DNA from: Negativicutes bacterium
GTDB taxonomy: Bacteria; Bacillota; Negativicutes; Anaeromusales; Anaeromusaceae
Assembly (NCBI GenBank): GCA_009929485.1
Contig: SAAJ01000001.1
Span: 1 to 64,000, forward strand
Direction: 5' to 3'
DNA: 64,000 bases
Shown here piece after piece: positions 1-64,000 of this stretch (positions are counted from its first letter, which is position 1; each line of letters begins with the position of its first letter). A program made the translations under genes and the position numbers. Under the pieces are notes generated by a model that did no database searches, was not told the origin of the DNA, and saw nothing but the letters and a program-made list of their open reading frames with translations.

Positions 1-44
1 AAGTACTTGGCTGGAAGCGGCCTGGGAGGATAGGTAGTTGCCGG
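1..44 (+). rRNA. rrf: 5S rRNA, 3' end only (cut by window start)
   Basis: The first 44 bases match the conserved 3' third of Firmicute 5S rRNA: a GTACTTGGCTGGAAGC arm followed by GGGAGGATAGGTAGTTGCCGG, which ends the molecule. An intrinsic terminator follows within five bases, as expected at the end of an rRNA operon. The rest of the operon must lie to the left of the window. The exact 3' end is not determined. Confidence 0.88.
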
Positions 45-48
45 TTAA

Positions 49-84
49 GAAAAAGCACTCGCGAAGGCGAGTGCTTTTTCTTTT
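49..84 (+). terminator. rRNA operon terminator
   Basis: Perfect 14-bp stem (49-62 with 67-80) with a GAAG loop and a T-rich tail. The stem is extended by a second, outer 12-bp pairing between the 5S 3' end (34-45) and 85-96, so the inverted repeat runs over about 63 bases. Confidence 0.9.
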
Positions 85-206
85 ACCGGCAACTACCCCT
101 GTCTTTCTAAGGCCGCGCAGCGGCGTGCGACACGCCTGGACGGCGTTAGTGTCCTGAGCGCCATGGATGGCAAAGCGAAGGACGGGAGGGATAGGTAGGT
201 TGCCGG
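85..206 (+). repeat. structured palindromic element resembling a 5S tail
   Basis: This gene-free stretch can fold into one long hairpin. 86-93 pairs with 199-206 (8 bp), 94-97 with 194-197, and a GTCTTTC/GAAGGAC helix continues inside. A perfect GGCGTG/CACGCC hairpin lies at 122-136. Its 3' end, GGGATAGGTAGGTTGCCGG, is nearly the same as the 3' end of the 5S gene at 27-44, but the centre does not resemble 5S rRNA. It could be a degenerate duplication of the 5S end or a repeat element. 207-312 is AT-rich and I see nothing in it. Confidence 0.5.
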
Positions 207-312
207 AGTAGCTAAGCTGACTAGATGAGTTGATGTATAATAAGTTAATATTTTTTAAGTCTATAGTACATAAAGCTAGTTTATAGTAGCGTCCTTTCCC
301 GGCATCCCCGTC

Positions 313-561
313 AAAACAAGAGCTCGCTCAGCTCCTGCGCAGCCAGCTGAAAGGGAAATACGGGAACTCGCTGTGCTCAGACATCCGTATTTCTAATCCT
401 TTCAGCTGGCCTTGCAGATCCTGCGGACCGCTTCGCTTGCAAAAGTTTTGCCACAGACGCCGGGCGCGGACGGATGCCGGCATGCAAAAAGAAATACCTT
501 CCCGTCGGTGGGATTGGCGTTTCCTTCCCTGGCATCCGTAAGAGCCGCTGATTGAATGAGT
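313..561. repeat. long palindromic repeat, copy A
   Basis: About 160 bp (313-471) is roughly 90% identical to 705-863, and the similarity resumes at 509-561 against 927-980. The core is a hairpin: 343-354 pairs with 398-409 (12 bp) and 355-363 with 385-393 (9 bp), with a TAAT bulge and a 21-nt loop. No ribosome binding site or plausible gene is present. The spacer at 562-704 carries a further inverted repeat (about 581-594 with 647-661). Confidence 0.8.
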
Positions 562-704
562 GCATCGCCAGGGCGAGGAGCTTTTTCGTCTGACAAGAAA
601 GGGGGCTGCAGAAATAGCGGCGCTCTTTCAAGGTTTCCCTGACGTAGTCAGACGGAAAAAGAACCGTTCTGGCGTATGACAGGAATCAATTAGTGGTTCT
701 GCAA

Positions 705-980
705 AAAACAAGAGCTCGTTCAGCTCCTGCGCAGCAAGCTGAAAGGGAAATACGGGAACTCGCTGCGCTCAGACATCCATATTTCTAATCCTTTCAGCTT
801 GCCTTGCAGGCCCTGTGGACCGCTTCGCTCGCAAAAGTTTTACCACAGACGCCGGGCGCGGACGTTGGCTGCAAATTCTGCTAAAAGAGATGCCTACCTT
901 GTCAAAGGGAGGTGCGCGAAGCGCCGGTGGGATTGGCTTTTTTAGCTCGGCATCCAGTAAGAGCCGCTCATTCAATTAGT
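705..980. repeat. long palindromic repeat, copy B
   Basis: Second copy of the element at 313-561, offset by 392 bases in its first part and by about 418 in its last part, implying a 26-base insertion near 870-925. In the hairpin the C344-G408 pair of copy A is A736-T800 here, a compensatory change that keeps the stem. 981-1100 holds T/C-rich sequence with a dispersed 30-mer and no gene. Confidence 0.8.
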
Positions 981-1000
981 TTCGCAACCATCTCTACGTA

Positions 1001-1030
1001 CCCTCAGGTTCTCCGATTCTCTTGTTCAAT
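1001..1030. repeat. dispersed 30-bp repeat, copy 1
   Basis: This 30-mer (begins CCCTCAGGTTCTCCG) matches 23662-23691 at 28 of 30 positions. Both copies sit in gene-free sequence near the end of a minus-strand gene, and both are followed by a short CCGTCAA motif. Confidence 0.65.
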
Positions 1031-1103
1031 ACTATTCCGTCAAGCCCTCCCTCTACTCCTTCTACTCTTGTTCAAATTCTCGTACCCCTTACGTTCTAAT
1101 ACA

Positions 1104-1143
1104 GAAAAACCCCGCCAAAGCAGAGGAGTTCTGCCTTGGCGGG
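1104..1143 (-). terminator. terminator of fba
   Basis: Stem 1111-1123 with 1131-1143 (one G-U wobble when read on the minus strand), followed on that strand by a GTTTTTCTG tail. It lies just downstream of the aldolase stop codon. Confidence 0.85.
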
Positions 1144-1166
1144 ATTCGCGTTTTAAAACTATGAGA

Positions 1167-2096
1167 TTACAGACGGTTGCTGCAATTAAGTACATTTTTA
1201 ATTTTGTGCTGCACCATGTTTTTAATGGCTTCGCGAGCTGGCTTGAGGTACTGCCGGGGATCAAAATCACCAGGATGTGTCTGCAGATGTTCACGAATGG
1301 AAGCCGTCATGGCGAGACGCAGGTCTGTATCAATATTGATTTTGCAGACCCCTTGTTTGCCGGCTTGGAGCAGCATATGTTCCGGAACGCCTTGTGCTCC
1401 TTTGAGGTCGCCGCCAAACTCATTGCACTTGGCAACGAACTCGGGCAGGACTGTGGAGGCGCCATGAAGAACTAACGGATAGCCTGAGAGACGTTTGGTG
1501 ATGATCTCGAGGCGTTCAAAGTCTAAGGTAGGTTCGCCTTTGAATTTGTAGGCTCCATGGCTGGTGCCGATGGCAATGGCCAGAGAGTCACACCCGGTGC
1601 GCTCTACAAACTCAACGGCTTGATCCGGATCCGTGTAGGAAGCGTCTTTACCGCTGACCTTGATGCTGTCCTCTACGCCTGCTAAGCGGCCTAGTTCTGC
1701 TTCAACCACAACGCCGTGGGCATGCGCATATTCTACGACTTTTTTTGTAAGAGCGATGTTTTCTTCAAAGGAGTGCTTGGAGCCGTCAATCATGACAGAG
1801 CTAAAGCCTCCGTCAACGCAGGATTTGCAAATCTCAAAATCCTCGCCGTGGTCCAGATGCAGGCAAATAGGAAGATCTGAATCTGCTAAAGCGGCCTCTA
1901 CCAGTTTAATCAGGTAAATGTGCTTCGCATATTTACGCGCTCCTGCAGACACTTGAAGAATTAATGGTGCTTGTTCTTCTTTGGCTGCATCGACGATACC
2001 TTGAATAATTTCCATGTTGTTGACATTGAAAGCGCCAACGGCATACTGACCCTCGTAAGCTTTTTTAAACATAGCGGTGGATGTAACGAGTGGCAT
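1167..2096 (-). CDS. fba: class II fructose-1,6-bisphosphate aldolase
   Basis: Cleaves fructose 1,6-bisphosphate to glyceraldehyde 3-phosphate and dihydroxyacetone phosphate (glycolysis and gluconeogenesis, cytosol). The 309-residue TIM barrel has the family's zinc and catalytic positions: Asp82-His83 in LHLDHGED, Glu134 in VEAELG, His180 in GTSHGAYK and His211 in LVLHGAS. Length and ends fit the Bacillus FbaA/GatY group; a tagatose-bisphosphate aldolase is the main alternative. A strong AAGGAGGGACT ribosome binding site precedes the ATG. It is a single-gene unit with its own terminator and an extended -10 promoter upstream. Confidence 0.95.
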   Translation of the reverse strand: MPLVTSTAMFKKAYEGQYAVGAFNVNNMEIIQGIVDAAKEEQAPLILQVSAGARKYAKHIYLIKLVEAALADSDLPICLHLDHGEDFEICKSCVDGGFSSVMIDGSKHSFEENIALTKKVVEYAHAHGVVVEAELGRLAGVEDSIKVSGKDASYTDPDQAVEFVERTGCDSLAIAIGTSHGAYKFKGEPTLDFERLEIITKRLSGYPLVLHGASTVLPEFVAKCNEFGGDLKGAQGVPEHMLLQAGKQGVCKINIDTDLRLAMTASIREHLQTHPGDFDPRQYLKPAREAIKNMVQHKIKNVLNCSNRL

Positions 2097-2144
2097 ACGA
2101 GTCCCTCCTTAGATTTGTAATTGGTGTACTCTATTCCCAAATGT

Positions 2145-2150
2145 ATTATA
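2145..2150 (-). promoter_or_regulatory. probable extended -10 promoter of fba
   Basis: On the minus strand the sequence reads TGGTATAAT, an extended -10 element, about 50 bases before the fba start. The -35 region is weak. Confidence 0.5.
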
Positions 2151-2205
2151 CCATATCTTGTACAACAAGGAACATAATGAAACATAAAAGAAGACGCTTT
2201 ACCAT

Positions 2206-3090
2206 TTATTTTTTGAGATAATTTTTATTTTGCAGCAAATTCTTCATGTCAGATGGCAAGGGGCTGCGGACGCATATCACTTTTTTGGTTAGAGGATGGC
2301 GAAAACGCAGGGCATAAGCATGAAGCGCTTGTCTCTGAATCTGTGCCTGTAGTCCGCCGTAAAGATCGTCTCCCAATAAAGGATGTCCGACATAGGCGCA
2401 ATGAACGCGGATTTGGTGGGTACGGCCTGTTTCTAAATGAAAGCGGACTAACGATGCTTCGGCAGTATGATGACAACAATGATAATGGGTTAGCGCGTCT
2501 TGTCCGTCTGCGGCTACGCAGCGCTCGATTAGGCTGCCCGGTTTACGGGCAAGAGGAGCTTGAATACAACCATAATGAGTGGTCCAGTCGCCATGGCAAA
2601 GACCTAAGTAGGAGCGTTGTAAATGAAGTAAACTGTCTTTTTGAAAAAAATGCTGGATATCCGGGCGTTTAGCGATAAGAACTAAGCCGGAAGTATTACG
2701 GTCCAGGCGATGGACAGGATGATATTCATAATCCCAGCCACAGGTCTGATAATGAGTAAGAACTGCGTCTGCCAGGGTCGCTTCTGGAGGCCCGGCGTGA
2801 GGATGGGCTAAAAGCCCGGCAGGTTTATTGACGACGAGAAGGACATCGTCTTCATAAGCTATGTCGAGTGGCAAGGGCGCAACAATTGCCGCAGGATGTT
2901 TGGGCCAAGTGAGGATAAGTAAATCTCCCTCTTGCAGCCAATAGCCAGGCGGGGGAACTTGATCATTACAAAGAATGCGGCCCTCTCTTTGTATACGGCG
3001 CCACAGACTTTGTGAGAGTCCGCAATGAAGACGGATAAAATCGCGGATGGAAGTGAGCTTGGGTAATGCAGGAATATGATAGACAAGCAT
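2206..3090 (-). CDS. RluA-family RNA pseudouridine synthase
   Basis: Converts specific uridines in rRNA or tRNA to pseudouridine. From the chosen start the protein has 294 residues: an N-terminal S4-like RNA-binding region (about 15-60), then the catalytic domain with the signature HRLDRNTSG, whose Asp (about residue 130) is the nucleophile, and the RTHQIRVH motif near the C-terminus. A TTG 14 codons upstream keeps the frame open, but GGGGAGG at the right spacing lies just before the ATG at 3090, so that start is preferred. The target site (RluD, RluC or other) cannot be told from sequence alone. Confidence 0.9.
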   Translation of the reverse strand: MLVYHIPALPKLTSIRDFIRLHCGLSQSLWRRIQREGRILCNDQVPPPGYWLQEGDLLILTWPKHPAAIVAPLPLDIAYEDDVLLVVNKPAGLLAHPHAGPPEATLADAVLTHYQTCGWDYEYHPVHRLDRNTSGLVLIAKRPDIQHFFQKDSLLHLQRSYLGLCHGDWTTHYGCIQAPLARKPGSLIERCVAADGQDALTHYHCCHHTAEASLVRFHLETGRTHQIRVHCAYVGHPLLGDDLYGGLQAQIQRQALHAYALRFRHPLTKKVICVRSPLPSDMKNLLQNKNYLKK

Positions 3091-3276
3091 GGCATTGGCC
3101 TCCCCAGTGCTTAACTGAAATTGCACAGCCAATAGTATATCATGAAGTGGCTAAAACGGCATAGAGTAATCTAGGGAATGCTTTTATTTTTATGGCAACC
3201 GTGATAAAATTGATAATATTTTGGACGTTTTCATAGTACCGATTTTTAAAGGCATTGGCGGAGATGGGGATAGGTA

Positions 3277-4158
3277 ATGAAAAAAACGACCGTATATTGG
3301 TTATTGGTAGTAACGGCATTGTTTTGGGGGGCCAATATTGTTGCCGTTAAGCAGATTGTGAGCGAATTGCCGCCGGTGGCAGCTGTGGGGATGCGCTTTT
3401 TCTGGGTTAGTTTGGTTCTTACAGCATGGGTTCTTTTTCGCGAAGGAAAAAAGGCATGGCCCCTGGGGCGGCAGTGGATAGGTCTTTTTTTATTGGGGAT
3501 TACTGGAATTTACGGGAATAATGTTCTCGTATTTAAAGGAGTTGCGTTAACAACCGCATCAAATGCAAGTTTATTGATGGCTACGTCACCAGTTTTGACT
3601 ACCATTTTTGCTTGGCTTTTTTGGAAAGAGCGACTGCGTCTGCTGCAATGGATCGGGGTATTACTTTCGTTTCTCGGGTCGCTTTTGGTAATTACGCGTG
3701 GGTCTTGGGATGTCTTAACTTCCATGTCGTTACATCAGGGAGATTTACTGATCTTTGGGGGCGCTTTTTTTTGGACTCTGTATACGCTGCTAGGGAAAAG
3801 GGTGATGGGCAGCGGCGGCTTGTCTGCCTTGGCGACGACAGCGTGGTCTAGCTGTATTGGAACGGTGTTCTTATTAGGCATGACCTATTGGGAAGGATAT
3901 AGAGGGGCTCTGGATTTGACGGCTTGGGGCTGGGTGAGCATGGTTTATATGGTTTTTTGCAGCGGCATCTTGGCATTTTCCTTTTGGAATTACGGGGTAC
4001 AGCAGATCGGACCGCAACGCGCTGCTATTTTTTCCAATATTATTCCTTTGGCTGGGGTGTTTTCCGCTTGGCTTTTATTAAATGAAGAGATTTTACTTTC
4101 GCACGGGTTGGGGGCATTATGCATTTTATGTGGCGTATGGCTGACTACGCAGCAATAA
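3277..4158 (+). CDS. EamA/DMT-family transporter
   Basis: A 293-residue inner-membrane protein with about ten hydrophobic segments arranged as two EamA repeats (roughly 8-135 and 150-290), the drug/metabolite transporter layout. Conserved features include the FWGANIVAVK segment in helix 1 and the P-V-L-TxxxAWLFWKERL pattern ending the first repeat; the second repeat ends with LLLNEEILLSHGLGA. Such proteins export amino acids, metabolites or drugs; the substrate here is unknown. A GGAGATGGGG ribosome binding site precedes the ATG. It stands alone, divergent from the pseudouridine synthase. Confidence 0.9.
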   Translation: MKKTTVYWLLVVTALFWGANIVAVKQIVSELPPVAAVGMRFFWVSLVLTAWVLFREGKKAWPLGRQWIGLFLLGITGIYGNNVLVFKGVALTTASNASLLMATSPVLTTIFAWLFWKERLRLLQWIGVLLSFLGSLLVITRGSWDVLTSMSLHQGDLLIFGGAFFWTLYTLLGKRVMGSGGLSALATTAWSSCIGTVFLLGMTYWEGYRGALDLTAWGWVSMVYMVFCSGILAFSFWNYGVQQIGPQRAAIFSNIIPLAGVFSAWLLLNEEILLSHGLGALCILCGVWLTTQQ

Positions 4159-4227
4159 TGAAAGCAGGAAATTCAGGGTAAATCGCGAATTTAATTAGTC
4201 TATGGTTTCGGTGGGAAGGAGTAGTGG

Positions 4228-4482
4228 ATGGAACTTTCGAAGTACTTTTTGGTAGTGGCGTATGGCTTTGCCGTTTGGACCTTAATTGCGCCTCGTTTTG
4301 GAAGTCCTCGTTTTGGCGAACTATTTTTGGCCTATATGACAGCGTTGCTGTTTTCTTTGCAAGCAACAAGCGAGTTGATACTCATCAAACCGGTGGCGTT
4401 CTTTTTCACGGTGGGAGGGGTATTTGCTTTTTTCTTTACGGTATTGCGCAGGACAATCCATATTAGCGTACGACATAAATAA
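4228..4482 (+). CDS. small membrane protein of unknown function
   Basis: I do not recognise this 84-residue protein. It has two or three hydrophobic stretches (about 5-22, 32-50 and 53-72) and a basic C-terminal tail (RRTIHISVRHK), so it probably sits in the membrane with the tail in the cytosol. A GGGAAGGAG ribosome binding site supports translation. It lies 18 bases before yajQ and may be co-transcribed with it, but nothing links the two functions. Confidence 0.65.
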   Translation: MELSKYFLVVAYGFAVWTLIAPRFGSPRFGELFLAYMTALLFSLQATSELILIKPVAFFFTVGGVFAFFFTVLRRTIHISVRHK

Positions 4483-4500
4483 AGAGAGGATTTGATAAAT

Positions 4501-4998
4501 ATGGCAAAAGAGTGTTCCTTTGACGTGGTTTCTGATTTAGATATGCAAGAAGTGGATAATGCCGTTAATCAATGTGCGAAAGAAATTAAACAGCGTTTTG
4601 ATTTTCGCGGCAGTAAATCAACGATTTCCTTGGAAGGAGATACGGAGATTCGCATTTTAGCTGATGATGAATATAAGCTAAAAAACGTGATTGACATTTT
4701 GCAAACGAAAGCAATAAAACGCGGCATTTCCCTCAAAAACTTTGACTATGGCAAAATGGAAACAGCGTCACAGAGCATGGTGAGACAGTCTATTACACTG
4801 AAAAAGGGTATTCAAAAAGAGAAAGCCAAGGAAATTGTGGCTGCTATAAAAAACATGAAATTGAAAGTGCAAGGCCAGATCATGGATGATCAAGTCCGAG
4901 TCGTCGGAAAAGATAAGGACGATTTGCAACGGGTTATTGGAGAATTAAAACTGAAAGATTTTGGAGTTGATTTGCAGTTCGTCAACTTCCGGTCATAA
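4501..4998 (+). CDS. yajQ: YajQ-family nucleotide-binding protein
   Basis: Member of the YajQ/UPF0234 family, cytosolic proteins with two ferredoxin-like folds that bind nucleic acid or nucleotides; a cyclic-di-GMP effector role is reported for some members. The 165-residue length is typical. Family features seen: the start [20 protein letters not shown], the RFDFRGSK segment (about 33-40), and the C-terminal [12 protein letters not shown]. The frame is open from a TTG at 4492, but AGAGAGGA is placed for the ATG at 4501, which also matches family starts. Confidence 0.93.
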
Positions 4999-5003
4999 TA
5001 ACA

Positions 5004-5049
5004 AAACACCCTATGTGAAGAACGGTTGTGTTGTTCACATAGGGTGTTT
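5004..5049. terminator. bidirectional terminator, yajQ / uracil permease
   Basis: Perfect 16-bp stem, 5004-5019 with 5034-5049, flanked by A-rich sequence on the left and GTTTCGTTGTT on the right. It lies between convergent genes and can serve both. Confidence 0.88.
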
Positions 5050-5060
5050 CGTTGTTGGGG

Positions 5061-6323
5061 CTATTCTTCGATTTCGCTGTCGTTACTCCAGCCTAGCTGG
5101 TCGAAGATTTTAAAAGCTAGGCTGGCGACAATGGCTACTACCGTTGCCAAGGCCATTCCTTTTAAATTGATGCTGCCAAATTGCAAGCTGGCGCCGCTAA
5201 TGCCGATGATTAATACGAGCGAGGTTAAAATGAGGTTCCGGGCCCGACTGTAGTCTACCTTGCTTTCTACCAGCATACGTACGCCGGAAGCGGCGATAAC
5301 GCCGAAGAGCAATAAGGAAACGCCGCCCATGACCGGTACAGGAATGCTTTGAATGGCGGCGGACAGTTTACCGATGAAGGAGAGAATAATCGCCAAGATG
5401 GCCGCGCCGCCCATAACCCAGGTGCTGTATACTTTGGTGATGGCTAAAACGCCGATGTTTTCGCCGTAAGTAGTGTTAGGTGTAGAACCGAACAAAGAGG
5501 AGAGCATGGTGGAGAGGCCGTTGCCGAGGAGAGAGCGGTCAAGGCCGGGGTCTTTTGTTAAATCTTTGCCGACAATGTTGCCTGTTACGACCAAGTGACC
5601 GATATGCTCAGCTACGACAACCAGGGCTGCCGGCAGAATAACGGCAATGGCGCCTAAATGAAACTCAGGAGAATAGAACGTGGGGAAAGAGAACCAAGGA
5701 GCTTTTTCAATATTGCTTAAGTTTACCATACCCATGAAAAAGGCCAAACCGTAACCAGCCAAGACGCCTATCAAGATGGGAATAATAGCGAGAAAGCCAC
5801 GGAAGAGTACAGACCCGAGAATTGTCACAGTCAGTGTAAACAAGGAAACGGTGATGGCGTTGGCATCAATTGTTTTAGCAGTTAAACCAGCCATATCCGC
5901 GGCTACCGGAGCTAATTCTAAACCGATAACAGCGACAATGGCGCCCATGGCTGCCGGCGGGAAGACGATGTCAATCCAGCGAATGCCCACAAGGCGGATT
6001 AGCAAGGCTACGAGTGTAAAGACCAAACCTGCAGCGAAGAAGCCTCCTAGTACGGAGCCATAACCAAATTGCGGCAGGACTACAAAAACAGGAGAAATAA
6101 AGGCAAAACTAGAACCTAAGTAGGCAGGGATTTTGCCTTTGCAAATGAATAAATATAACAAGGTTCCAATTCCGTTGAAGAGAAGAATGGTTGCAGGGTC
6201 TACTTTAAATAAAATAGGCACAAGAACCGTAGCGCCAAACATGGCGAAAAGATGTTGCAGGCTTAAAGGCAAGGTTTGTAAAAAGGGAAGTCTTTCATCA
6301 ACAGGGATCATGCGTTTGCTCAT
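5061..6323 (-). CDS. uraA: uracil/xanthine permease (NCS2 family)
   Basis: Proton-coupled nucleobase importer in the cytoplasmic membrane. 420 residues with 12-14 hydrophobic segments. Uracil-permease features: ERLPFLQTLPLSLQHLFAMF at the N-terminus, PAALVVVAEHIGHL with the substrate-binding Glu/His, and GSTPNTTYGENIGVLAITK near residue 290. A longer reading to 6389 is possible, but AAGGAGG ten bases before the ATG at 6323 fixes the start at MSKRMIPVDERLP. The leader carries a PyrR-type attenuator, which favours uracil over xanthine as the substrate and makes the gene equivalent to Bacillus pyrP. Confidence 0.93.
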   Translation of the reverse strand: MSKRMIPVDERLPFLQTLPLSLQHLFAMFGATVLVPILFKVDPATILLFNGIGTLLYLFICKGKIPAYLGSSFAFISPVFVVLPQFGYGSVLGGFFAAGLVFTLVALLIRLVGIRWIDIVFPPAAMGAIVAVIGLELAPVAADMAGLTAKTIDANAITVSLFTLTVTILGSVLFRGFLAIIPILIGVLAGYGLAFFMGMVNLSNIEKAPWFSFPTFYSPEFHLGAIAVILPAALVVVAEHIGHLVVTGNIVGKDLTKDPGLDRSLLGNGLSTMLSSLFGSTPNTTYGENIGVLAITKVYSTWVMGGAAILAIILSFIGKLSAAIQSIPVPVMGGVSLLLFGVIAASGVRMLVESKVDYSRARNLILTSLVLIIGISGASLQFGSINLKGMALATVVAIVASLAFKIFDQLGWSNDSEIEE

Positions 6324-6350
6324 TTGAAACATCCTCCTTAAATAGGCGTT

Positions 6351-6443
6351 CATAAAAAGACAAAACCTCCTGCCGGCGCAAGAGGTCATAAAATGCAGCG
6401 TATGATTGCATGCCTTTTTAGTCTCGCCGGACTAATTTAAAGG
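6351..6443 (-). promoter_or_regulatory. PyrR-binding attenuator of uraA
   Basis: Read on the minus strand, 6420-6433 gives AGTCCGGCGAGACT, fitting the PyrR binding-loop consensus (ARUCCnGnGAGgYU) inside a stem (6413-6443). Downstream, 6365-6386 forms a 9-bp terminator hairpin followed by TTTGTCTTTTT. CCGGCG in the binding loop is complementary to CGCCGG within the terminator hairpin, giving the mutually exclusive antiterminator. By analogy with pyr leaders, PyrR plus UMP would promote termination. Confidence 0.82.
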
Positions 6444-6451
6444 TTTTTTTA

Positions 6452-6480
6452 AATGTACCATGTACCTTTCCGTTTGTCTA
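6452..6480 (-). promoter_or_regulatory. probable promoter of the uraA leader
   Basis: Minus strand TAGACA (6475-6480), 17-bp spacer, TGG-TACATT (6452-6457). Transcription would start near 6445, just ahead of the PyrR hairpin. Confidence 0.55.
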
Positions 6481-6596
6481 TGGGTTTAGAAAAAAAGCAC
6501 TGTACTTTTCAGCGTAACTTTCGATACAATAGTAGAAAATACATACGTGATGAACGCAAAAGCAGCGGTAAGATAGAGAAAGGTGGCTTATTGTAG

Positions 6597-7739
6597 ATGG
6601 CGAAAGAAACCAAAAAGGAACAACAACAGGTGTTTGCAGGACAAGCGCCTGCGTTTCGCTATGTCGATCAGGTGGATCGCTGGCGTCAAGAATATGAGCG
6701 AGCTAAGGTAGTAGAAGAGACGCTTAGTAAGCTTAGTATTTTGGATTATCGTGAAGTAGACTATTATTCGCAGCTTGAAATCGTTTTGTTTCAAGAGAAG
6801 CCGGTTCCCAACTTTGACGATTTATTGGAAGAAAATCGCTTGTTGGCGCAGGGGAAGTTCTTTATGCCTATTGCTTATCGTGCTGGGATTATTGCTTTTT
6901 TATTGTTGATTTTGGTATTGAGTCCTAGTACCTTCCTCATGTGGATTATAGCTTGCTTGCTTTTGACGGTTTTTGCTTCCTTGTTTTTTACAGTACAGGA
7001 CCGGCAGCAAACGATTCAAAAGGTAGTCGTGGAAACCAAGGAGGAAATCAAGCGGCGGATTGAGTACCATCATAAAACTCAGGAAGAGGCGCGGAAGAAG
7101 CATGAAGTGGCGGAGCAGGAGCGCGTTGCCGCAGTGGAACGTCTTTTAAGCGGTGACGTTGGCGCTATTTTACTGAAAATGGATGTGGCGTTGTCGTCTT
7201 TGGAGGTTGGCTTTTCTGCTGAAGTTAATATTGATTTGTTGGAAGGGGTTCCGCTTTTTCAGATCTGGCTGCCGCCTAAAGCAATTATTCCAACCCAGGT
7301 ATGCACCTTGTCCCCCGGCGGGCGGCCAGCCTACGAGGATAAGGAGATACGGACGGTAAATAAACAGTACATCGAACTGTGTGCGGCGCTGATTATGCAG
7401 GTTTTATCTCGGGTATATGAAGTGGTGCCTACTTTGGACCGCAGCTATGTCATGGGTATGTCGAAAAGCGCTTTAAATAACGAATGCTATATTCATTTAT
7501 CTTGTACTAGAAATGAAGTCATGCAGGCTTGCCAAGCGACCAAGGGGCTTTTGGCGATTCAGCAATTGCAGGCTGTTTACAATGCAGACCCCATGCTGAA
7601 CTTATTGCCGATTGAAGAGATTCAGCCGGAAGAATGGGGCAAAGAAGTGAATCTTCAAGCGTTGCGGAGTCTGCATGTTAGGTTGAAAACGCCGCAGTTT
7701 TTTAACAAGATTCCTTTAAATGCCGGTAAACAAGAATAA
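6597..7739 (+). CDS. unknown membrane protein with coiled coil
   Basis: I do not recognise this 380-residue protein. Residues 1-85 are charged and helical. Two adjacent transmembrane helices follow (about 92-107 and 112-132) with only a few residues between them, then a charged helical stretch of likely coiled coil (about 133-185, rich in Glu, Lys and Arg), then a C-terminal soluble domain of about 190 residues beginning near GDVGAILLKMDVALSSLEVG. Both ends are predicted to be cytosolic. The start has a GAAAGGTGG site, and a strong terminator shows it is a single-gene unit. No enzyme motif is visible. Confidence 0.8.
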   Translation: MAKETKKEQQQVFAGQAPAFRYVDQVDRWRQEYERAKVVEETLSKLSILDYREVDYYSQLEIVLFQEKPVPNFDDLLEENRLLAQGKFFMPIAYRAGIIAFLLLILVLSPSTFLMWIIACLLLTVFASLFFTVQDRQQTIQKVVVETKEEIKRRIEYHHKTQEEARKKHEVAEQERVAAVERLLSGDVGAILLKMDVALSSLEVGFSAEVNIDLLEGVPLFQIWLPPKAIIPTQVCTLSPGGRPAYEDKEIRTVNKQYIELCAALIMQVLSRVYEVVPTLDRSYVMGMSKSALNNECYIHLSCTRNEVMQACQATKGLLAIQQLQAVYNADPMLNLLPIEEIQPEEWGKEVNLQALRSLHVRLKTPQFFNKIPLNAGKQE

Positions 7740-7742
7740 ATT

Positions 7743-7788
7743 AAAAACGTTGGCGACAAGAGCAGCTCTTTGTCCTCAACGTTTTTTT
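7743..7788 (+). terminator. terminator of the 6597-7739 gene
   Basis: Outer stem AAAAACGTTG / CAACGTTTTT (7743-7752 with 7777-7786) with an inner GACAA/TTGTC helix and a T-run. Confidence 0.88.
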
Positions 7789-7892
7789 AGTTAGACTAAG
7801 AAAGAAATGTCTTTTCGCAAGAGGGGAATGTGTTTTTAGGGAGAATAGTATAATTGATTACTGTTTAACATAAACAGAAGAGGAGGACAATC

Positions 7893-9122
7893 ATGGCTTT
7901 TCTTGTGAAAAAATTTGGCGGCAGCTCCGTGGCGACCGCAGAAAAAATTCAGGCAGTGGCGGAGCGTATAATTCGGACTAAAGAAGAACAAGACCGTGTA
8001 GTTGTTGTTGTATCAGCCATGGGAGATACGACCGATGAGTTGATCTCTTTGGCGCAAAAAGTATGCGGCGCGCCGTATTCGCACGCTAGAGAGCTTGACC
8101 AGCTTTTAACGACAGGCGAGCAAGTATCTATTGCCCTATTGGCCATGGCGCTGCGCAGTAAAGGCTGTCCCTCCATTTCGCTCACAGGACCGCAAGCGGG
8201 TATTGCGACAACAGCGGTGTCCTTAAAAGGAAAGATTCGTCGTATTGAACCAAAGCGAGTGCTCGCAGAGCTGGATAAAGGCAAAGTTGTAGTTGTTGCC
8301 GGTTTTCAAGGATTGGCTGAGACTGGGGATATTACCACGCTGGGACGAGGCGGGTCGGATACATCGGCCGTGGCCTTGGCAGGCGCTTTGCAAGCAGACG
8401 TGTGCGAAATCTTGACCGACGTAGACGGGGTGTATTCGGCGGATCCTCGTATTGTGCCTTCGGCAAGAAAAATGAAAGAAATTACCTATAATGAAATGCT
8501 GGAAATGGCGCGTCTCGGAGCGGTAGTTATGCAGCCGCGGGCCGTGGAAATGGGTAAAAATTACGGCATTCCCATTCATGTGCGCTCTACTTTTACGGAA
8601 ATTGCAGGAACGATTATTAGGGAGGCATACACCATGGAAGAGAAAGAATGTGCCGTTCGCGGCGTAACACATGATACTCATGTAGCCAAGGTAGCGGTAT
8701 TGGGAGTACCAGATCAGCCGGGAATCGCCCATTTGATTTTTTCAGCGCTGGCTCAAGCTAATATTGATGTGGATATGATTGTACAGAGCATACGCACGAA
8801 TGAAAAAGGAATTATTGATATGGTATTTACGATCGGACAAGATGATGCTGCGCAGACAAGGATATTGATGGAAGAACTTGCGCTTGCACAAAATTTTGGA
8901 GGTGTGGAAATTGACGAGGCAGTGGCGAAGGTATCCATTGTCGGCGCTGGAATGTACGGCAGCCCGGGGGTAGCGGCTAAAATGTTTGGCGCTTTGGGAA
9001 GTATGGGGATCAATCTAGAGGTAATCAGTACTTCGGAAATCAGCGTTTCTTGTTTGATTCGTGAAGAAAGAACGAAAGAAGCGGTTAATGCAGTGCATGC
9101 GCTCTTTTTTCCGGATAAGTAA
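7893..9122 (+). CDS. lysC: aspartokinase (lysine/threonine pathway)
   Basis: Phosphorylates L-aspartate, the first step to lysine, threonine, methionine and diaminopimelate. 409 residues: an amino-acid kinase domain (about 1-245) with KKFGGSSVAT at the N-terminus and TTLGRGGSDTSA in the ATP site, then two ACT regulatory domains (about 265-335 and 345-405). Length and layout match Bacillus subtilis aspartokinase II, which is lysine-inhibited. AGAGGAGG precedes the ATG. An internal start gives a separate beta subunit (see 8634). The terminator at 9161 suggests a single-gene unit. Confidence 0.95.
   Translation: MAFLVKKFGGSSVATAEKIQAVAERIIRTKEEQDRVVVVVSAMGDTTDELISLAQKVCGAPYSHARELDQLLTTGEQVSIALLAMALRSKGCPSISLTGPQAGIATTAVSLKGKIRRIEPKRVLAELDKGKVVVVAGFQGLAETGDITTLGRGGSDTSAVALAGALQADVCEILTDVDGVYSADPRIVPSARKMKEITYNEMLEMARLGAVVMQPRAVEMGKNYGIPIHVRSTFTEIAGTIIREAYTMEEKECAVRGVTHDTHVAKVAVLGVPDQPGIAHLIFSALAQANIDVDMIVQSIRTNEKGIIDMVFTIGQDDAAQTRILMEELALAQNFGGVEIDEAVAKVSIVGAGMYGSPGVAAKMFGALGSMGINLEVISTSEISVSCLIREERTKEAVNAVHALFFPDK
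8634..9122 (+). CDS. lysC: aspartokinase beta subunit from an internal start
   Basis: In frame within lysC, the sequence AGGGAGG (8619-8625) stands eight bases before an ATG at codon 248. Translation from it gives 162 residues made only of the two ACT domains. In Bacillus subtilis aspartokinase II and Corynebacterium LysC the beta subunit arises in just this way, from almost the same position. Seen directly: the Shine-Dalgarno site and start. Its use is inferred. Confidence 0.7.
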   Translation: MEEKECAVRGVTHDTHVAKVAVLGVPDQPGIAHLIFSALAQANIDVDMIVQSIRTNEKGIIDMVFTIGQDDAAQTRILMEELALAQNFGGVEIDEAVAKVSIVGAGMYGSPGVAAKMFGALGSMGINLEVISTSEISVSCLIREERTKEAVNAVHALFFPDK

Positions 9123-9160
9123 TCGAACGTTGGAGTGTTTCTTGTTGGATAACTTCTGAG

Positions 9161-9181
9161 GGCCGCTTTGGCGGCCTTTTT
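9161..9181 (+). terminator. terminator of lysC
   Basis: GGCCGC-TTTG-GCGGCC followed by TTTTT. Confidence 0.85.
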
Positions 9182-9284
9182 ACTATATAAGCAAGTCATT
9201 TTCCGGTTTTTTACGTGGATGCTTACTCCATGCGCCTTGCGTGTGTTACACTAAGAAAGATAAATGGAATGAGGAGGAACCACT

Positions 9285-10529
9285 ATGTCATTTTCTTTGG
9301 CCGCATCTCATGCGAAAGGAAAATTTGCTACTGATAATATTTTTGGCGCCAACGCGGCGGCTGTACAAGCGGAAGCTAAAGTAGGCAAGGAAAAAGTAGT
9401 CAATGCGACGATTGGCGCAATTCTTGATGATGAAGGCGTCTTGGCCTGCCTTCCTACGGTGGAAAAAGTTTTTCGCGCATTGCCTACAGTGGATTTGGTT
9501 CGTTATTCGCCCATCCCGGGACAGCCGGCTTTTTTGCAAGCGGCTATTGATATGACCTTAGGGGAGTACAAGCCGGAGGCCTACCTGGACGCAGTGGCGA
9601 CTGCCGGAGGCTGCGGCGTAATTCATCATGCAATCTGGAACTATACGGAACTAGGAGATACTGTACTTACTTCCGATTGGTACTGGGGACCCTATAATGT
9701 GCTTTGTCATGATGCTCTGCGAAAATTGGATACGTTTCAGCTTTTTGATGAGAAGCAAAATTTCAATCTCCAAGCCTTCCAGACCAAGGTTGCAGGTGTG
9801 TTGGCCAAGCAGGACAGCGTACTGATTATCCTCAATACGCCGGCGCACAATCCTACCGGTTATAGTTTGAGTGATACAGAGTGGGATGGCGTGTTGCAGG
9901 TGGCGAAGGAATGCGCGCAAAATCCGGCTAAGCGTATTATTTTGCTGGTGGATGCGGCTTATTTGGAATTTGCCGGAGAAAACAGCGAATGTCGTGCGTT
10001 TTTTAGCAAATTTGGCCAATTGCCGCAAAATTTGCTGACCATTGTCGCTTTCAGCATGTCCAAGGCTTTTACGATGTATGGACAGAGAGTAGGGGCTATG
10101 ATCGGCATTTCTTCTAACAAGGACGTCATTCAGGAGTTTGCGGACATCAATCAATATACCAGTAGGGCTACCTGGTCTAATATCAATACGCCGGCTATGG
10201 CGACGATGGCGACGATTTATCATGACGCCCAGTTAAAAGCGGCGGTGGATGCGGAGCGGCAAAGCTTTTACCATTTGATTCGGGAGCGTGCAGAGACATT
10301 TGTCAATGAAGCTGCCGAGGTTTCTTTAAATATGTTGCCGTATCGGGCCGGTTTCTTTTTATCCATTCCGGCTAAGAATCCGGAGGCTGTCTGTGAAAAA
10401 CTGCAGGAAGACTATATTTTTGCAGTACCGCTTGCCCAGGGCATCCGTGTTGCGGTTTGTGCGGTTCCAGCTTATAAGATTAAAGGCATGGCGGAAAAAT
10501 TCAAGCAAGCTATAGCCAAGACGGAATAA
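9285..10529 (+). CDS. PLP-dependent class I aminotransferase
   Basis: Transfers amino groups between an amino acid and a 2-oxoacid. The 414-residue fold-type I enzyme shows NTPAHNPTG (184-192, Asn contacting PLP), Asp223 in LVDAAYLEF, Lys260 in SMSKAFTMYGQ (Schiff base) and the Arg268 region. It resembles aspartate/aromatic aminotransferases of anaerobic Firmicutes; the specificity is not clear, and being next to aspartokinase is suggestive only. AGGAGGAA precedes the ATG, and a terminator follows, so it is transcribed alone. Confidence 0.9.
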   Translation: MSFSLAASHAKGKFATDNIFGANAAAVQAEAKVGKEKVVNATIGAILDDEGVLACLPTVEKVFRALPTVDLVRYSPIPGQPAFLQAAIDMTLGEYKPEAYLDAVATAGGCGVIHHAIWNYTELGDTVLTSDWYWGPYNVLCHDALRKLDTFQLFDEKQNFNLQAFQTKVAGVLAKQDSVLIILNTPAHNPTGYSLSDTEWDGVLQVAKECAQNPAKRIILLVDAAYLEFAGENSECRAFFSKFGQLPQNLLTIVAFSMSKAFTMYGQRVGAMIGISSNKDVIQEFADINQYTSRATWSNINTPAMATMATIYHDAQLKAAVDAERQSFYHLIRERAETFVNEAAEVSLNMLPYRAGFFLSIPAKNPEAVCEKLQEDYIFAVPLAQGIRVAVCAVPAYKIKGMAEKFKQAIAKTE

Positions 10530-10579
10530 GACAACGGTCGTTTAACGTGCGCATAGCTGAAAAATGGATGTGATTTTAA

Positions 10580-10610
10580 CAACCGAACAGAAATTGTTCG
10601 GTTGTTTCTT
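10580..10610 (+). terminator. terminator of the aminotransferase gene
   Basis: CAACCGAACA / TGTTCGGTTG stem with a TTTCTTATTT tail. Confidence 0.85.
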
Positions 10611-10632
10611 ATTTAGGGTAAACATGGGATTA

Positions 10633-10662
10633 TTGTCTAGGGTGAAGTAAGTATGGTATAGT
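10633..10662 (+). promoter_or_regulatory. probable promoter of the phosphate transporter operon
   Basis: TTGTCT, 18-bp spacer ending in TGG, TATAGT. Confidence 0.6.
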
Positions 10663-10722
10663 AAGAAATGGTGTTATTCATATAAAAATAGAAGCCTTGA
10701 AGAAAAACGGAGGTCTTTTTCT

Positions 10723-11349
10723 ATGTTTTCCCTGAAACCGAAGGAAGATGAGTTTTTCAAGTTGTTTGTGGAAAGTTCTCAATTGTTGAGAGAAGGCGCG
10801 TTAACATTAAAGCGCGTTACGGAAGATCCTACTCAACTATCCGAGAGTATGCGGCAAATCTATGAATTGGAGCATCAGGCGGATGAGGTTAACGATGCCA
10901 TTTTGGATCGGTTAAATCAAACCTTTATTACACCGTTAGATCGGGAAGATATTTATGCCTTGGCCAATATGCTGGATAGCGGCGTAGACTTTATTCATGG
11001 TATTATTGAAAGAATGACATTGTATGGCGTTACGACCCATAAAGCGGGTGCTGAAGAATTAGGACGCTTGCTTGCGGAATGCACGGAAGAAATTGCCAGT
11101 GCCTGCGCCTTACTTGGTAACATCAAAAAAAATCAAGAAAAAATACTAAGTCATGTGCGCATGATTAGTGTCCTTGAAAGCGAAGGAGATCGGTTTTACC
11201 GACAAGAAGTAGCGCGCTTGTTCGAATGTACTCCGGATCCGATTGAAGTGATCAAATGGAAAGATATTTTAGAGTATCTGGAAAACGCCTTGGATCATTC
11301 CGAAGCCATTGCAGACTTGCTAAGAGGGATGGCCATGAAATATGCCTGA
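10723..11349 (+). CDS. DUF47 (PhoU-like) phosphate transport accessory protein
   Basis: A 208-residue all-helical protein of the DUF47/YkaA family, related to PhoU. Members are encoded just before Pit phosphate transporters and are thought to regulate them from the cytosolic side. Features: FFKLFVESSQLLREGA at the N-terminus, the metal-binding-type EADEVND-like segment (EHQADEVND, about 47-55), and TPLDREDIYALA (about 69-80). It overlaps the transporter start by eight bases, implying translational coupling. Confidence 0.92.
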   Translation: MFSLKPKEDEFFKLFVESSQLLREGALTLKRVTEDPTQLSESMRQIYELEHQADEVNDAILDRLNQTFITPLDREDIYALANMLDSGVDFIHGIIERMTLYGVTTHKAGAEELGRLLAECTEEIASACALLGNIKKNQEKILSHVRMISVLESEGDRFYRQEVARLFECTPDPIEVIKWKDILEYLENALDHSEAIADLLRGMAMKYA

Positions 11350-12334
11350 TACATTGCTGATTGCAGTTGTGGTTCTTGCCTTAGTCTTTGATTATATCAA
11401 CGGCTTTCATGATACGGCCAATGCGATTGCTACCTCGGTTTCGACGCGGGCTCTGCCGCCGAGGGTGGCTGTATACATGGCGGCATGTTTGAATTTTGCC
11501 GGCGCTATGTACAGTACTGGCGTGGCTAAGACCATCGGCAGTGATATTGTTACGGCGGCCAGTATGGTAAACGAACCTATCATTATCGCTGCTATGGTAG
11601 GAGCTATTTTTTGGAATTTATTGACTTGGTGGCTGGGCATTCCCAGCAGCTCGTCTCATGCGCTGATTGGCGGTGTTATGGGGGCCGTTATTATTTCGAA
11701 GGGAATGGTAGCGCTAAAGGTTTCCGGTATTGTAAAAATTGTTTTATCCTTAGTTCTGTCGCCGCTGTTGGCGATTGTTTGCGGCTTTTTGGTTATGAAT
11801 GCATTGTTTTGGGCTTTTCGTAAACAAGCCCCAGCACGGGTCAATCACCAATTTAAGAAGCTGCAGATTTTGGCAGCAGCCATGATGTCTTTTGCGCATG
11901 GCTCTAATGACGCGCAAAAAGCGATGGGTATTATTACGCTGGCTTTAGTCAGCGCCGGCTATTTAGATGTGTTTGATGTTCCGTTTTGGGTGAAAGTATC
12001 GGCTGCGTTAGCTATGGGCTGTGGTACGGCTTTTGGCGGGTGGCGTATTATCAAAACAATGGGCGCAAAAATTTTCAAGTTGGAGCCCATTAACGGCTTT
12101 TCAGCAGATATCAACTCCTCGCTGGTTATTTTTTCAGCAACGCTGTTGCACCTGCCTGTTAGTACAACCCATGTGGTTTCCGGCTCAATTATGGGCGTGG
12201 GGGCGGCTAAACGCATTAATGCGGTACGGTGGGGCGTAGCTCAGCAGATGGTTATGGCTTGGGTGTTGACGATTCCGTCTACTGCGCTGGTCAGCGCGTT
12301 GACGTACAAATTCATTGAGGTATTGTTCCTTTAA
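11342..12334 (+). CDS. pit: PiT-family inorganic phosphate transporter
   Basis: Low-affinity phosphate (metal-phosphate/H+) importer in the cytoplasmic membrane, 330 residues with about ten transmembrane segments. The two PiT signature repeats are clear: FDYINGFHDTANAIATSVSTRAL (first) and MMSFAHGSNDAQKAMGII (second), plus GIPSSSSHALIGG and LPVSTTHVVSGSIMGVG, the paired serine/threonine-rich re-entrant motifs. It is co-translated with the DUF47 gene. Confidence 0.95.
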   Translation: MPDTLLIAVVVLALVFDYINGFHDTANAIATSVSTRALPPRVAVYMAACLNFAGAMYSTGVAKTIGSDIVTAASMVNEPIIIAAMVGAIFWNLLTWWLGIPSSSSHALIGGVMGAVIISKGMVALKVSGIVKIVLSLVLSPLLAIVCGFLVMNALFWAFRKQAPARVNHQFKKLQILAAAMMSFAHGSNDAQKAMGIITLALVSAGYLDVFDVPFWVKVSAALAMGCGTAFGGWRIIKTMGAKIFKLEPINGFSADINSSLVIFSATLLHLPVSTTHVVSGSIMGVGAAKRINAVRWGVAQQMVMAWVLTIPSTALVSALTYKFIEVLFL

Positions 12335-12357
12335 TACCCTCTTGAAGGGAGTTTTTC

Positions 12358-14010
12358 ATGATACGCGTGCAACTTACTGATCTGGGGAAAGAAATACCCT
12401 GTCCTAAAAATAGGGCTGTGCGTGATTTGCTTGTGCATTATCCTGGCGATGCGGACAAGGTCTTGGCGGTAAGGATTAACCATGAAGTCAAGGACTTGAA
12501 TACGCTGCTGTTTGAGGATGCAAGCGTTGAATTTTTGGACGTATCCACTATAGATGGAAATCGGATTTATCAGCGTACTTTGTCTATGGTGCTTGTTGTA
12601 GCTGTAAAGGAACTTTTTTTGCAAGATGGCGATGTGAATGTAGAGCATTCGCTGGATGGCGGTTTGTATTGTAAACTGTCAATCAAGCAAGAAGTGGACG
12701 CGCAAATTGTAGCGCGCCTAGAGGCAAGAATGCGTGAGATTGTGGCGCAAAAGCGGCCTATTGTAAAGAAAGTACTGCCTCGTACAGAAGCTATTGAGCT
12801 GTTTGCTGCGGAAAAACTATATGGCAAGGTACTGTTGCTGGAATCGCTGGAAAGAGAATTTGTCAGCCTCTATTACTGCGGTGACACTCACAACTACTTT
12901 TATGGAGCCATGGCTATTAATACGGCGCAAGTCCCTCTTTTTGCGCTGGAGCCGTATCAGGATGGTTTTGTTATGCTCTTTCCATCGCGGGAAGCGCCGC
13001 AGGAGGTGTCTGGTTTTCGGGACCGTCCTAAGCTGGCGAAAGTATTTCAGGAGGCGGAGTCTTGGGGCAGCATTTTGGAATGTACTGATGTTGGTTCGCT
13101 AAATGGTCATTTGGAGCAAGGAGAAGCGGCATCCTTAGTACGCATTGCTGAGGCCTTGCACGAAAAGAAGATTGCCCAGGTAGCCGATTACATTGCGGAG
13201 CATCGGAAAGAAGTGGCACTGGTCTTGATTGCAGGGCCGTCATCATCAGGCAAGACTACCTTTGCGCAGCGTCTCATGATTCAGCTGCGGGTCAATGCGT
13301 TGCGGCCAGTGGCAATCTCGTTGGATGATTATTTTGTGGATCGGTCGCACACGCCGATAGATGAACAAGGCAAGCCGGATTTCGAGGCGATTGAAGCCAT
13401 TGATTTGGAGCTGTTTAATCATCATTTGGAGAGGCTGTTAGCCGGCGAAGAGGTAGAGATTCCTCGCTTTGACTTTCGCACAGGACAAAGAGCATTAAGC
13501 GGGTGGAGAATTCGAATTACTGACAATCAGCCATTGATTATTGAAGGTATTCACGGCTTGAATGAACGTTTGACAGAAGTCGTTCCGCGGGAGAGAAAGG
13601 TTAAAATTTATATCAGCGCCTTAACTCAGCTTTCGTTGGATCAACATAACCGCATTCCGACTACAGATGCGCGTTTGATTCGACGCATTGTCCGCGATCA
13701 CCAATTTCGTTCGCATGATGCCTTGGCTACTTTGCGGATTTGGCCTTCTGTGCGCAGAGGAGAGCATCGTAATATTTTTCCTTTCCAAGAAGATGCTGAT
13801 GTTATGTTTAATTCAGCGTTGATTTATGAGCTAGGCATGTTGCGGAAGCATGCACAGCCTTTGTTGGAAGCTATTGGGCCGGAGCATTCGGAATATAGCG
13901 AGGCGAAACGGTTGTTGAGCTTCTTAGCGTATTTTCATGCGATTGAAGACGATTTAGTGCCGGCCAATTCGATTCTGCGCGAGTTTATAGGCGGATCGTG
14001 TTTTCATTAA
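12358..14010 (+). CDS. TGS-domain nucleoside (uridine-type) kinase
   Basis: 550 residues. N-terminal half resembles the TGS and second additional domains of threonyl-tRNA synthetase (about 1-200, including HSLDGGLYCK); the C-terminal half is a P-loop kinase of the uridine kinase/phosphoribulokinase family with Walker A GPSSSGKT at 293-300 and the segment SLDDYFVDR that follows. Such fusions occur in Firmicutes, Thermotoga and plants and phosphorylate nucleosides or a related substrate; the exact substrate is not certain. AAGGGAG precedes the ATG. A strong terminator follows. Confidence 0.88.
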   Translation: MIRVQLTDLGKEIPCPKNRAVRDLLVHYPGDADKVLAVRINHEVKDLNTLLFEDASVEFLDVSTIDGNRIYQRTLSMVLVVAVKELFLQDGDVNVEHSLDGGLYCKLSIKQEVDAQIVARLEARMREIVAQKRPIVKKVLPRTEAIELFAAEKLYGKVLLLESLEREFVSLYYCGDTHNYFYGAMAINTAQVPLFALEPYQDGFVMLFPSREAPQEVSGFRDRPKLAKVFQEAESWGSILECTDVGSLNGHLEQGEAASLVRIAEALHEKKIAQVADYIAEHRKEVALVLIAGPSSSGKTTFAQRLMIQLRVNALRPVAISLDDYFVDRSHTPIDEQGKPDFEAIEAIDLELFNHHLERLLAGEEVEIPRFDFRTGQRALSGWRIRITDNQPLIIEGIHGLNERLTEVVPRERKVKIYISALTQLSLDQHNRIPTTDARLIRRIVRDHQFRSHDALATLRIWPSVRRGEHRNIFPFQEDADVMFNSALIYELGMLRKHAQPLLEAIGPEHSEYSEAKRLLSFLAYFHAIEDDLVPANSILREFIGGSCFH

Positions 14011-14028
14011 AGGGAATCCTTGTGTTTT

Positions 14029-14070
14029 AAAAACGCGTTCACCGTGAAAAGAAGGGTGAACGCGTTTTTA
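14029..14070 (+). terminator. terminator of the nucleoside kinase gene
   Basis: Perfect 15-bp stem AAAAACGCGTTCACC / GGTGAACGCGTTTTT (14029-14043 with 14055-14069). Confidence 0.9.
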
Positions 14071-14086
14071 TATATGCATTGAAGCC

Positions 14087-14122
14087 AAAAAAAGAAGAGC
14101 TCGCCTAAACGAGCTCTTCTTT
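14087..14122 (-). terminator. terminator of oadA
   Basis: Perfect 13-bp stem 14091-14103 with 14110-14122; the A-run at 14085-14093 gives the U-tail on the minus strand. Confidence 0.9.
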
Positions 14123-14137
14123 GAGGTATAACAGATA

Positions 14138-15511
14138 TTACATCCGGCCGTTAGCTTTGAAGAAGTTGACAGCCACTTCCGGGAAGACGGCATAAGAGAG
14201 AACGTCTTCGATCGGAGGATTAGCATAACCAAGTTCTTGCAACTTAGCTTTCAGTTCATCCATCTGCGGAGGAATCTGATCTGCCGGACGGCAAGTGATG
14301 ATTTCTTCACCGCCGATGATTTTTTCAGCCACTTCGGGGTTAACCGGGCGAATGGTTTTGCCGTATTTACCACGGGCCAAATCTTTTACTTCGCGAGGAA
14401 CTTGAGAATAACGTTCCTGGCCGAAGCTTTGCATCATGACATTAAAGGTTGCCATGGAGCCAACAATCTGGCTGGTAGGCGTAACAAGCGGAGGATAGCC
14501 AAGGTCAGCGCGGACGCGAGGCATTTCTTCAAGCAGCTCGTCGTATTTATCTTCCATACCCTGCTCTTTGAGCTGGTTACGCAGATTGGAAAGCATGCCG
14601 CCAGGTACCTGGAAGGTCAAGACTTTCGTGGAGACGTCAAACGCAGTGTTCAGTTTGAAGTCGTTAGCCAAGGATTTCTTGACGCCAGAGAAATAATCAG
14701 CAACCGGGTACAGGTCTTCTTTTTTCAGACCGGTATCGCGTTCGTGACCTTCGAAAGTGGCGATCAGAGACTCGGTGCAAGGCTGTGAAGTACCCATTGC
14801 AAACGGCGACAGAGCGCAGTCAACAATATCAACACCAGCTTCAGCAGCTTTTAGGTAGGCCATGGAAGCCATGCCGCTGGTGTAATGGCAATGAAGATGA
14901 ATCGGCACGCCAATTTTCGGATCTTCCTTCATAGCTTTAACCAATTTGTATGCTTCGTAAGGAGCAATCAAACCAGCCATGTCTTTGATACAGATAGAAT
15001 CAACACCGCGTTCCACAAGGCTGCGAGCCAATTCCAAGTAGCTTTCGGTGGTATGATACGGGCTGATGGTATATACGCATACGCCTTGGACATGAGCTCC
15101 GGCTTTTTTACCAGCGCGGATACCTGTTTCCAGGTTGCGGATGTCATTAAGAGCGTCAAAAATACGAATAACGCCAATGCCGTGTTCAACCATTTTAGCT
15201 ACGAAAGCTTCCACAACATCATCGGCATAATGGTTGTAGCCCAAGATGTTCTGGCCGCGAAGCAGCATCGAAATCGGAGTTTTGGTAATGTGTTTGCGGA
15301 GCGTTTTCAAACGTTCCCAGGGATCTTCGTTCAGAAAACGAAGGCAGGTGTCGAAGGTAGCGCCGCCCCAAGCTTCTAAAGCCCAGTAGCCTACGTTGTC
15401 AAGGATTTCCAACTGGGGAAGCATATCGGTAATACGCATCCGGGTAGCTGCGAGCGACTGATGGCCGTCACGCAACACAGTTTCCATAATTCTCAGTGGT
15501 TTTTTCGCCAT
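14138..15511 (-). CDS. oadA: biotin-dependent carboxyltransferase (OadA / PycB type)
   Basis: Carboxyltransferase of the oxaloacetate decarboxylase alpha / pyruvate carboxylase B / transcarboxylase 5S family, which moves CO2 between biotin and pyruvate/oxaloacetate. 457 residues. ETVLRDGHQS (metal Asp), the substrate pocket ILGYNHY, the carboxylated-Lys segment SICIKDMAGL and HLHCHYTSG (metal His pair) are all present. The protein stops after the conserved tunnel domain: the C-terminal biotinyl domain of long OadA proteins, with its MKM site, is absent, so a separate biotin carrier is needed and none is in the window. GGAGGAGG precedes the ATG. A promoter and a Rex-like operator lie upstream. 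Confidence 0.92.
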   Translation of the reverse strand: MAKKPLRIMETVLRDGHQSLAATRMRITDMLPQLEILDNVGYWALEAWGGATFDTCLRFLNEDPWERLKTLRKHITKTPISMLLRGQNILGYNHYADDVVEAFVAKMVEHGIGVIRIFDALNDIRNLETGIRAGKKAGAHVQGVCVYTISPYHTTESYLELARSLVERGVDSICIKDMAGLIAPYEAYKLVKAMKEDPKIGVPIHLHCHYTSGMASMAYLKAAEAGVDIVDCALSPFAMGTSQPCTESLIATFEGHERDTGLKKEDLYPVADYFSGVKKSLANDFKLNTAFDVSTKVLTFQVPGGMLSNLRNQLKEQGMEDKYDELLEEMPRVRADLGYPPLVTPTSQIVGSMATFNVMMQSFGQERYSQVPREVKDLARGKYGKTIRPVNPEVAEKIIGGEEIITCRPADQIPPQMDELKAKLQELGYANPPIEDVLSYAVFPEVAVNFFKANGRM

Positions 15512-15687
15512 GAACTGTTACCTCCTCCAAATTATCTGTGCAATGTATGTTTTATCATTGTAGAATAACCACATTTGCCAACGCTGTGTACACGACTGAA
15601 AAGAGTTATGTAAAAGCGCCAGGTACATTTAGTCGTAAATAAATTAAAATGTCTGTGGGTACGCAACAACGATATAACACATTTTTA

Positions 15688-15717
15688 ATTATAGTTTATT
15701 TTCATTAAGGTTGTCAA
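15688..15717 (-). promoter_or_regulatory. promoter of oadA
   Basis: Minus strand TTGACA (15712-15717), 18-bp spacer, TATAAT (15688-15693), both perfect. Transcription would begin near 15681, leaving a leader of about 170 nt with an ACGACT/AGTCGT pairing but no terminator that I can see. The remainder of 15512-15978 is AT-rich and holds no gene. Confidence 0.75.
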
Positions 15718-15728
15718 TCTTTTCACAA
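15711..15728 (-). promoter_or_regulatory. probable Rex operator over the oadA -35 box
   Basis: Minus strand reads TTGTGAAAAGATTGACAA, which differs at one position from the Rex consensus TTGTGAA-N4-TTCACAA. Its right half overlaps the -35 hexamer, a good position for repression. Rex is the NADH/NAD+-sensing repressor of Gram-positive bacteria. The rex gene itself is not in this window. Confidence 0.6.
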
Positions 15729-15882
15729 GTATATAAGTACTTCAGCGGTGGACTTTAAACGAATATTAGTTACAAATAGCTCAAAATAAAATCGAGTAAA
15801 AAGTTTCAAATGATGTGTTTCTTGAGTTGCTTTGTCCCGGAGGAAATGAGGGAATATTGTATACATGGGGCGCTCTGAGATA

Positions 15883-15922
15883 ATTACAAACAAATAGGAA
15901 GCTCTTTAGAGCAATTTGTAAT
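15883..15922. repeat. short interrupted inverted repeat
   Basis: ATTACAAA (15883-15890) and TTTGTAAT (15915-15922) flank a GCTC-TTTA-GAGC hairpin. It lies between the MFS terminator and the oadA promoter; no function is evident. Confidence 0.4.
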
Positions 15923-15944
15923 GCCTGTTATTTTTTTAATGAAA

Positions 15945-15969
15945 AAAAGCTTGGCGAGACCAAGCTTTT
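15945..15969 (-). terminator. terminator of the MFS gene
   Basis: AAAAGCTTGG / CCAAGCTTTT stem; the upstream A-run forms the U-tail on the minus strand. Confidence 0.85.
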
Positions 15970-15978
15970 GAAAGTATT

Positions 15979-17172
15979 CTATTTACCAATTAAATTGGGC
16001 GAGGGAATACGGTGCAGCAACACGCTCGCTAAAAGCAGAGGAAACAAAGATACAGCGAGAGAGACCGGGATGCCCCAGAGGTCAGCCCAGGCGCCGCTGA
16101 TGGCGGCGCCTACGCCGCCCAAACCAAAGGTAAGCCCCAACATCATGCCGGAGGCCATAGCGGCATTTTGGGGCAAAATAGTTTGCGCCCAGACTATGGA
16201 TGAGGGCAAAGAGCCTTGCAGGCCAGCGCCGCCAAGGAAAATAAGGATCCAAGCCGACCAGGATAAAGAGCTGGAGAAGAGAAACAAGGCTAATGAGATT
16301 AGGGCGAGGAGCAGGCAGCCTTGAATGCAACGGGCATGCCCCCAGCGATCACCAGCCCAACCGCCGCAAAAGCTTCCTAAAGCGCCGCCTAAGAGGTACA
16401 CCGTAAGGAAGGTGCCTCCCATGGCGGCGGAGGCGCCCCAAAGCGGCAGTAACAGTGGTAGAAAAGTTAAAAAAGCTACTTGCGTCCAACAGCGCAGCGT
16501 CATGGCGGTATTTAATAACAAAAGAGGTTTAGATCGATACCAAGAGGGGGCTGTGGTGTCTTCTTTAAAAGCAAATTGATGCTGGTCGCGAAGCGGTACC
16601 AAATGCAAACGGGAAGCAAGGCACGCAGCAGCGAGAGCAAGGGCCGGAAAGAAAAGGAACCAAAGACTTTCAAGGCCCCATGTGGAAAGATAGCCTGTCA
16701 GCAGAGCTGGAGCAACCGCAAAACCAATATTGCCGCCACTGATGAACAAGGACATAGAAAACGCCCGGTGGGATGGATCGGTGACGCGCGCCACCAGGGC
16801 GGACGCCAACGGATGGAATACAGAAGAGACCGTACCGGCGACGGCGACCAATAAAAATAAAAAAAGCGGTGAAGGCGCTTCGCCGCTTAAACAGATGAAA
16901 AACGCACTGCCTGGAATTGTGGCTAAGAGAGGCCATGTGGCTCCCTGTCGATCAACCCAATAACCAAAAAACGGCTGCAGAAGACAAGAAGTGATGGCGT
17001 AGACCATGGCCAGCAGGCCGCCTGTGGTGAGGGAAATGTGCATGGTATCTACCAGAAAAGGCAGCATGGGGGGGAGGAAATTATTATAAAAATCACTGGT
17101 GAAATGAGTCAATGCCAAAAGCAGCACCCAGCCCCAATATTGGCGGAAGCCCCAGACTGTTTTACTGTTCAT
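15979..17172 (-). CDS. MFS exporter, fosmidomycin-resistance (Fsr)-like
   Basis: 397-residue major facilitator with about twelve membrane segments. The N-terminal LTHFTSDFYNNFLPPMLPFL closely resembles the Fsr subgroup, and the loop 2-3 motif GYWVDRQG corresponds to the MFS signature GxxxDRxG; the matching C-terminal repeat has GGWAGDRWG. Fsr proteins expel fosmidomycin and related compounds, but natural substrates are mostly unknown. Its start overlaps the end of the DUF896 gene by 11 bases, so the two are co-transcribed. Confidence 0.88.
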   Translation of the reverse strand: MNSKTVWGFRQYWGWVLLLALTHFTSDFYNNFLPPMLPFLVDTMHISLTTGGLLAMVYAITSCLLQPFFGYWVDRQGATWPLLATIPGSAFFICLSGEAPSPLFLFLLVAVAGTVSSVFHPLASALVARVTDPSHRAFSMSLFISGGNIGFAVAPALLTGYLSTWGLESLWFLFFPALALAAACLASRLHLVPLRDQHQFAFKEDTTAPSWYRSKPLLLLNTAMTLRCWTQVAFLTFLPLLLPLWGASAAMGGTFLTVYLLGGALGSFCGGWAGDRWGHARCIQGCLLLALISLALFLFSSSLSWSAWILIFLGGAGLQGSLPSSIVWAQTILPQNAAMASGMMLGLTFGLGGVGAAISGAWADLWGIPVSLAVSLFPLLLASVLLHRIPSPNLIGK

Positions 17173-17344
17173 GGAGTGGAGCCGCCGGAGTGTCTGGGCC
17201 TAATGCTTGGGTGATTTGTACTTTAATATTGTCAATATATTGCCGGCGAAGCAGAAGTTGTTCCTGCTTTTCTTCTTCCGTCAAGCCGATGGAGCGCTGC
17301 TTGCGCGATAAGGCGTTGATGCGTTCAATCGTTTCCAGTGTCAT
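17162..17344 (-). CDS. DUF896 (YnzC-like) small protein
   Basis: A 60-residue helical protein of the DUF896/UPF0291 family, typified by Bacillus YnzC: TIERINALSRKQRSIGLTEE followed by a second helix with QLLLRRQYIDNIKVQI. Function unknown. Earlier in-frame starts exist up to 17422, but GAAAGG is correctly spaced only for the ATG at 17344, and this start matches family N-termini. First gene of a two-gene unit with the MFS exporter. Confidence 0.85.
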   Translation of the reverse strand: MTLETIERINALSRKQRSIGLTEEEKQEQLLLRRQYIDNIKVQITQALGPDTPAAPLHEQ

Positions 17345-17494
17345 AAAATGAGTCATCCTTTCGTAATTACACAACAAAATTGCTTTTAATGAAGAAATTA
17401 TATCATGTAGACAGTATAGCATAAAAGGCTACACGTAAAAAAGATGCAAAGCCGTCCAGGCATCGCATCTTTTACTCGCTTTTCAACAGATACT

Positions 17495-17740
17495 TTAAGT
17501 TGGGGGAGTAGACTTACCTTTCAAGTTGGCAATCGCCTGTTGGTAAGTTTCTGATTGACGGAACTGATTTCCCCTAGCCTCCGCTTCTGCCGGCGTGAAT
17601 TCTTCCATTAACTGCAGCATTTGCTGCATAATGGCAGGAACTATCTCAAGAGGAATTACTTTTTTGGCAGCCATTTCTTTTAAGGCTAACCTTGCATAGC
17701 CAAGAGCTTGAGAGCGAGTGTAGCAGTCAGTATCGTACAC
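17495..17740 (-). CDS. small protein of unknown function
   Basis: I do not recognise this 81-residue protein. It is mostly helical with no membrane segment: YTRSQALGYARLALKEMAAK, a VPAIMQQMLQLMEEF helix, then a polar, Gln-rich C-terminus. AAAAGGA is best spaced for a GTG start at 17740; a GTG three codons earlier overlaps the ribosome site. It precedes DUF896 by about 150 bases on the same strand. No visible terminator. Confidence 0.65.
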   Translation of the reverse strand: MYDTDCYTRSQALGYARLALKEMAAKKVIPLEIVPAIMQQMLQLMEEFTPAEAEARGNQFRQSETYQQAIANLKGKSTPPT

Positions 17741-17912
17741 GTGAATCACTCCTTTTAGTATGATGCATCTTTATTGATACTAAAATTCGTCTTACTATGT
17801 CATTTTCCTGCGTTATATTATGATAAGTTCAATCTTTTGTCACAAAGACGCCAAATATTTGCCATGTCTGAACGATACAATAAAGACACAAACAAAACAG
17901 GAGGGATTAACA

Positions 17913-18332
17913 ATGATGAAAAAAAGATGGATAGCAACTTTGGCTGCTGGGGTAATTCTTGTTTCAGCTGCATGGGTATCGGCGGCGCCTATGGGTCCTA
18001 TGGGCGGTGGTCCAGGAGCTGGCGGCGAGCGCCCTTGCTTGTTTAACAACGCCACCTGGACGGATGCGCAGAAAGCAGAGTTTCAACAGGATATAGCAGC
18101 ACATCACGAGAAAATGCTGGCTTTGAAAAAAGACTTTTTGAATCAAGAAGTAGCAAAGGGTTTGATTAGCCGAGAACAGGCTGACCAACACCTGCAATTC
18201 ATGCAAGAGCGCATGGAATGGATGAAAGCGCACCCGGGTGAAATGGGCAAACATCATCGCGGTATGATGAACGGAGCAGGCAGAGGGAATATGCCGTGCC
18301 AGACTGCTCCTGGTGGAACTCAAAACCAATAA
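17913..18332 (+). CDS. exported Met/Gly-rich helical protein (DUF2680/Spy-like)
   Basis: 139 residues. A signal peptide (MMKKRWIATLAAGVILVSAA..., cleaved near VSA-AP, about residue 26) targets it across the membrane. The mature part starts with a Gly/Met/Pro-rich stretch, then about 60 residues of amphipathic helix with LISREQADQHLQFMQERMEW, and ends in a His/Met/Gly-rich tail. The pattern is like DUF2680/YckD and loosely like Spy/CpxP chaperones. A role in envelope stress or metal binding is inference. AGGAGGGA at 17899 decides the start. Confidence 0.75.
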   Translation: MMKKRWIATLAAGVILVSAAWVSAAPMGPMGGGPGAGGERPCLFNNATWTDAQKAEFQQDIAAHHEKMLALKKDFLNQEVAKGLISREQADQHLQFMQERMEWMKAHPGEMGKHHRGMMNGAGRGNMPCQTAPGGTQNQ

Positions 18333-18349
18333 TAGTATCTGCAGTAGAC

Positions 18350-18386
18350 AAATGCGAGCCAGTAAAAGCCTGGCTCGCATTTTTAT
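18350..18386 (+). terminator. terminator of the exported helical protein gene
   Basis: Perfect 12-bp stem AAATGCGAGCCA / TGGCTCGCATTT with TTTTATTTT. Confidence 0.9.
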
Positions 18387-18548
18387 TTTAATTTTGGCAG
18401 GATATTATGCAATAACAGAGAATATGCTAGAGAATATGCTATGAAAGTTATAGGTTTTCCCAACAAGAAAACCTTTCTGGAGTCAGGCGGATTTCCGGCG
18501 GCTAACTGTTGAATAGCAAGTATTAAAATTGAAGGAGTGTAGTAGAAG

Positions 18549-18818
18549 ATGAAAGTCGTAATTACGATTATTGGTAAGGATCGCGTAGGTATTGTTGCTA
18601 TGGCCAGTAATGTGCTGGCGGAAAATCAGGTAAATATTTTGGACATCAATCAAAATATTGTTGATGGCTTTTTTAATATGGTAATGATTGCTGAAACTGG
18701 TGAAAGCAAAGTTTCTCTCAAAGAACTGCAGGCTATTTTTGCAGCGAAAGGCAAGGAACTGGGCTTGGAAATTAAAGTGCAGCATGAAGATATTTTTCAA
18801 AGCATGCACCGCATTTAA
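18549..18818 (+). CDS. ACT-domain protein (UPF0237)
   Basis: An 89-residue stand-alone ACT domain, starting KVVITIIGKDRVGIVAMASN, the ligand-binding loop of the fold, and ending in a helix (KELQAIFAAKGKELGLEIKV). UPF0237 proteins are small amino-acid-binding regulators of unknown target and are typically encoded next to UPF0210 genes, as here. GAAGGAG precedes the ATG. The 130 bases before it hold a 12-bp tandem repeat (GAGAATATGCTA, about 18417-18440) and a weak hairpin. Confidence 0.9.
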   Translation: MKVVITIIGKDRVGIVAMASNVLAENQVNILDINQNIVDGFFNMVMIAETGESKVSLKELQAIFAAKGKELGLEIKVQHEDIFQSMHRI

Positions 18819-18860
18819 ATTAGCAACAGGGCGTTGCTCACTTTTGGAAGGAGTTTATTG

Positions 18861-20219
18861 ATGTTAAGCATTAAAGATATTTTAGAAACGAACCGCATGA
18901 TCAGTGAAAATAACCTTGATGTGCGGACGATTACGATGGGGATTAGTTTGCGCGATTGCGCCCACCCCGATTTAGACCGTTTCTGTCAAAATGTATATGA
19001 AAAAATCACACGCCGCGCCGAGCATTTAGTGCGTATTGGCGAAGAAATTGAAAGCGAATATGGCATTCCCATTATTAACAAGCGGATATCCATTACGCCA
19101 ATCGCGATTGCCGCGGAAAGCTGTCGTACCGACAGCCTTGTACCTGTAGCTCAGATTTTGGACAAAGCGGCCAAAGAAGTTGGGGTTAACTTTATCGGCG
19201 GGTTTTCCGCCTTGGTTGAAAAAGGCTATACCGAAGGCGACCGCCGTTTGATTGCATCCATTCCTGAAGCGCTGGCTTGCACAGATCGTGTGTGCGCGTC
19301 GGTCAATGTGGGTTCTACCAAGACTGGCATTAATATGGATGCCGTCCGGGAAATGGGCGACGTCATTGTGAAAGCGGCTGCTTTGACTGCGGATCGCGAT
19401 GCCATTGGCTGCGCTAAATTGGTTGTGTTCGCTAATGTGCCCCAAGACAATCCGTTCATGGCTGGCGCTTTTCATGGCGTAGGAGAGCCGGAGACGGTTA
19501 TTAATGTGGGCGTTAGCGGTCCGGGCGTTGTGAAACGAGCCTTGGAAGATGTTAAAGGCCAAGATTTCAGCATGGTGGCGGAAACCATTAAGAAAACCGC
19601 TTTTAAAATCACCCGTGTAGGACAACTGGTAGCTCAGGAGGCTTCGCGGCGTTTGGGCGTGCAGTTTGGTATTGTAGATTTGTCCTTGGCGCCGACGCCG
19701 GCCATTGGCGACAGTGTAGCGCATATTTTGGAAGAGATGGGCTTGGAGAGCTGCGGCGCCCCCGGCACGACAGCGGCTTTGGCTTTGCTGAACGATGCGG
19801 TTAAAAAAGGCGGCTTGATGGCTTCTTCCCATGTTGGCGGTTTGAGCGGCGCGTTTATTCCCGTTAGCGAAGATGCGGGCATGATTGCTGCTGTGGAACG
19901 CGGCGCTTTGACGCTAGAGAAACTGGAAGCTATGACCTGTGTTTGTTCCGTTGGCCTTGACATGATTGCCGTTCCCGGCGATACGCCGTCTACTACGTTG
20001 GCAGCTATTATTGCAGACGAAGCGGCAATTGGCATGATTAATAATAAAACTACGGCTGTGCGTATTATTCCGGTGCCTGGTAAAAAGGTCGGCGATAGTG
20101 TGGAGTTTGGCGGCTTGTTGGGCTATAGTCCCATTCTGCCGGTAAATCGTTTTAGTTCTGCTGAATTTATTGCCAGGGGCGGGCGGATTCCCGCGCCTGT
20201 GCGCAGCTTGACCAACTGA
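18861..20219 (+). CDS. UPF0210 / DUF711 family protein
   Basis: 452-residue cytosolic protein of the UPF0210 (PFL-like, DUF711) family. Structures in this family resemble the pyruvate formate-lyase barrel without the glycyl radical; the reaction is unknown. Typical segments: [38 protein letters not shown], and the Gly-rich [12 protein letters not shown] near the end. GGAAGGAG fixes the ATG at 18861. It follows the ACT gene at 42 bases, the usual pairing, which suggests that the ACT protein regulates or partners it. Confidence 0.92.
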
Positions 20220-20227
20220 GGCTTGGC

Positions 20228-20860
20228 ATGAGAGTGACGAAAGCCGTCAAAGGGCAGATGCTGAAGGTGCTGGAGCAGACCTATGGTCATATTGGTACAG
20301 CGCTTCATTATACATCGCCTTTTGAACTGTTGGTGGCTGTAATTCTTTCGGCGCAGTGCACAGATGAACGTGTGAATATCACCACAGGAAGATTATTTCT
20401 CAAAGCCAACACGCCGGAGGCTATTCTGCTCTTAGGGTTGCAAGCGTTGGAGGAAGAGATCAAGGATTGCGGCTTGTTCCGTGCTAAGGCCAAAAATATT
20501 TTGGCTATGAGCCGGCTGCTGTTGGAACGTCATCAAGGACAAGTTCCCGATACCTTTAACTCTCTCATTGCGTTGCCGGGAGTGGGCCGAAAAACCGCTA
20601 ATGTTATTTTAAGCGTTCTTTATAATGTGCCGGCTATTGCGGTGGATACGCACGTGTTTCGCGTGGCGAATCGGTTGCGCCTGGGAACCGGCGATACGCC
20701 GGAAGCGGTGGAGGCGGCGCTGCAGAAGGCTATTCCTAAAAAGGACTGGGCAGCGGCGCATCATTGGCTGATTTGGCATGGCCGGAAAATTTGCAAGGCG
20801 CGCAGGCCTTTGTGTGATGATTGTCCTGTGCAGGATTTGTGTCCCAGCATGAAGCCATGA
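20228..20860 (+). CDS. nth: endonuclease III
   Basis: Base-excision repair glycosylase/AP lyase that removes oxidised pyrimidines. 210 residues. The helix-hairpin-helix LPGVGRKTANVIL carries the catalytic Lys, the following VDTHVFRV carries the catalytic Asp, and the C-terminal C-x6-C-x2-C-x5-C motif (CKARRPLCDDCPVQDLC) binds a [4Fe-4S] cluster. It begins eight bases after the UPF0210 stop, so it is part of that transcript. Confidence 0.96.
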   Translation: MRVTKAVKGQMLKVLEQTYGHIGTALHYTSPFELLVAVILSAQCTDERVNITTGRLFLKANTPEAILLLGLQALEEEIKDCGLFRAKAKNILAMSRLLLERHQGQVPDTFNSLIALPGVGRKTANVILSVLYNVPAIAVDTHVFRVANRLRLGTGDTPEAVEAALQKAIPKKDWAAAHHWLIWHGRKICKARRPLCDDCPVQDLCPSMKP

Positions 20861-20888
20861 GTTTGACAACCAAAGGAGGGATTTTGAC

Positions 20889-21344
20889 ATGCATTTGCGT
20901 AAAGCGACATTTGGAGATGTAGAAGCCATCCATAAGCTTGTCAACGATTATGCACAGCAAGGAGTTATGCTGCCGCGTTCGCGCAACTCCATTTATGAAA
21001 CCTTGCGGGATGTAATTATTGCCGAAGAGGATGATCGGCTGGTTGGTGTAGGAAGCCTGCATCTTTCCTGGGACGCCTTGGCTGAGGTAAGGGCCTTAGC
21101 CATTGCGCCTGGTTTCCAGCGGCGGGGCATCGGCAGACAGATTGTGGAAGAGCTGCTTATTGAAGGCCGGGCGTTGGGGGTAAAGACCTTCTTTACCTTG
21201 ACGTATCAGCCGGAATTTTTTGGGACCTTGGGCTTTTCCGAGGTTACCAAAGAAGAATTGCCGCAGAAAGTTTGGAAAGAATGTATAAACTGTCCCAAAT
21301 TCCCTAACTGCGATGAAGTGGCTATGGTGAAACGGGAAGGTTGA
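20889..21344 (+). CDS. GNAT N-acetyltransferase, ArgA-like
   Basis: 151-residue GNAT domain with the acetyl-CoA loop GFQRRGIGRQIVEELL and an N-terminal MHLRKATFGDVEAIHKLVND. It resembles the short N-acetylglutamate synthases (arginine pathway) in EVRALAIAPGFQ and in the tail with a CxxCPxFPxCxE-like Cys pattern (ECINCPKFPNCDE). Other arginine genes are absent, so the substrate is uncertain. AAAGGAGG precedes the ATG, 28 bases after nth. Confidence 0.85.
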   Translation: MHLRKATFGDVEAIHKLVNDYAQQGVMLPRSRNSIYETLRDVIIAEEDDRLVGVGSLHLSWDALAEVRALAIAPGFQRRGIGRQIVEELLIEGRALGVKTFFTLTYQPEFFGTLGFSEVTKEELPQKVWKECINCPKFPNCDEVAMVKREG

Positions 21345-21347
21345 AGT

Positions 21348-21391
21348 GAAAAAAGCCGGGATATCCTTGACGGATACCCTGGCTTTTTTCT
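21348..21391 (+). terminator. terminator after the GNAT gene
   Basis: Long stem GAAAAAAGCCGGGATATCC / GGATACCCTGGCTTTTTTC with a small asymmetry, ending in T-run. Confidence 0.88.
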
Positions 21392-21465
21392 TGATTTAAA
21401 AGAGTGGAGTCGCAACTGATGACGGCAGCCGCGAAATTTTTTTGTTCGTTTCCTGGATTGCGTTA

Positions 21466-21957
21466 TTAGGCCCAGCCTTGCAGCATTTCCAAAAGCTTTT
21501 GCACGTGAATCTGCTCTTCGGACTGCAGTGCCGTGAAAATTTTACGAACCTCGTCGTTTTTAGTGCTATTGGCAATTTGCTCGTATAGCTGTACTGACTC
21601 TTTTTCGCCTTGCAGGGCAATTTCTAAGATGGAACTGACGGAAGTGCATGCCGCAACTTTTTGCGCCGCTTGGGCTTCCGCCGGGAAGGAAAGGGAAGTG
21701 CCTATTTTTTGAATGATCGCCGCGGTTTCAGCATCCAGCGCTTCTGGTGCGCTGCCGTTTTTTTGCGTCTGTACGGTGGCCAAGATTTTTTTGACACCTT
21801 CTAAGTGATTATTGGTCTGACCTGAAAGAAGGAGCACCAAATTGCGTTGATCTTCGTTTTCCATACGTCTTGCGGCTTCTAAATAAAACTGAGCACCGCG
21901 TGCTTCTAATTCTATGGCGAAGCGAATCGAGTCCAAATCAGTTAATAGGGGAGCCAT
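21466..21957 (-). CDS. ferritin-like (rubrerythrin-type) protein
   Basis: 163-residue four-helix protein related to rubrerythrins, which reduce peroxides at a di-iron site in anaerobes. Helix 1 has IELEARGAQFYLEAA and helix 3 IALQGEKESVQLYEQIA, each supplying a Glu; helix 4 has the EExxH motif SEEQIH. In helix 2 the corresponding motif is GQTNNH, with Thr in place of the ligand Glu, so the metal site may be altered. There is no rubredoxin domain. AAAGGAGG precedes the ATG. A single-gene unit. Confidence 0.82.
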   Translation of the reverse strand: MAPLLTDLDSIRFAIELEARGAQFYLEAARRMENEDQRNLVLLLSGQTNNHLEGVKKILATVQTQKNGSAPEALDAETAAIIQKIGTSLSFPAEAQAAQKVAACTSVSSILEIALQGEKESVQLYEQIANSTKNDEVRKIFTALQSEEQIHVQKLLEMLQGWA

Positions 21958-22224
21958 GAAAAAACCTCCTTTATTAATGCAGCGTTAATTTATAAATGCA
22001 CAGTAAGAAGCGCATTTAATAATTTATAAAATTAGACGCATAACAAAGAATTCCTGCTTGTTGTGAGTAAATATCTTATACTTATGTACGGTAAAAAGGA
22101 AAAAGCATAAATTACAAGGAGATAACAGCAGGAATTTTCTTGAGAAGCGCGAAAAAATGATATATAATCATTCATACCCTTTCTGTTGTAGTTGTTTTGT
22201 GATTGGAGGGTGTTGAAAGACATA

Positions 22225-22857
22225 ATGAGTAAGAAAAAAATGGCCTATTGGGGAAGTGCTTTAGTAACGTTTCTATTGTGCGTGCTGGGAGGAACTGGAT
22301 TTTTTTCTCCGGCAGAGGCGGCAGCAGATGCTGTGCGCAGTAATTACGCCAAGGAATTTGCCGAGTCGGCTGCTACGGCAATTCTGGTGGAAAAGTCGAA
22401 GCATCGCTTAACGGTGTTTCATGAAGGCAAGGAGTTAAAAACGTATCCTTGTGCCTTTGGCGTGAACCCGGATGGCGATAAAAAAGAACGCGGCGACAAT
22501 CGGACGCCGGAAGGACGCTTTTTTGTAACGGAAAAAGAGCGCTTGGGCAGCCATCCCTATTTGGGCAGATCTTGGTTGGGCCTTAGTTATCCGGATGTGG
22601 GCCATGCCGAACGCGGCTTGGGTGATCAGCTTATCAGCTATGGCGAATATCAACGTATTGTCACGGCAAATGAACAGCTGGCTTTGCCGCCCCAGGATAC
22701 GCAGCTTGGCGGTTGGATCGGCATTCATGGCGGGCGTGACGAGGCGACGCGGGAAGGACGAGACTGGACCGAAGGCTGCATCGCCATGGTAGACAGTGAT
22801 TTAGAAGAAATTTACCCGTATATTCGTTATGGTACGGCAGTAGTAGTGGTTCGTTAA
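22225..22857 (+). CDS. exported L,D-transpeptidase (YkuD)
   Basis: Cross-links or modifies peptidoglycan through 3-3 bonds outside the membrane. 210 residues: signal anchor (about 8-35), then a YkuD domain with ILVEKSKHRLTVF at its start and the catalytic region IHGGRDEATREGRDWTEGCI, holding the active His and Cys. The start is not firm: GGAGGG lies 14 bases before the ATG at 22225, a long spacing, and in-frame TTG/GTG codons lie between. The next gene, 57 bases on, is a second L,D-transpeptidase. Confidence 0.88.
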   Translation: MSKKKMAYWGSALVTFLLCVLGGTGFFSPAEAAADAVRSNYAKEFAESAATAILVEKSKHRLTVFHEGKELKTYPCAFGVNPDGDKKERGDNRTPEGRFFVTEKERLGSHPYLGRSWLGLSYPDVGHAERGLGDQLISYGEYQRIVTANEQLALPPQDTQLGGWIGIHGGRDEATREGRDWTEGCIAMVDSDLEEIYPYIRYGTAVVVVR

Positions 22858-22914
22858 CAACTTGACGACGCGTACATAATCAAAGGCATCACAATAAAGT
22901 AAGGAGGGAGATCC

Positions 22915-23586
22915 ATGAAAAAATGGCTGAGTCTCCTCCTGTTCCTGCTGATGTTGGCAGGTGTTGCTTTACCGGCGGAAGCTGCTTATGAGCTGCGGCT
23001 GAATGTGCCGGAATATAAGTTGCGTTTGTTTGATGGTTCGCGTTTGTTGAAAGAATACAGTGTTGCGGTAGGGACTCCTTACGAGCAGACGCCGGTGGGG
23101 CAGTTCAGCGTTTTCTATAAGGAGAAGTATCCTACTTGGCATCCTGGCAGCGGCTTTGTGGACAAGACGCCGGTTCCTCCGGGACCTGCTAATCCCCTGG
23201 GGACAAGGTGGATGGAATTTTCGCGTTCCTATGGTATTCATGGCACCAATAAGGATTGGAGTATTGAATATCCTGTGTCCGGCGGTTGCGTGCGCATGTA
23301 CAATCGGGATGTGGAAGAGCTTTTTGAGAAGATTTCCTTGGGGACGCTGGTGCTGGTAACGTATGAAACGATGAGCCTTACGGAAAAGGCAGATGGCTTG
23401 TATTTAACCATTTTCCCGGACATTTATGAAAAACGCAGTTCTACCTGGAGGGCTTTTTTGGCGTTGTACCAGCCCTATGCCGGCGAATATGTCTTGCTGC
23501 GCAAACCGGAATTTGCGGCAGCGCAGGAAACGGTTTGGAGCGGGAAGGTGGCTGTGCGCAAGCAAGCTTTGCGAATGGGCTTATAA
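22915..23586 (+). CDS. exported L,D-transpeptidase (YkuD), second copy
   Basis: 223 residues: a clear signal peptide (LLLFLLMLAGVALPAEA, cleaved near residue 23) and a YkuD domain with RLNVPEYKLRLFDG, YGIHGTNKDWSIEYPVSGGC and VRMYN. The motif HGTN...SGGCVRM is the canonical one, in contrast to the first copy (TEGC). An extra 60-residue C-terminal part follows. AAGGAGGGAG precedes the ATG. The two genes share a transcript that ends at the terminator at 23587. Confidence 0.92.
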   Translation: MKKWLSLLLFLLMLAGVALPAEAAYELRLNVPEYKLRLFDGSRLLKEYSVAVGTPYEQTPVGQFSVFYKEKYPTWHPGSGFVDKTPVPPGPANPLGTRWMEFSRSYGIHGTNKDWSIEYPVSGGCVRMYNRDVEELFEKISLGTLVLVTYETMSLTEKADGLYLTIFPDIYEKRSSTWRAFLALYQPYAGEYVLLRKPEFAAAQETVWSGKVAVRKQALRMGL

Positions 23587-23627
23587 GAAAAAGGCTGTTT
23601 CGATCTATGTCGAAGCAGCCTTTTTTC
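23587..23627 (+). terminator. terminator of the L,D-transpeptidase pair
   Basis: GGCTG-TTTCG / CGAAG-CAGCC stem bounded by GAAAAA and TTTTTTC. Confidence 0.88.
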
Positions 23628-23661
23628 TTATATATTCATTGCCACCGTAGCCTCATTCGTG

Positions 23662-23691
23662 CCCTCCGGTTCTCCGATTCTCCTGTTCAAT
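23662..23691. repeat. dispersed 30-bp repeat, copy 2
   Basis: 28 of 30 bases match 1001-1030. It lies between convergent genes. Confidence 0.65.
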
Positions 23692-23731
23692 TTCCGTGGT
23701 TCCCGTCAAAAGACTGCGTTAAGAGTTTTTC

Positions 23732-24406
23732 TTATAAAGTAAGAGTTTCGCCGGGCTTGAGGATGCGGACCGGCGTAGATAAACGAGATTCTACGTCCTG
23801 CTTGAACTGGCCTGGGTCTTGTTCGATGACAGGCCAAGTGCTGTAGTGCATGGGAACGACCATAGCCGGCTTGAGCATGGCAACGGCTTCGGCGGCGTCT
23901 TTGGGGCCCATCGTGAAGTTGCCGCCGATAGGTAATAGCGCGCAGTCGATACTTTCCAGGCGTCCTAAGAGGGTCATGTCGCCGAAAAGGGCCGTATCAC
24001 CGGCAAAATAAACCCGCTGTTCTCCTTGACGGACAATAAAGCCGCAAGCGTGTCCGCCAGGAACACCAGCGCCATGAAAAGCAGGGGTGACCCGAACGGA
24101 GCCGAAAGGAAAATCAAAAGTGCCCCCAAGATGCATAGCATGGGTTTTGCATTCCTGGCCTGCGCATAAATTAGCAATCTCAGCAGTACTGATGATTGTA
24201 GCGCCGGTGCGTTTGGCGATAGCGACAGCGTCGCCTAGATGATCGAAGTGACCGTGTGAAACAAGGATGTAGTGACAGTCCATTTCTTCCGGCTGGGCTA
24301 TTTGAAAGGGGTTGTCTTTTAAAAACGGATCGAACAAAAGAACGGTTCCTTGATTTTCCCAGCTAAAACAGGCATGACCATAGTAGCGTAACTGGCTCAC
24401 GTGCAA
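23732..24406 (-). CDS. UPF0173 metallo-beta-lactamase-fold hydrolase
   Basis: 224-residue cytosolic metal-dependent hydrolase (UPF0173/YtkL group). Zinc-binding motifs: SHGHFDHLGD (HxHxDH), His in TPAFHGAG, Asp in YFAGDTALFGDM and His in VPMHYSTWPV. Substrate unknown; family members hydrolyse small esters or lactones. Translation begins at GTG with GGGAGG upstream. The divergent neighbour is korA. Confidence 0.92.
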   Translation of the reverse strand: MHVSQLRYYGHACFSWENQGTVLLFDPFLKDNPFQIAQPEEMDCHYILVSHGHFDHLGDAVAIAKRTGATIISTAEIANLCAGQECKTHAMHLGGTFDFPFGSVRVTPAFHGAGVPGGHACGFIVRQGEQRVYFAGDTALFGDMTLLGRLESIDCALLPIGGNFTMGPKDAAEAVAMLKPAMVVPMHYSTWPVIEQDPGQFKQDVESRLSTPVRILKPGETLTL

Positions 24407-24596
24407 AACCTCCCTTTGGTTTCTTTGCTAATTAGTATACTCTAAGAAATACTCGGGAGCAATGCAACGGAGTTAGGCTTTCGCTACAAGAGTTCTTTCC
24501 ATTTAAAAGGAATTCATGAAGTGAATGACGAACCGTAACAACAGAAAAAACTGACAACCTGGAAACGGAAGAGCATAAAGGGGGCGAAAGAATTTT

Positions 24597-26354
24597 ATGA
24601 ACACGTATTCGGTGATGTTTGGAGGGGAAGCCGGGTATGGCGTCATGAGCGCCGGAATGATGGTGGCAAGAGCGGCTTCTCGAAACTCTTTATGGTCCAT
24701 GGTGGTTAACGAGTATCCTTCCTTAATAAAAGGCGGTTTGAACACCTGCATGGCTCGCTTGGGCGCAGAGCCTTTGGCCGCGCATGAGGAAAGCTTTCAG
24801 TTTTTGGGTGCATTATCCCAACAGGCTTTTGATCAAAATTACTCTAAAGTGCGCACGGACGGGATTGTTTTATATGACTGCGAAGCGGTGAAGACGCCGG
24901 AAGTGCAAGGGGATGCTCCAGGGATTTGGATTGGCTTGCCTCTTTTGCAGAAATTGCCGGGAGATGCGGCAAAGGTAATGGGAAACAGCGCACTTTTGGG
25001 GGCGTTTTGCGCGCTGAGCGGTTTTCCGCGAGCTGCTATTTTGCAGGTTATGAACGACGAATTTAAAAAAGAAAGTGTCCGAGAGCAAAACAAGGCTATT
25101 TTTGAGGCGGCGTTTAAGGAAGCTGCCGCCAAGTGCTGTCCTGCGTCCGGTTTGTTTGGGCTGCCCATGGCTGCGTCACAGGAACCAAAGATGCTGCTTA
25201 ACGGCAATGATGCACTGGCTATGGGCGCCATTCAAGGAGGCTGCCGTTTTTGCGCCGGTTATCCCATGACGCCAGGCTCGAGCGTGTTGGTATATATGGC
25301 TGATCAGGGAGCTCGCTACGGAGTTGTGTTTAAGCAAGCGGAAGATGAAATTGCAGCGGTAAACATGCTGATCGGCGCTTCCTATGCAGGTGTGCGTTCC
25401 TTGGCTTCTACAAGCGGCGGCGGCTTTGCGCTGATGGTAGAGGCTTTGGGGTTTGCCGCGCAGGCGGAGCTGCCCATCGTGCTGGTGAACGCGCAAAGAG
25501 GCGGACCTAGCACCGGCATGCCGACAAGAACGGCTCAGGCGGATTTGCTGTTTACTACCTTTGCCTCCCAGGGCGAGTTTCCTCGATTTGTCTTAGCTCC
25601 CGGCGATGTAGATGAATGTTTTTATGAAACTGCCCGCCTTTTTGATTTAACCGAGCGTTTTCAGGTGCCGGGGCTGATTTTAACGGATAAGTATTTAGCG
25701 GATTCCTCGGTGAGCAGACCGTTTTTTACGACGCCTCTTGAACCGCAAGTAGAAGCGGGGCGGGCTAGCGAAGAATGGCTGGCGGCGCAGCAACCGTATC
25801 TGCGGTATAGCGAGGCGGCGGGAAGCGAAGCGCCTCCCCGGGCGGTGCCGGGACAAAAGGGAGGGGCCTATATCGCAACTAGCTATACCCATAGTGATGA
25901 CGGATTTTACAGCTCCGGCGACAAGGAATACGCAGCAAGAGAACCGGAAACGGCTGTTGCTGGCTTGGATCGCTGGTATGAAAAATTGCCGGCTATGGAA
26001 GCGGCTGCAGACGGCTTGAAGCAATACGGTCCAGACGAGGCGGAACTGACTTTGTTTGTATGGGGCTCTACTAAAGGCGCGGCTTTAGAGGCTATGGAAC
26101 TGGCAAAACAAGAAGGCTTAACCGTAAATGTGCTGCAGGTTCTGTATGTGGCGCCGTTTCCGGTGCAGGCGTTGTTGAAGACCTTGCCGCGCGTGAAAAA
26201 ATCACTGCTTATTGAAGGGAATAAAACAGCTCAGTTAGGCTTTTTGTTGCGCGGACATTTAGGGTATGCCGTTGATGAAAGCTATTTGAAGTATGATTCG
26301 CGCGCTTTTACGCCGAGTCAGATCTTGGCTCGTATAAAGGAGGTGCTTGGGTAA
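24597..26354 (+). CDS. korA: 2-oxoacid:ferredoxin oxidoreductase, gamma-alpha fusion
   Basis: Oxidatively decarboxylates a 2-oxoacid (2-oxoglutarate, pyruvate or branched-chain) to the acyl-CoA, reducing ferredoxin. 585 residues: a gamma domain (about 1-190, beginning MFGGEAGYGVMSAGMMVARA), then the alpha domain with LLNGNDALAMGAIQGGCRF, AGYPMTPGSSVLVYM, the substrate loop RGGPSTGMPT, and a C-terminal transketolase-like domain. The gammaalpha fusion is usual for KorA. AAGGGGG precedes the ATG. The stop overlaps the korB start (TAATG). No ferredoxin delta subunit is encoded nearby. Confidence 0.93.
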   Translation: MNTYSVMFGGEAGYGVMSAGMMVARAASRNSLWSMVVNEYPSLIKGGLNTCMARLGAEPLAAHEESFQFLGALSQQAFDQNYSKVRTDGIVLYDCEAVKTPEVQGDAPGIWIGLPLLQKLPGDAAKVMGNSALLGAFCALSGFPRAAILQVMNDEFKKESVREQNKAIFEAAFKEAAAKCCPASGLFGLPMAASQEPKMLLNGNDALAMGAIQGGCRFCAGYPMTPGSSVLVYMADQGARYGVVFKQAEDEIAAVNMLIGASYAGVRSLASTSGGGFALMVEALGFAAQAELPIVLVNAQRGGPSTGMPTRTAQADLLFTTFASQGEFPRFVLAPGDVDECFYETARLFDLTERFQVPGLILTDKYLADSSVSRPFFTTPLEPQVEAGRASEEWLAAQQPYLRYSEAAGSEAPPRAVPGQKGGAYIATSYTHSDDGFYSSGDKEYAAREPETAVAGLDRWYEKLPAMEAAADGLKQYGPDEAELTLFVWGSTKGAALEAMELAKQEGLTVNVLQVLYVAPFPVQALLKTLPRVKKSLLIEGNKTAQLGFLLRGHLGYAVDESYLKYDSRAFTPSQILARIKEVLG

Positions 26355-27211
26355 TGAGTGCTCGCGAAATGCAAGGAACTCATACTTCTACTTGGTGCAT
26401 GGGCTGCGGGAACTTCGGGATTTTCCACGCCTTGAAAAACGTGCTGGCGACATTGTCTGCCAACGATACGGTCTTAGTGACAGGCATCGGCTGCTCCAGT
26501 AAAATTGCGCAGTATGTGAACGGCTATAGGGTAGAATCTTTGCACGGGCGTTCGTTGCCTGTCGCCACCGGGGTTAAGCTGGCTAATCATCATTTGACAG
26601 TCATCGCCGAAGGCGGCGATGGAGACGGCATGGGTTTAGGCATGGGGCATTTTGTGCATACGGCCCGCCGTAATTTGGACATAAGCTATTTTGTCCATAA
26701 CAACCAGATTTATGGCTTGACCAAGGGGCAGGCTTCGCCGACGACGGATTTGGGCACGGTGACCAAGTTTACGCCGCCTCCTCTGGGGAATGTAGAAAAA
26801 CCGGTTAATATTGCTCACACAGCCTTGAGCATGGGCGCAACCTTTGTGGCTAGAACCTTTACAGCTAATGTGCCGCATATGACGGAAATGATGGCGGCCG
26901 CCGTGGCGCATCGGGGCTTTGCGGTTGTGGAGATTTTACAGCCTTGCGTATCCTTTAATGCAGTCAATACGTATGCTTGGTATAAGCAGAGAGTGCGCGA
27001 TTTAAAAGAAATGGACGAATATGATCCTGAAAATCAAGAAAAGGCGCTGGCGTTGGCGGCATTGTGGGGAGATATTATTCCTATAGGCTTATTTTATAAA
27101 GAAAGCAGACCGACCTTTGACGGCGCTTTACCGCAGCTGCAGGCGGGACCGCTGGTGGAAGCCAATTTGCAGCAAGTGGATATTACACCATTGATGCAGG
27201 AGTTTGTATGA
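26354..27211 (+). CDS. korB: 2-oxoacid:ferredoxin oxidoreductase, beta (TPP) subunit
   Basis: 285 residues. The TPP/Mg motif is GDGDGMGLGMGHFVHTARRN ending in NNQIYGLTKGQ; cluster-binding cysteines include TWCMGCGNFG (about 12-15) and GIGCSSK. It lacks the extended C-terminus of pyruvate:ferredoxin oxidoreductase beta, so 2-oxoglutarate or a branched oxoacid is more likely than pyruvate (inference). It overlaps korA by one base and the following peptidoglycan hydrolase gene by four, indicating coupled translation. Confidence 0.94.
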   Translation: MSAREMQGTHTSTWCMGCGNFGIFHALKNVLATLSANDTVLVTGIGCSSKIAQYVNGYRVESLHGRSLPVATGVKLANHHLTVIAEGGDGDGMGLGMGHFVHTARRNLDISYFVHNNQIYGLTKGQASPTTDLGTVTKFTPPPLGNVEKPVNIAHTALSMGATFVARTFTANVPHMTEMMAAAVAHRGFAVVEILQPCVSFNAVNTYAWYKQRVRDLKEMDEYDPENQEKALALAALWGDIIPIGLFYKESRPTFDGALPQLQAGPLVEANLQQVDITPLMQEFV

Positions 27212-27966
27212 AGAGAACGGTGCTGCTTGGGGCCTTGCTTATTGGGGCCTGGTTAAGCCTGCCCTGGGGAACTGCTTTGGCGGCGGTATATCGGGAAGGA
27301 GACTCCGGTCAGGAAATTTTGGCGGTGCAGCAGCGCCTGCGCTCGCTCGGTTATGCCGTGGGCAAACAAGACGGCGTGTTTCATCCCTTGACGGCGTCGG
27401 CTGTGCGGGCGTTCCAACAGCAGCAGGGCTTGCCAGCGAATGGTGTATTGGATGAAGTGACTTATCAAAAGCTGATGGGCCAAGCACGGTTGCCTGCAGC
27501 GACAGCGAGCCAGCCGGCTGCGGCTTCGGAACGCAAAGCTGCAATTGTCACGAAAAAGGGGGCTGCTTCTTTGCCGCCGCTGCCGCAGTTCAAAGAAAGG
27601 CGTCCTGGAAGCTCGGTGCAGGAAACCGCCCAGCAATACTTGGGCGTGCCTTACCGTTTTGGAGGGGCTACGCCGCAGGGGTTTGATTGCTCCGGCTTTG
27701 TGATGTATGTGTTTCAAAAACACGGCGTCAAACTGCCTCGCACCGCAGACATACAGTATACGGTTGGCCGGATTATTGACAAAAAGAGATTGCAGCCGGG
27801 AGATGTGGTCTTTTTTACAACCTACGAAAAAGGCGCTTCCCATGAAGGAATTTATTTGGGGCAGGAGCGTTTTGTTCATGCTTCCTCAAGCAGGGGCGTC
27901 ATGATTAGCTCGTTGAACGAGCCCTATTGGAAAAAGCGGTACTTGGGGGCGCGGCGCATGGGATGA
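27208..27966 (+). CDS. exported NlpC/P60 peptidoglycan endopeptidase
   Basis: Cleaves peptidoglycan stem peptides outside the membrane. 252 residues: signal peptide (about 1-26), PG_binding_1 domain (about 30-90: VQQRLRSLGYAVGKQDG), a Pro/Ser/Ala-rich linker, and an NlpC/P60 domain with catalytic Cys in GFDCSGFVMY, His in SHEGIYLG and the VHASSSRGV strand. Its ATG lies inside the end of korB (four-base overlap), an unusual partner for an oxidoreductase. Confidence 0.94.
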   Translation: MKRTVLLGALLIGAWLSLPWGTALAAVYREGDSGQEILAVQQRLRSLGYAVGKQDGVFHPLTASAVRAFQQQQGLPANGVLDEVTYQKLMGQARLPAATASQPAAASERKAAIVTKKGAASLPPLPQFKERRPGSSVQETAQQYLGVPYRFGGATPQGFDCSGFVMYVFQKHGVKLPRTADIQYTVGRIIDKKRLQPGDVVFFTTYEKGASHEGIYLGQERFVHASSSRGVMISSLNEPYWKKRYLGARRMG

Positions 27967-27998
27967 AGGCGGGTTGTAGAGAAAGGAGGGCGTAGACA

Positions 27999-28484
27999 AT
28001 GGAATTAACGCATTTTAATGAAACTGGCAAAGCCAAAATGGTGCATGTCGGCGACAAGGCGGATACAGAACGCTTGGCGGTGGCCACAGGCAAGGTGAAT
28101 ATGGCGGCGGAGACGCTTCGAAAAATACGGGAAGGACGTTTAGGCAAAGGGGACGTGCTAGCTGTGGCCCAGGTTGCTGGCATTATGGCTGCTAAGAAGA
28201 CTTGGGAACTGATCCCTATGTGTCATCCCTTGCAGCTAACGGGTGTGGATTTGCTTTTTTATTTGGATGACGAGGCAGGGGCGGTAGAAATTGCTGCAAC
28301 CGTGCAAAATCAAGGCAAGACCGGCGTGGAAATGGAAGCGCTGACGGCTGTCTCTGTTGCGGCGCTAACCATTTATGACATGTGCAAGGCCGTAGACAAA
28401 GAGATGGAAATCTCGCAAATCTGCTTGGTGGAAAAACGCGGCGGTCGCAGCGGAACCTATCAGCGGCCGCAAAGAGGCAAATGA
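27999..28484 (+). CDS. moaC: cyclic pyranopterin monophosphate synthase MoaC
   Basis: Second step of molybdenum-cofactor synthesis: converts the MoaA product to cyclic pyranopterin monophosphate. 161 residues with the family's ends ([18 protein letters not shown]), the MCHPL segment and the C-terminal active-site helix [11 protein letters not shown] holding Lys and Asp. AAAGGAGG precedes the ATG. No other moa genes are in this window. Confidence 0.95.
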
Positions 28485-28516
28485 AAGAAGGCAAGCGGAG
28501 ATAACGAGGAATTTCA

Positions 28517-28545
28517 TTGACAAGAAATAAGGCCTATGCTAATAT
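28517..28545 (+). promoter_or_regulatory. promoter of the rplU operon
   Basis: TTGACA (28517-28522), 17-bp spacer, TAATAT (28540-28545). Confidence 0.7.
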
Positions 28546-28551
28546 TTAAAA

Positions 28552-28647
28552 ATGCATAGGATTTCCTGTGCCGCCGCTCGGAGAGGTGGAAAATTCGCGA
28601 TGGCGATACCGTATTCGGCGAGCTCAAAGCAGAGGAGGTGCATTTTT
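28552..28647 (+). promoter_or_regulatory. rplU (L21) leader RNA
   Basis: A 96-nt untranslated leader before L21. Its first bases (AAAAATGCA, 28549-28557) can pair with TGCATTTTT just after the Shine-Dalgarno at 28639-28647, closing a structure that contains further GC-rich helices. Firmicute L21 leaders with autoregulatory roles are known; I match position and architecture, not a checked consensus. Confidence 0.5.
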
Positions 28648-28959
28648 ATGTACGCTATCATTGAAACTGGCGGTAAACAATACCGTGTGCAGGAAGGCGA
28701 CAAAATTGTCGTTGAGAAGCTGGCCGTAGAAGAAGGACAGGAAGTTGCGTTCGAACGCGTTCTGACTGTTGTGAAGGACGGCGAAGTTTTGGTGGGCGCT
28801 CCGGTTGTAGCCGGTGCGAAAGTGGTTGCTAAAGTAGTGGAGCATGGTAAAGGCAAGAAGATTTTGGTCTTCAAGTACAAAGCTAAATCCAACTACCGTC
28901 GCCGCCAGGGCCATCGTCAACCGTTCACTCAGGTCGTGATTGAAAAGATTGAGGCCTAA
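28648..28959 (+). CDS. rplU: ribosomal protein L21
   Basis: 103-residue component of the large subunit that binds 23S rRNA. Begins [17 protein letters not shown] and has the typical basic end [25 protein letters not shown] sets the ATG at 28648. First gene of the rplU-prp-rpmA operon. Confidence 0.97.
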
Positions 28960-28965
28960 GTCGGA

Positions 28966-29286
28966 ATGATTGATATTTGTTTACAGCGAAATTCCTCAGG
29001 CTTTTTGTGGGCTTTTTCTCTAAAAGGTCATGCCAAAGCGGCTCCGCACGGACAAGACATTGTCTGCGCTGGCGTATCTGCCTTAGCGCAAGCGGCAGTG
29101 CTCGGCTTAGAGCGGCATTTGCGCATGGAACTGCAACTGTCTGTCGAAGAGGGGCTTTTGGAAGCTACGCTGAAAGAGGCGCCAACAACGCAGAGCAGTG
29201 CGATTTTAGAGACCATGCTTCTGGGACTGAGGGAAATCGAACGATTGTATCCCCGGTATCTTAAGATCCGGGAAAACAGGAGGTGA
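28966..29286 (+). CDS. prp: ribosomal-processing cysteine protease Prp
   Basis: Removes the N-terminal extension of ribosomal protein L27. 106 residues. The catalytic pair known from Staphylococcus aureus Prp is at the same positions: His22 in KGHAKAAPHG and Cys34 in DIVCAGVSALAQ. It lies between rplU and rpmA, the standard place, seven bases after rplU. Confidence 0.95.
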   Translation: MIDICLQRNSSGFLWAFSLKGHAKAAPHGQDIVCAGVSALAQAAVLGLERHLRMELQLSVEEGLLEATLKEAPTTQSSAILETMLLGLREIERLYPRYLKIRENRR

Positions 29287-29292
29287 AATGGC

Positions 29293-29586
29293 ATGTTCCA
29301 ATTTGATCTTCAGCTATTCGCCCATAAAAAAGGCGTCGGCAGCACTCGTAACGGCCGTGATAGCGAAGCTAAACGCCTTGGCGTTAAACGTCAAGCCGGT
29401 GAAGTGGTAACCGCAGGCAGCATTCTTGTTCGTCAGCGTGGAACGCATTTTCATCCTGGAGCCAATGTAGGCATTGGTAAGGATGATACGCTGTTCGCCC
29501 TGACGCCTGGCCGCGTTTCTTTTGAACGCAAAGGCCGCTATAAGCGTCAGATCAGCGTCTACCCCGCGGAAGAAGCTGCAATCTAA
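29293..29586 (+). CDS. rpmA: ribosomal protein L27 with cleavable N-terminus
   Basis: 97-residue large-subunit protein whose N-terminal tail reaches the peptidyl-transferase centre. It begins [23 protein letters not shown]; the first nine residues are the Firmicute extension that Prp cuts after Phe9. AGGAGG precedes the ATG. Ends the operon before a strong terminator. Confidence 0.97.
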
Positions 29587-29599
29587 GCGAATACACACC

Positions 29600-29636
29600 A
29601 AAGACCTGCGGAACCTAACCGCAGGTCTTTTTTTCT
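29600..29636 (+). terminator. terminator of the rplU-prp-rpmA operon
   Basis: Perfect 12-bp stem AAAGACCTGCGG / CCGCAGGTCTTT with a T7 tail. Confidence 0.9.
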
Positions 29637-29737
29637 TGAGTAGCGCCTTGCTTAGGGAACTACTGATTCATTTGCATTTACGGGAGCGTTCGCTGCATCG
29701 GTGGCTCCCTAGGCAAGACGCAGCAAAACAGGTATAA

Positions 29738-31060
<1,323 letters not shown>

Positions 31061-31090
31061 GTTGTAATAAGGATGCTAGGAGGATTAAAT

Positions 31091-31384
31091 ATGGAGCTAA
31101 ATGGCAAGCAAAAACGTCATTTGCGTGCGTTAGGAAGCGCCTTGGATCCGGTGGTGCAGGTCGGCAAAGGCGGTATTGTGGAGACCGTGGTTATCACTGC
31201 GAAGGAAGCCATTTCGAAACGGGAACTAATTAAGGTTCGAGTATTGAAAAATAGCCCGGTGGAACCCAAAGAGGCTCTGGAAGAACTGGCGCGCCTCAGT
31301 GGAGCTGACTTGGTGCAAGTTATCGGCCGCAATGGCCTTTTGTATGCGCCAAATCCGGAAAAACCAAAAATTGAACTGCCATAA
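31091..31384 (+). CDS. yhbY: YhbY-type CRM RNA-binding protein
   Basis: 97-residue single CRM domain that binds pre-50S ribosomal RNA. Typical motif: KQKRHLRALGSALDPVVQVGK with the GxxG-like loop VGKGGI and the end VIGRNGLLYAPN. AGGAGG at 31078 supports the ATG at 31091 rather than an in-frame codon at 31073. Placed after obg as in many Firmicutes. Confidence 0.93.
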   Translation: MELNGKQKRHLRALGSALDPVVQVGKGGIVETVVITAKEAISKRELIKVRVLKNSPVEPKEALEELARLSGADLVQVIGRNGLLYAPNPEKPKIELP

Positions 31385-31431
31385 AAGGATCCCAAACGCA
31401 TTTTATTTCATCGCAAAGCGGGGGATTGGCT

Positions 31432-32559
31432 ATGTTGAATCGAGAGAACATCGGAGAGGCGCAGCGGATTGTAGTTAAGGTTGGGACAAGCACCTTAACG
31501 CACGAAACTGGAAAATTGAATTTTTTTCGCATCGAACGGTTGGTCCGCGAACTGTCCGACCTGGTGAATCAAGGCAAGGAAATCGTCTTGGTCAGCTCCG
31601 GCGCGGTCGGTGCAGGCATGGAGCGCTTGGGCTTGACGGAAAAACCGAAGACCATTCCGGAAAAGCAAGCGGCAGCTGCTGTAGGACAAGGCGTTTTACT
31701 GCATGTGTACGAAAAAATATTTGCAGAGTACGGACAGACTGTCGGTCAGGTGCTTTTGACCAGGGAAGATTCTGTAAAACGCAGCCGCTATGTAAATTCT
31801 CGCAACACTTTATTGCAGCTCTTGGCTATGGGAGTCATTCCCATTATCAACGAAAATGACGCGGTAGCGGTAGATGAACTGAAAATAGGCGATAACGACA
31901 CCCTGTCGGCGATGGTGGGAACCATTGTTGATGCGGATTTGATTATTATCTTATCTGATGTAGACGGCGTATATACCGCTAATCCGCAAACAAACCCGGA
32001 AGCGAAACTGCTTTCTGAAATTGCTGAGATTACTCCCGAGATTGACGAACTTGCCGGCGGCCCGGGGACGATGCGCGGTACTGGCGGCATGTATACGAAG
32101 ATTCAAGCCGCAAAGATTGCGGTCAATGCCGGTATTGCCCTGGTGATTGCCTCCGGGACGCAAGATGGTGTTGTGAGGGAGATTTTAACCGGCCAAGCAG
32201 TAGGGACGTTGTTTCCTTCTAAACATAATCGTTTGCAGGTTCGCAAATCCTGGCTGGCTTTTGGAGCCCGCATCGCAGGGGATGTCCAGGTTGACAGCGG
32301 CTGTGCAAAGGCCATTGCCAAGACGGGGTCCAGCTTGCTGGCGGCAGGAATTGTCAAGGTTCAGGGGGAATTTGAACAAGGTAAAACCATTCGAATTTTA
32401 GATCCTAACGGCAGGGAGCTGGCGCGGGGACTGAGCAATTACAGCTCTGTTGAAATTGAACGCATTCGCGGCAAGCATACGGATGAAATTTCTTCGGTGT
32501 TGGGATATAAAACAACGGACGAAGTGGTTCATCGGGACCATTTGGTTCTCATGGTGTGA
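31432..32559 (+). CDS. proB: glutamate 5-kinase
   Basis: First enzyme of proline synthesis: ATP-dependent phosphorylation of glutamate. 375 residues: amino-acid kinase domain (VVKVGTSTLT, SSGAVGAGMERLG, NENDAVAVDELKIGDNDTLS) and a C-terminal PUA domain (about 280-370). GCGGGGGA suits the ATG at 31432. Twelve bases before proA. Confidence 0.96.
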   Translation: MLNRENIGEAQRIVVKVGTSTLTHETGKLNFFRIERLVRELSDLVNQGKEIVLVSSGAVGAGMERLGLTEKPKTIPEKQAAAAVGQGVLLHVYEKIFAEYGQTVGQVLLTREDSVKRSRYVNSRNTLLQLLAMGVIPIINENDAVAVDELKIGDNDTLSAMVGTIVDADLIIILSDVDGVYTANPQTNPEAKLLSEIAEITPEIDELAGGPGTMRGTGGMYTKIQAAKIAVNAGIALVIASGTQDGVVREILTGQAVGTLFPSKHNRLQVRKSWLAFGARIAGDVQVDSGCAKAIAKTGSSLLAAGIVKVQGEFEQGKTIRILDPNGRELARGLSNYSSVEIERIRGKHTDEISSVLGYKTTDEVVHRDHLVLMV

Positions 32560-32571
32560 GGGGGAAGCAGC

Positions 32572-33825
32572 ATGGATTTCAAATTGGAACTGGAAAAGCA
32601 AGGTAGACTAGGGAAACAAGCGGCGCGCCGGTTGGCGGTGATGGCAAGCGGCGAGAAAAATGCGGCGCTTTTGGCGATGGCGGATGCGCTGCAGGCGAAG
32701 CAGATGGTAATTCTGCAAGCTAATGCAGAAGATGTAGCTCGGGCGGAACAGCGCGGTATCAGCGCGTCCTTATTAGACCGGCTGCGCCTCAATGCCTCAC
32801 GGATAGACGATATGGCGGAGGGGTTGCGCCAAGTGGCTTCTTTGCCGGATCCTATTGGCGAGGTCTTGGGCATGTGGCGTCGCCCGAATGGCTTAGAAAT
32901 TGGTAAAGTGCGCGTGCCTCTAGGGGTTATCGGCATGATTTATGAAGCGCGTCCGAATGTGACCGTGGACGCGGCGGGGCTGTGCTTGAAATCGGGCAAT
33001 GCCGTTTTGCTGCGTGGAGGATCAGAGGCAAATTCCTCTAATTTGGCGATGCTCCGGGTATTGGTAGAATCTGGCGAGGCGGCCGGGCTGCCTGCTGGCG
33101 CCATTCAAATGGTAACAACCACAGACCGGGAAGCGGTGCAGGCCATGCTGCGTCTTAATCGGTATCTGGACGTCATTATTCCGCGCGGCGGGGCTGGCTT
33201 GATCCGCACCGTCGTTGAGAACAGTACAGTGCCGGTCATTGAAACCGGTATCGGCGTATGCCATACCTATGTGGACGACGGCGCTGACTTAGCCATGGCG
33301 GAAGAAATTGCTTTTAATGCCAAGGTTTCCCGGCCTTCGGTTTGCAATGCCATGGAGACCTTGTTGGTGCATCGCTGTGTGGCTAAAGCGTTTCTGCCTA
33401 AGATGATGGAACGGTATCATGCTGCCGGAGTGGAGCTGAGAGGCTGCCCGGAAACTCAAAAATATCACCAGGCGGTTTTGCCGGTGACCGAAGCGGATTG
33501 GGCGACGGAATACCATGACTTGATTTTGTCGATACGTGTGGTTGAAGATTTGGATACGGCGCTGGAGCACATTGCTCGGTACAGCACGAAACACTCCGAA
33601 GCTATTGTGACGCGCAGCTATGAGCGAGCGCGCCGCTTTCAGCGCGAGGTGGATGCGGCGGCTGTTTATGTCAATGCATCCACGCGTTTTAGTGATGGCT
33701 TTGAATTTGGCTTTGGCGCTGAAATCGGTATTAGCACACAGAAGCTGCACGCTCGGGGACCGATGGGCTTGGCGGAGCTGACGAGCACCAAGTATATTGT
33801 TTCTGGAGACGGACAGATCCGGTAG
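32572..33825 (+). CDS. proA: glutamate-5-semialdehyde dehydrogenase
   Basis: Reduces glutamyl 5-phosphate with NADPH to the semialdehyde, the second step to proline. 417 residues with the catalytic Cys in SRPSVCNAMETLLVH and the family's IYEARPNVTVDAAGLCLK and GAEIGISTQKLHARGPMG. GAGGGGGA precedes the ATG. Co-transcribed with proB; proC is not in this window. Confidence 0.96.
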   Translation: MDFKLELEKQGRLGKQAARRLAVMASGEKNAALLAMADALQAKQMVILQANAEDVARAEQRGISASLLDRLRLNASRIDDMAEGLRQVASLPDPIGEVLGMWRRPNGLEIGKVRVPLGVIGMIYEARPNVTVDAAGLCLKSGNAVLLRGGSEANSSNLAMLRVLVESGEAAGLPAGAIQMVTTTDREAVQAMLRLNRYLDVIIPRGGAGLIRTVVENSTVPVIETGIGVCHTYVDDGADLAMAEEIAFNAKVSRPSVCNAMETLLVHRCVAKAFLPKMMERYHAAGVELRGCPETQKYHQAVLPVTEADWATEYHDLILSIRVVEDLDTALEHIARYSTKHSEAIVTRSYERARRFQREVDAAAVYVNASTRFSDGFEFGFGAEIGISTQKLHARGPMGLAELTSTKYIVSGDGQIR

Positions 33826-33903
33826 GTTCTTTTGCAGATCGTGCAATATAATTTCGAAGGAATTGCAGCATTTTTGGTGGTTCCTTACATTAGGGAGAGT
33901 TCG

Positions 33904-34554
33904 ATGACAACAAAAGTACGGAAATTTGGCGTTATGGGCGGGACTTTTGATCCGATTCATATTGGCCATTTAGTCATTGCGGAAGCGGTACGGACGGAGT
34001 TTGGTCTGGAAAAAGTATTGTTTGTTCCGGCTAATCACCCGCCTCATAAACAAGCGCAGAACGTTACTTCGGCGTTGCATCGGTACGTGATGACGGTGCT
34101 GGCGACGGCATCTAACCCTTTCTTTTTTGTATCTCCTATTGAAATTCATCGCCCAGGACCTTCCTATACGGTCGATACCTTGCGGCAGTTGAGAAAAGAA
34201 ATTGGCGAGCCGGTGGAATTGTATTTTATTACCGGTGCTGATACGATTCGGGAATTACCGACATGGGAACGAATTGAAGAGCTTTTTGAGTTATGCCATT
34301 TTGTGGGCGCCAGTCGGCCGGGTTGTGAAGATGCAATGGAGGCTACGCAACGGTATTTTGGCAGTGTGGGACAAGGTCGCATTCATCGGCTGACAACGCC
34401 GGAACTAGCGATTTCTTCGACTGATATTCGTTTGCGGGTGCAGCAAGGGCGATCCATTCAGTATATTGTTCCGGAAATGGTAGAACAGTATATTCTTAAA
34501 GAAGGTTTGTATCTGGGCCTGGCGGATGAGGAGACAGGATCGAATGGATGTTGA
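33904..34554 (+). CDS. nadD: nicotinate-nucleotide adenylyltransferase
   Basis: Makes nicotinic acid adenine dinucleotide in NAD synthesis. 216 residues with the nucleotidyltransferase motifs GGTFDPIHIGHL and SSTDIR. AGGGAGAG before the ATG at 33904 fixes the start. Its end overlaps yqeK by 11 bases. Confidence 0.96.
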   Translation: MTTKVRKFGVMGGTFDPIHIGHLVIAEAVRTEFGLEKVLFVPANHPPHKQAQNVTSALHRYVMTVLATASNPFFFVSPIEIHRPGPSYTVDTLRQLRKEIGEPVELYFITGADTIRELPTWERIEELFELCHFVGASRPGCEDAMEATQRYFGSVGQGRIHRLTTPELAISSTDIRLRVQQGRSIQYIVPEMVEQYILKEGLYLGLADEETGSNGC

Positions 34555-35113
34555 AATCATTTTCCGGGAAGTTAAAAAGGAATTAAGCTCTAAACGCTTT
34601 GCTCATACTCAAGGGGTTATAAACAAAGCAATTGAATTGGCGCAGCGGCATGAGGGGAATGTGGAGCAAGCTCGTTTAGCTGCCTTGCTCCATGACGTAG
34701 TTAGAGAATGGACTCCTGCTCAATGGTTGGCGGAAGCCAAGAACATGGGGTTAGTGATTGATGAGGCGGCGCTTCACTCGCCTGTGCTGCTTCATGCGCC
34801 GCTGGCGGCAGGGGTGGCGAAAAAACGCTTTGGCGTTACTGATGAAACTGTATTACGCGCCATTGCACGACACACTATTGGGGGGACTGGCTTGTCATTG
34901 TTGGATAAGATTATTTATTTAGCTGACGGTTTGGAAGAGGGGCGTTCCTACAAGGGTGTGGCGGAGTTGCGACAATTGGCGCTGCAGGATGTAGATGCCG
35001 CCATGCTGGCAGTCTATGATCAAACGCTGCGGTATATGATCAAGAGAGAAGAAGCGATTCACCCGGAAACGATTGCCGGGCGCAATGAACTGTTATGGAG
35101 GAGAGACCAGTGA
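34544..35113 (+). CDS. yqeK: YqeK-family HD phosphohydrolase (Ap4A hydrolase)
   Basis: HD-domain enzyme; Firmicute YqeK proteins split Ap4A into two ADP. 189 residues: KRFAHTQGV supplies a metal His, ALLHDVVREW the HD pair, and IARHTIGGTGLSLLDKIIYLAD the remaining His and Asp. Start chosen at 34544, inside the end of nadD, implying coupling with that gene. Confidence 0.92.
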   Translation: MDVEIIFREVKKELSSKRFAHTQGVINKAIELAQRHEGNVEQARLAALLHDVVREWTPAQWLAEAKNMGLVIDEAALHSPVLLHAPLAAGVAKKRFGVTDETVLRAIARHTIGGTGLSLLDKIIYLADGLEEGRSYKGVAELRQLALQDVDAAMLAVYDQTLRYMIKREEAIHPETIAGRNELLWRRDQ

Positions 35114-36153
35114 GGCGGCCATTAAGCGAGCGGCAGCGACTGCGACGAACCAAGCCAAGAAAGCTGCGTTGGGGGCGGGTCGTGCTGCTTTTGTTGCTGT
35201 TGCTGCTGTTCCTTGCTGGATTGGTAAGGGGCGGTATATGGCTCTGGAGCCAGGCTGCGCCGACAAGTCAAGCGGTGGTGGAGCCTGTACAAGCGGCGCA
35301 GCCTGCTCCTGCGCCCGAGCCGGCTGTGGCAGCTCCAGCTAAGCCTCTCTACGCCAAACCGCAGGTGGCTACCTCGCGGCTTAATGTGCTGTTGTTGGGC
35401 GTGGACGATGGCGAATATGGCATTGCTGATGCGCCTAAACGTTCCGATACCATGATTCTGGCCAATATTGATCCTGCTACAGGCATTGTTACGCTAGTGT
35501 CTCTGCCTAGGGATACGCAAGTGCTGCTGCCTGGCCGTAAAGAGGCTGAAAAACTGGGCCATGCCTATGCGTATGGAGGACCGGCGTTGACGGTGAAAGC
35601 AGTGGAAGATTTGTTGCAAATTCCTGTGAATTATTATGTTACGCTGCACTGGCAGGGCTTTATTCGCTGTGTGGACAGCCTGGGTGGCGTTGACTTATAT
35701 GTAGAACAGGATATGAACTATGAAGATCCCTATGCGGCGCTGGCAATTCATCTAAACAAAGGGTATCAGCATTTGGATGGTGATAAGTCCGGACAGTATG
35801 TGCGTTTTCGCAGCGATGAGCTAGGGGATATTGGACGGGCGCAGCGTCAGCAGCGTTTTTTGCGGGCTTTGGCGAATCAAGCGTTTCAATGGGAAACCCT
35901 TGCCAGGCTGCCGGAGCTCCAGACGGTGGTAAAAGAATCTTTTCTTACGGATATACAAGGGAGCGATTGGTTGCGCCTGGCGGCAGCGTTGAGACACTTT
36001 GACCGCGCTGCCGGTTTGAAACCGGTGTTGCTTCCAGGCCGGTTTGTAACAGAAAAGAGTGTAAGCTACTGGAAAGCGGATGAAAATGCGACTAAGGAAC
36101 TGGTGAATACAAAACTGCTGGAAGCGGCAGTAACAAATGAAGGAGGAAAATAA
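35110..36153 (+). CDS. LytR-CpsA-Psr (LCP) cell-wall glycopolymer transferase
   Basis: LCP enzymes move polymers from lipid carriers to peptidoglycan outside the membrane. 347 residues: basic cytosolic N-terminus, one membrane helix (about 24-43), an Ala/Pro-rich linker, then the LCP domain with LLLGVDDG, RSDTMILANIDP, SLPRDTQVLLPG and YVRFRSDELGDIGRAQRQQ. Chosen start: GTG at 35110 with GGAGGAG seven bases upstream, giving a GTGA overlap with yqeK; an ATG five codons earlier overlaps that site. Confidence 0.92.
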   Translation: MRRPLSERQRLRRTKPRKLRWGRVVLLLLLLLLFLAGLVRGGIWLWSQAAPTSQAVVEPVQAAQPAPAPEPAVAAPAKPLYAKPQVATSRLNVLLLGVDDGEYGIADAPKRSDTMILANIDPATGIVTLVSLPRDTQVLLPGRKEAEKLGHAYAYGGPALTVKAVEDLLQIPVNYYVTLHWQGFIRCVDSLGGVDLYVEQDMNYEDPYAALAIHLNKGYQHLDGDKSGQYVRFRSDELGDIGRAQRQQRFLRALANQAFQWETLARLPELQTVVKESFLTDIQGSDWLRLAAALRHFDRAAGLKPVLLPGRFVTEKSVSYWKADENATKELVNTKLLEAAVTNEGGK

Positions 36154-36506
36154 TGCTCGAAATAACGAAAAAAGCAACACCGGAGGTCATTGCCCGACTA
36201 GCTGGTGAGAAAAAAGCCATGGATATTGTTATTTTAAATATGGCGGAGGTTTCTCTGGTAACGGATTATTTTATTATTTGCAGCGCCAACTCGACAACGC
36301 AGGTGCGGGCTATTGCCGATAATGTAGAAGAAAAGCTGTCTAAGGCGGGGATAGAACCGCTGCACAAGGAAGGGTACCGCGAAGGACGCTGGGTGCTTCT
36401 TGACTATAGTGAGTGCATTTTACATGTTTTTGTCGAAGAAGATCGGCGTTTTTACAACTTGGAACAGTTGTGGGGCGATGCGGAAGCGCTGCCGTATAAG
36501 GAGTAA
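36153..36506 (+). CDS. rsfS: ribosome silencing factor RsfS
   Basis: Binds L14 and blocks subunit joining when nutrients are short. 117 residues with KAMDIVILNMAEVSLVTDYF, CSANSTTQVRAIAD and GRWVLLDYSECILHVF. TAATG overlap with the LCP gene and AAGGAGG inside its end. Family position after LCP is conserved in Firmicutes. Confidence 0.96.
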   Translation: MLEITKKATPEVIARLAGEKKAMDIVILNMAEVSLVTDYFIICSANSTTQVRAIADNVEEKLSKAGIEPLHKEGYREGRWVLLDYSECILHVFVEEDRRFYNLEQLWGDAEALPYKE

Positions 36507-36508
36507 TG

Positions 36509-37405
36509 ATGAGCGAAAATGAAAAACCGCGCCTGCAAGCGGCGACTTTAGCGACGCTGAAGGTAGTTCGTAAAGCGGACTTTGGCGTATTTCTAGATGG
36601 CGGAACCGGCCAGACCAGTGATGATGTTTTGCTGCACCAAGGCCAGCAGAGCCGGCCTGTTGAGATCGGTGAAGAAGTGGACGTCTTTCTTTACCATGAC
36701 GCTAGAGGCCGTATAACTGCCAGCATGAAGCTTCCGAAGATGAAGGAAGGCCAGGTGGCTCGGGCGGAAGTTATCCACTTTACAGGCAAACAGGGCGCGT
36801 TTGTAGACCTAGGGGCGGAACGGGCTGTCTTTATGCCTTTTAGCCGCATGCGGGGGCGCGTCTACGAGGGTGAAAAGGTATGGGTCAAGCTTTATACAGA
36901 TAAAACAGGACGTTTGGCTGTGACGATGGAAGTGGAAGAAGACCTGCAGCGGGCAGCGTTGCCTTTCACCGGCAAAGTAGGCGATAAACTTAAAGGAACC
37001 GTTTATAATGAAACTGACGAGGGTTACTTTTTGTTTGCTGAAGGGCGGCATGTTGCTTTTCTCCATCGCAGTGAAATGGCTGGCGCAGCTTTGCGTATGG
37101 GGCAGGAAATTGAGTTTCGGGTAGCCTTTATCCGGCCGGATGGACGGATCAACGTATCCTTGCGGCCACAAAAGGAAGATGCTTTATTTGAGGATGGAGA
37201 ACGTATCTTACAGTTTTTACAAGAGCGGGGCGGGAAAATGCCTTATGGAGATGCGACAAGCCCGGAAATCATTCAAACCAAATTCGGCATGAGCAAGGCG
37301 GCTTTTAAGAGGGCTCTGGGCCGGTTATTTCGTCAGGGAACGATTCGCCAGGAAGATGGCTGGACTTGGATTTGTGAAGAAACAGAAGAAAACAAAGAAA
37401 ACTAA
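36509..37405 (+). CDS. cvfB: CvfB-like S1 RNA-binding protein
   Basis: 298 residues made of S1-type OB folds (first about 10-70, second about 75-135, third about 150-210, with KGTVYNETDEGYFLFAEG) and a C-terminal winged helix (GMSKAAFKRALGRLFRQGTI). Members such as Staphylococcus CvfB bind RNA and affect virulence gene expression; the role here is unknown. Start ATG at 36509 suits AAGGAG better than the overlapping ATG at 36506. Terminator follows. Confidence 0.9.
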   Translation: MSENEKPRLQAATLATLKVVRKADFGVFLDGGTGQTSDDVLLHQGQQSRPVEIGEEVDVFLYHDARGRITASMKLPKMKEGQVARAEVIHFTGKQGAFVDLGAERAVFMPFSRMRGRVYEGEKVWVKLYTDKTGRLAVTMEVEEDLQRAALPFTGKVGDKLKGTVYNETDEGYFLFAEGRHVAFLHRSEMAGAALRMGQEIEFRVAFIRPDGRINVSLRPQKEDALFEDGERILQFLQERGGKMPYGDATSPEIIQTKFGMSKAAFKRALGRLFRQGTIRQEDGWTWICEETEENKEN

Positions 37406-37425
37406 CGAAATTATAGTCCTGATTT

Positions 37426-37466
37426 CAAACAATTCGCTGCTTTGGGGCAGGAATTGTTTTTTTTTG
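37426..37466 (+). terminator. terminator after cvfB
   Basis: AAACAATTC / GAATTGTTT with an inner CTGC/GCAG helix and a T9 tail. Confidence 0.88.
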
Positions 37467-37469
37467 GGC

Positions 37470-37503
37470 GAAATGATCAATAGTAAGAAATGATCAATAA
37501 TAG
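37470..37503 (+). repeat. tandem 17-bp repeat before cheV
   Basis: GAAATGATCAATAGTAA is followed at once by GAAATGATCAATAATA. Each unit contains the palindrome TGATCA. Possible paired binding sites upstream of cheV; no function known. Confidence 0.55.
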
Positions 37504-37562
37504 GATCACTATGCAAGATGTACGTTAAAAACATAAAAGCAGCATGTAGGAGGTAGTGCGTA

Positions 37563-38474
37563 ATGGAACAAGGCACTGATAAAAAAGGCATTCTCCTGGA
37601 GTCGGGAACGAATGAATTTGAAATTGTAGAATTTGTAGTTGGTGATGTAACCTATGGCATTAATGTAGCGAAGGTTCGTGAGGTTATTAATTTGGTGCCT
37701 GTCACTAAAATGCCGAATGTGCATCCCTATGTGGACGGCGTGTTTACCTTGCGCGGGCGGGTTATGCCGTTGGTCAATTTGCCACGCTGCCTAGGTCAGG
37801 GAACCGATAAAGAACCGACAAATATTATTGTTAGCGAACTGAATGAATTTTATGTTGGCTTCTTGGTTCACGGCGTGTCACGAATTCATCGGATTTCTTG
37901 GAGCGCCATGGAAGAGCCGCCGGCGATCAGCAGCTCGGAAATGGTGGTAGGCATTGTGAAGATGGCTGAGAAAATGGTATTGCTGCTGGACTTTGAAAAA
38001 ATCGTTTCTGAAATTAATCCGGAAATCAATCAAAAGCTGACCAGCATTCCTACGGCCAACGAACGGCTGACGAGCTTACGCAAAACTAAGCGTGTTTTGG
38101 TGGCGGAGGATTCGCCTTTATTGCGTGATTTGCTGGTGGGTACGCTTCGTGAAGCAGGCTATGAAGAAGTTATTGTCTGTCACAATGGCCAGCAGGCGTG
38201 GGAACGGCTAGACGCTATTGCCAAGTCTGGCGAAGATATGAACAACTATGTAAATATTGTTATTACCGACATTGAAATGCCGAAAATGGACGGACATCAC
38301 CTTTTGAAACGCATTCGCGAGGAAAGTCGCTTGGCGGGATTGCCTGTATTCATCTTCTCTTCCTTGATTAATGAAGAAATGCGTCGTAAAGGCGAAAACT
38401 TGGGAGCGGACGGGCAAATTTCCAAGCCGGAAATTGTGCAATTAATTGATCTTATTGATAAGAAGATTCTGTAA
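37563..38474 (+). CDS. cheV: CheV-type chemotaxis coupling protein
   Basis: Couples chemoreceptors to CheA and adapts the signal. 303 residues: CheW domain (about 15-160, EIVEFVVGDVTYGINVAKVR) and a response-regulator receiver (about 178-303) with RVLVAEDSPLLRDLL, the phosphoacceptor Asp in VITDIEMPKMDG and Lys in QISKPE. GTAGGAGG precedes the ATG. Standing alone, no other chemotaxis core genes are near; a soluble receptor lies at 62359. Confidence 0.94.
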   Translation: MEQGTDKKGILLESGTNEFEIVEFVVGDVTYGINVAKVREVINLVPVTKMPNVHPYVDGVFTLRGRVMPLVNLPRCLGQGTDKEPTNIIVSELNEFYVGFLVHGVSRIHRISWSAMEEPPAISSSEMVVGIVKMAEKMVLLLDFEKIVSEINPEINQKLTSIPTANERLTSLRKTKRVLVAEDSPLLRDLLVGTLREAGYEEVIVCHNGQQAWERLDAIAKSGEDMNNYVNIVITDIEMPKMDGHHLLKRIREESRLAGLPVFIFSSLINEEMRRKGENLGADGQISKPEIVQLIDLIDKKIL

Positions 38475-38519
38475 TTAAATAAGTTACGGAATTAACTTTT
38501 ATAAGGTGCCCTTATGTTA

Positions 38520-38549
38520 TTGACATGCAAAAAAAATATAAGTTATAAT
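38520..38549 (+). promoter_or_regulatory. strong promoter of the etf leader
   Basis: TTGACA (38520-38525), 18-bp spacer, TATAAT (38544-38549), both perfect. Start expected near 38556. Confidence 0.8.
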
Positions 38550-38550
38550 A

Positions 38551-38735
38551 AACCCATCGGCTGGAACACTGCTTAAAAGTTATGATGGTATACAGCGCGA
38601 CGGGTTACAAAGTGAAGACTGGCTTGGCTTAAGAGACGTAGTATGGCAGTTTGCAAGCAGATGCCGGCAAAATGTTGTTTCTTTTGCATTACAAACAAGG
38701 CTTTGCGGATGAACCCGCAAAGCCTTTCTTTTTAG
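38551..38735 (+). ncRNA. structured leader or small RNA before etfB
   Basis: No gene fits here. From the promoter, the RNA can form a helix AACCC-A-TCG-GCTG / CAGC-G-CGA-C-GGGTT (38551-38606), a weaker middle helix, and ends in an 11-bp terminator (38698-38725). CCG-G-CAAA at 38663-38670 can instead pair with TTTGCGG of the terminator arm, a candidate antiterminator. It fits an attenuator or riboswitch controlling etfB-etfA-oxidase, or a free small RNA. It does not match T-box, TPP, cobalamin, glycine or c-di-GMP patterns known to me. Confidence 0.6.
38698..38733 (+). terminator. intrinsic terminator within the etf leader
   Basis: Perfect 11-bp stem AGGCTTTGCGG / CCGCAAAGCCT with TTCTTTTT. 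It lies about 115 bases before etfB. The segment 38736-38850 has a CCGCC/GGCGG hairpin and no clear second promoter. Confidence 0.9.
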
Positions 38736-38850
38736 GAATGTGCTTGTTGTAACATACTTTCAGGCAGTGCGTCGAAAAAGTCCGCCGGAATCGTGTGAAC
38801 GGTACAGGCGGCAAAGCCCATTTTGAAAAAAAGATTGGGAGGTACACGTT

Positions 38851-39642
38851 GTGCATATTGTTGTGTTTGTGAAGCAAGTGCCGGGGACAGAAAATGTCAA
38901 GATGGATCCTGAGACGGGAGTCATGATTCGCAGTGGCAAAGACGTCGTAATCAATCCTCTGGATGAAAACGCGTTGACAGAGGCCATCAAGATCAAAAAT
39001 TCTCGTGATGATGTTCGGGTAACCGCCGTCAGCATGGGACCGCCTACTGCGGAAAAAGCTCTGAAAGAAGCCATTGCCTTAGGGGCTGATGCTGGTATTT
39101 TGGTTTCCGGGCGCGAGTTTGCTGGTTCGGATACGATTGCTACGGCAAAAGCCTTGGCAGCAGCGGTTCGCAAAGCTGGAGAAGTGGACATCGTTATTTG
39201 CGGCGAGCGCGCTACTGATGGTGAAACCGGCCAGACGGCCGCTATGGTTGCTCAATATCTTGACATGCCTGTGCAGACCTACGTGTCCGCCGTTGATGTT
39301 TTTGATGACAAAGTCATTGTAAAACGTACAGTTGAACGCGGTTTCGAACGGGTGGAAGTTCCCACTCCGGTGTTGATCAGCGTTAACAAAGATATTAATG
39401 AAGTGGGCATGCCTACGTTGAGCGGCAAATTGCACGCGAAAACCGTAGCTGTTGATGCTTACGACGCCGCTGGTCTGGGCATTGAGAAATGCGAAGTTGG
39501 CTTAGGTGGTTCGCCGACCCGCGTGGTAAAAGTATTTAGCCCGAAATTGGCGCGTGATACCATTATGCGTAAAGCCGATGGCACGACCAAACCCGTGGAA
39601 GAGCTTGTCGAATTCCTGGTCAAAAAAGAAGTACTGGGTTAA
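38851..39642 (+). CDS. etfB: electron transfer flavoprotein beta subunit
   Basis: With EtfA, carries electrons between a dehydrogenase and NAD or ferredoxin/quinone partners. 263 residues: MHIVVFVKQVPGTENVKMD and DGETGQTAAMVAQYL (nucleotide-binding loop). GGGAGG precedes a GTG start. First gene of etfB-etfA-FAD oxidase; this order matches the lactate dehydrogenase operon lctBCD of Acetobacterium woodii. Confidence 0.94.
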   Translation: MHIVVFVKQVPGTENVKMDPETGVMIRSGKDVVINPLDENALTEAIKIKNSRDDVRVTAVSMGPPTAEKALKEAIALGADAGILVSGREFAGSDTIATAKALAAAVRKAGEVDIVICGERATDGETGQTAAMVAQYLDMPVQTYVSAVDVFDDKVIVKRTVERGFERVEVPTPVLISVNKDINEVGMPTLSGKLHAKTVAVDAYDAAGLGIEKCEVGLGGSPTRVVKVFSPKLARDTIMRKADGTTKPVEELVEFLVKKEVLG

Positions 39643-39670
39643 TTTGGAATGAAATAGGGGGTAACGTGAC

Positions 39671-40714
39671 GTGTCTACTTATCTGAACGCTGGCGTAGAT
39701 CGCGAAAATTTCATGGCATCCTTTAAGGGTGTTTATATTCTGGGCGAGCAACGGAACGGCCAGATTTTGCCTGTAACTTATGAGCTGATTGCTCGCGGCC
39801 GCAGCTTGGCTGATGATTTGAATGCCAAGTTGACCTGTGTATTGTTGGGAGAAACTGTCGAAAATCCGGAACAAGCCATTACGCAAGGGGCTGACCGTGT
39901 TGTTTTCATTAAGGATGCTTCCTTGGCGCATTTCCTGCCGCGTCCTTACACGAACGCTATTTGCAAATTGGTTGAAGAAGAGCGTCCGGAGATTATCATT
40001 GCTGCAGCTACGACCACGGGCCGTACGGTTATGCCTCTGGTAGCCGCTAAGCTGCATACCGGTCTGACCGCAGACTGCACTTCGCTGACTATTGATGCAG
40101 ACACCAAATTGCTGTTGCAAACCCGTCCGGCCATCGGCGGCAACATCATGGCTACCATTAAAACGCCTGACCATCGTCCGCAAATGGCGACTGTCCGGCC
40201 GCGTTCCTGCAAGCCCTTGGCTGCTGACGCTTCTCGTAAAGGCGAAGTAATCGAAAAGAAATTTGAAGGCGCTACCTTTGTGACGCCTGAAAAATTCCTC
40301 GAATTCATTACCGATACAACCCAGGCTGTAGGCGTGGAAGATGCTGAGATCGTCATTGCTGGCGGTAAAGGCATGAAGAACACAGATGGCTGGAAAATCA
40401 TTGAAACGCTGGCTGAGCTTCTGAATGCCGGCGTAGGCGCTACTCGCGATGCGGTAGAGCTGGGCTGGACTACTTATTCTCACCAGATTGGCTTATCCGG
40501 CAAGACTGTTGCGCCGGTGCTGTATATCGCTATGGGGATTTCCGGTAAAATCGCCCATTTGGCTGGTATGCAAACTGCCGACGTGATTGTGGCTATCAAC
40601 AAGGATCCCGAAGCGCAGATCTTCAAGGTCGCCGACTTCGGTATTGTTGGCGATGTACTTGAAGTCGGTCCTATGCTCATTGAAGCGGTGAAACAACTCA
40701 AGGCAAAAGCGTAA
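39671..40714 (+). CDS. etfA: electron transfer flavoprotein alpha subunit
   Basis: Holds FAD. 347 residues, with the FAD-binding signature LSGKTVAPVLYIAMGISG and AINKDPEAQIFKVADFG near the C-terminus, and TTTGRTVMPLVAAKL in domain I. No N-terminal ferredoxin extension is present. Start is GTG, with GGGGGTAA upstream. Fifteen bases before the oxidase gene. Confidence 0.94.
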   Translation: MSTYLNAGVDRENFMASFKGVYILGEQRNGQILPVTYELIARGRSLADDLNAKLTCVLLGETVENPEQAITQGADRVVFIKDASLAHFLPRPYTNAICKLVEEERPEIIIAAATTTGRTVMPLVAAKLHTGLTADCTSLTIDADTKLLLQTRPAIGGNIMATIKTPDHRPQMATVRPRSCKPLAADASRKGEVIEKKFEGATFVTPEKFLEFITDTTQAVGVEDAEIVIAGGKGMKNTDGWKIIETLAELLNAGVGATRDAVELGWTTYSHQIGLSGKTVAPVLYIAMGISGKIAHLAGMQTADVIVAINKDPEAQIFKVADFGIVGDVLEVGPMLIEAVKQLKAKA

Positions 40715-40728
40715 GGAGGATCCAGGCG

Positions 40729-42135
40729 ATGCAATTCAACAAAGTAACCCAGAAACATATCGATGAATTGAAGGCCATCTTCGGCGACGCCAACGTATTG
40801 TTCGACGAAGAGAAGATGGATATGTACTCCCGCGACGAAGTATCCGACAAGCAGTGGGAGCATATGCCGGAAGTAGTAGTTAAAGCGGGTTCCGCTCAAG
40901 AAATCTCGGAATTGTGCAAATGGGCTAACGTCAACATGGTTCCAATCACTCCTCGTGGCGGCGGTTCCGGTCTGGCTGCAGGCGCGGTTCCTTTCAGCGG
41001 CGGCGTGGTTCTTTCCACAGAGCGCATGAACAAAGTTCATGAAATTGACACCCAGAACCTGTTTATGGTTCTTGAGCCCGGCGTAACCACCGGCGAAGTA
41101 CAGGCATTGGCTAAAGAACAGGGCTTGCTGTATGCTGGCGATCCTTGCTCGGCTGACTCCTCCTTCATTGGCGGTAACATTGCCACTAATGCTGGCGGCA
41201 ACCGCGCTGTAAAATATGGTACTACCAGCCGTCACGTATACGGTCTGGAAGTAGTAACCCCCGCTGGCGACATTGTCACCTTGGGCGGTAAAAACGTAAA
41301 AGACGTAACTGGCTATGACGTAGTGCATCTCATGGTCGGTTCCGAAGGCACCTTGGGCATCGTGACCAAAATTTGGCTGAAGCTCATTCCGTTGCCGAAA
41401 TATGTGGCTGACTTGCTGGTTCCTTTCGAAAAAATGCAAGACGCCATCAATGTGGTGCCTAAAATCATGACTGCTGGCGTCGTGCCGACTTGCTTGGAGT
41501 TCATGGATAGCGACTCCATCAAGGCTGCAGAAATGTACCTCAATAAAAAGCTGCCTCATAGCGATGCTGGCGCTTATGTCATCATCGAAGTAGACGGCTC
41601 GACGGAAGAGCAAGTGCAGGCTGACTATGAAGCTGCAGGCAAAATGTGCATGGAAAATGGGGCGATGGAAGTATTTGTTTCCGACAACCTCTCTAGCCAT
41701 GAGCGCATCTGGAAAGCTCGTAAATGCTACGCAGAAGCTCTGCGTATGCTGAGCCCTGTGTACTGCATGGAAGACATTGTTGTGCCGGTTTCGGAAATTC
41801 CGAAAGCCCTGGAAGGCATTGCTAAAATTGCTGCCAAGCACAGCTGCAGAATTCCGTCCGCTGGCCATGCTGGCGACGGCAACATTCACTGCACCATTCT
41901 GCGCGAAGATCGGGATGAGCATACCTGGCATGAACTGAAAGATGCAGTTCTGCCGGAAATTTATGAACTGACCTACTCTCTGGGCGGCAACCTGTCCGGC
42001 GAGCACGGTATTGGCGCTAAGCGGGCAGAAGCCATGGATCGTCATATGACACCTGAGCAGAAAACCGTATTTACTCTGGTGAAAAAAGCATTTGACCCCA
42101 ATGGCATCATGAACCCTGGTAAAGTGCTGATCTAA
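40729..42135 (+). CDS. FAD-linked lactate/glycolate dehydrogenase (GlcD family)
   Basis: FAD_binding_4 oxidase of 468 residues acting on a 2-hydroxyacid, probably D-lactate or glycolate. The FAD site has TPRGGGSGLAAGAVP, EPGVTTGEVQALAKEQGLLY and GNIATNAGGNRAVKYGTT; the cap domain has the metal-type AGHAGDGNIHCTIL and the end GEHGIGAKRAE. Following etfBA makes it the Etf-linked enzyme (LctD-like). AAGGAGG precedes the ATG. Ends with a terminator. Confidence 0.92.
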   Translation: MQFNKVTQKHIDELKAIFGDANVLFDEEKMDMYSRDEVSDKQWEHMPEVVVKAGSAQEISELCKWANVNMVPITPRGGGSGLAAGAVPFSGGVVLSTERMNKVHEIDTQNLFMVLEPGVTTGEVQALAKEQGLLYAGDPCSADSSFIGGNIATNAGGNRAVKYGTTSRHVYGLEVVTPAGDIVTLGGKNVKDVTGYDVVHLMVGSEGTLGIVTKIWLKLIPLPKYVADLLVPFEKMQDAINVVPKIMTAGVVPTCLEFMDSDSIKAAEMYLNKKLPHSDAGAYVIIEVDGSTEEQVQADYEAAGKMCMENGAMEVFVSDNLSSHERIWKARKCYAEALRMLSPVYCMEDIVVPVSEIPKALEGIAKIAAKHSCRIPSAGHAGDGNIHCTILREDRDEHTWHELKDAVLPEIYELTYSLGGNLSGEHGIGAKRAEAMDRHMTPEQKTVFTLVKKAFDPNGIMNPGKVLI

Positions 42136-42144
42136 TTGATGCGT

Positions 42145-42179
42145 AAAAAGAGCTTCCCCGCAGGGGAAGCTCTTTTTTG
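42145..42179 (+). terminator. terminator of the etf-oxidase operon
   Basis: Perfect 15-bp stem AAAAAGAGCTTCCCC / GGGGAAGCTCTTTTT with TTTG. Confidence 0.9.
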
Positions 42180-42222
42180 TTATAATGAGATAGAATAGGA
42201 ATTGCTGAATGAGGTGCAGGAA

Positions 42223-43314
42223 ATGGCAAAAGGTTTGAAGCGGCAGCTAGATGCGAGATTTGCTCAAACATTGGTGGATATTGTAGCGGCAGAACTGAAT
42301 AAAAATGTAAATATTACAGATGAACATGGCGTCATTATTGCTTCTTTTAGCACGGAGCGCATTACTCAAGTGCATGAAATTGCCGCAAATATGCTGCAGA
42401 CAGGCGTGATTCGAGAATGCGCCGTCAGCGAGGAGGATGAGCGTCAATGGAAGGGCGTGCGTAAAGGCTGGAATGTACCTATTCTTTTTGAAAATCATTG
42501 TGTCGGTGTTATTGGCGTCAGTGGCGAACCGGATACTTCGGCGCCATATGCGAGACTCGCCGCTCGTTTTGTAGAGGCGGCTCTGCAGGCCAATGCACGT
42601 CAGGAAGAGCTGGTGCAGGCTCTGAACGAAAAGAAAGAGCTGCAGTCCAGTCTGATGAACCGGATCATTCAGGCCCAGGAAGAAGAACGCAGGCGTATCT
42701 CAAGGGAACTTCACGATGAAACAAGTCAGGCGTTGACATCAATTATTGTCGGCTTGCGTGTCTTAGCTGCCGGAGCTAAGGGGCAAGAGGAAGAAAGCAG
42801 CTTGCTGCAGATGCGCGATTTGGCGGTACAGACGCTGGAGGCGGTGCATCACCTGGCCGTGGAATTGAGGCCTATCCTTTTGGATGATTTAGGGCTGCTG
42901 GCTGCGGTGCAGAAGTATATCGAAGGGTATATGAAGCAATATGGCATACAGGTTCAATTGCATGTAAGTAATATGCATAGGGAACGCTTTCCTAGCGAGC
43001 TGGAAACAACAATTTATCGGATCTTGCAGGAGGCTTTGACCAATGCAGCTCGTCATGCTCAAGCAGAACAAATCGACATAACCCTGGCTAAACAGCGGGG
43101 GAAAATTATTTTGGTAGTAGCAGATAACGGCATCGGTTTTGCGGATGGGCGCTACACGGGGCATCAGGGGTATACGGCCCTTGGCATTTATGGCATGCGC
43201 GAGCGGACGGCTTTATTGGATGGAACCCTGGAAATAAAGTCTTCTCCTGGAGATGGAACGACGTTGATCGTGGAGATTCCTTTGCGTAGACGTAAAAAAA
43301 CGGAAGAAATTTAG
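42223..43314 (+). CDS. histidine kinase with CdaR-like sugar-diacid domain
   Basis: 363 residues, no membrane segment, so a cytosolic sensor. Residues about 10-130 match the sugar-diacid recognition domain of CdaR/PucR-type regulators: LDARFAQTLVDIVAAEL, NVNITDEHGVIIASF, KGWNVPILFENHCVGVIGVS. A short coiled coil follows, then a NarL-type kinase: HisKA_3 with RRISRELHDETSQALT (phospho-His) and HATPase_c with EALTNAARHA and VADNGIGF. GAGG is spaced for ATG 42223. The probable partner regulator is at 46379. Confidence 0.85.
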   Translation: MAKGLKRQLDARFAQTLVDIVAAELNKNVNITDEHGVIIASFSTERITQVHEIAANMLQTGVIRECAVSEEDERQWKGVRKGWNVPILFENHCVGVIGVSGEPDTSAPYARLAARFVEAALQANARQEELVQALNEKKELQSSLMNRIIQAQEEERRRISRELHDETSQALTSIIVGLRVLAAGAKGQEEESSLLQMRDLAVQTLEAVHHLAVELRPILLDDLGLLAAVQKYIEGYMKQYGIQVQLHVSNMHRERFPSELETTIYRILQEALTNAARHAQAEQIDITLAKQRGKIILVVADNGIGFADGRYTGHQGYTALGIYGMRERTALLDGTLEIKSSPGDGTTLIVEIPLRRRKKTEEI

Positions 43315-43438
43315 CGAGAAGTATAAACTTCAAAATACAGAGCAACTAAGAAATCTTGAGAGGGTAGTGGAGACAGGGTGCGCAGCCTAAGTAAGTAGAG
43401 AGGCATGGTTTATAAAAGTTGTCAGTGGATTCGAGATA

Positions 43439-43480
43439 AAAAAACGGTGAGACTCGCGATTGCGAATCTCACCATTTTTA
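43439..43480 (-). terminator. terminator of the convergent CCG/GlcD operon
   Basis: GGTGAGACTCGC / GCGAATCTCACC (one G-U on the minus strand) with an A-run to the left. 43315-43438 holds nothing I recognise. Confidence 0.82.
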
Positions 43481-43489
43481 TTAGAAAAA

Positions 43490-44824
43490 TTATGCTTTTT
43501 TAGCGCCAGCCTGGTAAGAGCGATCCAAAAGTTGAATCACATGGTAGCAGTTTTGCGGCTGGTTGTTTTGAACCAAGCCATCAGTAAGAAACATACGGCA
43601 GCTGGGGCAGCTGGTTGCGACATTGTCGGCCTTGGTAGAGGCAATGTCGGCAATTTTCTTGTCGTTAACCTGACGCGCAAGGTCGTAATGCGCCAAGTTG
43701 AAGGAGCCTCCTGATCCGCAGCAACGGTCAGGCGCACTCATTTCGACGAACTTCAAGCCAGGGATGGCATTGAGAATTTCGCGAGGCTGTTTAGTGATCT
43801 TTAGACCGCGAGCCATATGGCAAGGGTCATGCATGGTAATGGTTTCGTTGACTGGACCAAGAATGTCTTTGCGGAAGGGGAGAACGTCTACTAGAAATTC
43901 GCTGATTTCGTAGGTCATGTTCGCCAGTTTTTCCGCGCGAGCTTTCATTTGCGGATCATCATGGAAAATATGGGGATATTCAATTTTCAAGGCTTCGGCG
44001 CAAGAACCGCAAGAAGCGATAACTGCATCCAAGTTATATTTTTTGATAGCGTCTTCAAAAACTTCGATGTTGTGTTTCGCGAAAGCTTGAGTCCGCTCAG
44101 TCTGGCCGTAAACATAGACCGGCGTGCCGCAGCAATGCTGAGTACTGGGGATGACGATTTCAACATCGTTGGCTTTGAGGACATTGACTACCGATTGTCC
44201 CATATCTGTGTAGATATAGTTAATGGTGCAGCCTGTGAAAAAGCCGACTTTTTTCTTGGGGTTAGCAACAGTGATACGCTCCGGAACCTGGCTGCGGAAC
44301 GGTGTTGCAGCAAAGGGAGCCGTAATACGCCGTGCGTCCATGCCGGGCATGGGGAAACGGGCGACAGCAGCCATGGGACGAGGCAGCTTTTTGAAGCTCA
44401 AAGGTCCGAAAAGACCAGCCATGCGTAATGCAAAGTCAAAAAGCTGACGATGCTTGAGTAAATTAAAGACATTTTTTTTGATAGGACTCAAGCCGCGCGC
44501 TTTAGCAGCAGCTCGACGTCCGCGAATGATAAGCTCATCCGCAGGAACGCCGCAAGGGCACTTGGTGGCGCAGGCTTTACAAGACAAACAGGTAAGCATG
44601 ATCTTTTCGAATTCTTCACTATACGGAAGCTGGCCTTTTAAAACCCCTTCCATTAGCGCCAGCTTGCCGCGAGCAACAGCGCTTTCTTTGCCGATTTCTT
44701 TGTAAAGAGGGCAAACTGCCATACAGTTGCCGCATTTCATACAATTAGAAAGGGCGTCTTCAATATCCTTTAAAAGAGATGTATCTTGAGCGTGTAAATC
44801 CGCTCCTGTGATTTGGTTGCTCAT
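43490..44824 (-). CDS. iron-sulfur (CCG-domain) subunit of a hydroxyacid oxidase
   Basis: GlcF/LldE/HdrD-like electron carrier, 444 residues. Two [4Fe-4S] motifs: CMKCGNCMAVCP (about 28-39) and CLSCKACATKCPCGVP (about 79-94). Two CCG domains: FFTGCTINYIYTDMG...STQHCCGTPV and DPCHMARGL...DRCCGSGGSF. It passes electrons from the FAD subunit encoded just upstream (44828) to a quinone or other acceptor. AGGAGAG precedes its ATG. Membrane anchoring is not evident. Confidence 0.92.
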   Translation of the reverse strand: MSNQITGADLHAQDTSLLKDIEDALSNCMKCGNCMAVCPLYKEIGKESAVARGKLALMEGVLKGQLPYSEEFEKIMLTCLSCKACATKCPCGVPADELIIRGRRAAAKARGLSPIKKNVFNLLKHRQLFDFALRMAGLFGPLSFKKLPRPMAAVARFPMPGMDARRITAPFAATPFRSQVPERITVANPKKKVGFFTGCTINYIYTDMGQSVVNVLKANDVEIVIPSTQHCCGTPVYVYGQTERTQAFAKHNIEVFEDAIKKYNLDAVIASCGSCAEALKIEYPHIFHDDPQMKARAEKLANMTYEISEFLVDVLPFRKDILGPVNETITMHDPCHMARGLKITKQPREILNAIPGLKFVEMSAPDRCCGSGGSFNLAHYDLARQVNDKKIADIASTKADNVATSCPSCRMFLTDGLVQNNQPQNCYHVIQLLDRSYQAGAKKA

Positions 44825-44827
44825 GGC

Positions 44828-46207
44828 TTAACACTCTCCTACTAGTTTGCCAGGATTGAGGATCAGATTGGGGTCAAGGGCGCGCTTAATGGAACGCATA
44901 GCATTCATGGCGGCAGGACCATGTTGATCTTCCATATAGCGAAGTTTGCCCAAACCGATGCCATGTTCGCCGGACAAAGTGCCGCCTAATTTCAAAGCTC
45001 CAAGGAAAATATCATCCATGGCTTTATATACGCGGCCCATTTCTTCTTCGTCACGCAAGTCGCAAACGATGGTGGGGTGCATATTGCCGTCGCCGGCATG
45101 CCCGAAGGTGCCGATGGTGACATTGTATTTCGCAGCTGCTTCATTAACAAGGCGAATCATAGCTGCAACCTGATTACGGGGAACTGTAGCATCTTCTACA
45201 AATGTGGTAGGACGCAGTTTAGCCAGCGCCGGCAGGGCGGCACGACGAGCAGCCCAGAGATTATCGCGGTCTTGAGCGTCTTTAGCCAATTGAGCTTGGC
45301 CGTCATATTTGTTGAGGATTTCTACTACTTTTGCAGCTTCTTTTTCAACAACTTCAGGAAGACCGTCCACTTCGATCAAAACAACGGCTTCGGCATCCAA
45401 AGGAAGGCCGCATTTAGCGTAGTCTTCTACAGTGCGGATCGTAGCATTATCCATGATTTCCAGCGTAGCAGGAATGATTTTCGCAGCTACAATGGCGGAA
45501 ATAGCTTGGCCAGCTTTATCCAAATCATGGAAAATAGCCATCATGCTTTTCTGCGCTTCCGGAGCAGGAACTAATTTCAAAATCAGCTTGGTGATAACGC
45601 CTAGGGTGCCTTCGGAACCAACCATGAGCTTGGTGAGGTCATAGCCGGAGACATCTTTCACGTTTTTACCGCCGCAATTGATGATTTCGCCGCTGGGCAA
45701 AACTACTTCCATACCCATGATATAATGCTTGGATACGCCGTATTTCAAACCGCGCAGGCCGCCTGCATTTTCAGCAGCGGTGCCTCCAAGAGTAGCCGTA
45801 GCAACTGTGCCCGGATCCGGAGGATAAATTAGGCCGCTTTTAGCAACCTCTGCATTTAAAGTGGCAACGATTACGCCGGGCTCAGCCACGGCAACTAGGT
45901 TTTCCAAATCAACTTCGATAATTTTGTCAAAACGGGTCATCAGTAACACGATGCCGCCTTTGGTAGGACAGGTGCCAGCGCTCAGGTTGGTGCCGGAGCC
46001 GCGCGTGTAAACCGGGATTTTGTTGGCATTGGCTACCTTGAGGATCTGGGAAACTTCTTCGGCATTTCCCGGGATGACAACAGCGTCCGGCATATGCGCG
46101 TGGCCGGGTGTGGCATCATAAGAATAGGTGTACAAATCTTCAGGACTGGTCAGAACGTGGTCGGCACCGACAATCTTTTTGAGCTCTTGGATTTGGGTTT
46201 GTTGCAT
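44828..46207 (-). CDS. glcD: FAD-linked glycolate/D-lactate oxidase (GlcD family), second
   Basis: 459 residues of the same family as the 40729 gene: YTRGSGTNLSAGTCPTKGG, EPGVIVATLNAEVAKSGL, GGTAAENAGGLRGLKYGV, and FGHAGDGNMHPTIVCD with SGEHGIGLGKLRY. Paired with the CCG protein (three-base gap), as glcD with glcF. The two oxidases differ in their partners, EtfAB against the CCG protein, so they probably feed different acceptors. AGGGGTAG precedes the ATG. Confidence 0.92.
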   Translation of the reverse strand: MQQTQIQELKKIVGADHVLTSPEDLYTYSYDATPGHAHMPDAVVIPGNAEEVSQILKVANANKIPVYTRGSGTNLSAGTCPTKGGIVLLMTRFDKIIEVDLENLVAVAEPGVIVATLNAEVAKSGLIYPPDPGTVATATLGGTAAENAGGLRGLKYGVSKHYIMGMEVVLPSGEIINCGGKNVKDVSGYDLTKLMVGSEGTLGVITKLILKLVPAPEAQKSMMAIFHDLDKAGQAISAIVAAKIIPATLEIMDNATIRTVEDYAKCGLPLDAEAVVLIEVDGLPEVVEKEAAKVVEILNKYDGQAQLAKDAQDRDNLWAARRAALPALAKLRPTTFVEDATVPRNQVAAMIRLVNEAAAKYNVTIGTFGHAGDGNMHPTIVCDLRDEEEMGRVYKAMDDIFLGALKLGGTLSGEHGIGLGKLRYMEDQHGPAAMNAMRSIKRALDPNLILNPGKLVGEC

Positions 46208-46378
46208 ACCTTTTCTACCCCTCTACTTATAAATTTTGACAATAGAAATAATAAAATAATATAAATAATCGAATCTATCACAATTATAGTTCGAACGTTC
46301 ACCCTTGTACAGGGGGTATAAAAGGTAACCTGTGGTAAGATATACTGTTATACGGCTGTGGGGTAAAGTATTACAACG

Positions 46379-47035
46379 TTATGTGTTGATGAGCTTGTAA
46401 CGGATGGCATAGTTTACAAGTTCTGATTTTTTACTCACGTTTAGCTTGTTCATAATGCGAGAACGGTAGGTGTCTACGGTTTTAGCGCTGATGGAAAGCA
46501 TTTCTGCAATTTCGCTGTTTGTATGACCTTGGGCTAAAAAGCGGAGGACTTCCCGTTCGCGAACGCTGAGCAGGACATAAGGATTTTGATTGTCCGGTTC
46601 GTTGACAGAGGTGCGGAGCAGGCTTTCGATCAATGTTTGAGAAATTGTTTCATTTAAATGTTTTTTTCCTTCGTGAATCTTGACAATACCCTCAATTAAT
46701 TCCGTGTCCGCAGACTTTTTCAAGACATAACCGTCGGCGCCGGCGCGCATAACTTCCTTAATATATTCCTCATCGTCATACATAGTAAGAACCAGTACGC
46801 GGCAGGGAAGGTTACGCGAGCGAATTTCTTTAAGCACATCGACGCCGGTCATGCCCGGCATAGACAAATCCAAAATAAGAACATCCGGCGAAAGGTGCTC
46901 TACCATATGCAAGGCTTCCAAACCGTCACCTGCTTCTCCGATGACTTCGAATTGGGGTGAGCAGTGAAGCAGGGCTTTAAGGCCGGACCGCAGTACGGCA
47001 TGATCATCTGCCAGGATAATGCTGATTTTTTTCAT
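46379..47035 (-). CDS. NarL/LuxR-family response regulator
   Basis: 218 residues: receiver domain (about 1-120) with IILADDHAVLRSGL, phosphoacceptor Asp in VLILDLSMPGMTG and Lys in GYVLKKSA, then a LuxR HTH (about 150-215: LSVREREVLRFLAQGHTNSE). AAAGGAG supports ATG 47035; an open frame continues upstream without a site. It belongs with HisKA_3 kinases such as the one at 42223, from which it is separated by two oxidase genes. Confidence 0.9.
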   Translation of the reverse strand: MKKISIILADDHAVLRSGLKALLHCSPQFEVIGEAGDGLEALHMVEHLSPDVLILDLSMPGMTGVDVLKEIRSRNLPCRVLVLTMYDDEEYIKEVMRAGADGYVLKKSADTELIEGIVKIHEGKKHLNETISQTLIESLLRTSVNEPDNQNPYVLLSVREREVLRFLAQGHTNSEIAEMLSISAKTVDTYRSRIMNKLNVSKKSELVNYAIRYKLINT

Positions 47036-47140
47036 GGACGTAAAACTCCTTTCGCAAAGAGCCGCTGCTTTACGCAATGGTTCCATAATGCTTCCTTTTA
47101 GCATAGCACAGAGGCGACAGCAGGGAAAGCGTCGATTCCC

Positions 47141-47169
47141 TTGTCAGGGTGAGGTGAATCTTCTATAAT
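47141..47169 (+). promoter_or_regulatory. promoter of lgt
   Basis: TTGTCA, 17-bp spacer, TATAAT (47164-47169). Confidence 0.7.
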
Positions 47170-47245
47170 ATAAAGAAATTGTGATGAGGCGGGCAAGGTT
47201 GATCGGATTGTCTGCTTTGTCGGCGATAGGGCGAGGAGTTGTGAC

Positions 47246-48037
47246 ATGCATCCATATCTTTTTTTTATTGGTGACTTTCCTGTGCGTTCTTATGGCATGG
47301 TGATGATGTTGAGTATTGTTTTGGCAACTGCAGTGGCTTACTTTTTGGCCAAACAGGATGGCCGCTGGCATCAGCATGTGCCTGATTTTGGAATTTGCTG
47401 CGGCTTTGCCGGGTTAATAGGAGCACGCCTTTGGGATGTGTTCTTTTTCGACTGGAGCTATTATCAGCATCACCTTTTGGAAATTCCTTTTGTTTGGCAA
47501 GGCGGCATGGCCATTCAGGGAGGGGTGGTATTCGGCGCGTTGGCTGGCTACTGGTATACTAAGCGGCATGGCATTGACACCTGGGCTTTTGCAGATATTG
47601 CAGCCGCACCTGCTGTGATTTTCGGCCAGGCATTGGGACGGGCTGCTAACTTGCTTAATGGTGACGCTTTTGGCCGTCCCACAGGAGAAAGCTTCGGTAT
47701 TGTTTATCCCACTGGGTCTCTAGCGCAGCATACTTACGGCATGCAGCCTCTCTGGCCGGCGGAGATCTGGGAGGGACAGCTCGACCTGGTTATCTTCGCA
47801 TTGCTGCTGCTGTTGCGGACAACAAATCACCGCAAGGGGCAAGTGTTTGCTTGCTATGTATTTTTATATTCAACGGCGCGTTTTGGCCTGGAATTTTTGC
47901 GGGGCGATTACGGGACCTTGCTTTGGGGGCTTAAATCAGCACAGCTGACAGGAGGCGCTATGGCCGTGCTGGCGTTGCTCGTTTTTGCGCTTTTGGGACG
48001 GTTTGGAAAACCTATTCGTGATATAAGCGACAATTGA
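47246..48037 (+). CDS. lgt: prolipoprotein diacylglyceryl transferase
   Basis: Transfers diacylglycerol to the lipobox Cys of lipoproteins in the cytoplasmic membrane. 263 residues with about seven membrane helices, GDFPVRSYGMVM at the N-terminus, GLIGARLWDVFF, and the Lgt signature GRAANLLNGDAFGRPT, in which the usual GNF-NxE positions read AANLLNGD. The stop overlaps the -35 box of the leuS T-box promoter. Confidence 0.93.
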   Translation: MHPYLFFIGDFPVRSYGMVMMLSIVLATAVAYFLAKQDGRWHQHVPDFGICCGFAGLIGARLWDVFFFDWSYYQHHLLEIPFVWQGGMAIQGGVVFGALAGYWYTKRHGIDTWAFADIAAAPAVIFGQALGRAANLLNGDAFGRPTGESFGIVYPTGSLAQHTYGMQPLWPAEIWEGQLDLVIFALLLLLRTTNHRKGQVFACYVFLYSTARFGLEFLRGDYGTLLWGLKSAQLTGGAMAVLALLVFALLGRFGKPIRDISDN

Positions 48038-48062
48038 CTCTCTTAGTAGATTTAGTTATAAT
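48034..48062 (+). promoter_or_regulatory. promoter of the leuS leader
   Basis: TTGACT (48034-48039), 17-bp spacer, TATAAT (48057-48062). Confidence 0.75.
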
Positions 48063-48069
48063 ATATCTC

Positions 48070-48335
48070 ATATTGGGTTCTTATATAAAAATCCAAAGAC
48101 GCAAACTAGTATGTAAGAATAGGCTTCAGAGAGTTGGCGGTCGCTGTGAGCCAATGCCATGGACTTACGGAACTCTTTGCAGAGGAGCGGCGCTGAAGTT
48201 GCAGTAAGCGTTGCCGCGTCGCCGGCGTTATTGGTTGGAGAGGATGTCTGCGTTTGTTTAGGCATCAAGCAGGGTGGTATCGCGGGTGCTCTCGTCCCTG
48301 GCACAATGCCAAGGGGCGTTTTATTTTTTTTAGAA
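48070..48335 (+). promoter_or_regulatory. leucine T-box riboswitch of leuS
   Basis: The T-box consensus is plain: AGGGTGGTATCGCGGG at 48271-48286, followed by a terminator (CCCTGGCA / TGCCAAGGG, 48296-48317) and a T-run. Stem I occupies roughly 48120-48200. A CTC triplet (Leu) at 48173-48175 in GGAACTCTTT is the likely specifier. Uncharged tRNA-Leu should stabilise the antiterminator and switch on leuS. Confidence 0.9.
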
Positions 48336-48352
48336 GGAAGGAAGCAAAGACG

Positions 48353-50839
48353 ATGATTGAAAATAAGTATGTTCCTTTCGAAATTGAACGGAAATGGCAA
48401 GAAAAATGGCACGAGGAAAGCCTTTACCAGACTAGTTTGAACCGACAGAAACCGGAATACTATGTTTTGGAGATGTTTCCTTATCCTTCCGGCAATCTAC
48501 ATATGGGTCATGTGCGCAATTATTCCATTGGCGACGTTATCGCCCGCTTTAAAATGATGCAAGGCTATAATGTGCTGCATCCTATGGGGTGGGACGCGTT
48601 TGGCATGCCAGCGGAGAATGCCGCTATTAAAAATGGCATCCATCCGGCAAACTGGACTTGGTCCAATATCGACAACATGCGGCGTCAACAGCAGGAACTG
48701 GGCTTGTCTTACGATTGGAGCCGCGAGGTGGCTACATGCCATCCGGAATATTATCGCTGGACGCAATGGCTGTTTTTGCTCTTTTTAGAGCGCGGATTGG
48801 CTTATAAAAAGAAGGCTTCCGTTAATTGGTGTGACGAATGCAATACTGTATTGGCTAATGAGCAGGTTATTGACGGTCACTGCTGGCGTTGTGATTCGGC
48901 AGTTGTCAAAAAAGACCTGGAACAATGGTTCTTCCGTATAACCGACTATGCGGATCGTCTCTTGGAAGATTTGGACGAACTGAAAGGCTGGCCGGAGCGG
49001 GTAAAAACTATGCAGGAAAACTGGATTGGCCGCAGCGAAGGCGCAGAGTTTTCCTTTGATTTGCCCGAATTGGGCGAAAAAATTCCTGTTTATACCACAC
49101 GGCAGGATACCGTATTTGGCGTTAGTTATGTTGTTTTAGCGCCAGAGCATCCGTTGGTGGAGAAAATGATTGCCGGCCGCCCAGAAGAAGCTGCAGTGCG
49201 CGCTTTTGTGGAAAAAGTGCGTTCTATGAATGAAATCAGCCGTACTTCTTCGGAAACGGAAAAGGAAGGCATTTTTACCGGCGTTTATGCGGTTCATCCC
49301 TTTACAGGAGAACCGGTTCCGGTATGGGTAGCTAACTATGTGCTGTACGAATACGGCACAGGCGCTGTCATGGGCGTGCCGGCCCATGATGAACGCGACT
49401 GGATTTTTGCCGGTAAGTACGGTTTGCCGAAAAAAGTGGTGGTACAGCCGGAAGGGCAGATTTTCGATGTGGCTTCCATGGAAGGCGCTTACGACGGAGC
49501 CGGCGTACTTGTTGATTCCGGACGTTTCAGCGGCTTGAGCAATGAGGCGGCTAAAAGCGCCATTGCTTCTTGGCTGGAAGACCAAGGCGTAGGAACGCGG
49601 CGGGTCAATTATCGTTTGCGTGATTGGCTGGTATCCCGTCAGCGCTATTGGGGCGCGCCTATTCCTGTGATTTATTGTCCTGAGTGCGGCGTTGTACCGG
49701 TGCTGCAGGAAGATTTGCCGGTGCTGCTGCCGGAAAATGTGCGTTTTGACGCTGGCGTAGTCTCTCCCTTAGCGGATGCGGAAGAGTTTGTGAAATGCAA
49801 ATGCCCGAAATGCGGAGCTGACGCGCGGCGTGAAACGGATACAATGGATACCTTTATTTGCTCTTCTTGGTATTATTTGCGTTATACGGATCCGCGCAAT
49901 ACCCAGGCGCCTTTTGATATGGGGAAAGGCGACTACTGGATGCCGGTAGACCAATATATTGGCGGTATAGAGCATGCTATTTTGCATTTGCTGTATTCTC
50001 GCTTCTTTACTAAGGTATTAAAGGATGCCGGCTTGATTAATGCCAATGAACCCTTTAAGAACTTGCTTACCCAGGGTATGGTGCTTAAAGACGGTTCGAA
50101 AATGTCGAAATCTAAAGGCAATGTCGTAGCTCCAGGGGAGATTGTTGAAAAATACGGCGCCGATACAGCCCGTTTATTTATTCTTTTTGCAGCGCCTCCG
50201 GAACGGGATCTGGAGTGGAGCGATCAGGGCGTAGAAGGCGCCTTCCGTTTCTTGGGTCGTTTCTGGCGGATCATGCTTCACTATGCACAGTTTATGCCTG
50301 CTGAGGAAAACGGCGAATACGCGCCAGAACAGCTGGAAAAAGAAGCGAAAGAATTACGGCGGGCGCTTCATGGCACCATTAAAAAGGTGACTGAGGACGT
50401 TGAGCAGCGTTTTAATTTCAATACAGCGATCAGTTCCATTATGGAATTGGTTAATGCCATGTATGCTTTGAAAGAGGAGCCAAAAGCCCAGGTTTCCGGT
50501 TTGGCGCAGGAACTGGTTTCGTCTTCACTGCGTCTAATTGCCCCTTTTGCGCCGCATATGGCCGAGGAGCTTTGGCAGCTTATCGGCGGAAATGGCAGTG
50601 TGCATAAGCAAAGCTGGCCGGTGTATGATGATGCAGCTTTGCAGGTGGAAGAAGTGGAATTGGTTCTGCAGATCAACGGCAAGGTGAGAGACAAGATCGT
50701 TGCTCCTGTTGGTCTGAACGCTGCCGAGCTGGAAACGCTGGCTATGGGGCAAGAACGGGTGCAACAGGCGATTGGTGACAAAAAAGTTGTAAAAGTTATT
50801 TGTGTGCCGCAAAAATTAGTGAATATTGTAGTAAAATAG
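48353..50839 (+). CDS. leuS: leucyl-tRNA synthetase
   Basis: Attaches leucine to tRNA-Leu. 828 residues, the usual bacterial length. HIGH motif in [13 protein letters not shown] (about 45), zinc-binding-type Cys pairs (CDECNTVL and CWRCD), editing domain (about 225-415), and KMSKSKGN (about 583-590) in the catalytic loop. The frame is open into the leader, but AGGAAGGAAG precedes ATG 48353. Controlled by the upstream T-box. Confidence 0.97.
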
Positions 50840-50853
50840 AAACAGAGTAAAGA

Positions 50854-50876
50854 AGACATTGGCAAGGCCGATGTCT
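50854..50876 (+). other. hairpin after leuS
   Basis: AGACATTGGC / GCCGATGTCT stem with an AAG loop. It lacks a T-run, so it is at best a weak terminator or a processing hairpin. Confidence 0.4.
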
Positions 50877-50898
50877 CTCTAAAAAAGGAGCTGTTACT

Positions 50899-51042
50899 AT
50901 GGCAAACTGCAACGAAACGAACTGTATTTGTCCGAAGAACAACTGCGAGCGGCACGGCAAATGCTGCGAATGCATCAACTTTCACCGCAATAATCAAAAT
51001 CAAGTATTTTGCATGCGAGAAGGAAATTATACGGGAAAATAA
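50899..51042 (+). CDS. very small Cys-rich protein, unknown
   Basis: 47 residues, with eight cysteines: the N-terminal half reads MANCNETNCICPKNNCERHG and continues KCCECINFHRN, and one more Cys lies in VFCMREG. The CxxC-like spacing suggests metal (zinc or iron-sulfur) binding. AAAGGAG stands nine bases before the ATG and a strong terminator follows, so it looks like a real gene, co-transcribed with leuS or alone. I do not know a name; short Firmicute proteins of this kind are usually annotated hypothetical. Confidence 0.72.
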   Translation: MANCNETNCICPKNNCERHGKCCECINFHRNNQNQVFCMREGNYTGK

Positions 51043-51055
51043 AAGGTCTATAGGG

Positions 51056-51094
51056 CGGGCTGCATTGCTTTTGGCGATGCAGCCCGTTTTTTTA
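51056..51094 (+). terminator. terminator of the Cys-rich protein gene
   Basis: CGGGCTGCAT / ATGCAGCCCG with a T8 tail. Confidence 0.9.
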
Positions 51095-51218
51095 CTATAT
51101 CATTTTCGTATTCCCGCCCAAAGATCTCGTCGACGGTTTTTCTTGCCAAAGCAGGGATGCTTATGGTCGCGTCGAAGCAGTAATGAATAAAGAAGCTAGA
51201 GAAAGGGAGATGGCAGTC

Positions 51219-51794
51219 ATGCCGGCAGTGCGCGTATATGTTCTTGCAGTCTTATTGATTTTAGTGGTGTGCGGAGGTTATGCAATACAATCTTTAAGCG
51301 GCAAGGAATCTACAACATCGCTGGAAACGGCTGTAAAGTTGGAGACGGAGCCAGTTCAGGGCAAAGCGTTGGCCAAGGTTTATGTCAGCGGGGCGGTAGC
51401 GGTTCCGGGGCTTTACCAAGTAGAGCCGGGAATGCGCGTATCGGACGTACTGGCTTTGGCTGGCGGAGTTGATGAGAGTGCGGATTTGCAAAAAGTGAAT
51501 TTGGCGCAAAAGTGCAAGGACGGCATGCAGGTAAAGGTGCCAAGCCGTAAGGCTTTGGCGGCTAAAAATCAAAGTAGTCGTGCTGTCGCTGGTGCGGGCG
51601 CTCCGGCTATTTTCTTGAATGTCGCAAGCGAGGCGGAATTGGACCGTCTGCCTGGAGTTAGTCCGGTCTTGGCGCGGCGTATTGTGCAATATCGTACAGA
51701 ACACGGGTCGTTTCATTCTATGCAGGAACTTTTGCAAATTCCCGGCATAAACGAAACGCTCTTAGAGCGACTGCAAGGCAGGCTGGCGTTGTGA
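51219..51794 (+). CDS. comEA: competence protein ComEA
   Basis: DNA-binding receptor for transformation, anchored outside the membrane. 191 residues: one membrane helix (about 6-25), a SLBB-like domain (about 55-105, VYVSGAVAVPGLYQVEPG), an Ala/Ser linker, and a C-terminal helix-hairpin-helix pair (FLNVASEAELDRLPGVSPV). AAAGGGAG is best spaced for ATG 51219; an ATG at 51183 lacks a site. Overlaps comEC by four bases. Confidence 0.92.
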   Translation: MPAVRVYVLAVLLILVVCGGYAIQSLSGKESTTSLETAVKLETEPVQGKALAKVYVSGAVAVPGLYQVEPGMRVSDVLALAGGVDESADLQKVNLAQKCKDGMQVKVPSRKALAAKNQSSRAVAGAGAPAIFLNVASEAELDRLPGVSPVLARRIVQYRTEHGSFHSMQELLQIPGINETLLERLQGRLAL

Positions 51795-54118
51795 TTTTGT
51801 CATTTCTTTGGCTGCTGTTGACGATAACAGCAGGGGGGATCTATTTTTACGGCAATACGGAGATCGTGTTGCCGGTTTTAACGTTTCAACTGGCATTCGC
51901 AGTCGCTGTGCTAGGCGCTGCGGCGCTGGCGCAGCGTTTTAAAAGAGCGGCGTTGGTCTGTCTATTAGTGGCTGCAGCATTGGCTGGCGTCTTGCGGGAA
52001 GAACAGGTTTTAGAACAGTGGCGGCAAGGAGTAGCGCATTGGCAAGGAAAACCTGTATTAGTAGAAGGCGTTTTAGCGGAGCAGGCCGTTATTGAGGAGG
52101 AGCCTGGTTGGGTGCGCGGGCGTCTTGCTTGTTACGTCGTTGGTGATCCGGGAGGTACGTTGACTTCCTGCACCCAGTCGGTCTGGCTGAAATACCCTGC
52201 AGGTGATACCGGCGTAGGCGATGTTTTAAGAGTTGAAGGAAAATTAAGTTCCAACAACGCTTTTCGTGATGAGGGACAAGTTCAACGCGAGCGAATGCTG
52301 GCGGTCCAGGAAATTGCAGGGACTTTGAAGGCTAAAACAGGAATGGTTCGGGTGTTGCGTCATTCTGGCTCGTATGAATGGGGGCAGTGGCGATTTTCGC
52401 AATGGCGCGAGGCCTTGACGGCGCGCGTTGCCGAGAGGTTATCACCAGAGACAGCAGGCGTTTTGAACGGGATGCTCTTTGGCGGTTATGCAGGTATTGC
52501 ACCGGAAACAGCCCAAAATTTTCGCGATACAGGTCTTGTTCATATTTTATCGGTTTCCGGCTCGCATGTGTCCTTGCTGGGAGCGATGCTTCTTTGGCTT
52601 GGTTCCTGGATGAATTTGGGAAAGAAAAGCAAGGTGGCTTTTGTTGGCGCAGGCATTGTGCTGTATGCTTGCATTGCCGGTTGGTGCGCTCCGGTAGCTC
52701 GGTCGGTTTGCATGGGCCTGGTGGCTTTGGGCGCCTTGGCTTGGAGGCGGGAGAAAGAAGCCGTCTATTCTTTGGCGCTTTGTGCGTGGGGACTGCTGCT
52801 GTTTCAGCCGTTGTGGCTCTGGGATATTGGTTTTCAGCTTTCTTTTTTTGCGACGGCGGGGTTGATTTTATTGGCGCCGCAAGCGCTAAAATGTCTTCAG
52901 ACATGGCGCGTTCCTGTAGTGCTGGGGGCGCCGCTGGCTATTACCTGGGGAGCGCAGATGGCGTCACTACCGTTGTTAGCTTTTTATTTTCAACAGTTTT
53001 CGCTTGTTTCTTTTCTGGCGAATTTACTGGTGCTTCCACTTTTAGAAAGTGCTATGATTTTTGGCTTAGGCTCGTTGGCGGCAGGCCTTATTTTAGGGGA
53101 CATAATACTGACTCCGGTATGGGGCTTGTGTCAAGGGCTTGTATATTTAGGCAGCTTCCTTGCCTCTTTGTGCGCCAAGGCACCAGGAGCGTTGGCTTAT
53201 GTACCGCCGCCGGGAGCGCTGGCAGGGGCAGCTTATTTTGCGGCTTTGACAATTTTTTGGCGGCGAACTTTGCCTGCGCTGCAGCAAGGCGGTTTGTGGC
53301 TGGTGGTGTGCGCACTGTGGCTGGGTCCTTGGCTGTGGCTGCCGCCGGAACTGGAAGTGCATATGCTCGATGTTGGCGAGGGGGATGCGCTGGTGGTGCT
53401 GACGCCGCACCGTCATGCCTGGGTGGTGGACGCTGGCGGCGTGTGGAGGCAAGGAGATGCCGGCAGCAAGGTTGTTGTGCCTCATTTGCGGCGCCTAGGC
53501 GTATCGAAGCTGCAAGGCATTGTGCTGACCCATGGTCATGCAGACCACATGGGCGGCGCCCAGGCGGTCTTATATAGTTTCCCCTGCCGTTATCTGATGG
53601 CTCCGACTATGGAAAAACCGGGGCAAAGCGCGTTGCAGCTCGCGTTGCCGGCGGGGCTTTCCGTATGTCGTATTCCGCCTGGAGAAGGGGTTTCCTGGGA
53701 AGATGACGGCGTGTCCTTTTATGCGTTGCGTTCGCCAGGCGGCCTTGTGAAAGGCGAAAATGACGAATCGTTGGTTGTGTGGCTGGCTTATGGAGAAAAA
53801 AGTTTTTTACTGACCGGCGATGCAAAGTTAGAGAACTCTTGGCTGCCGCGGGATTTGCACTGCGATGTGTTGAAAATGCCGCATCATGGATCCCGCTTTG
53901 CTTGGGAGGCAGAAGCTTTGGCAAAGCTGGCGCCGCAAATAGCCTTGATTTCGGTGGGGCGCAATAATTCTTTCGGACATCCTCATGCGGAGACGCTGCA
54001 GGAATTAACACGGAACGGAGCTCGCGTATGGCGGACGGATCGCGACGGTACTGTGCGGGTTTTTACAGATGGACATGTTTTGCGCCTTGCCACAACGCCG
54101 GGCTTTGGGGTACACTAA
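51791..54118 (+). CDS. comEC: ComEC/Rec2 DNA-uptake channel
   Basis: Membrane channel for single-stranded DNA uptake. 775 residues: N-terminal DUF4131 region, the Competence domain with about ten membrane helices (about 215-480, VHILSVSGSHVSLLG), and a metallo-beta-lactamase domain (about 515-770) with VHMLDVGEGDALVV and LTHGHADHMGG. GTG start inside the comEA stop (GTGA), so coupled. Complete, with no frameshift, so transformation may be functional if pilus genes exist elsewhere. Confidence 0.94.
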   Translation: MILSFLWLLLTITAGGIYFYGNTEIVLPVLTFQLAFAVAVLGAAALAQRFKRAALVCLLVAAALAGVLREEQVLEQWRQGVAHWQGKPVLVEGVLAEQAVIEEEPGWVRGRLACYVVGDPGGTLTSCTQSVWLKYPAGDTGVGDVLRVEGKLSSNNAFRDEGQVQRERMLAVQEIAGTLKAKTGMVRVLRHSGSYEWGQWRFSQWREALTARVAERLSPETAGVLNGMLFGGYAGIAPETAQNFRDTGLVHILSVSGSHVSLLGAMLLWLGSWMNLGKKSKVAFVGAGIVLYACIAGWCAPVARSVCMGLVALGALAWRREKEAVYSLALCAWGLLLFQPLWLWDIGFQLSFFATAGLILLAPQALKCLQTWRVPVVLGAPLAITWGAQMASLPLLAFYFQQFSLVSFLANLLVLPLLESAMIFGLGSLAAGLILGDIILTPVWGLCQGLVYLGSFLASLCAKAPGALAYVPPPGALAGAAYFAALTIFWRRTLPALQQGGLWLVVCALWLGPWLWLPPELEVHMLDVGEGDALVVLTPHRHAWVVDAGGVWRQGDAGSKVVVPHLRRLGVSKLQGIVLTHGHADHMGGAQAVLYSFPCRYLMAPTMEKPGQSALQLALPAGLSVCRIPPGEGVSWEDDGVSFYALRSPGGLVKGENDESLVVWLAYGEKSFLLTGDAKLENSWLPRDLHCDVLKMPHHGSRFAWEAEALAKLAPQIALISVGRNNSFGHPHAETLQELTRNGARVWRTDRDGTVRVFTDGHVLRLATTPGFGVH

Positions 54119-54152
54119 ATCAGCGGAATATACTCTGAAACGGGGCGTAACT

Positions 54153-55175
54153 ATGACATGTGAAGAATTAATGCGGGATGTGCGCAAAGGAACGGCGCAT
54201 TCCATTTATGTGCTCCACGGCGAAGATGCGGCGGAGGTACGCAGGAGCGGGCAACAGCTGGCGGGGCTGCTGGTTTCGGAAGAACAGGCGGCTGAAGGGC
54301 AGATGTTGAAGGTGTCCGGCAAATGGGATATGGAGGAATTTCGGTTTTGGCTGCAGGAAATCCCTTTTTTGGGGGGACAAAAGTGGCTGTGGTGGCATGG
54401 CTGTCCTTGGCTGGGGGAGGCGGGGGCCGAAGAAATTGCCGCTGCCGCCGAGATGGTGGCGCCTTGGCCGGAATATGCCGGCTTGCTGTTGACAGCGACC
54501 AAGCTGGACAAGAGGACTCGGTTTTATAAGGCTTTGGTGCAGGCCGGCGGCGTAGAGGCCGCTTGTGCGATGCTGCGTCCCTGGGAAGCGGAGGCTTGGT
54601 TTTCTCAGTACCTGCAGAAAGCCGGCAGAACCTTAGAACGGGATGCTTCGGCTTGGTTGGCTTCATTATTCAGCTCGTCCCAGCAATTGGCGCCTGGCTG
54701 GCTGGAACAAGAGGCTGAAAAGGTGCTGCTGTACACGCAAGGACGCAAGCGGATTTCGCTGACAGATGTGCAGACTATGCTGGCGGCTACGCCTGAAGCT
54801 TCCTCCTTTGCATTGCTGGATGCTATTGCTGCAGGGCAGTGCGCCAGGGCGTTGTCTTTGTTGGAAGAGGCTTGCCGCAGTTCCAACGGGGCGTTCATGC
54901 TGATCCCGCTTTTAGCGCGACAACTGCGGCTGCAACTGCAAAGCCTGGAGGTACAAGGAGGCAAGCAGGAGCTGGCTAAGGAATTGAAAGTGCATCCGTA
55001 TGTAGCGGAAAAACTCTTGCGCCAGCGAGGGGATGTCTCGCCAGGTTTGCTGCGTTACTTGCTGCAGGAATTGGCGCGGCTCGAAGGCGGTATCAAATCA
55101 GGGACAAGGCTGCTTCAAGGGGAGTTAGAGAAACTCGTTATTTTATGGTGTGAAAAGGGCAGACAAAAAAAGTGA
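54153..55175 (+). CDS. holA: DNA polymerase III delta subunit
   Basis: Opens the sliding clamp during clamp loading. 340 residues; AAA+-like but without a functional P-loop, as in HolA. Typical segments: YVLHGEDAAEVRRSGQQL, LDKRTRFYKAL and ALLDAIAAGQCARALSLLEE. Chosen start ATG 54153 (weak CGGGGCG site), since upstream codons overlap comEC. The comEC-holA-rpsT order is common in Firmicutes, with rpsT facing the opposite way. Confidence 0.9.
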   Translation: MTCEELMRDVRKGTAHSIYVLHGEDAAEVRRSGQQLAGLLVSEEQAAEGQMLKVSGKWDMEEFRFWLQEIPFLGGQKWLWWHGCPWLGEAGAEEIAAAAEMVAPWPEYAGLLLTATKLDKRTRFYKALVQAGGVEAACAMLRPWEAEAWFSQYLQKAGRTLERDASAWLASLFSSSQQLAPGWLEQEAEKVLLYTQGRKRISLTDVQTMLAATPEASSFALLDAIAAGQCARALSLLEEACRSSNGAFMLIPLLARQLRLQLQSLEVQGGKQELAKELKVHPYVAEKLLRQRGDVSPGLLRYLLQELARLEGGIKSGTRLLQGELEKLVILWCEKGRQKK

Positions 55176-55213
55176 TGGAGAAGCAAGCTTCTCCATCACT
55201 TTTTTTGTCTGCC
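55158..55213. terminator. holA/rpsT bidirectional terminator, perfect palindrome
   Basis: 27-bp perfect arms (55158-55184 and 55187-55213) around an AA spacer. The holA stop codon lies inside the left arm. A/T runs on both sides of the GC-rich core make it bidirectional. Confidence 0.92.
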
Positions 55214-55220
55214 GCAAAAC

Positions 55221-55481
55221 TTACATTGCGTTCAGTTTTTTCATCAGACGGGATTTTTTCCGAGCAGCGGCATTTTTATGGATGACGCCTTTCTTGGCAG
55301 CCTTATCGATGGTGCTAACAGCAGTGGTCAGAAGGGTTTTCGCCTCATCCGCCTGTTTGCCGTTGATGGCTTCCAACGTCTTGCGGGTCGCGGTTTTGAC
55401 CGTCGATCTAACAGCGAAATTTTTCGCGCGACGTTCTGCGTCCGTTTTTACACTACGTACAGAGGATTTAATATTCGGCAA
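55221..55481 (-). CDS. rpsT: ribosomal protein S20
   Basis: 86-residue small-subunit protein that binds 16S rRNA. Begins (M)PNIKSSVRSVKTDAERR and is Lys/Arg rich. AAGGAGG is followed after eight bases by TTG at 55481, while the in-frame GTG at 55490 overlaps that site; homologs start MPNIKSA, so TTG is the start. A TTG start on rpsT is also known in Escherichia coli, where it limits expression. Confidence 0.93.
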   Translation of the reverse strand: MPNIKSSVRSVKTDAERRAKNFAVRSTVKTATRKTLEAINGKQADEAKTLLTTAVSTIDKAAKKGVIHKNAAARKKSRLMKKLNAM

Positions 55482-55652
55482 GTCGTTCACCTCCTTATGA
55501 CCATATTACTTAAAATATATTAGCATGGTGTTCGCAAAAAAGCAAGGGCTGCTTTAAAAGAAGATGTGCAAAAAAAATCATATTTTAGAAAGGTTTTCTT
55601 GTTTGCGTGGCCAATATATATACAGTTAAGCAAAAGAAAGTGAAGTGAAAAC

Positions 55653-58232
55653 ATGGCAAAGCCAATTTGCATGATTATTGACGGAAGCAGCTTGACCTAT
55701 CGGGCTTTTTACGCGTTGCCGCTTCTGACGGATGCCGCAGGGCGTTATACAAACGCAGTATATGGGTTGTCGACCATGCTGCTGCGTCTTTTAGGGGAAT
55801 GGCAGCCTCAGCAGTTAGTGGTGGCTTTTGATAAAGGCAAGCATACTTTTCGCAATGAAGTATATGGGGATTATAAGGCTCACCGCAAAGCGACGCCAGT
55901 GGAACTGGTAGAACAGTTTCCTCTAGTACGGGAACTGGCGGCAGCGTTTGGCGCGGCTGTTTTAGAGCAGGAAGGGTTTGAAGCCGACGATATTATTGGG
56001 AGAGTTTCCCGTGACGCGGCGCAGGAAGGTCTGGATGTGCTGATTGTCACCGGAGACAGGGATGCGCTGCAATTGGTGGAGCCAGCGGTCAAGGTGTTGT
56101 TGACGCGCAAAGGGATCAGCGAAATGGATGTATACGATGAAGCCAAAGTGCAGGAAGTTTATGGGATGGAACCGCTGCGGCTGATTGACTTAAAAGGGTT
56201 GATGGGAGATGCCTCGGACAATATTCCAGGGGTGCCCGGTATTGGCGAAAAGACGGCAGCTAAGCTGCTGGCGCAATTTGGCACACTAGAAGAGGTGCTG
56301 GCGCAAGCGGCGCAGGTGAAAGGAAACAAAACTAGGGAAGCCTTGATATCTAATGCGGATTTGGCGTTGCTGTCGAAGAAACTGGCAACCATTGTTCGCG
56401 ATATGCCGTTAGCGGAAGAGTGGCGCCAAAGCAAACCGGAGGCCGGGGCGGCTTTGGCCACCTTTTTTACACAAATGGATTTTCGCTCCCTGCTGGCGCG
56501 TCTGGCCGTGAATGGGACAGAGACTGCCGCCCCTGCAGAGCAGGAACTTGCTCCCTTGCAGTGGCAGGAAGAGCAAACGGCGCTTCTTTGGCTGGCGCAA
56601 GAGCAGGCGGTGGCTGTCTGGCCCCTGTGGGACGGGCCGTGCTTAAGCGGTTTGGTCTTGTCAAAGGGCTCCGAGGTATGCTGGTTTGCCGCAGAATGCG
56701 CAAGCTGGGATACGCTGCTGCTGGAATTGGTTGCAAAGAAAAACGCAGTTGGACATGACGTGAAGCGGTTGGTGCGGTGGTTACTGCAAGAACGGCAAGC
56801 GGAGTTTTTCATTGCTTTCGATACGGCCTTGGCGGCCTATTTGCTGGACGCAACCCAAGGGGAAGCTTCATTTGCTTCCATTTGTCTGCGCTATTTGGGC
56901 CGGGAGGAGTCGTTGGCTTCCTTGCCTGAACAAGATGCAGCGGCTTATGGTGCAAAGGCGCTTTTGGAATTACAGCCTATCCTGGAGGCGCAGTTGGATG
57001 CTCAACATATGCGCGAATTGTATTTTTCCTTGGAGCTTCCGCTGGTACGAGTTTTAGCGGTCATGGAAGCGCAAGGAATTGCAGTGGATTTTATTCATCT
57101 CCAAGAAGTGAATGAAGAACTGGGACAGCGGATAAAGGAGCTGTTGACGGGGATTCATGCGGCGGCGGGCGAAGAATTTAATGTTAATTCCACCAAACAG
57201 CTGGGCGTAATATTGTTCGAAAAATTGGGTTTGCCGGTGCAGAAAAAAACGAAAACAGGCTACTCCACAGATGCTGAGGTGTTGGAAAAGTTAAGCGGCC
57301 ACCATGCTGTAGTGGACCAACTGCTGGAATATCGCATGCTAAGTAAGCTTAAAAGCACCTATTTGGAAGGCTTGGCCGCCTTGGTTAGTCGCCAGAATAA
57401 TCGTGTGTATACGCATTTTAATCAAATGGTGACCTCTACGGGGCGGCTGAGCAGTTCGGAGCCAAACCTGCAGAACATTCCAGTGCGGACGGAAACGGGT
57501 CGGCGTATCCGGGAGTTGTTTGTGCCTGGAGAAGGCTATGCCTGGTTAATGTCGGCGGACTATTCGCAGATTGAACTGCGGGTGCTGGCGCATATGTCTG
57601 GAGATGAATCGTTTATTGACGCCTTTTTAAAGAATCAAGATATTCATGCCCGGACCGCAGCGGAGGTGTTTGGCGTAACTATGGAGGACGTGACGCCGGA
57701 ACTGCGCAGAAGGGCTAAGGCGGTAAATTTTGGCATTGTCTACGGCATCAGCGATTATGGTTTGGCCAGGGACTTGGGAGTGAGCCGCAATGAAGCTGCC
57801 GTATATATTGAAGGCTATTTTGCTCGTTACCCCAAAGTGAAGACCTTTATGGAGAATGCCGTAGCCCAGGCTCGTAAGGACGGCTATGTGGAAACTATGC
57901 TGGGACGCCGGCGTTATTTGACCGATATTAACAGTCGCAACTTCAATCAGCGCTCCTTTGCGGAACGCACCGCCATGAATACGCCGATTCAGGGGAGTGC
58001 GGCGGATATTATCAAAAAAGCCATGCTCCTTGTCTTTGAGGCGTTGCAGGAAAAACAGCTGCGCTCGCGTTTGCTGTTGCAGGTGCACGATGAATTGGTG
58101 TTGGAAGTAGTGGAAGAGGAACGCTTGGCGGTGGCAGCTCTCGTCAAAGAAAAAATGGAGCAAGCTGTTTGTCTGCAGGTGCCTTTACTTGTGGACGTGC
58201 ATTACGGTGTCAACTGGGCGCAAGCCAAATGA
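55653..58232 (+). CDS. polA: DNA polymerase I
   Basis: Fills gaps and removes primers. 859 residues: 5' nuclease (1-290: IDGSSLTYRAFYALP, GFEADDIIG), a central 3'-5' exonuclease-like domain (about 305-480) that lacks the catalytic DxE, and the polymerase (about 490-859) with motif A SADYSQIELRVLAHMSGD, motif B RRRAKAVNFGIVYG and motif C LLQVHDELVLEV. Proofreading is therefore probably absent, as in Bacillus and Thermus Pol I. Followed at 24 bases by mutM. Confidence 0.96.
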   Translation: MAKPICMIIDGSSLTYRAFYALPLLTDAAGRYTNAVYGLSTMLLRLLGEWQPQQLVVAFDKGKHTFRNEVYGDYKAHRKATPVELVEQFPLVRELAAAFGAAVLEQEGFEADDIIGRVSRDAAQEGLDVLIVTGDRDALQLVEPAVKVLLTRKGISEMDVYDEAKVQEVYGMEPLRLIDLKGLMGDASDNIPGVPGIGEKTAAKLLAQFGTLEEVLAQAAQVKGNKTREALISNADLALLSKKLATIVRDMPLAEEWRQSKPEAGAALATFFTQMDFRSLLARLAVNGTETAAPAEQELAPLQWQEEQTALLWLAQEQAVAVWPLWDGPCLSGLVLSKGSEVCWFAAECASWDTLLLELVAKKNAVGHDVKRLVRWLLQERQAEFFIAFDTALAAYLLDATQGEASFASICLRYLGREESLASLPEQDAAAYGAKALLELQPILEAQLDAQHMRELYFSLELPLVRVLAVMEAQGIAVDFIHLQEVNEELGQRIKELLTGIHAAAGEEFNVNSTKQLGVILFEKLGLPVQKKTKTGYSTDAEVLEKLSGHHAVVDQLLEYRMLSKLKSTYLEGLAALVSRQNNRVYTHFNQMVTSTGRLSSSEPNLQNIPVRTETGRRIRELFVPGEGYAWLMSADYSQIELRVLAHMSGDESFIDAFLKNQDIHARTAAEVFGVTMEDVTPELRRRAKAVNFGIVYGISDYGLARDLGVSRNEAAVYIEGYFARYPKVKTFMENAVAQARKDGYVETMLGRRRYLTDINSRNFNQRSFAERTAMNTPIQGSAADIIKKAMLLVFEALQEKQLRSRLLLQVHDELVLEVVEEERLAVAALVKEKMEQAVCLQVPLLVDVHYGVNWAQAK

Positions 58233-58256
58233 GTTTGCGAAAGGCGAGGTGAAGAC

Positions 58257-59093
58257 ATGCCGGAGTTGCCGGAGGTGGAAACAATCTGTCGTACCTTGGG
58301 GCCCTTGGTGGTCGGCCGAAGGATTGAGCATTGTGACATTTGGCTGTCGCGGCTGATCAAGACTCCCGCAACGGAGTTTGGGCGGCGCATTGAGGGACGG
58401 CAGGTGCAGCGTCTGCGGCGGCGAGGTAAATATTTGCTGCTGGAATTGGAAGAAGATGTGTTGGTTATCCATTTGCGGATGACCGGACGTTTAGAATACC
58501 GGACGGCTTCGGAAACGGCGGAACGGCGTTTGCATGATCGCTTGCGTTTTGTACTGGACGACGGCGCGCAATTGCTATATCATGATGTGCGTACCTTTGG
58601 TACGTTTCACTTGGTTTCGGCAGCGGAAGTATCCTCTTTACCTGGCTTGAGCAGTTTGGGCCCGGAGCCTTTGGAAGATGATTTTAGTGTGGCCTATCTG
58701 CAGGAACGCCTGCAAAAAAGCCGCAGCCGTATTAAAAGCTTTTTGCTGCGTCAGGATGTAGTAGCTGGTTTGGGAAATATCTATGTGGATGAAAGTTTAT
58801 TTTTGGCTGGCGTGAATCCGCTGCGGACAGCAGCGTCCCTAACTAGGGAGGAGACGGAAAAACTGCATCAAGCTATCCAGACGGTGCTGCAGCAGGGGAT
58901 TGACCATGGCGGCACAAGCATTCGGGATTATCGCGACGGCTTGGGGCGCCGAGGGGGAAATCAGAGGTTTCTCTGTGTATATGGGCGCGGCGGCGAGCCA
59001 TGCTTGCACTGCGGTCAAAGCATATCGCGCGCAGAGGTAGCAGGCAGAGGGACGCATTGGTGTTCTCGCTGCCAACCGGACAAGGGAGAGTAG
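58257..59093 (+). CDS. mutM: formamidopyrimidine-DNA glycosylase
   Basis: Removes 8-oxoguanine and formamidopyrimidines. 278 residues: N-terminal PELPEVET (Pro nucleophile after Met loss, catalytic Glu), RRRGKYLLLEL (Lys), LGNIYVDE and a C-terminal zinc finger CLHCGQSI...CSRC. GCGAGG precedes the ATG. polA-mutM-coaE is a common repair and replication cluster of Firmicutes. Confidence 0.96.
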   Translation: MPELPEVETICRTLGPLVVGRRIEHCDIWLSRLIKTPATEFGRRIEGRQVQRLRRRGKYLLLELEEDVLVIHLRMTGRLEYRTASETAERRLHDRLRFVLDDGAQLLYHDVRTFGTFHLVSAAEVSSLPGLSSLGPEPLEDDFSVAYLQERLQKSRSRIKSFLLRQDVVAGLGNIYVDESLFLAGVNPLRTAASLTREETEKLHQAIQTVLQQGIDHGGTSIRDYRDGLGRRGGNQRFLCVYGRGGEPCLHCGQSISRAEVAGRGTHWCSRCQPDKGE

Positions 59094-59101
59094 AATTAGT
59101 T

Positions 59102-59740
59102 ATGAAATGGATTGGACTGACAGGAGGAATTGGCAGCGGTAAGAGTTTTGTTTCCTCTTTGCTAAAAAAGATGGGAGCGACCATTATTGATGCTGATTGC
59201 TTGGCTCGTGAAGTGGTGAAGCCGGGGACTCCTGGTTATCGAGCGGTAGCGGCTGCTTTTGGAAACAATATTGTTCTTCCTTCAGGGGAGATTGATCGAC
59301 GCAAACTAGGGACGATTGTTTTTGCCGATGCTTCAGCCAGAAAAAAGTTGGAGCAGATCCTGCACCCTCGTATTTTAGCGCGCGCCGCCGAGGCGGCTCA
59401 GGCGGCAGCTGCCAGAGGAGAGCTTGCGGTGGTGTTTGACGTGCCGTTGTTGTTTGAGGTTGGCTGGCAGGATCAAATGGATGAGGTATGGGTAGTCTTT
59501 GTAAAGCCGCAGGTGCAGCTCCAGCGCTTATGCGCCAGAGATGGCATGACTGAGGCTGAAGGAAGGCATAGAATATCCCTGCAGGGGGATTTGAATGAGA
59601 AAGCGACGCAGGCGGATGTCTGCATTGATAATAACGGTGCTGAAGAGGCGACCCTTTTGCAAGTGAAAGAGCAATGGTTGCGAGTGTTGCAAGGGACTCT
59701 TCCTAAGCGCAGAATTCTTGAAAGGCGGCCACATGAGTAG
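59102..59740 (+). CDS. coaE: dephospho-CoA kinase
   Basis: Last step of coenzyme A synthesis. 212 residues with the P-loop GLTGGIGSGKS (about 6-15), DADCLAREVV and the lid region. ATG 59102 follows GGGAGA at a long spacing of about 12. Its end overlaps the next gene by eight bases. Confidence 0.95.
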   Translation: MKWIGLTGGIGSGKSFVSSLLKKMGATIIDADCLAREVVKPGTPGYRAVAAAFGNNIVLPSGEIDRRKLGTIVFADASARKKLEQILHPRILARAAEAAQAAAARGELAVVFDVPLLFEVGWQDQMDEVWVVFVKPQVQLQRLCARDGMTEAEGRHRISLQGDLNEKATQADVCIDNNGAEEATLLQVKEQWLRVLQGTLPKRRILERRPHE

Positions 59741-60353
59741 AAGCGGTTTGATGTATACGCGCGCGGCTGAAAGAAGCACCCAGCGGGACGGGAAATGGAT
59801 GAGAGGGGTTGTGTGCCTTTTCTTGTTTGTTTTGGTTGTGTACGGAGGCTATCGCAGTGCGTGGTTTGAAGAGACCTATCGTTTTCCTTTTCCCTATCGG
59901 CCTTTGGTTGAAACCTATGCCGCCAGCAGAGAGCTAGACCCTATGCTGGTTGCTGCGGTGATTCAAGCGGAAAGCAAATTTAAGCCGCAAGCCGTATCCA
60001 ACCAAGGGGCTCGCGGACTGATGCAAATGATGCCGGAGACGGCGCAGTGGGTTGCTCACAATATAGGCGAAGAGACTTTTTTTGAGGAGCATTTAAACGA
60101 ACCGGAAACAAACATTCGTTTTGGCACTTGGTATTTGGCTTCGCTAAAAGAAGAGTTTCATGGAAATGAAGTGTTGATGCTGGCCGCCTACAATGGAGGG
60201 CGGGGGACGGTACGGCAATGGATGACAACCTATGGCTGGAATTTTTCGTTTCAAGACGTAAAGGCTATTCCTTACGGCGAAACCCGCGAATACGTGGAGC
60301 GGGTGCTAAGCGGCAGGGAACGATATAGGCAGTTGTACGGGAACAAGGGGTAA
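59733..60353 (+). CDS. membrane-anchored lytic transglycosylase (Slt)
   Basis: Cleaves peptidoglycan glycan strands. 206 residues: one N-terminal membrane helix (about 27-45), then the SLT domain with the catalytic Glu in AAVIQAESKFKPQAVS, GARGLMQMMPET and LMLAAYNGGRGTV. GAAAGG favours ATG 59733, inside the end of coaE. Confidence 0.93.
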   Translation: MSRSGLMYTRAAERSTQRDGKWMRGVVCLFLFVLVVYGGYRSAWFEETYRFPFPYRPLVETYAASRELDPMLVAAVIQAESKFKPQAVSNQGARGLMQMMPETAQWVAHNIGEETFFEEHLNEPETNIRFGTWYLASLKEEFHGNEVLMLAAYNGGRGTVRQWMTTYGWNFSFQDVKAIPYGETREYVERVLSGRERYRQLYGNKG

Positions 60354-60366
60354 GGAGTGAATTGAG

Positions 60367-61974
60367 GTGCGTAGATTCGGCCGCATGTGGATATTGGCTT
60401 TGATTTTGGGCGGGTTGCTGTTGGCTGGGGGCTGTTCGTTCGGGCAGAATTCGGAGAAAGCGGGAGGGGTTGCATTGCCTTCTGCCACTCGCTCCGGAGG
60501 ACAGGTGGTTTATGCTAGTCTGCATGAGCCGGCAGTGTTAAATCCGTATCTTTCGGATGCGGTTTCGGTTCATGAAATGTCGCGACTGCTATTTAGCGGG
60601 TTGGTCGTTAGCCAGCCAGATGGCGCCCTGCAGCCGGACTTGGCGAGAGAACTGCCGACGGTGAGCCCGGATGGGTTAACGGTTCGCTATCTGCTGCGTA
60701 CCGGCGTAACCTGGCATGACGGGGCGTCTTTTACGGCGGAAGATGTTCGTTTTACCTGGGAATATATCATGAACTCTAAAACCCAGGCGATATCCAGGGA
60801 GGGTTATGATCGTATCCGCGCCGTGGAGACGCCGGACCCCTATACTGTAGTGGTAAAATTTCGTGAGATATATCCAGACTGGGTCAGCTTGTTTAAAACG
60901 ATACTGCCTAAGCATCTTTTGGCTGGGGCTGATCCGAACAAAGGAGCTTTTCAAAGGAATCCGATTGGCACGGGTCCTTTTCGACTGCAGGAATGGCGTA
61001 TGGCGGACGGCCTTGTTTTTGCAGCAAACGAACGCTATTTCCGCGGTAAACCTAAGATGGATACCATTGTTTATAAGATTGTGCCGGACGAGACCTTGCT
61101 TATTGCTCAGGCTAAATCTGGTGAAGTGGACATAGCGCCGCATTTTGGCAACCAAGCGTATGATCAGATGCGCAGCCAGACTAATTTTCAAGTGTTTGCC
61201 ACGCCTGGTCCTATTTGGGAGCAAATTACCTTTAATCTGGATCACCCTCTTTTTAAAGACCTTCGGGTGCGGCAGGCCTTAGCCTTGGGTCTTGATCGTA
61301 ATCTGCTGGCGCAGCAGGTGTTAAAAGGAACTGGGGTAGCTGCCTGGGCGGACCAGCCGGCTGTTTCCTGGGCGTATGTGAATGAAGGAATACCTCCTCG
61401 TGATTTAAAAACAGCCAAGGAACTGTTAGCGCAGGCAGGCTGGCTGGCTCAAAACGGCAATATGTTGCAAAAAGAAGGAAAACCATTGGCCTTTGCTCTG
61501 ACGGTGCCTAGCGGCAATAAGCAACGGGAATTGGCGGCGCAGGCGATTGTGCAGCAATGGAAGGAACTGGGCGTTTCGGTACAGCTTCAAGTGGTGGATG
61601 CAAAGAACTTTGAGCAGACCTATCGGCAACGTCCGTTTGCAGCGGCATTTTTTGCTTGGGTACGCGGCGTGGACCCGGATAATCGCTTGTATTGGCATTC
61701 GCGCTTTATAGGGCAAGGCGGTCTTAATGTCGCCGGTTGGCGCAATCCACAAATTGACGCTTTGACGATACAAGGAGCGACGACTCCGGATATGGCGGCG
61801 CGCAAAGAGATATATAAGCAGATCGGGGCGTTGATGGCCACGGATGTGCCTGTAATACCTCTTTATTTCCGGTGCCAGCTGGATGCGAGCAAGAATGGGC
61901 TAAACGGTTTTAAACCCAATCCGGCAGAGGGGAATTTATGGAACGCCTGGGAATGGACCTGGGCGGCGCGCTAG
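60367..61974 (+). CDS. peptide/solute ABC transporter lipoprotein (family 5)
   Basis: Extracytoplasmic binding protein of the DppA/OppA/NikA family (SBP_bac_5). 535 residues: signal peptide with lipobox LLAGGC (Cys about residue 21) for Lgt modification, then YASLHEPAVLNPYLSDAVS, GVTWHDGASFTAEDV and FGNQAYDQMRSQTN. It starts with GTG. No permease or ATPase genes follow, so the membrane partners must lie elsewhere. The ligand is unknown. Confidence 0.92.
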   Translation: MRRFGRMWILALILGGLLLAGGCSFGQNSEKAGGVALPSATRSGGQVVYASLHEPAVLNPYLSDAVSVHEMSRLLFSGLVVSQPDGALQPDLARELPTVSPDGLTVRYLLRTGVTWHDGASFTAEDVRFTWEYIMNSKTQAISREGYDRIRAVETPDPYTVVVKFREIYPDWVSLFKTILPKHLLAGADPNKGAFQRNPIGTGPFRLQEWRMADGLVFAANERYFRGKPKMDTIVYKIVPDETLLIAQAKSGEVDIAPHFGNQAYDQMRSQTNFQVFATPGPIWEQITFNLDHPLFKDLRVRQALALGLDRNLLAQQVLKGTGVAAWADQPAVSWAYVNEGIPPRDLKTAKELLAQAGWLAQNGNMLQKEGKPLAFALTVPSGNKQRELAAQAIVQQWKELGVSVQLQVVDAKNFEQTYRQRPFAAAFFAWVRGVDPDNRLYWHSRFIGQGGLNVAGWRNPQIDALTIQGATTPDMAARKEIYKQIGALMATDVPVIPLYFRCQLDASKNGLNGFKPNPAEGNLWNAWEWTWAAR

Positions 61975-61990
61975 TCATTTTCTTGGTATG

Positions 61991-62020
61991 TTGACAGAAG
62001 ATTAGTTGTTATGATAAAGT
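61991..62020 (+). promoter_or_regulatory. probable promoter of the first tRNA-Leu pair
   Basis: TTGACA (61991-61996), about 18 bp, then a TAAAGT -10 (4 of 6). Confidence 0.5.
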
Positions 62021-62039
62021 AGGGACGTTCTTACTGCAT

Positions 62040-62126
62040 GCGGTCGTGGCGGAATTGGCAGACGCGCTAGACTCAGGATCTAGTGAAGGCAACTTCATGG
62101 AGGTTCAAGTCCTCTCGACCGCACCA
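62040..62126 (+). tRNA. tRNA-Leu(CAG), copy 1
   Basis: 87 nt including encoded CCA. GCGGTCG acceptor pairs with CGACCGC, long variable arm, anticodon loop CTCAGGA (anticodon CAG). Confidence 0.95.
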
Positions 62127-62139
62127 ATCAATACTCTAT

Positions 62140-62225
62140 GCGGTAGTGGCGGAATGGCAGACGCACCAGCTTGAGGGGCTGGCGGGGGCAACCTCGTGAT
62201 GGTTCAAATCCATTCTACCGCACCA
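62140..62225 (+). tRNA. tRNA-Leu(GAG), copy 1
   Basis: 86 nt with CCA. GCGGTAG/CTACCGC acceptor, anticodon GAG in CTTGAGGG, long variable arm. Reads CTC and CTT. Confidence 0.95.
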
Positions 62226-62233
62226 AAAAAATG

Positions 62234-62265
62234 AAGCCTGCAAAATATTGCAGGCTTTTTTGTTT
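62234..62265 (+). terminator. terminator of the first tRNA cluster
   Basis: AAGCCTGCAA / TTGCAGGCTT with TTTTGTTTTTG. Confidence 0.88.
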
Positions 62266-62358
62266 TTGCATTTTGCAACATTAAAAAAGAAGAATATTGC
62301 GAAATATTGTGGTATACTGGCGATGTAAAAAACTATCTTATAGAAAAGAGGTGCGATT

Positions 62359-63207
62359 ATGACGCAAAATACTTTTTTTAAAACGAATGAGGAAATTCTT
62401 CAGGCTTTCAAATTGGTATTGCCGTATATGAACCGAATTGTGCGGGAGGATATGGCAGTCGGTTTGACAGACTGCAAAGAATACTTATCGTATTATCGTG
62501 CGAAAGAATTTGAACTGGATCTTCCTGCGGGGAAACCCATTAGCGGCATTGAAACGATTGAACGCTGTTTGTCAATGAAGCAAGACACCTTTGCCGATAT
62601 TCCGCCAGCGGTTTATGGGCGTCCAATAAAAACTATTTTTACGCCGATTTATGGGATTCAGGGCGAAGTAATTGGCACCTTGAGTTCTGGTATTGATTTT
62701 CAAAACAGTTTGCAGTTGATCAAGACGATCGAAGATCTTGCAGCAGATACTACGCAAGCTTCAGAGAGCATTGAACAAGTTGCTAAGAGCGTAGGCGAAT
62801 TAGCGAAAGCAGGGCAGGCGACCATTGGGCAAGCGCAATCGTTAGGTGAAAAAAATAGGCATACCGCTAGTATTTTGGAATTTATTCGGACCATTGCCGC
62901 GCAAACCAACTTATTGGGACTCAATGCGGCTATTGAAGCGGCTCGGGCGGGTGAACACGGCCGGGGCTTTGCGGTCGTGGCGGAAGAAGTGCGCAAGCTG
63001 GCGGATCAATCCAATGAGGCCGTAAAAAAGATTCAGGAGACGTTGCAACAAGTAAACGGGGCCATTGCAGAGATCAATCAATCGATTGAAACGACCGGAG
63101 CAATTAGTGAAGAACAAGCTGCGACAACCGAAGAGATTGCTGCTATTTTGCGGCAAGTGCATGAGAACATGAAAAATTTGGAGAACTTTGTTGAGCGATA
63201 TAAGTAA
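62359..63207 (+). CDS. soluble methyl-accepting chemotaxis receptor
   Basis: 282 residues with no membrane segment. An N-terminal sensory domain (about 1-120, with [20 protein letters not shown]) joins directly to a chemoreceptor signalling domain whose hairpin reads [20 protein letters not shown], then [21 protein letters not shown] cytosolic ligand or redox cue is likely, the signal unknown. AGAGGTG precedes the ATG. It sits between two tRNA-Leu clusters. Confidence 0.9.
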
Positions 63208-63244
63208 TTAGAAGGAATCGCTGTTTTCTTAGGCAAAGATTTTC

Positions 63245-63273
63245 TTGCATTGGCGCGAGGTCTCTGCTATAAT
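63245..63273 (+). promoter_or_regulatory. promoter of the second tRNA cluster
   Basis: TTGCAT, 17-bp spacer, TATAAT (63268-63273). Confidence 0.75.
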
Positions 63274-63316
63274 AGCCAACGTGGGTAAGCTGCTATTTGT
63301 GATGGCAGTTGGCTTT

Positions 63317-63403
63317 GCGGTCGTGGCGGAATTGGCAGACGCGCTAGACTCAGGATCTAGTGAAGGCAACTTCATGGAGGTTCAAGTCCTCTCGACCGCA
63401 CCA
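63317..63403 (+). tRNA. tRNA-Leu(CAG), copy 2
   Basis: Base-for-base identical to the gene at 62040-62126. Confidence 0.95.
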
Positions 63404-63422
63404 AACTCAATAAAGCCCTCTT

Positions 63423-63509
63423 GCGGTCGTGGCGGAATTGGCAGACGCGCTAGACTCAGGATCTAGTGAAGGCAACTTCATGGAGGTTCAAGTCCTCTCG
63501 ACCGCACCA
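63423..63509 (+). tRNA. tRNA-Leu(CAG), copy 3
   Basis: Identical to copies 1 and 2. Confidence 0.95.
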
Positions 63510-63524
63510 ACTTTATAGTTTCAT

Positions 63525-63610
63525 GCGGTAGTGGCGGAATGGCAGACGCGCCAGCTTGAGGGGCTGGTAGGGGCAACCCTGTGGAGGTTCGAGTCCTCTC
63601 TACCGCACCA
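63525..63610 (+). tRNA. tRNA-Leu(GAG), copy 2
   Basis: 86 nt, anticodon GAG. Differs from the gene at 62140 in the D-to-anticodon region, variable arm and T-arm. Confidence 0.95.
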
Positions 63611-63623
63611 ATTTATCAGTAAT

Positions 63624-63655
63624 AAGCCTTCGGGAATTTCCCGAAGGCTTTTTAT
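63624..63655 (+). terminator. terminator of the second tRNA cluster
   Basis: Perfect 11-bp stem AAGCCTTCGGG / CCCGAAGGCTT with TTTATTTT. Confidence 0.9.
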
Positions 63656-63724
63656 TTTGCCTCCTAGCAAGGGTGGTTTGTTATATAATGAAAGAAATTG
63701 TTGATGATGCAAGGAGGCGGCGTA

Positions 63725-64000
63725 ATGACGCAACGGCGACTAGGATTGGCTTTAGGAGCGGGAGGCCTGCGCGGTTTGGCTCATGTGGGCGTGCTGCAGG
63801 TGCTGGAGGAGGAAGGGATTGCCGTTGATTGCATCGCTGGCTGTAGTATAGGGGCTTTGGTAGGGGCGATGTATTGCGCCGGACATAAGCCGCAGGACAT
63901 CTTAAAATTGGCTTGCCATTTACCCAAAGCGCATTGGTTGGATATGAATATGTCGAAGCTCGGCATGTTTTCAGGCAGACGAATATGGGGAACGATGGAT
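63725..64000 (+). CDS. patatin-like phospholipase, 5' part (cut by window end)
   Basis: The first 92 codons of a patatin/RssA-type lipid hydrolase. The oxyanion loop [15 protein letters not shown] (about 10-24) and the nucleophile motif [12 protein letters not shown], with Ser in GxSxG (about 42), are visible; the catalytic Asp lies beyond the window. AAGGAGG precedes the ATG. Confidence 0.92.

What the first reader, a model, noticed from the sequence alone, without database searches (positions are those of the whole stretch)
313..980. Tandem palindromic repeats with a compensatory base-pair change
Two copies about 250 bp long carry a 21-bp bulged hairpin. In the stem, C344-G408 of copy A is A736-T800 in copy B: both sides changed and pairing was kept, which suggests that the folded form is selected. 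The repeats lie directly after an rRNA operon and have no coding signal.
Basis: seen in the sequence. Interest (0 to 1): 0.6.

Follow-up and report, generated by a model that had tools for sequence, protein, structure and literature searches.

The report
Pan-bacterial hairpin repeats with invariant cap
Two DNA repeats after a ribosomal RNA operon belong to a scattered family of long hairpins found in at least three bacterial phyla, whose arms differ from place to place yet still pair while a 19-base cap stays almost unchanged; this points to a folded nucleic-acid signal that has not, as far as could be found here, been described.

Summary
The two repeats (313-472, 705-864) are copies of a ~140-200 nt element. 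The window's genome has at least 34 loci with its loop motif; a complete congeneric genome has 19. Arms differ between subfamilies, yet pair (92 double-changed cells against 38 in shuffles). The loop AACTCGCTNCGCTCARACA occurs exactly in 13 of 299 genomes of the phylum (control 0) and in Pseudomonadota, Bacteroidota and others, capping long hairpins with unrelated arms (155 of 187 above the control).

The strand that seems to matter is the opposite one. Its loop TGTYT-GA-GC-GNA-GC-GA-GTT holds GCGNAGC, the published d(GNA) mini-hairpin, which explains the free N. Isolated arm mismatches there are G.T/G.A rather than A.C/C.T. Orthologous elements are more conserved than neighbouring genes. In the complete genome all 19 copies point the same way relative to replication.

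Best reading (0.45): a dispersed DNA hairpin/cruciform signal recognised through its cap. The main rival is a structured RNA. Neither transcription nor a binding protein is shown. No Rfam match at curated thresholds; no paper found in the library searched.

The parts
1..46 (+). 3' end of a 5S rRNA gene, cut by the contig start
   Evidence: alignment to the intact 5S of a congener
47..82 (+). perfect inverted repeat (16-nt arms, 4-nt loop) ending in T-rich sequence, taken as the terminator of the rRNA operon; the repeats lie beyond it
   Evidence: I5; read from sequence
313..472 (+). copy A of the element, subfamily A (AAAAC 313-317 can pair with GTTTT 445-449)
335..417 (-). main hairpin of copy A; arms 335-363 and 385-417
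365..383 (-). cap of copy A; - strand TGTCTGAGCACAGCGAGTT (GC-ACA-GC, a departure from the GNA consensus)
   Evidence: read from sequence
503..561 (+). conserved 3' pieces of copy A's repeat unit (503-522, 538-561)
   Evidence: D2, D3
705..864 (+). copy B of the element, subfamily A (AAAAC 705-709 can pair with GTTTT 837-841)
727..809 (-). main hairpin of copy B; carries A736-T800
757..775 (-). cap of copy B; - strand TGTCTGAGCGCAGCGAGTT, with the d(GCGNAGC) core at 762-768 (GC-GCA-GC)
   Evidence: read from sequence
922..980 (+). conserved 3' pieces of copy B's repeat unit (922-941, 957-980)
   Evidence: D2, D3

Best explanation
The repeats are copies of a dispersed, structure-conserved DNA element: a long imperfect palindrome whose - strand folds into a hairpin capped by TGTYT-GA-GC-GNA-GC-GA-GTT. 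Shown: copies at dozens of loci per genome, arms that vary but stay paired, a near-invariant cap, a folding preference for one strand, strong conservation at orthologous sites, and one orientation relative to replication in this genus. Inferred: the cap folds on itself as the very stable d(GCGNAGC) mini-hairpin (sheared G.A with a single-base apex, two G-C pairs, tandem G.A pairs), as phage N4 promoter hairpins with C-GNA-G do; negative supercoiling or exposed single-stranded DNA lets the element extrude; and a protein, not yet identified, recognises the capped hairpin. Its role (mobilisation in trans, as with REP/BIME elements, or a chromosome topology or insulation mark in gaps beyond gene ends) is open; a trans-mobilised element since kept for a host function fits best. 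The one orientation in this genus may arise because the more stable hairpin strand is tolerated only off the lagging-strand template.
For: Loop motif at 34 places in the own genome and 19 in a complete congener at up to 1 mismatch, 0 for the reversed control. Exact loop in 13/299 genomes of the phylum and in named genomes of Pseudomonadota, Bacteroidota, Bacillota, Fusobacteria and others. Arms of one locus pair far better than arms swapped between loci (median score 54.7 v 17.9; 155/187 above the 99th percentile). Covariation within the genus. Isolated mismatches: on the - strand G.T 46 v A.C 9 and G.A 44 v C.T 8; one hairpin per contig, 38 v 10 contigs favour the - strand, p 6e-5; DNA energies favour the - strand in 138/155 hairpins and, with the loop neutralised, 136/155. 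Where arms are present, GC/GC 16/16, GA/GA 16/16 and GNA 17/20; N is A81 C41 T26 G8. GNA loops with at least two G-C pairs are extraordinarily stable in DNA (PMC4686876); C-GNA-G is needed for supercoil-driven extrusion of N4 promoter hairpins, where one strand's loop resists single-strand probes and the other's does not (PMC4496689). G.T is about as common as G.A and only 2.5 per 100 Watson-Crick pairs, against 12 G.U in 16 tRNAs, which is more DNA-like, though that alignment penalised G.T. Orthologous elements 93-96% identical against 86-91% in ORFs, five of five pairs. 19/19 copies co-oriented with replication in the complete genome. One near-empty site.
Against: No protein partner found: genes next to the motif are mostly housekeeping and Y1 transposases occur with or without it. 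The - strand bias is not visible inside this genus (A 5 v 10, B 5 v 5, C 13 v 6, GT v AC on +). The cap never shows compensatory change in its GC pairs, so its inner fold is not proved by covariation, and the DNA energy model does not fold the isolated loop. Copy A and several others have GC-ACA-GC. The replication-orientation effect is weak or absent elsewhere (79/133 positive local skew; facing pairs in Marinobacter, Haemophilus). Two chimeric copies pair an A-type 5' arm with a B-type 3' arm.
Confidence: 0.45

Rival explanations
1. A structured non-coding RNA or 3'-end RNA element, read from the - strand, whose loop binds a protein or RNA.
For: Strand-specific tolerance of G.U and G.A; covariation; conservation; on the - strand of copy B a small hairpin followed by a T run lies at 730-708.
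Against: No promoter-like site above chance near the copies; several copies lie beyond an intrinsic terminator of the upstream gene; no bias toward lying downstream of genes co-oriented with the - strand (46 v 41); G.U is rare and no commoner than G.A as isolated mismatch; a GNA triloop is much more stable in DNA than in RNA (own knowledge); no Rfam match at gathering thresholds.
Confidence: 0.27
2. A non-autonomous mobile repeat (MITE- or REP-like) kept only by its own spreading, with no host function; arms vary because copies are old.
For: Dozens of copies, patchy distribution over phyla, subfamilies, truncated copies, copies sharing flanks, a near-empty site.
Against: Orthologous copies are more conserved than coding genes around them, including a half-copy; no transposase among neighbouring genes; no clear target-site duplication seen at the one near-empty site.
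Confidence: 0.17
3. Palindromes kept perfect by template switching during replication (quasipalindrome correction), so that paired changes do not show selection.
For: It would give exactly the C344-G408 -> A736-T800 change in one event; the arms are long inverted repeats.
Against: The process treats both strands alike, yet mismatches are strongly strand-asymmetric in several phyla, and it does not explain an invariant cap or an asymmetric bulge about 9-11 bp from the loop.
Confidence: 0.08

Closest known systems
REP/BIME elements and RAYT (Y1) transposases
   Same: Dispersed intergenic hairpins, tens of copies per genome, sometimes inverted pairs ~200 bp apart (Marinobacter, Haemophilus)
   Different: Much longer arms, a 19-nt conserved cap, no association with PF01797 found
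Phage N4 virion RNA polymerase promoter hairpins
   Same: C-GNA-G cap; only one strand's loop is structured; arms partly free (PMC4496689)
   Different: N4 sites are short hairpins on a phage genome with a known polymerase; these are long, chromosomal, multi-copy and without a known reader
d(GCGNAGC) mini-hairpins (Hirao, Yoshizawa)
   Same: Identical core with N free (PMC4686876)
   Different: In the papers read here, studied as oligonucleotides and aptamer parts; here the core sits at the tip of a dispersed genomic repeat
Skipping-rope RNA (RF02924)
   Same: Long hairpin with conserved bases, found in several phyla (own memory)
   Different: Not matched by its covariance model in the scans made here
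Integron attC sites
   Same: Strand-specific folded DNA hairpins with variable arms (own knowledge)
   Different: No cassette array or integrase seen beside the copies looked at; attC sites have no invariant terminal loop (own knowledge)

Membership tests
REP/BIME with RAYT | Dispersed intergenic hairpin repeats in tens of copies | tested here: met
REP/BIME with RAYT | Dependence on a Y1 transposase in the same genome | tested here: inconclusive
   PF01797 in 34/40 genomes with or without the motif
REP/BIME with RAYT | Short (20-40 nt) hairpin | tested here: not met
   hairpin is 83 nt or longer
REP/BIME with RAYT | GTAG foot beside the hairpin | not tested
   not examined systematically
N4-type promoter hairpin | C-GNA-G loop on one strand | tested here: met
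   family consensus and copy B; not copy A
N4-type promoter hairpin | Cognate hairpin-reading RNA polymerase | not tested
   no search made
Rfam families, including skipping-rope | Covariance-model score above the gathering cut-off | tested here: not met
   permissive scans gave only sub-threshold matches, none to skipping-rope
Intrinsic terminator | GC-rich hairpin directly followed by a T run | tested here: not met
   the main hairpins are not among the sites found; the scan allows loops of 3-8 only, but no T run follows either hairpin in the sequence
DNA cruciform or extruded hairpin | Extrusion under negative supercoiling | not testable with these tools
   needs chemical or nuclease probing

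The most novel reading that the evidence does not exclude
A previously undescribed class of bacterial DNA signal: a GNA-capped hairpin with free arms, dispersed over chromosomes of several phyla, read as single-stranded or extruded DNA by a conserved but unidentified protein, and under selection at host loci.
Probability: 0.33. Interest if true: 0.85.

Novelty: new variant of a known kind. Interest (0 to 1): 0.66.

Why it matters
Dispersed palindromes are usually treated as lineage-specific relics. Here the same cap tops hairpins with unrelated arms in distant phyla, on one preferred strand, and orthologous copies evolve more slowly than neighbouring genes. That makes a structural DNA (or RNA) code testable: the cap can be synthesised as an oligonucleotide and used to fish for its reader, and copies can be deleted in laboratory strains that carry them.

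Tried and rejected
Palindrome correction by template switching as the sole cause (strand asymmetry). Loop complementary to rRNA: best match 11 of 19, not pursued (its shuffle control looked wrong and is not used). Y1 transposase association: none. Mobile or defence genes beside the motif: none. Rfam and skipping-rope RNA: no match. Literature search for the loop sequence: only chance matches such as primers; most subscription journals are not in the library, and the 224-RNA paper (10.1093/nar/gkx699) was not held. Stem compensation inside the cap: none seen, so sequence recognition rather than mere pairing is likely there. The organism was not identified by name.

Full report
What is in the window. 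Window 1-46 is the 3' end of a 5S rRNA gene (confirmed by alignment) and 47-82 a perfect inverted repeat that looks like its terminator. Two repeats follow on the + strand, 313-472 and 705-864, 94% identical, with further conserved pieces at 503-561 and 922-980. Their main hairpins (335-417, 727-809) fold far better than shuffled sequence as RNA and DNA. C344-G408 against A736-T800 is real. The same stem also has G387 -> A779, a C.A on the + strand and a G.T on the - strand. With 10 differences over 160 sites, one compensatory pair between two copies is suggestive only.

A family in the genus. DNA search found 12 matches in the window's own genome and matches in both other members of its genus, but in none of 37 more distant genomes. 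Profile search and alignment gave about 26 full copies in two subfamilies, A and B, with quite different arms that pair in each. On this alignment 89.6% of cells form standard pairs and 92 cells carry changes on both sides, against 37.8 in shuffles and 4-22 when the structure is slid. A third subfamily, C (TTGTATTTGAGAC ... GTCTCAAATACAA), adds about 30 more copies with its own arm changes: 12 pairs and 38 cells with double changes against 7.5 and 13.5 in shuffles. The shuffle control does not remove relatedness, so these figures are support and not probabilities. The pattern AACTCRCTNYRYTCARACA with up to one mismatch occurs 34 times in the own genome and 19 times in the complete congener, never in the reversed control, and in the window only at the two copies.

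A family beyond the genus. The exact loop AACTCGCTNCGCTCARACA is in 13 of 299 genomes of the phylum, 10 of 215 genera, with no reversed match. Nearly all lie between long arms that pair with each other but resemble no other locus. Scored from the loop outward, arms of one locus have a median score of 54.7 against 17.9 for arms taken from different loci, and 155 of 187 exceed the 99th percentile of that control. An asymmetric bulge sits about 9-11 bp from the loop on the 3' side. Some stretches of the viral collection carry the loop without arms and may be something else.

Which strand. Among isolated arm mismatches flanked by three Watson-Crick pairs, the + strand shows A.C 46 against G.T 9 and C.T 44 against G.A 8. 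On the - strand these read as G.T and G.A, the mismatches a folded strand tolerates best, while C.C and G.G are level (6 and 8). The bias holds per hairpin (34 v 5 and 39 v 7), in most groups taken apart, and with one hairpin per contig (38 v 10, p 6e-5). DNA nearest-neighbour energies favour the - strand in 138 of 155 hairpins, and in 136 with the loop replaced by a neutral one. Within the window's genus the bias is not visible.

The cap. On the - strand the loop is TGTYT-GA-GC-GNA-GC-GA-GTT. GCGNAGC is the published mini-hairpin class: a GNA loop, N any base, on at least two G-C pairs, Tm about 78 C for GCGAAGC (PMC4686876; also PMC6479982). This accounts for the single free position. Among sites with flanking arms the two GC and two GA steps were invariant (16 of 16 each) and the triloop was GNA in 17 of 20; N is A81 C41 T26 G8. 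Because the core never changes in a compensatory way, this fold is inferred and not shown. The closest functional precedent is phage N4, whose promoter hairpins need the C:G closing pair and the G and A of the loop for supercoil-driven extrusion, with one strand's loop structured and the other's not (PMC4496689). Copy B has the canonical GC-GCA-GC; copy A has GC-ACA-GC.

DNA or RNA. G.T is 2.5 per 100 Watson-Crick pairs in these arms and no commoner than G.A as an isolated mismatch, against 12 G.U per 100 in 16 tRNAs scored in the same loci. My alignment penalised G.T, which lowers the first figure. No promoter-like site stands out near the copies, and several copies lie beyond the terminator of the gene before them. 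This leans to DNA but does not exclude RNA.

Position, age and selection. In the complete congener dnaA is at 642 kb and GC skew changes sign there and near 2.34 Mb. All 19 loop copies have the + strand in the direction of the fork: p 4e-6 against even odds, about 0.014 if 80% co-orientation, as an assumed gene-like bias, is the null. Local GC skew agrees in 47 of 49 copies of the two genomes. Outside the genus the effect is weak (79 of 133). Copies are intergenic, mostly beyond the end of a co-oriented gene, and rarely between divergent genes. At five orthologous sites the element is 93-96% identical while neighbouring ORFs are 86-91%, which argues for constraint. One copy is absent at the orthologous place in the congener, leaving a few bases, without a clear target-site duplication. 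At the window's own locus the three species hold different arrays: A-A here, B then an A/B chimera in one congener, B-A in the other, so the array recombines, and the chimera shows that a broken outer arm can persist.

Conclusion. It is part of a dispersed hairpin family spanning phyla with a near-invariant cap. I take a DNA hairpin or cruciform read through its cap as most likely (0.45), a structured RNA next (0.27). The reader protein and the function are unknown. Nothing matching was found in Rfam at curated thresholds or in the open papers searched, but most subscription literature could not be searched, so prior description is possible.

Noticed in passing
window 86-208: A ~120-nt stretch after the 5S terminator begins and ends like a 5S gene (CCGGCAACTACC ... 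GGGATAGGTAGGTTGCCGG) but has an unrelated inside; it is present at the orthologous place in a congener (L047), so it looks like a conserved 5S-derived or 5S-mimicking palindrome.
   Followed up: partly
window 160-177: GCCATGGATGGCAAAGCG, a small palindrome also seen near another copy in the congener (L300 upstream flank, with changes); possibly a second dispersed repeat.
   Followed up: partly
window 62040-63610: Five tRNA-Leu genes (cag, gag, cag, cag, gag) within 1.6 kb, a locally duplicated tRNA array.
   Followed up: no
window 48087-48302: T-box leader, 133 bits.
   Followed up: no
L244 1939-2206 and 6175-6391; L169, L202, L192, L237: In Marinobacter, Methylophaga and Haemophilus the capped hairpins come as facing pairs about 200 bp apart, like BIMEs.
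   Followed up: partly
L314, L317, L328, L292, L305, L311, L326 (5' flanks): Several C-subfamily copies share 60 or more bases of 5' flank (GGCTGGAAAACCTAGAGTTATCAAGG...), so a longer unit was duplicated.
   Followed up: no
C-subfamily copies, 3' side (for example L314, L327): A pyrimidine-rich tail with repeated TACTCC / CCCTC units ending in TGTTCAA follows many copies and also occurs without the hairpin (window ~981-1075).
   Followed up: partly
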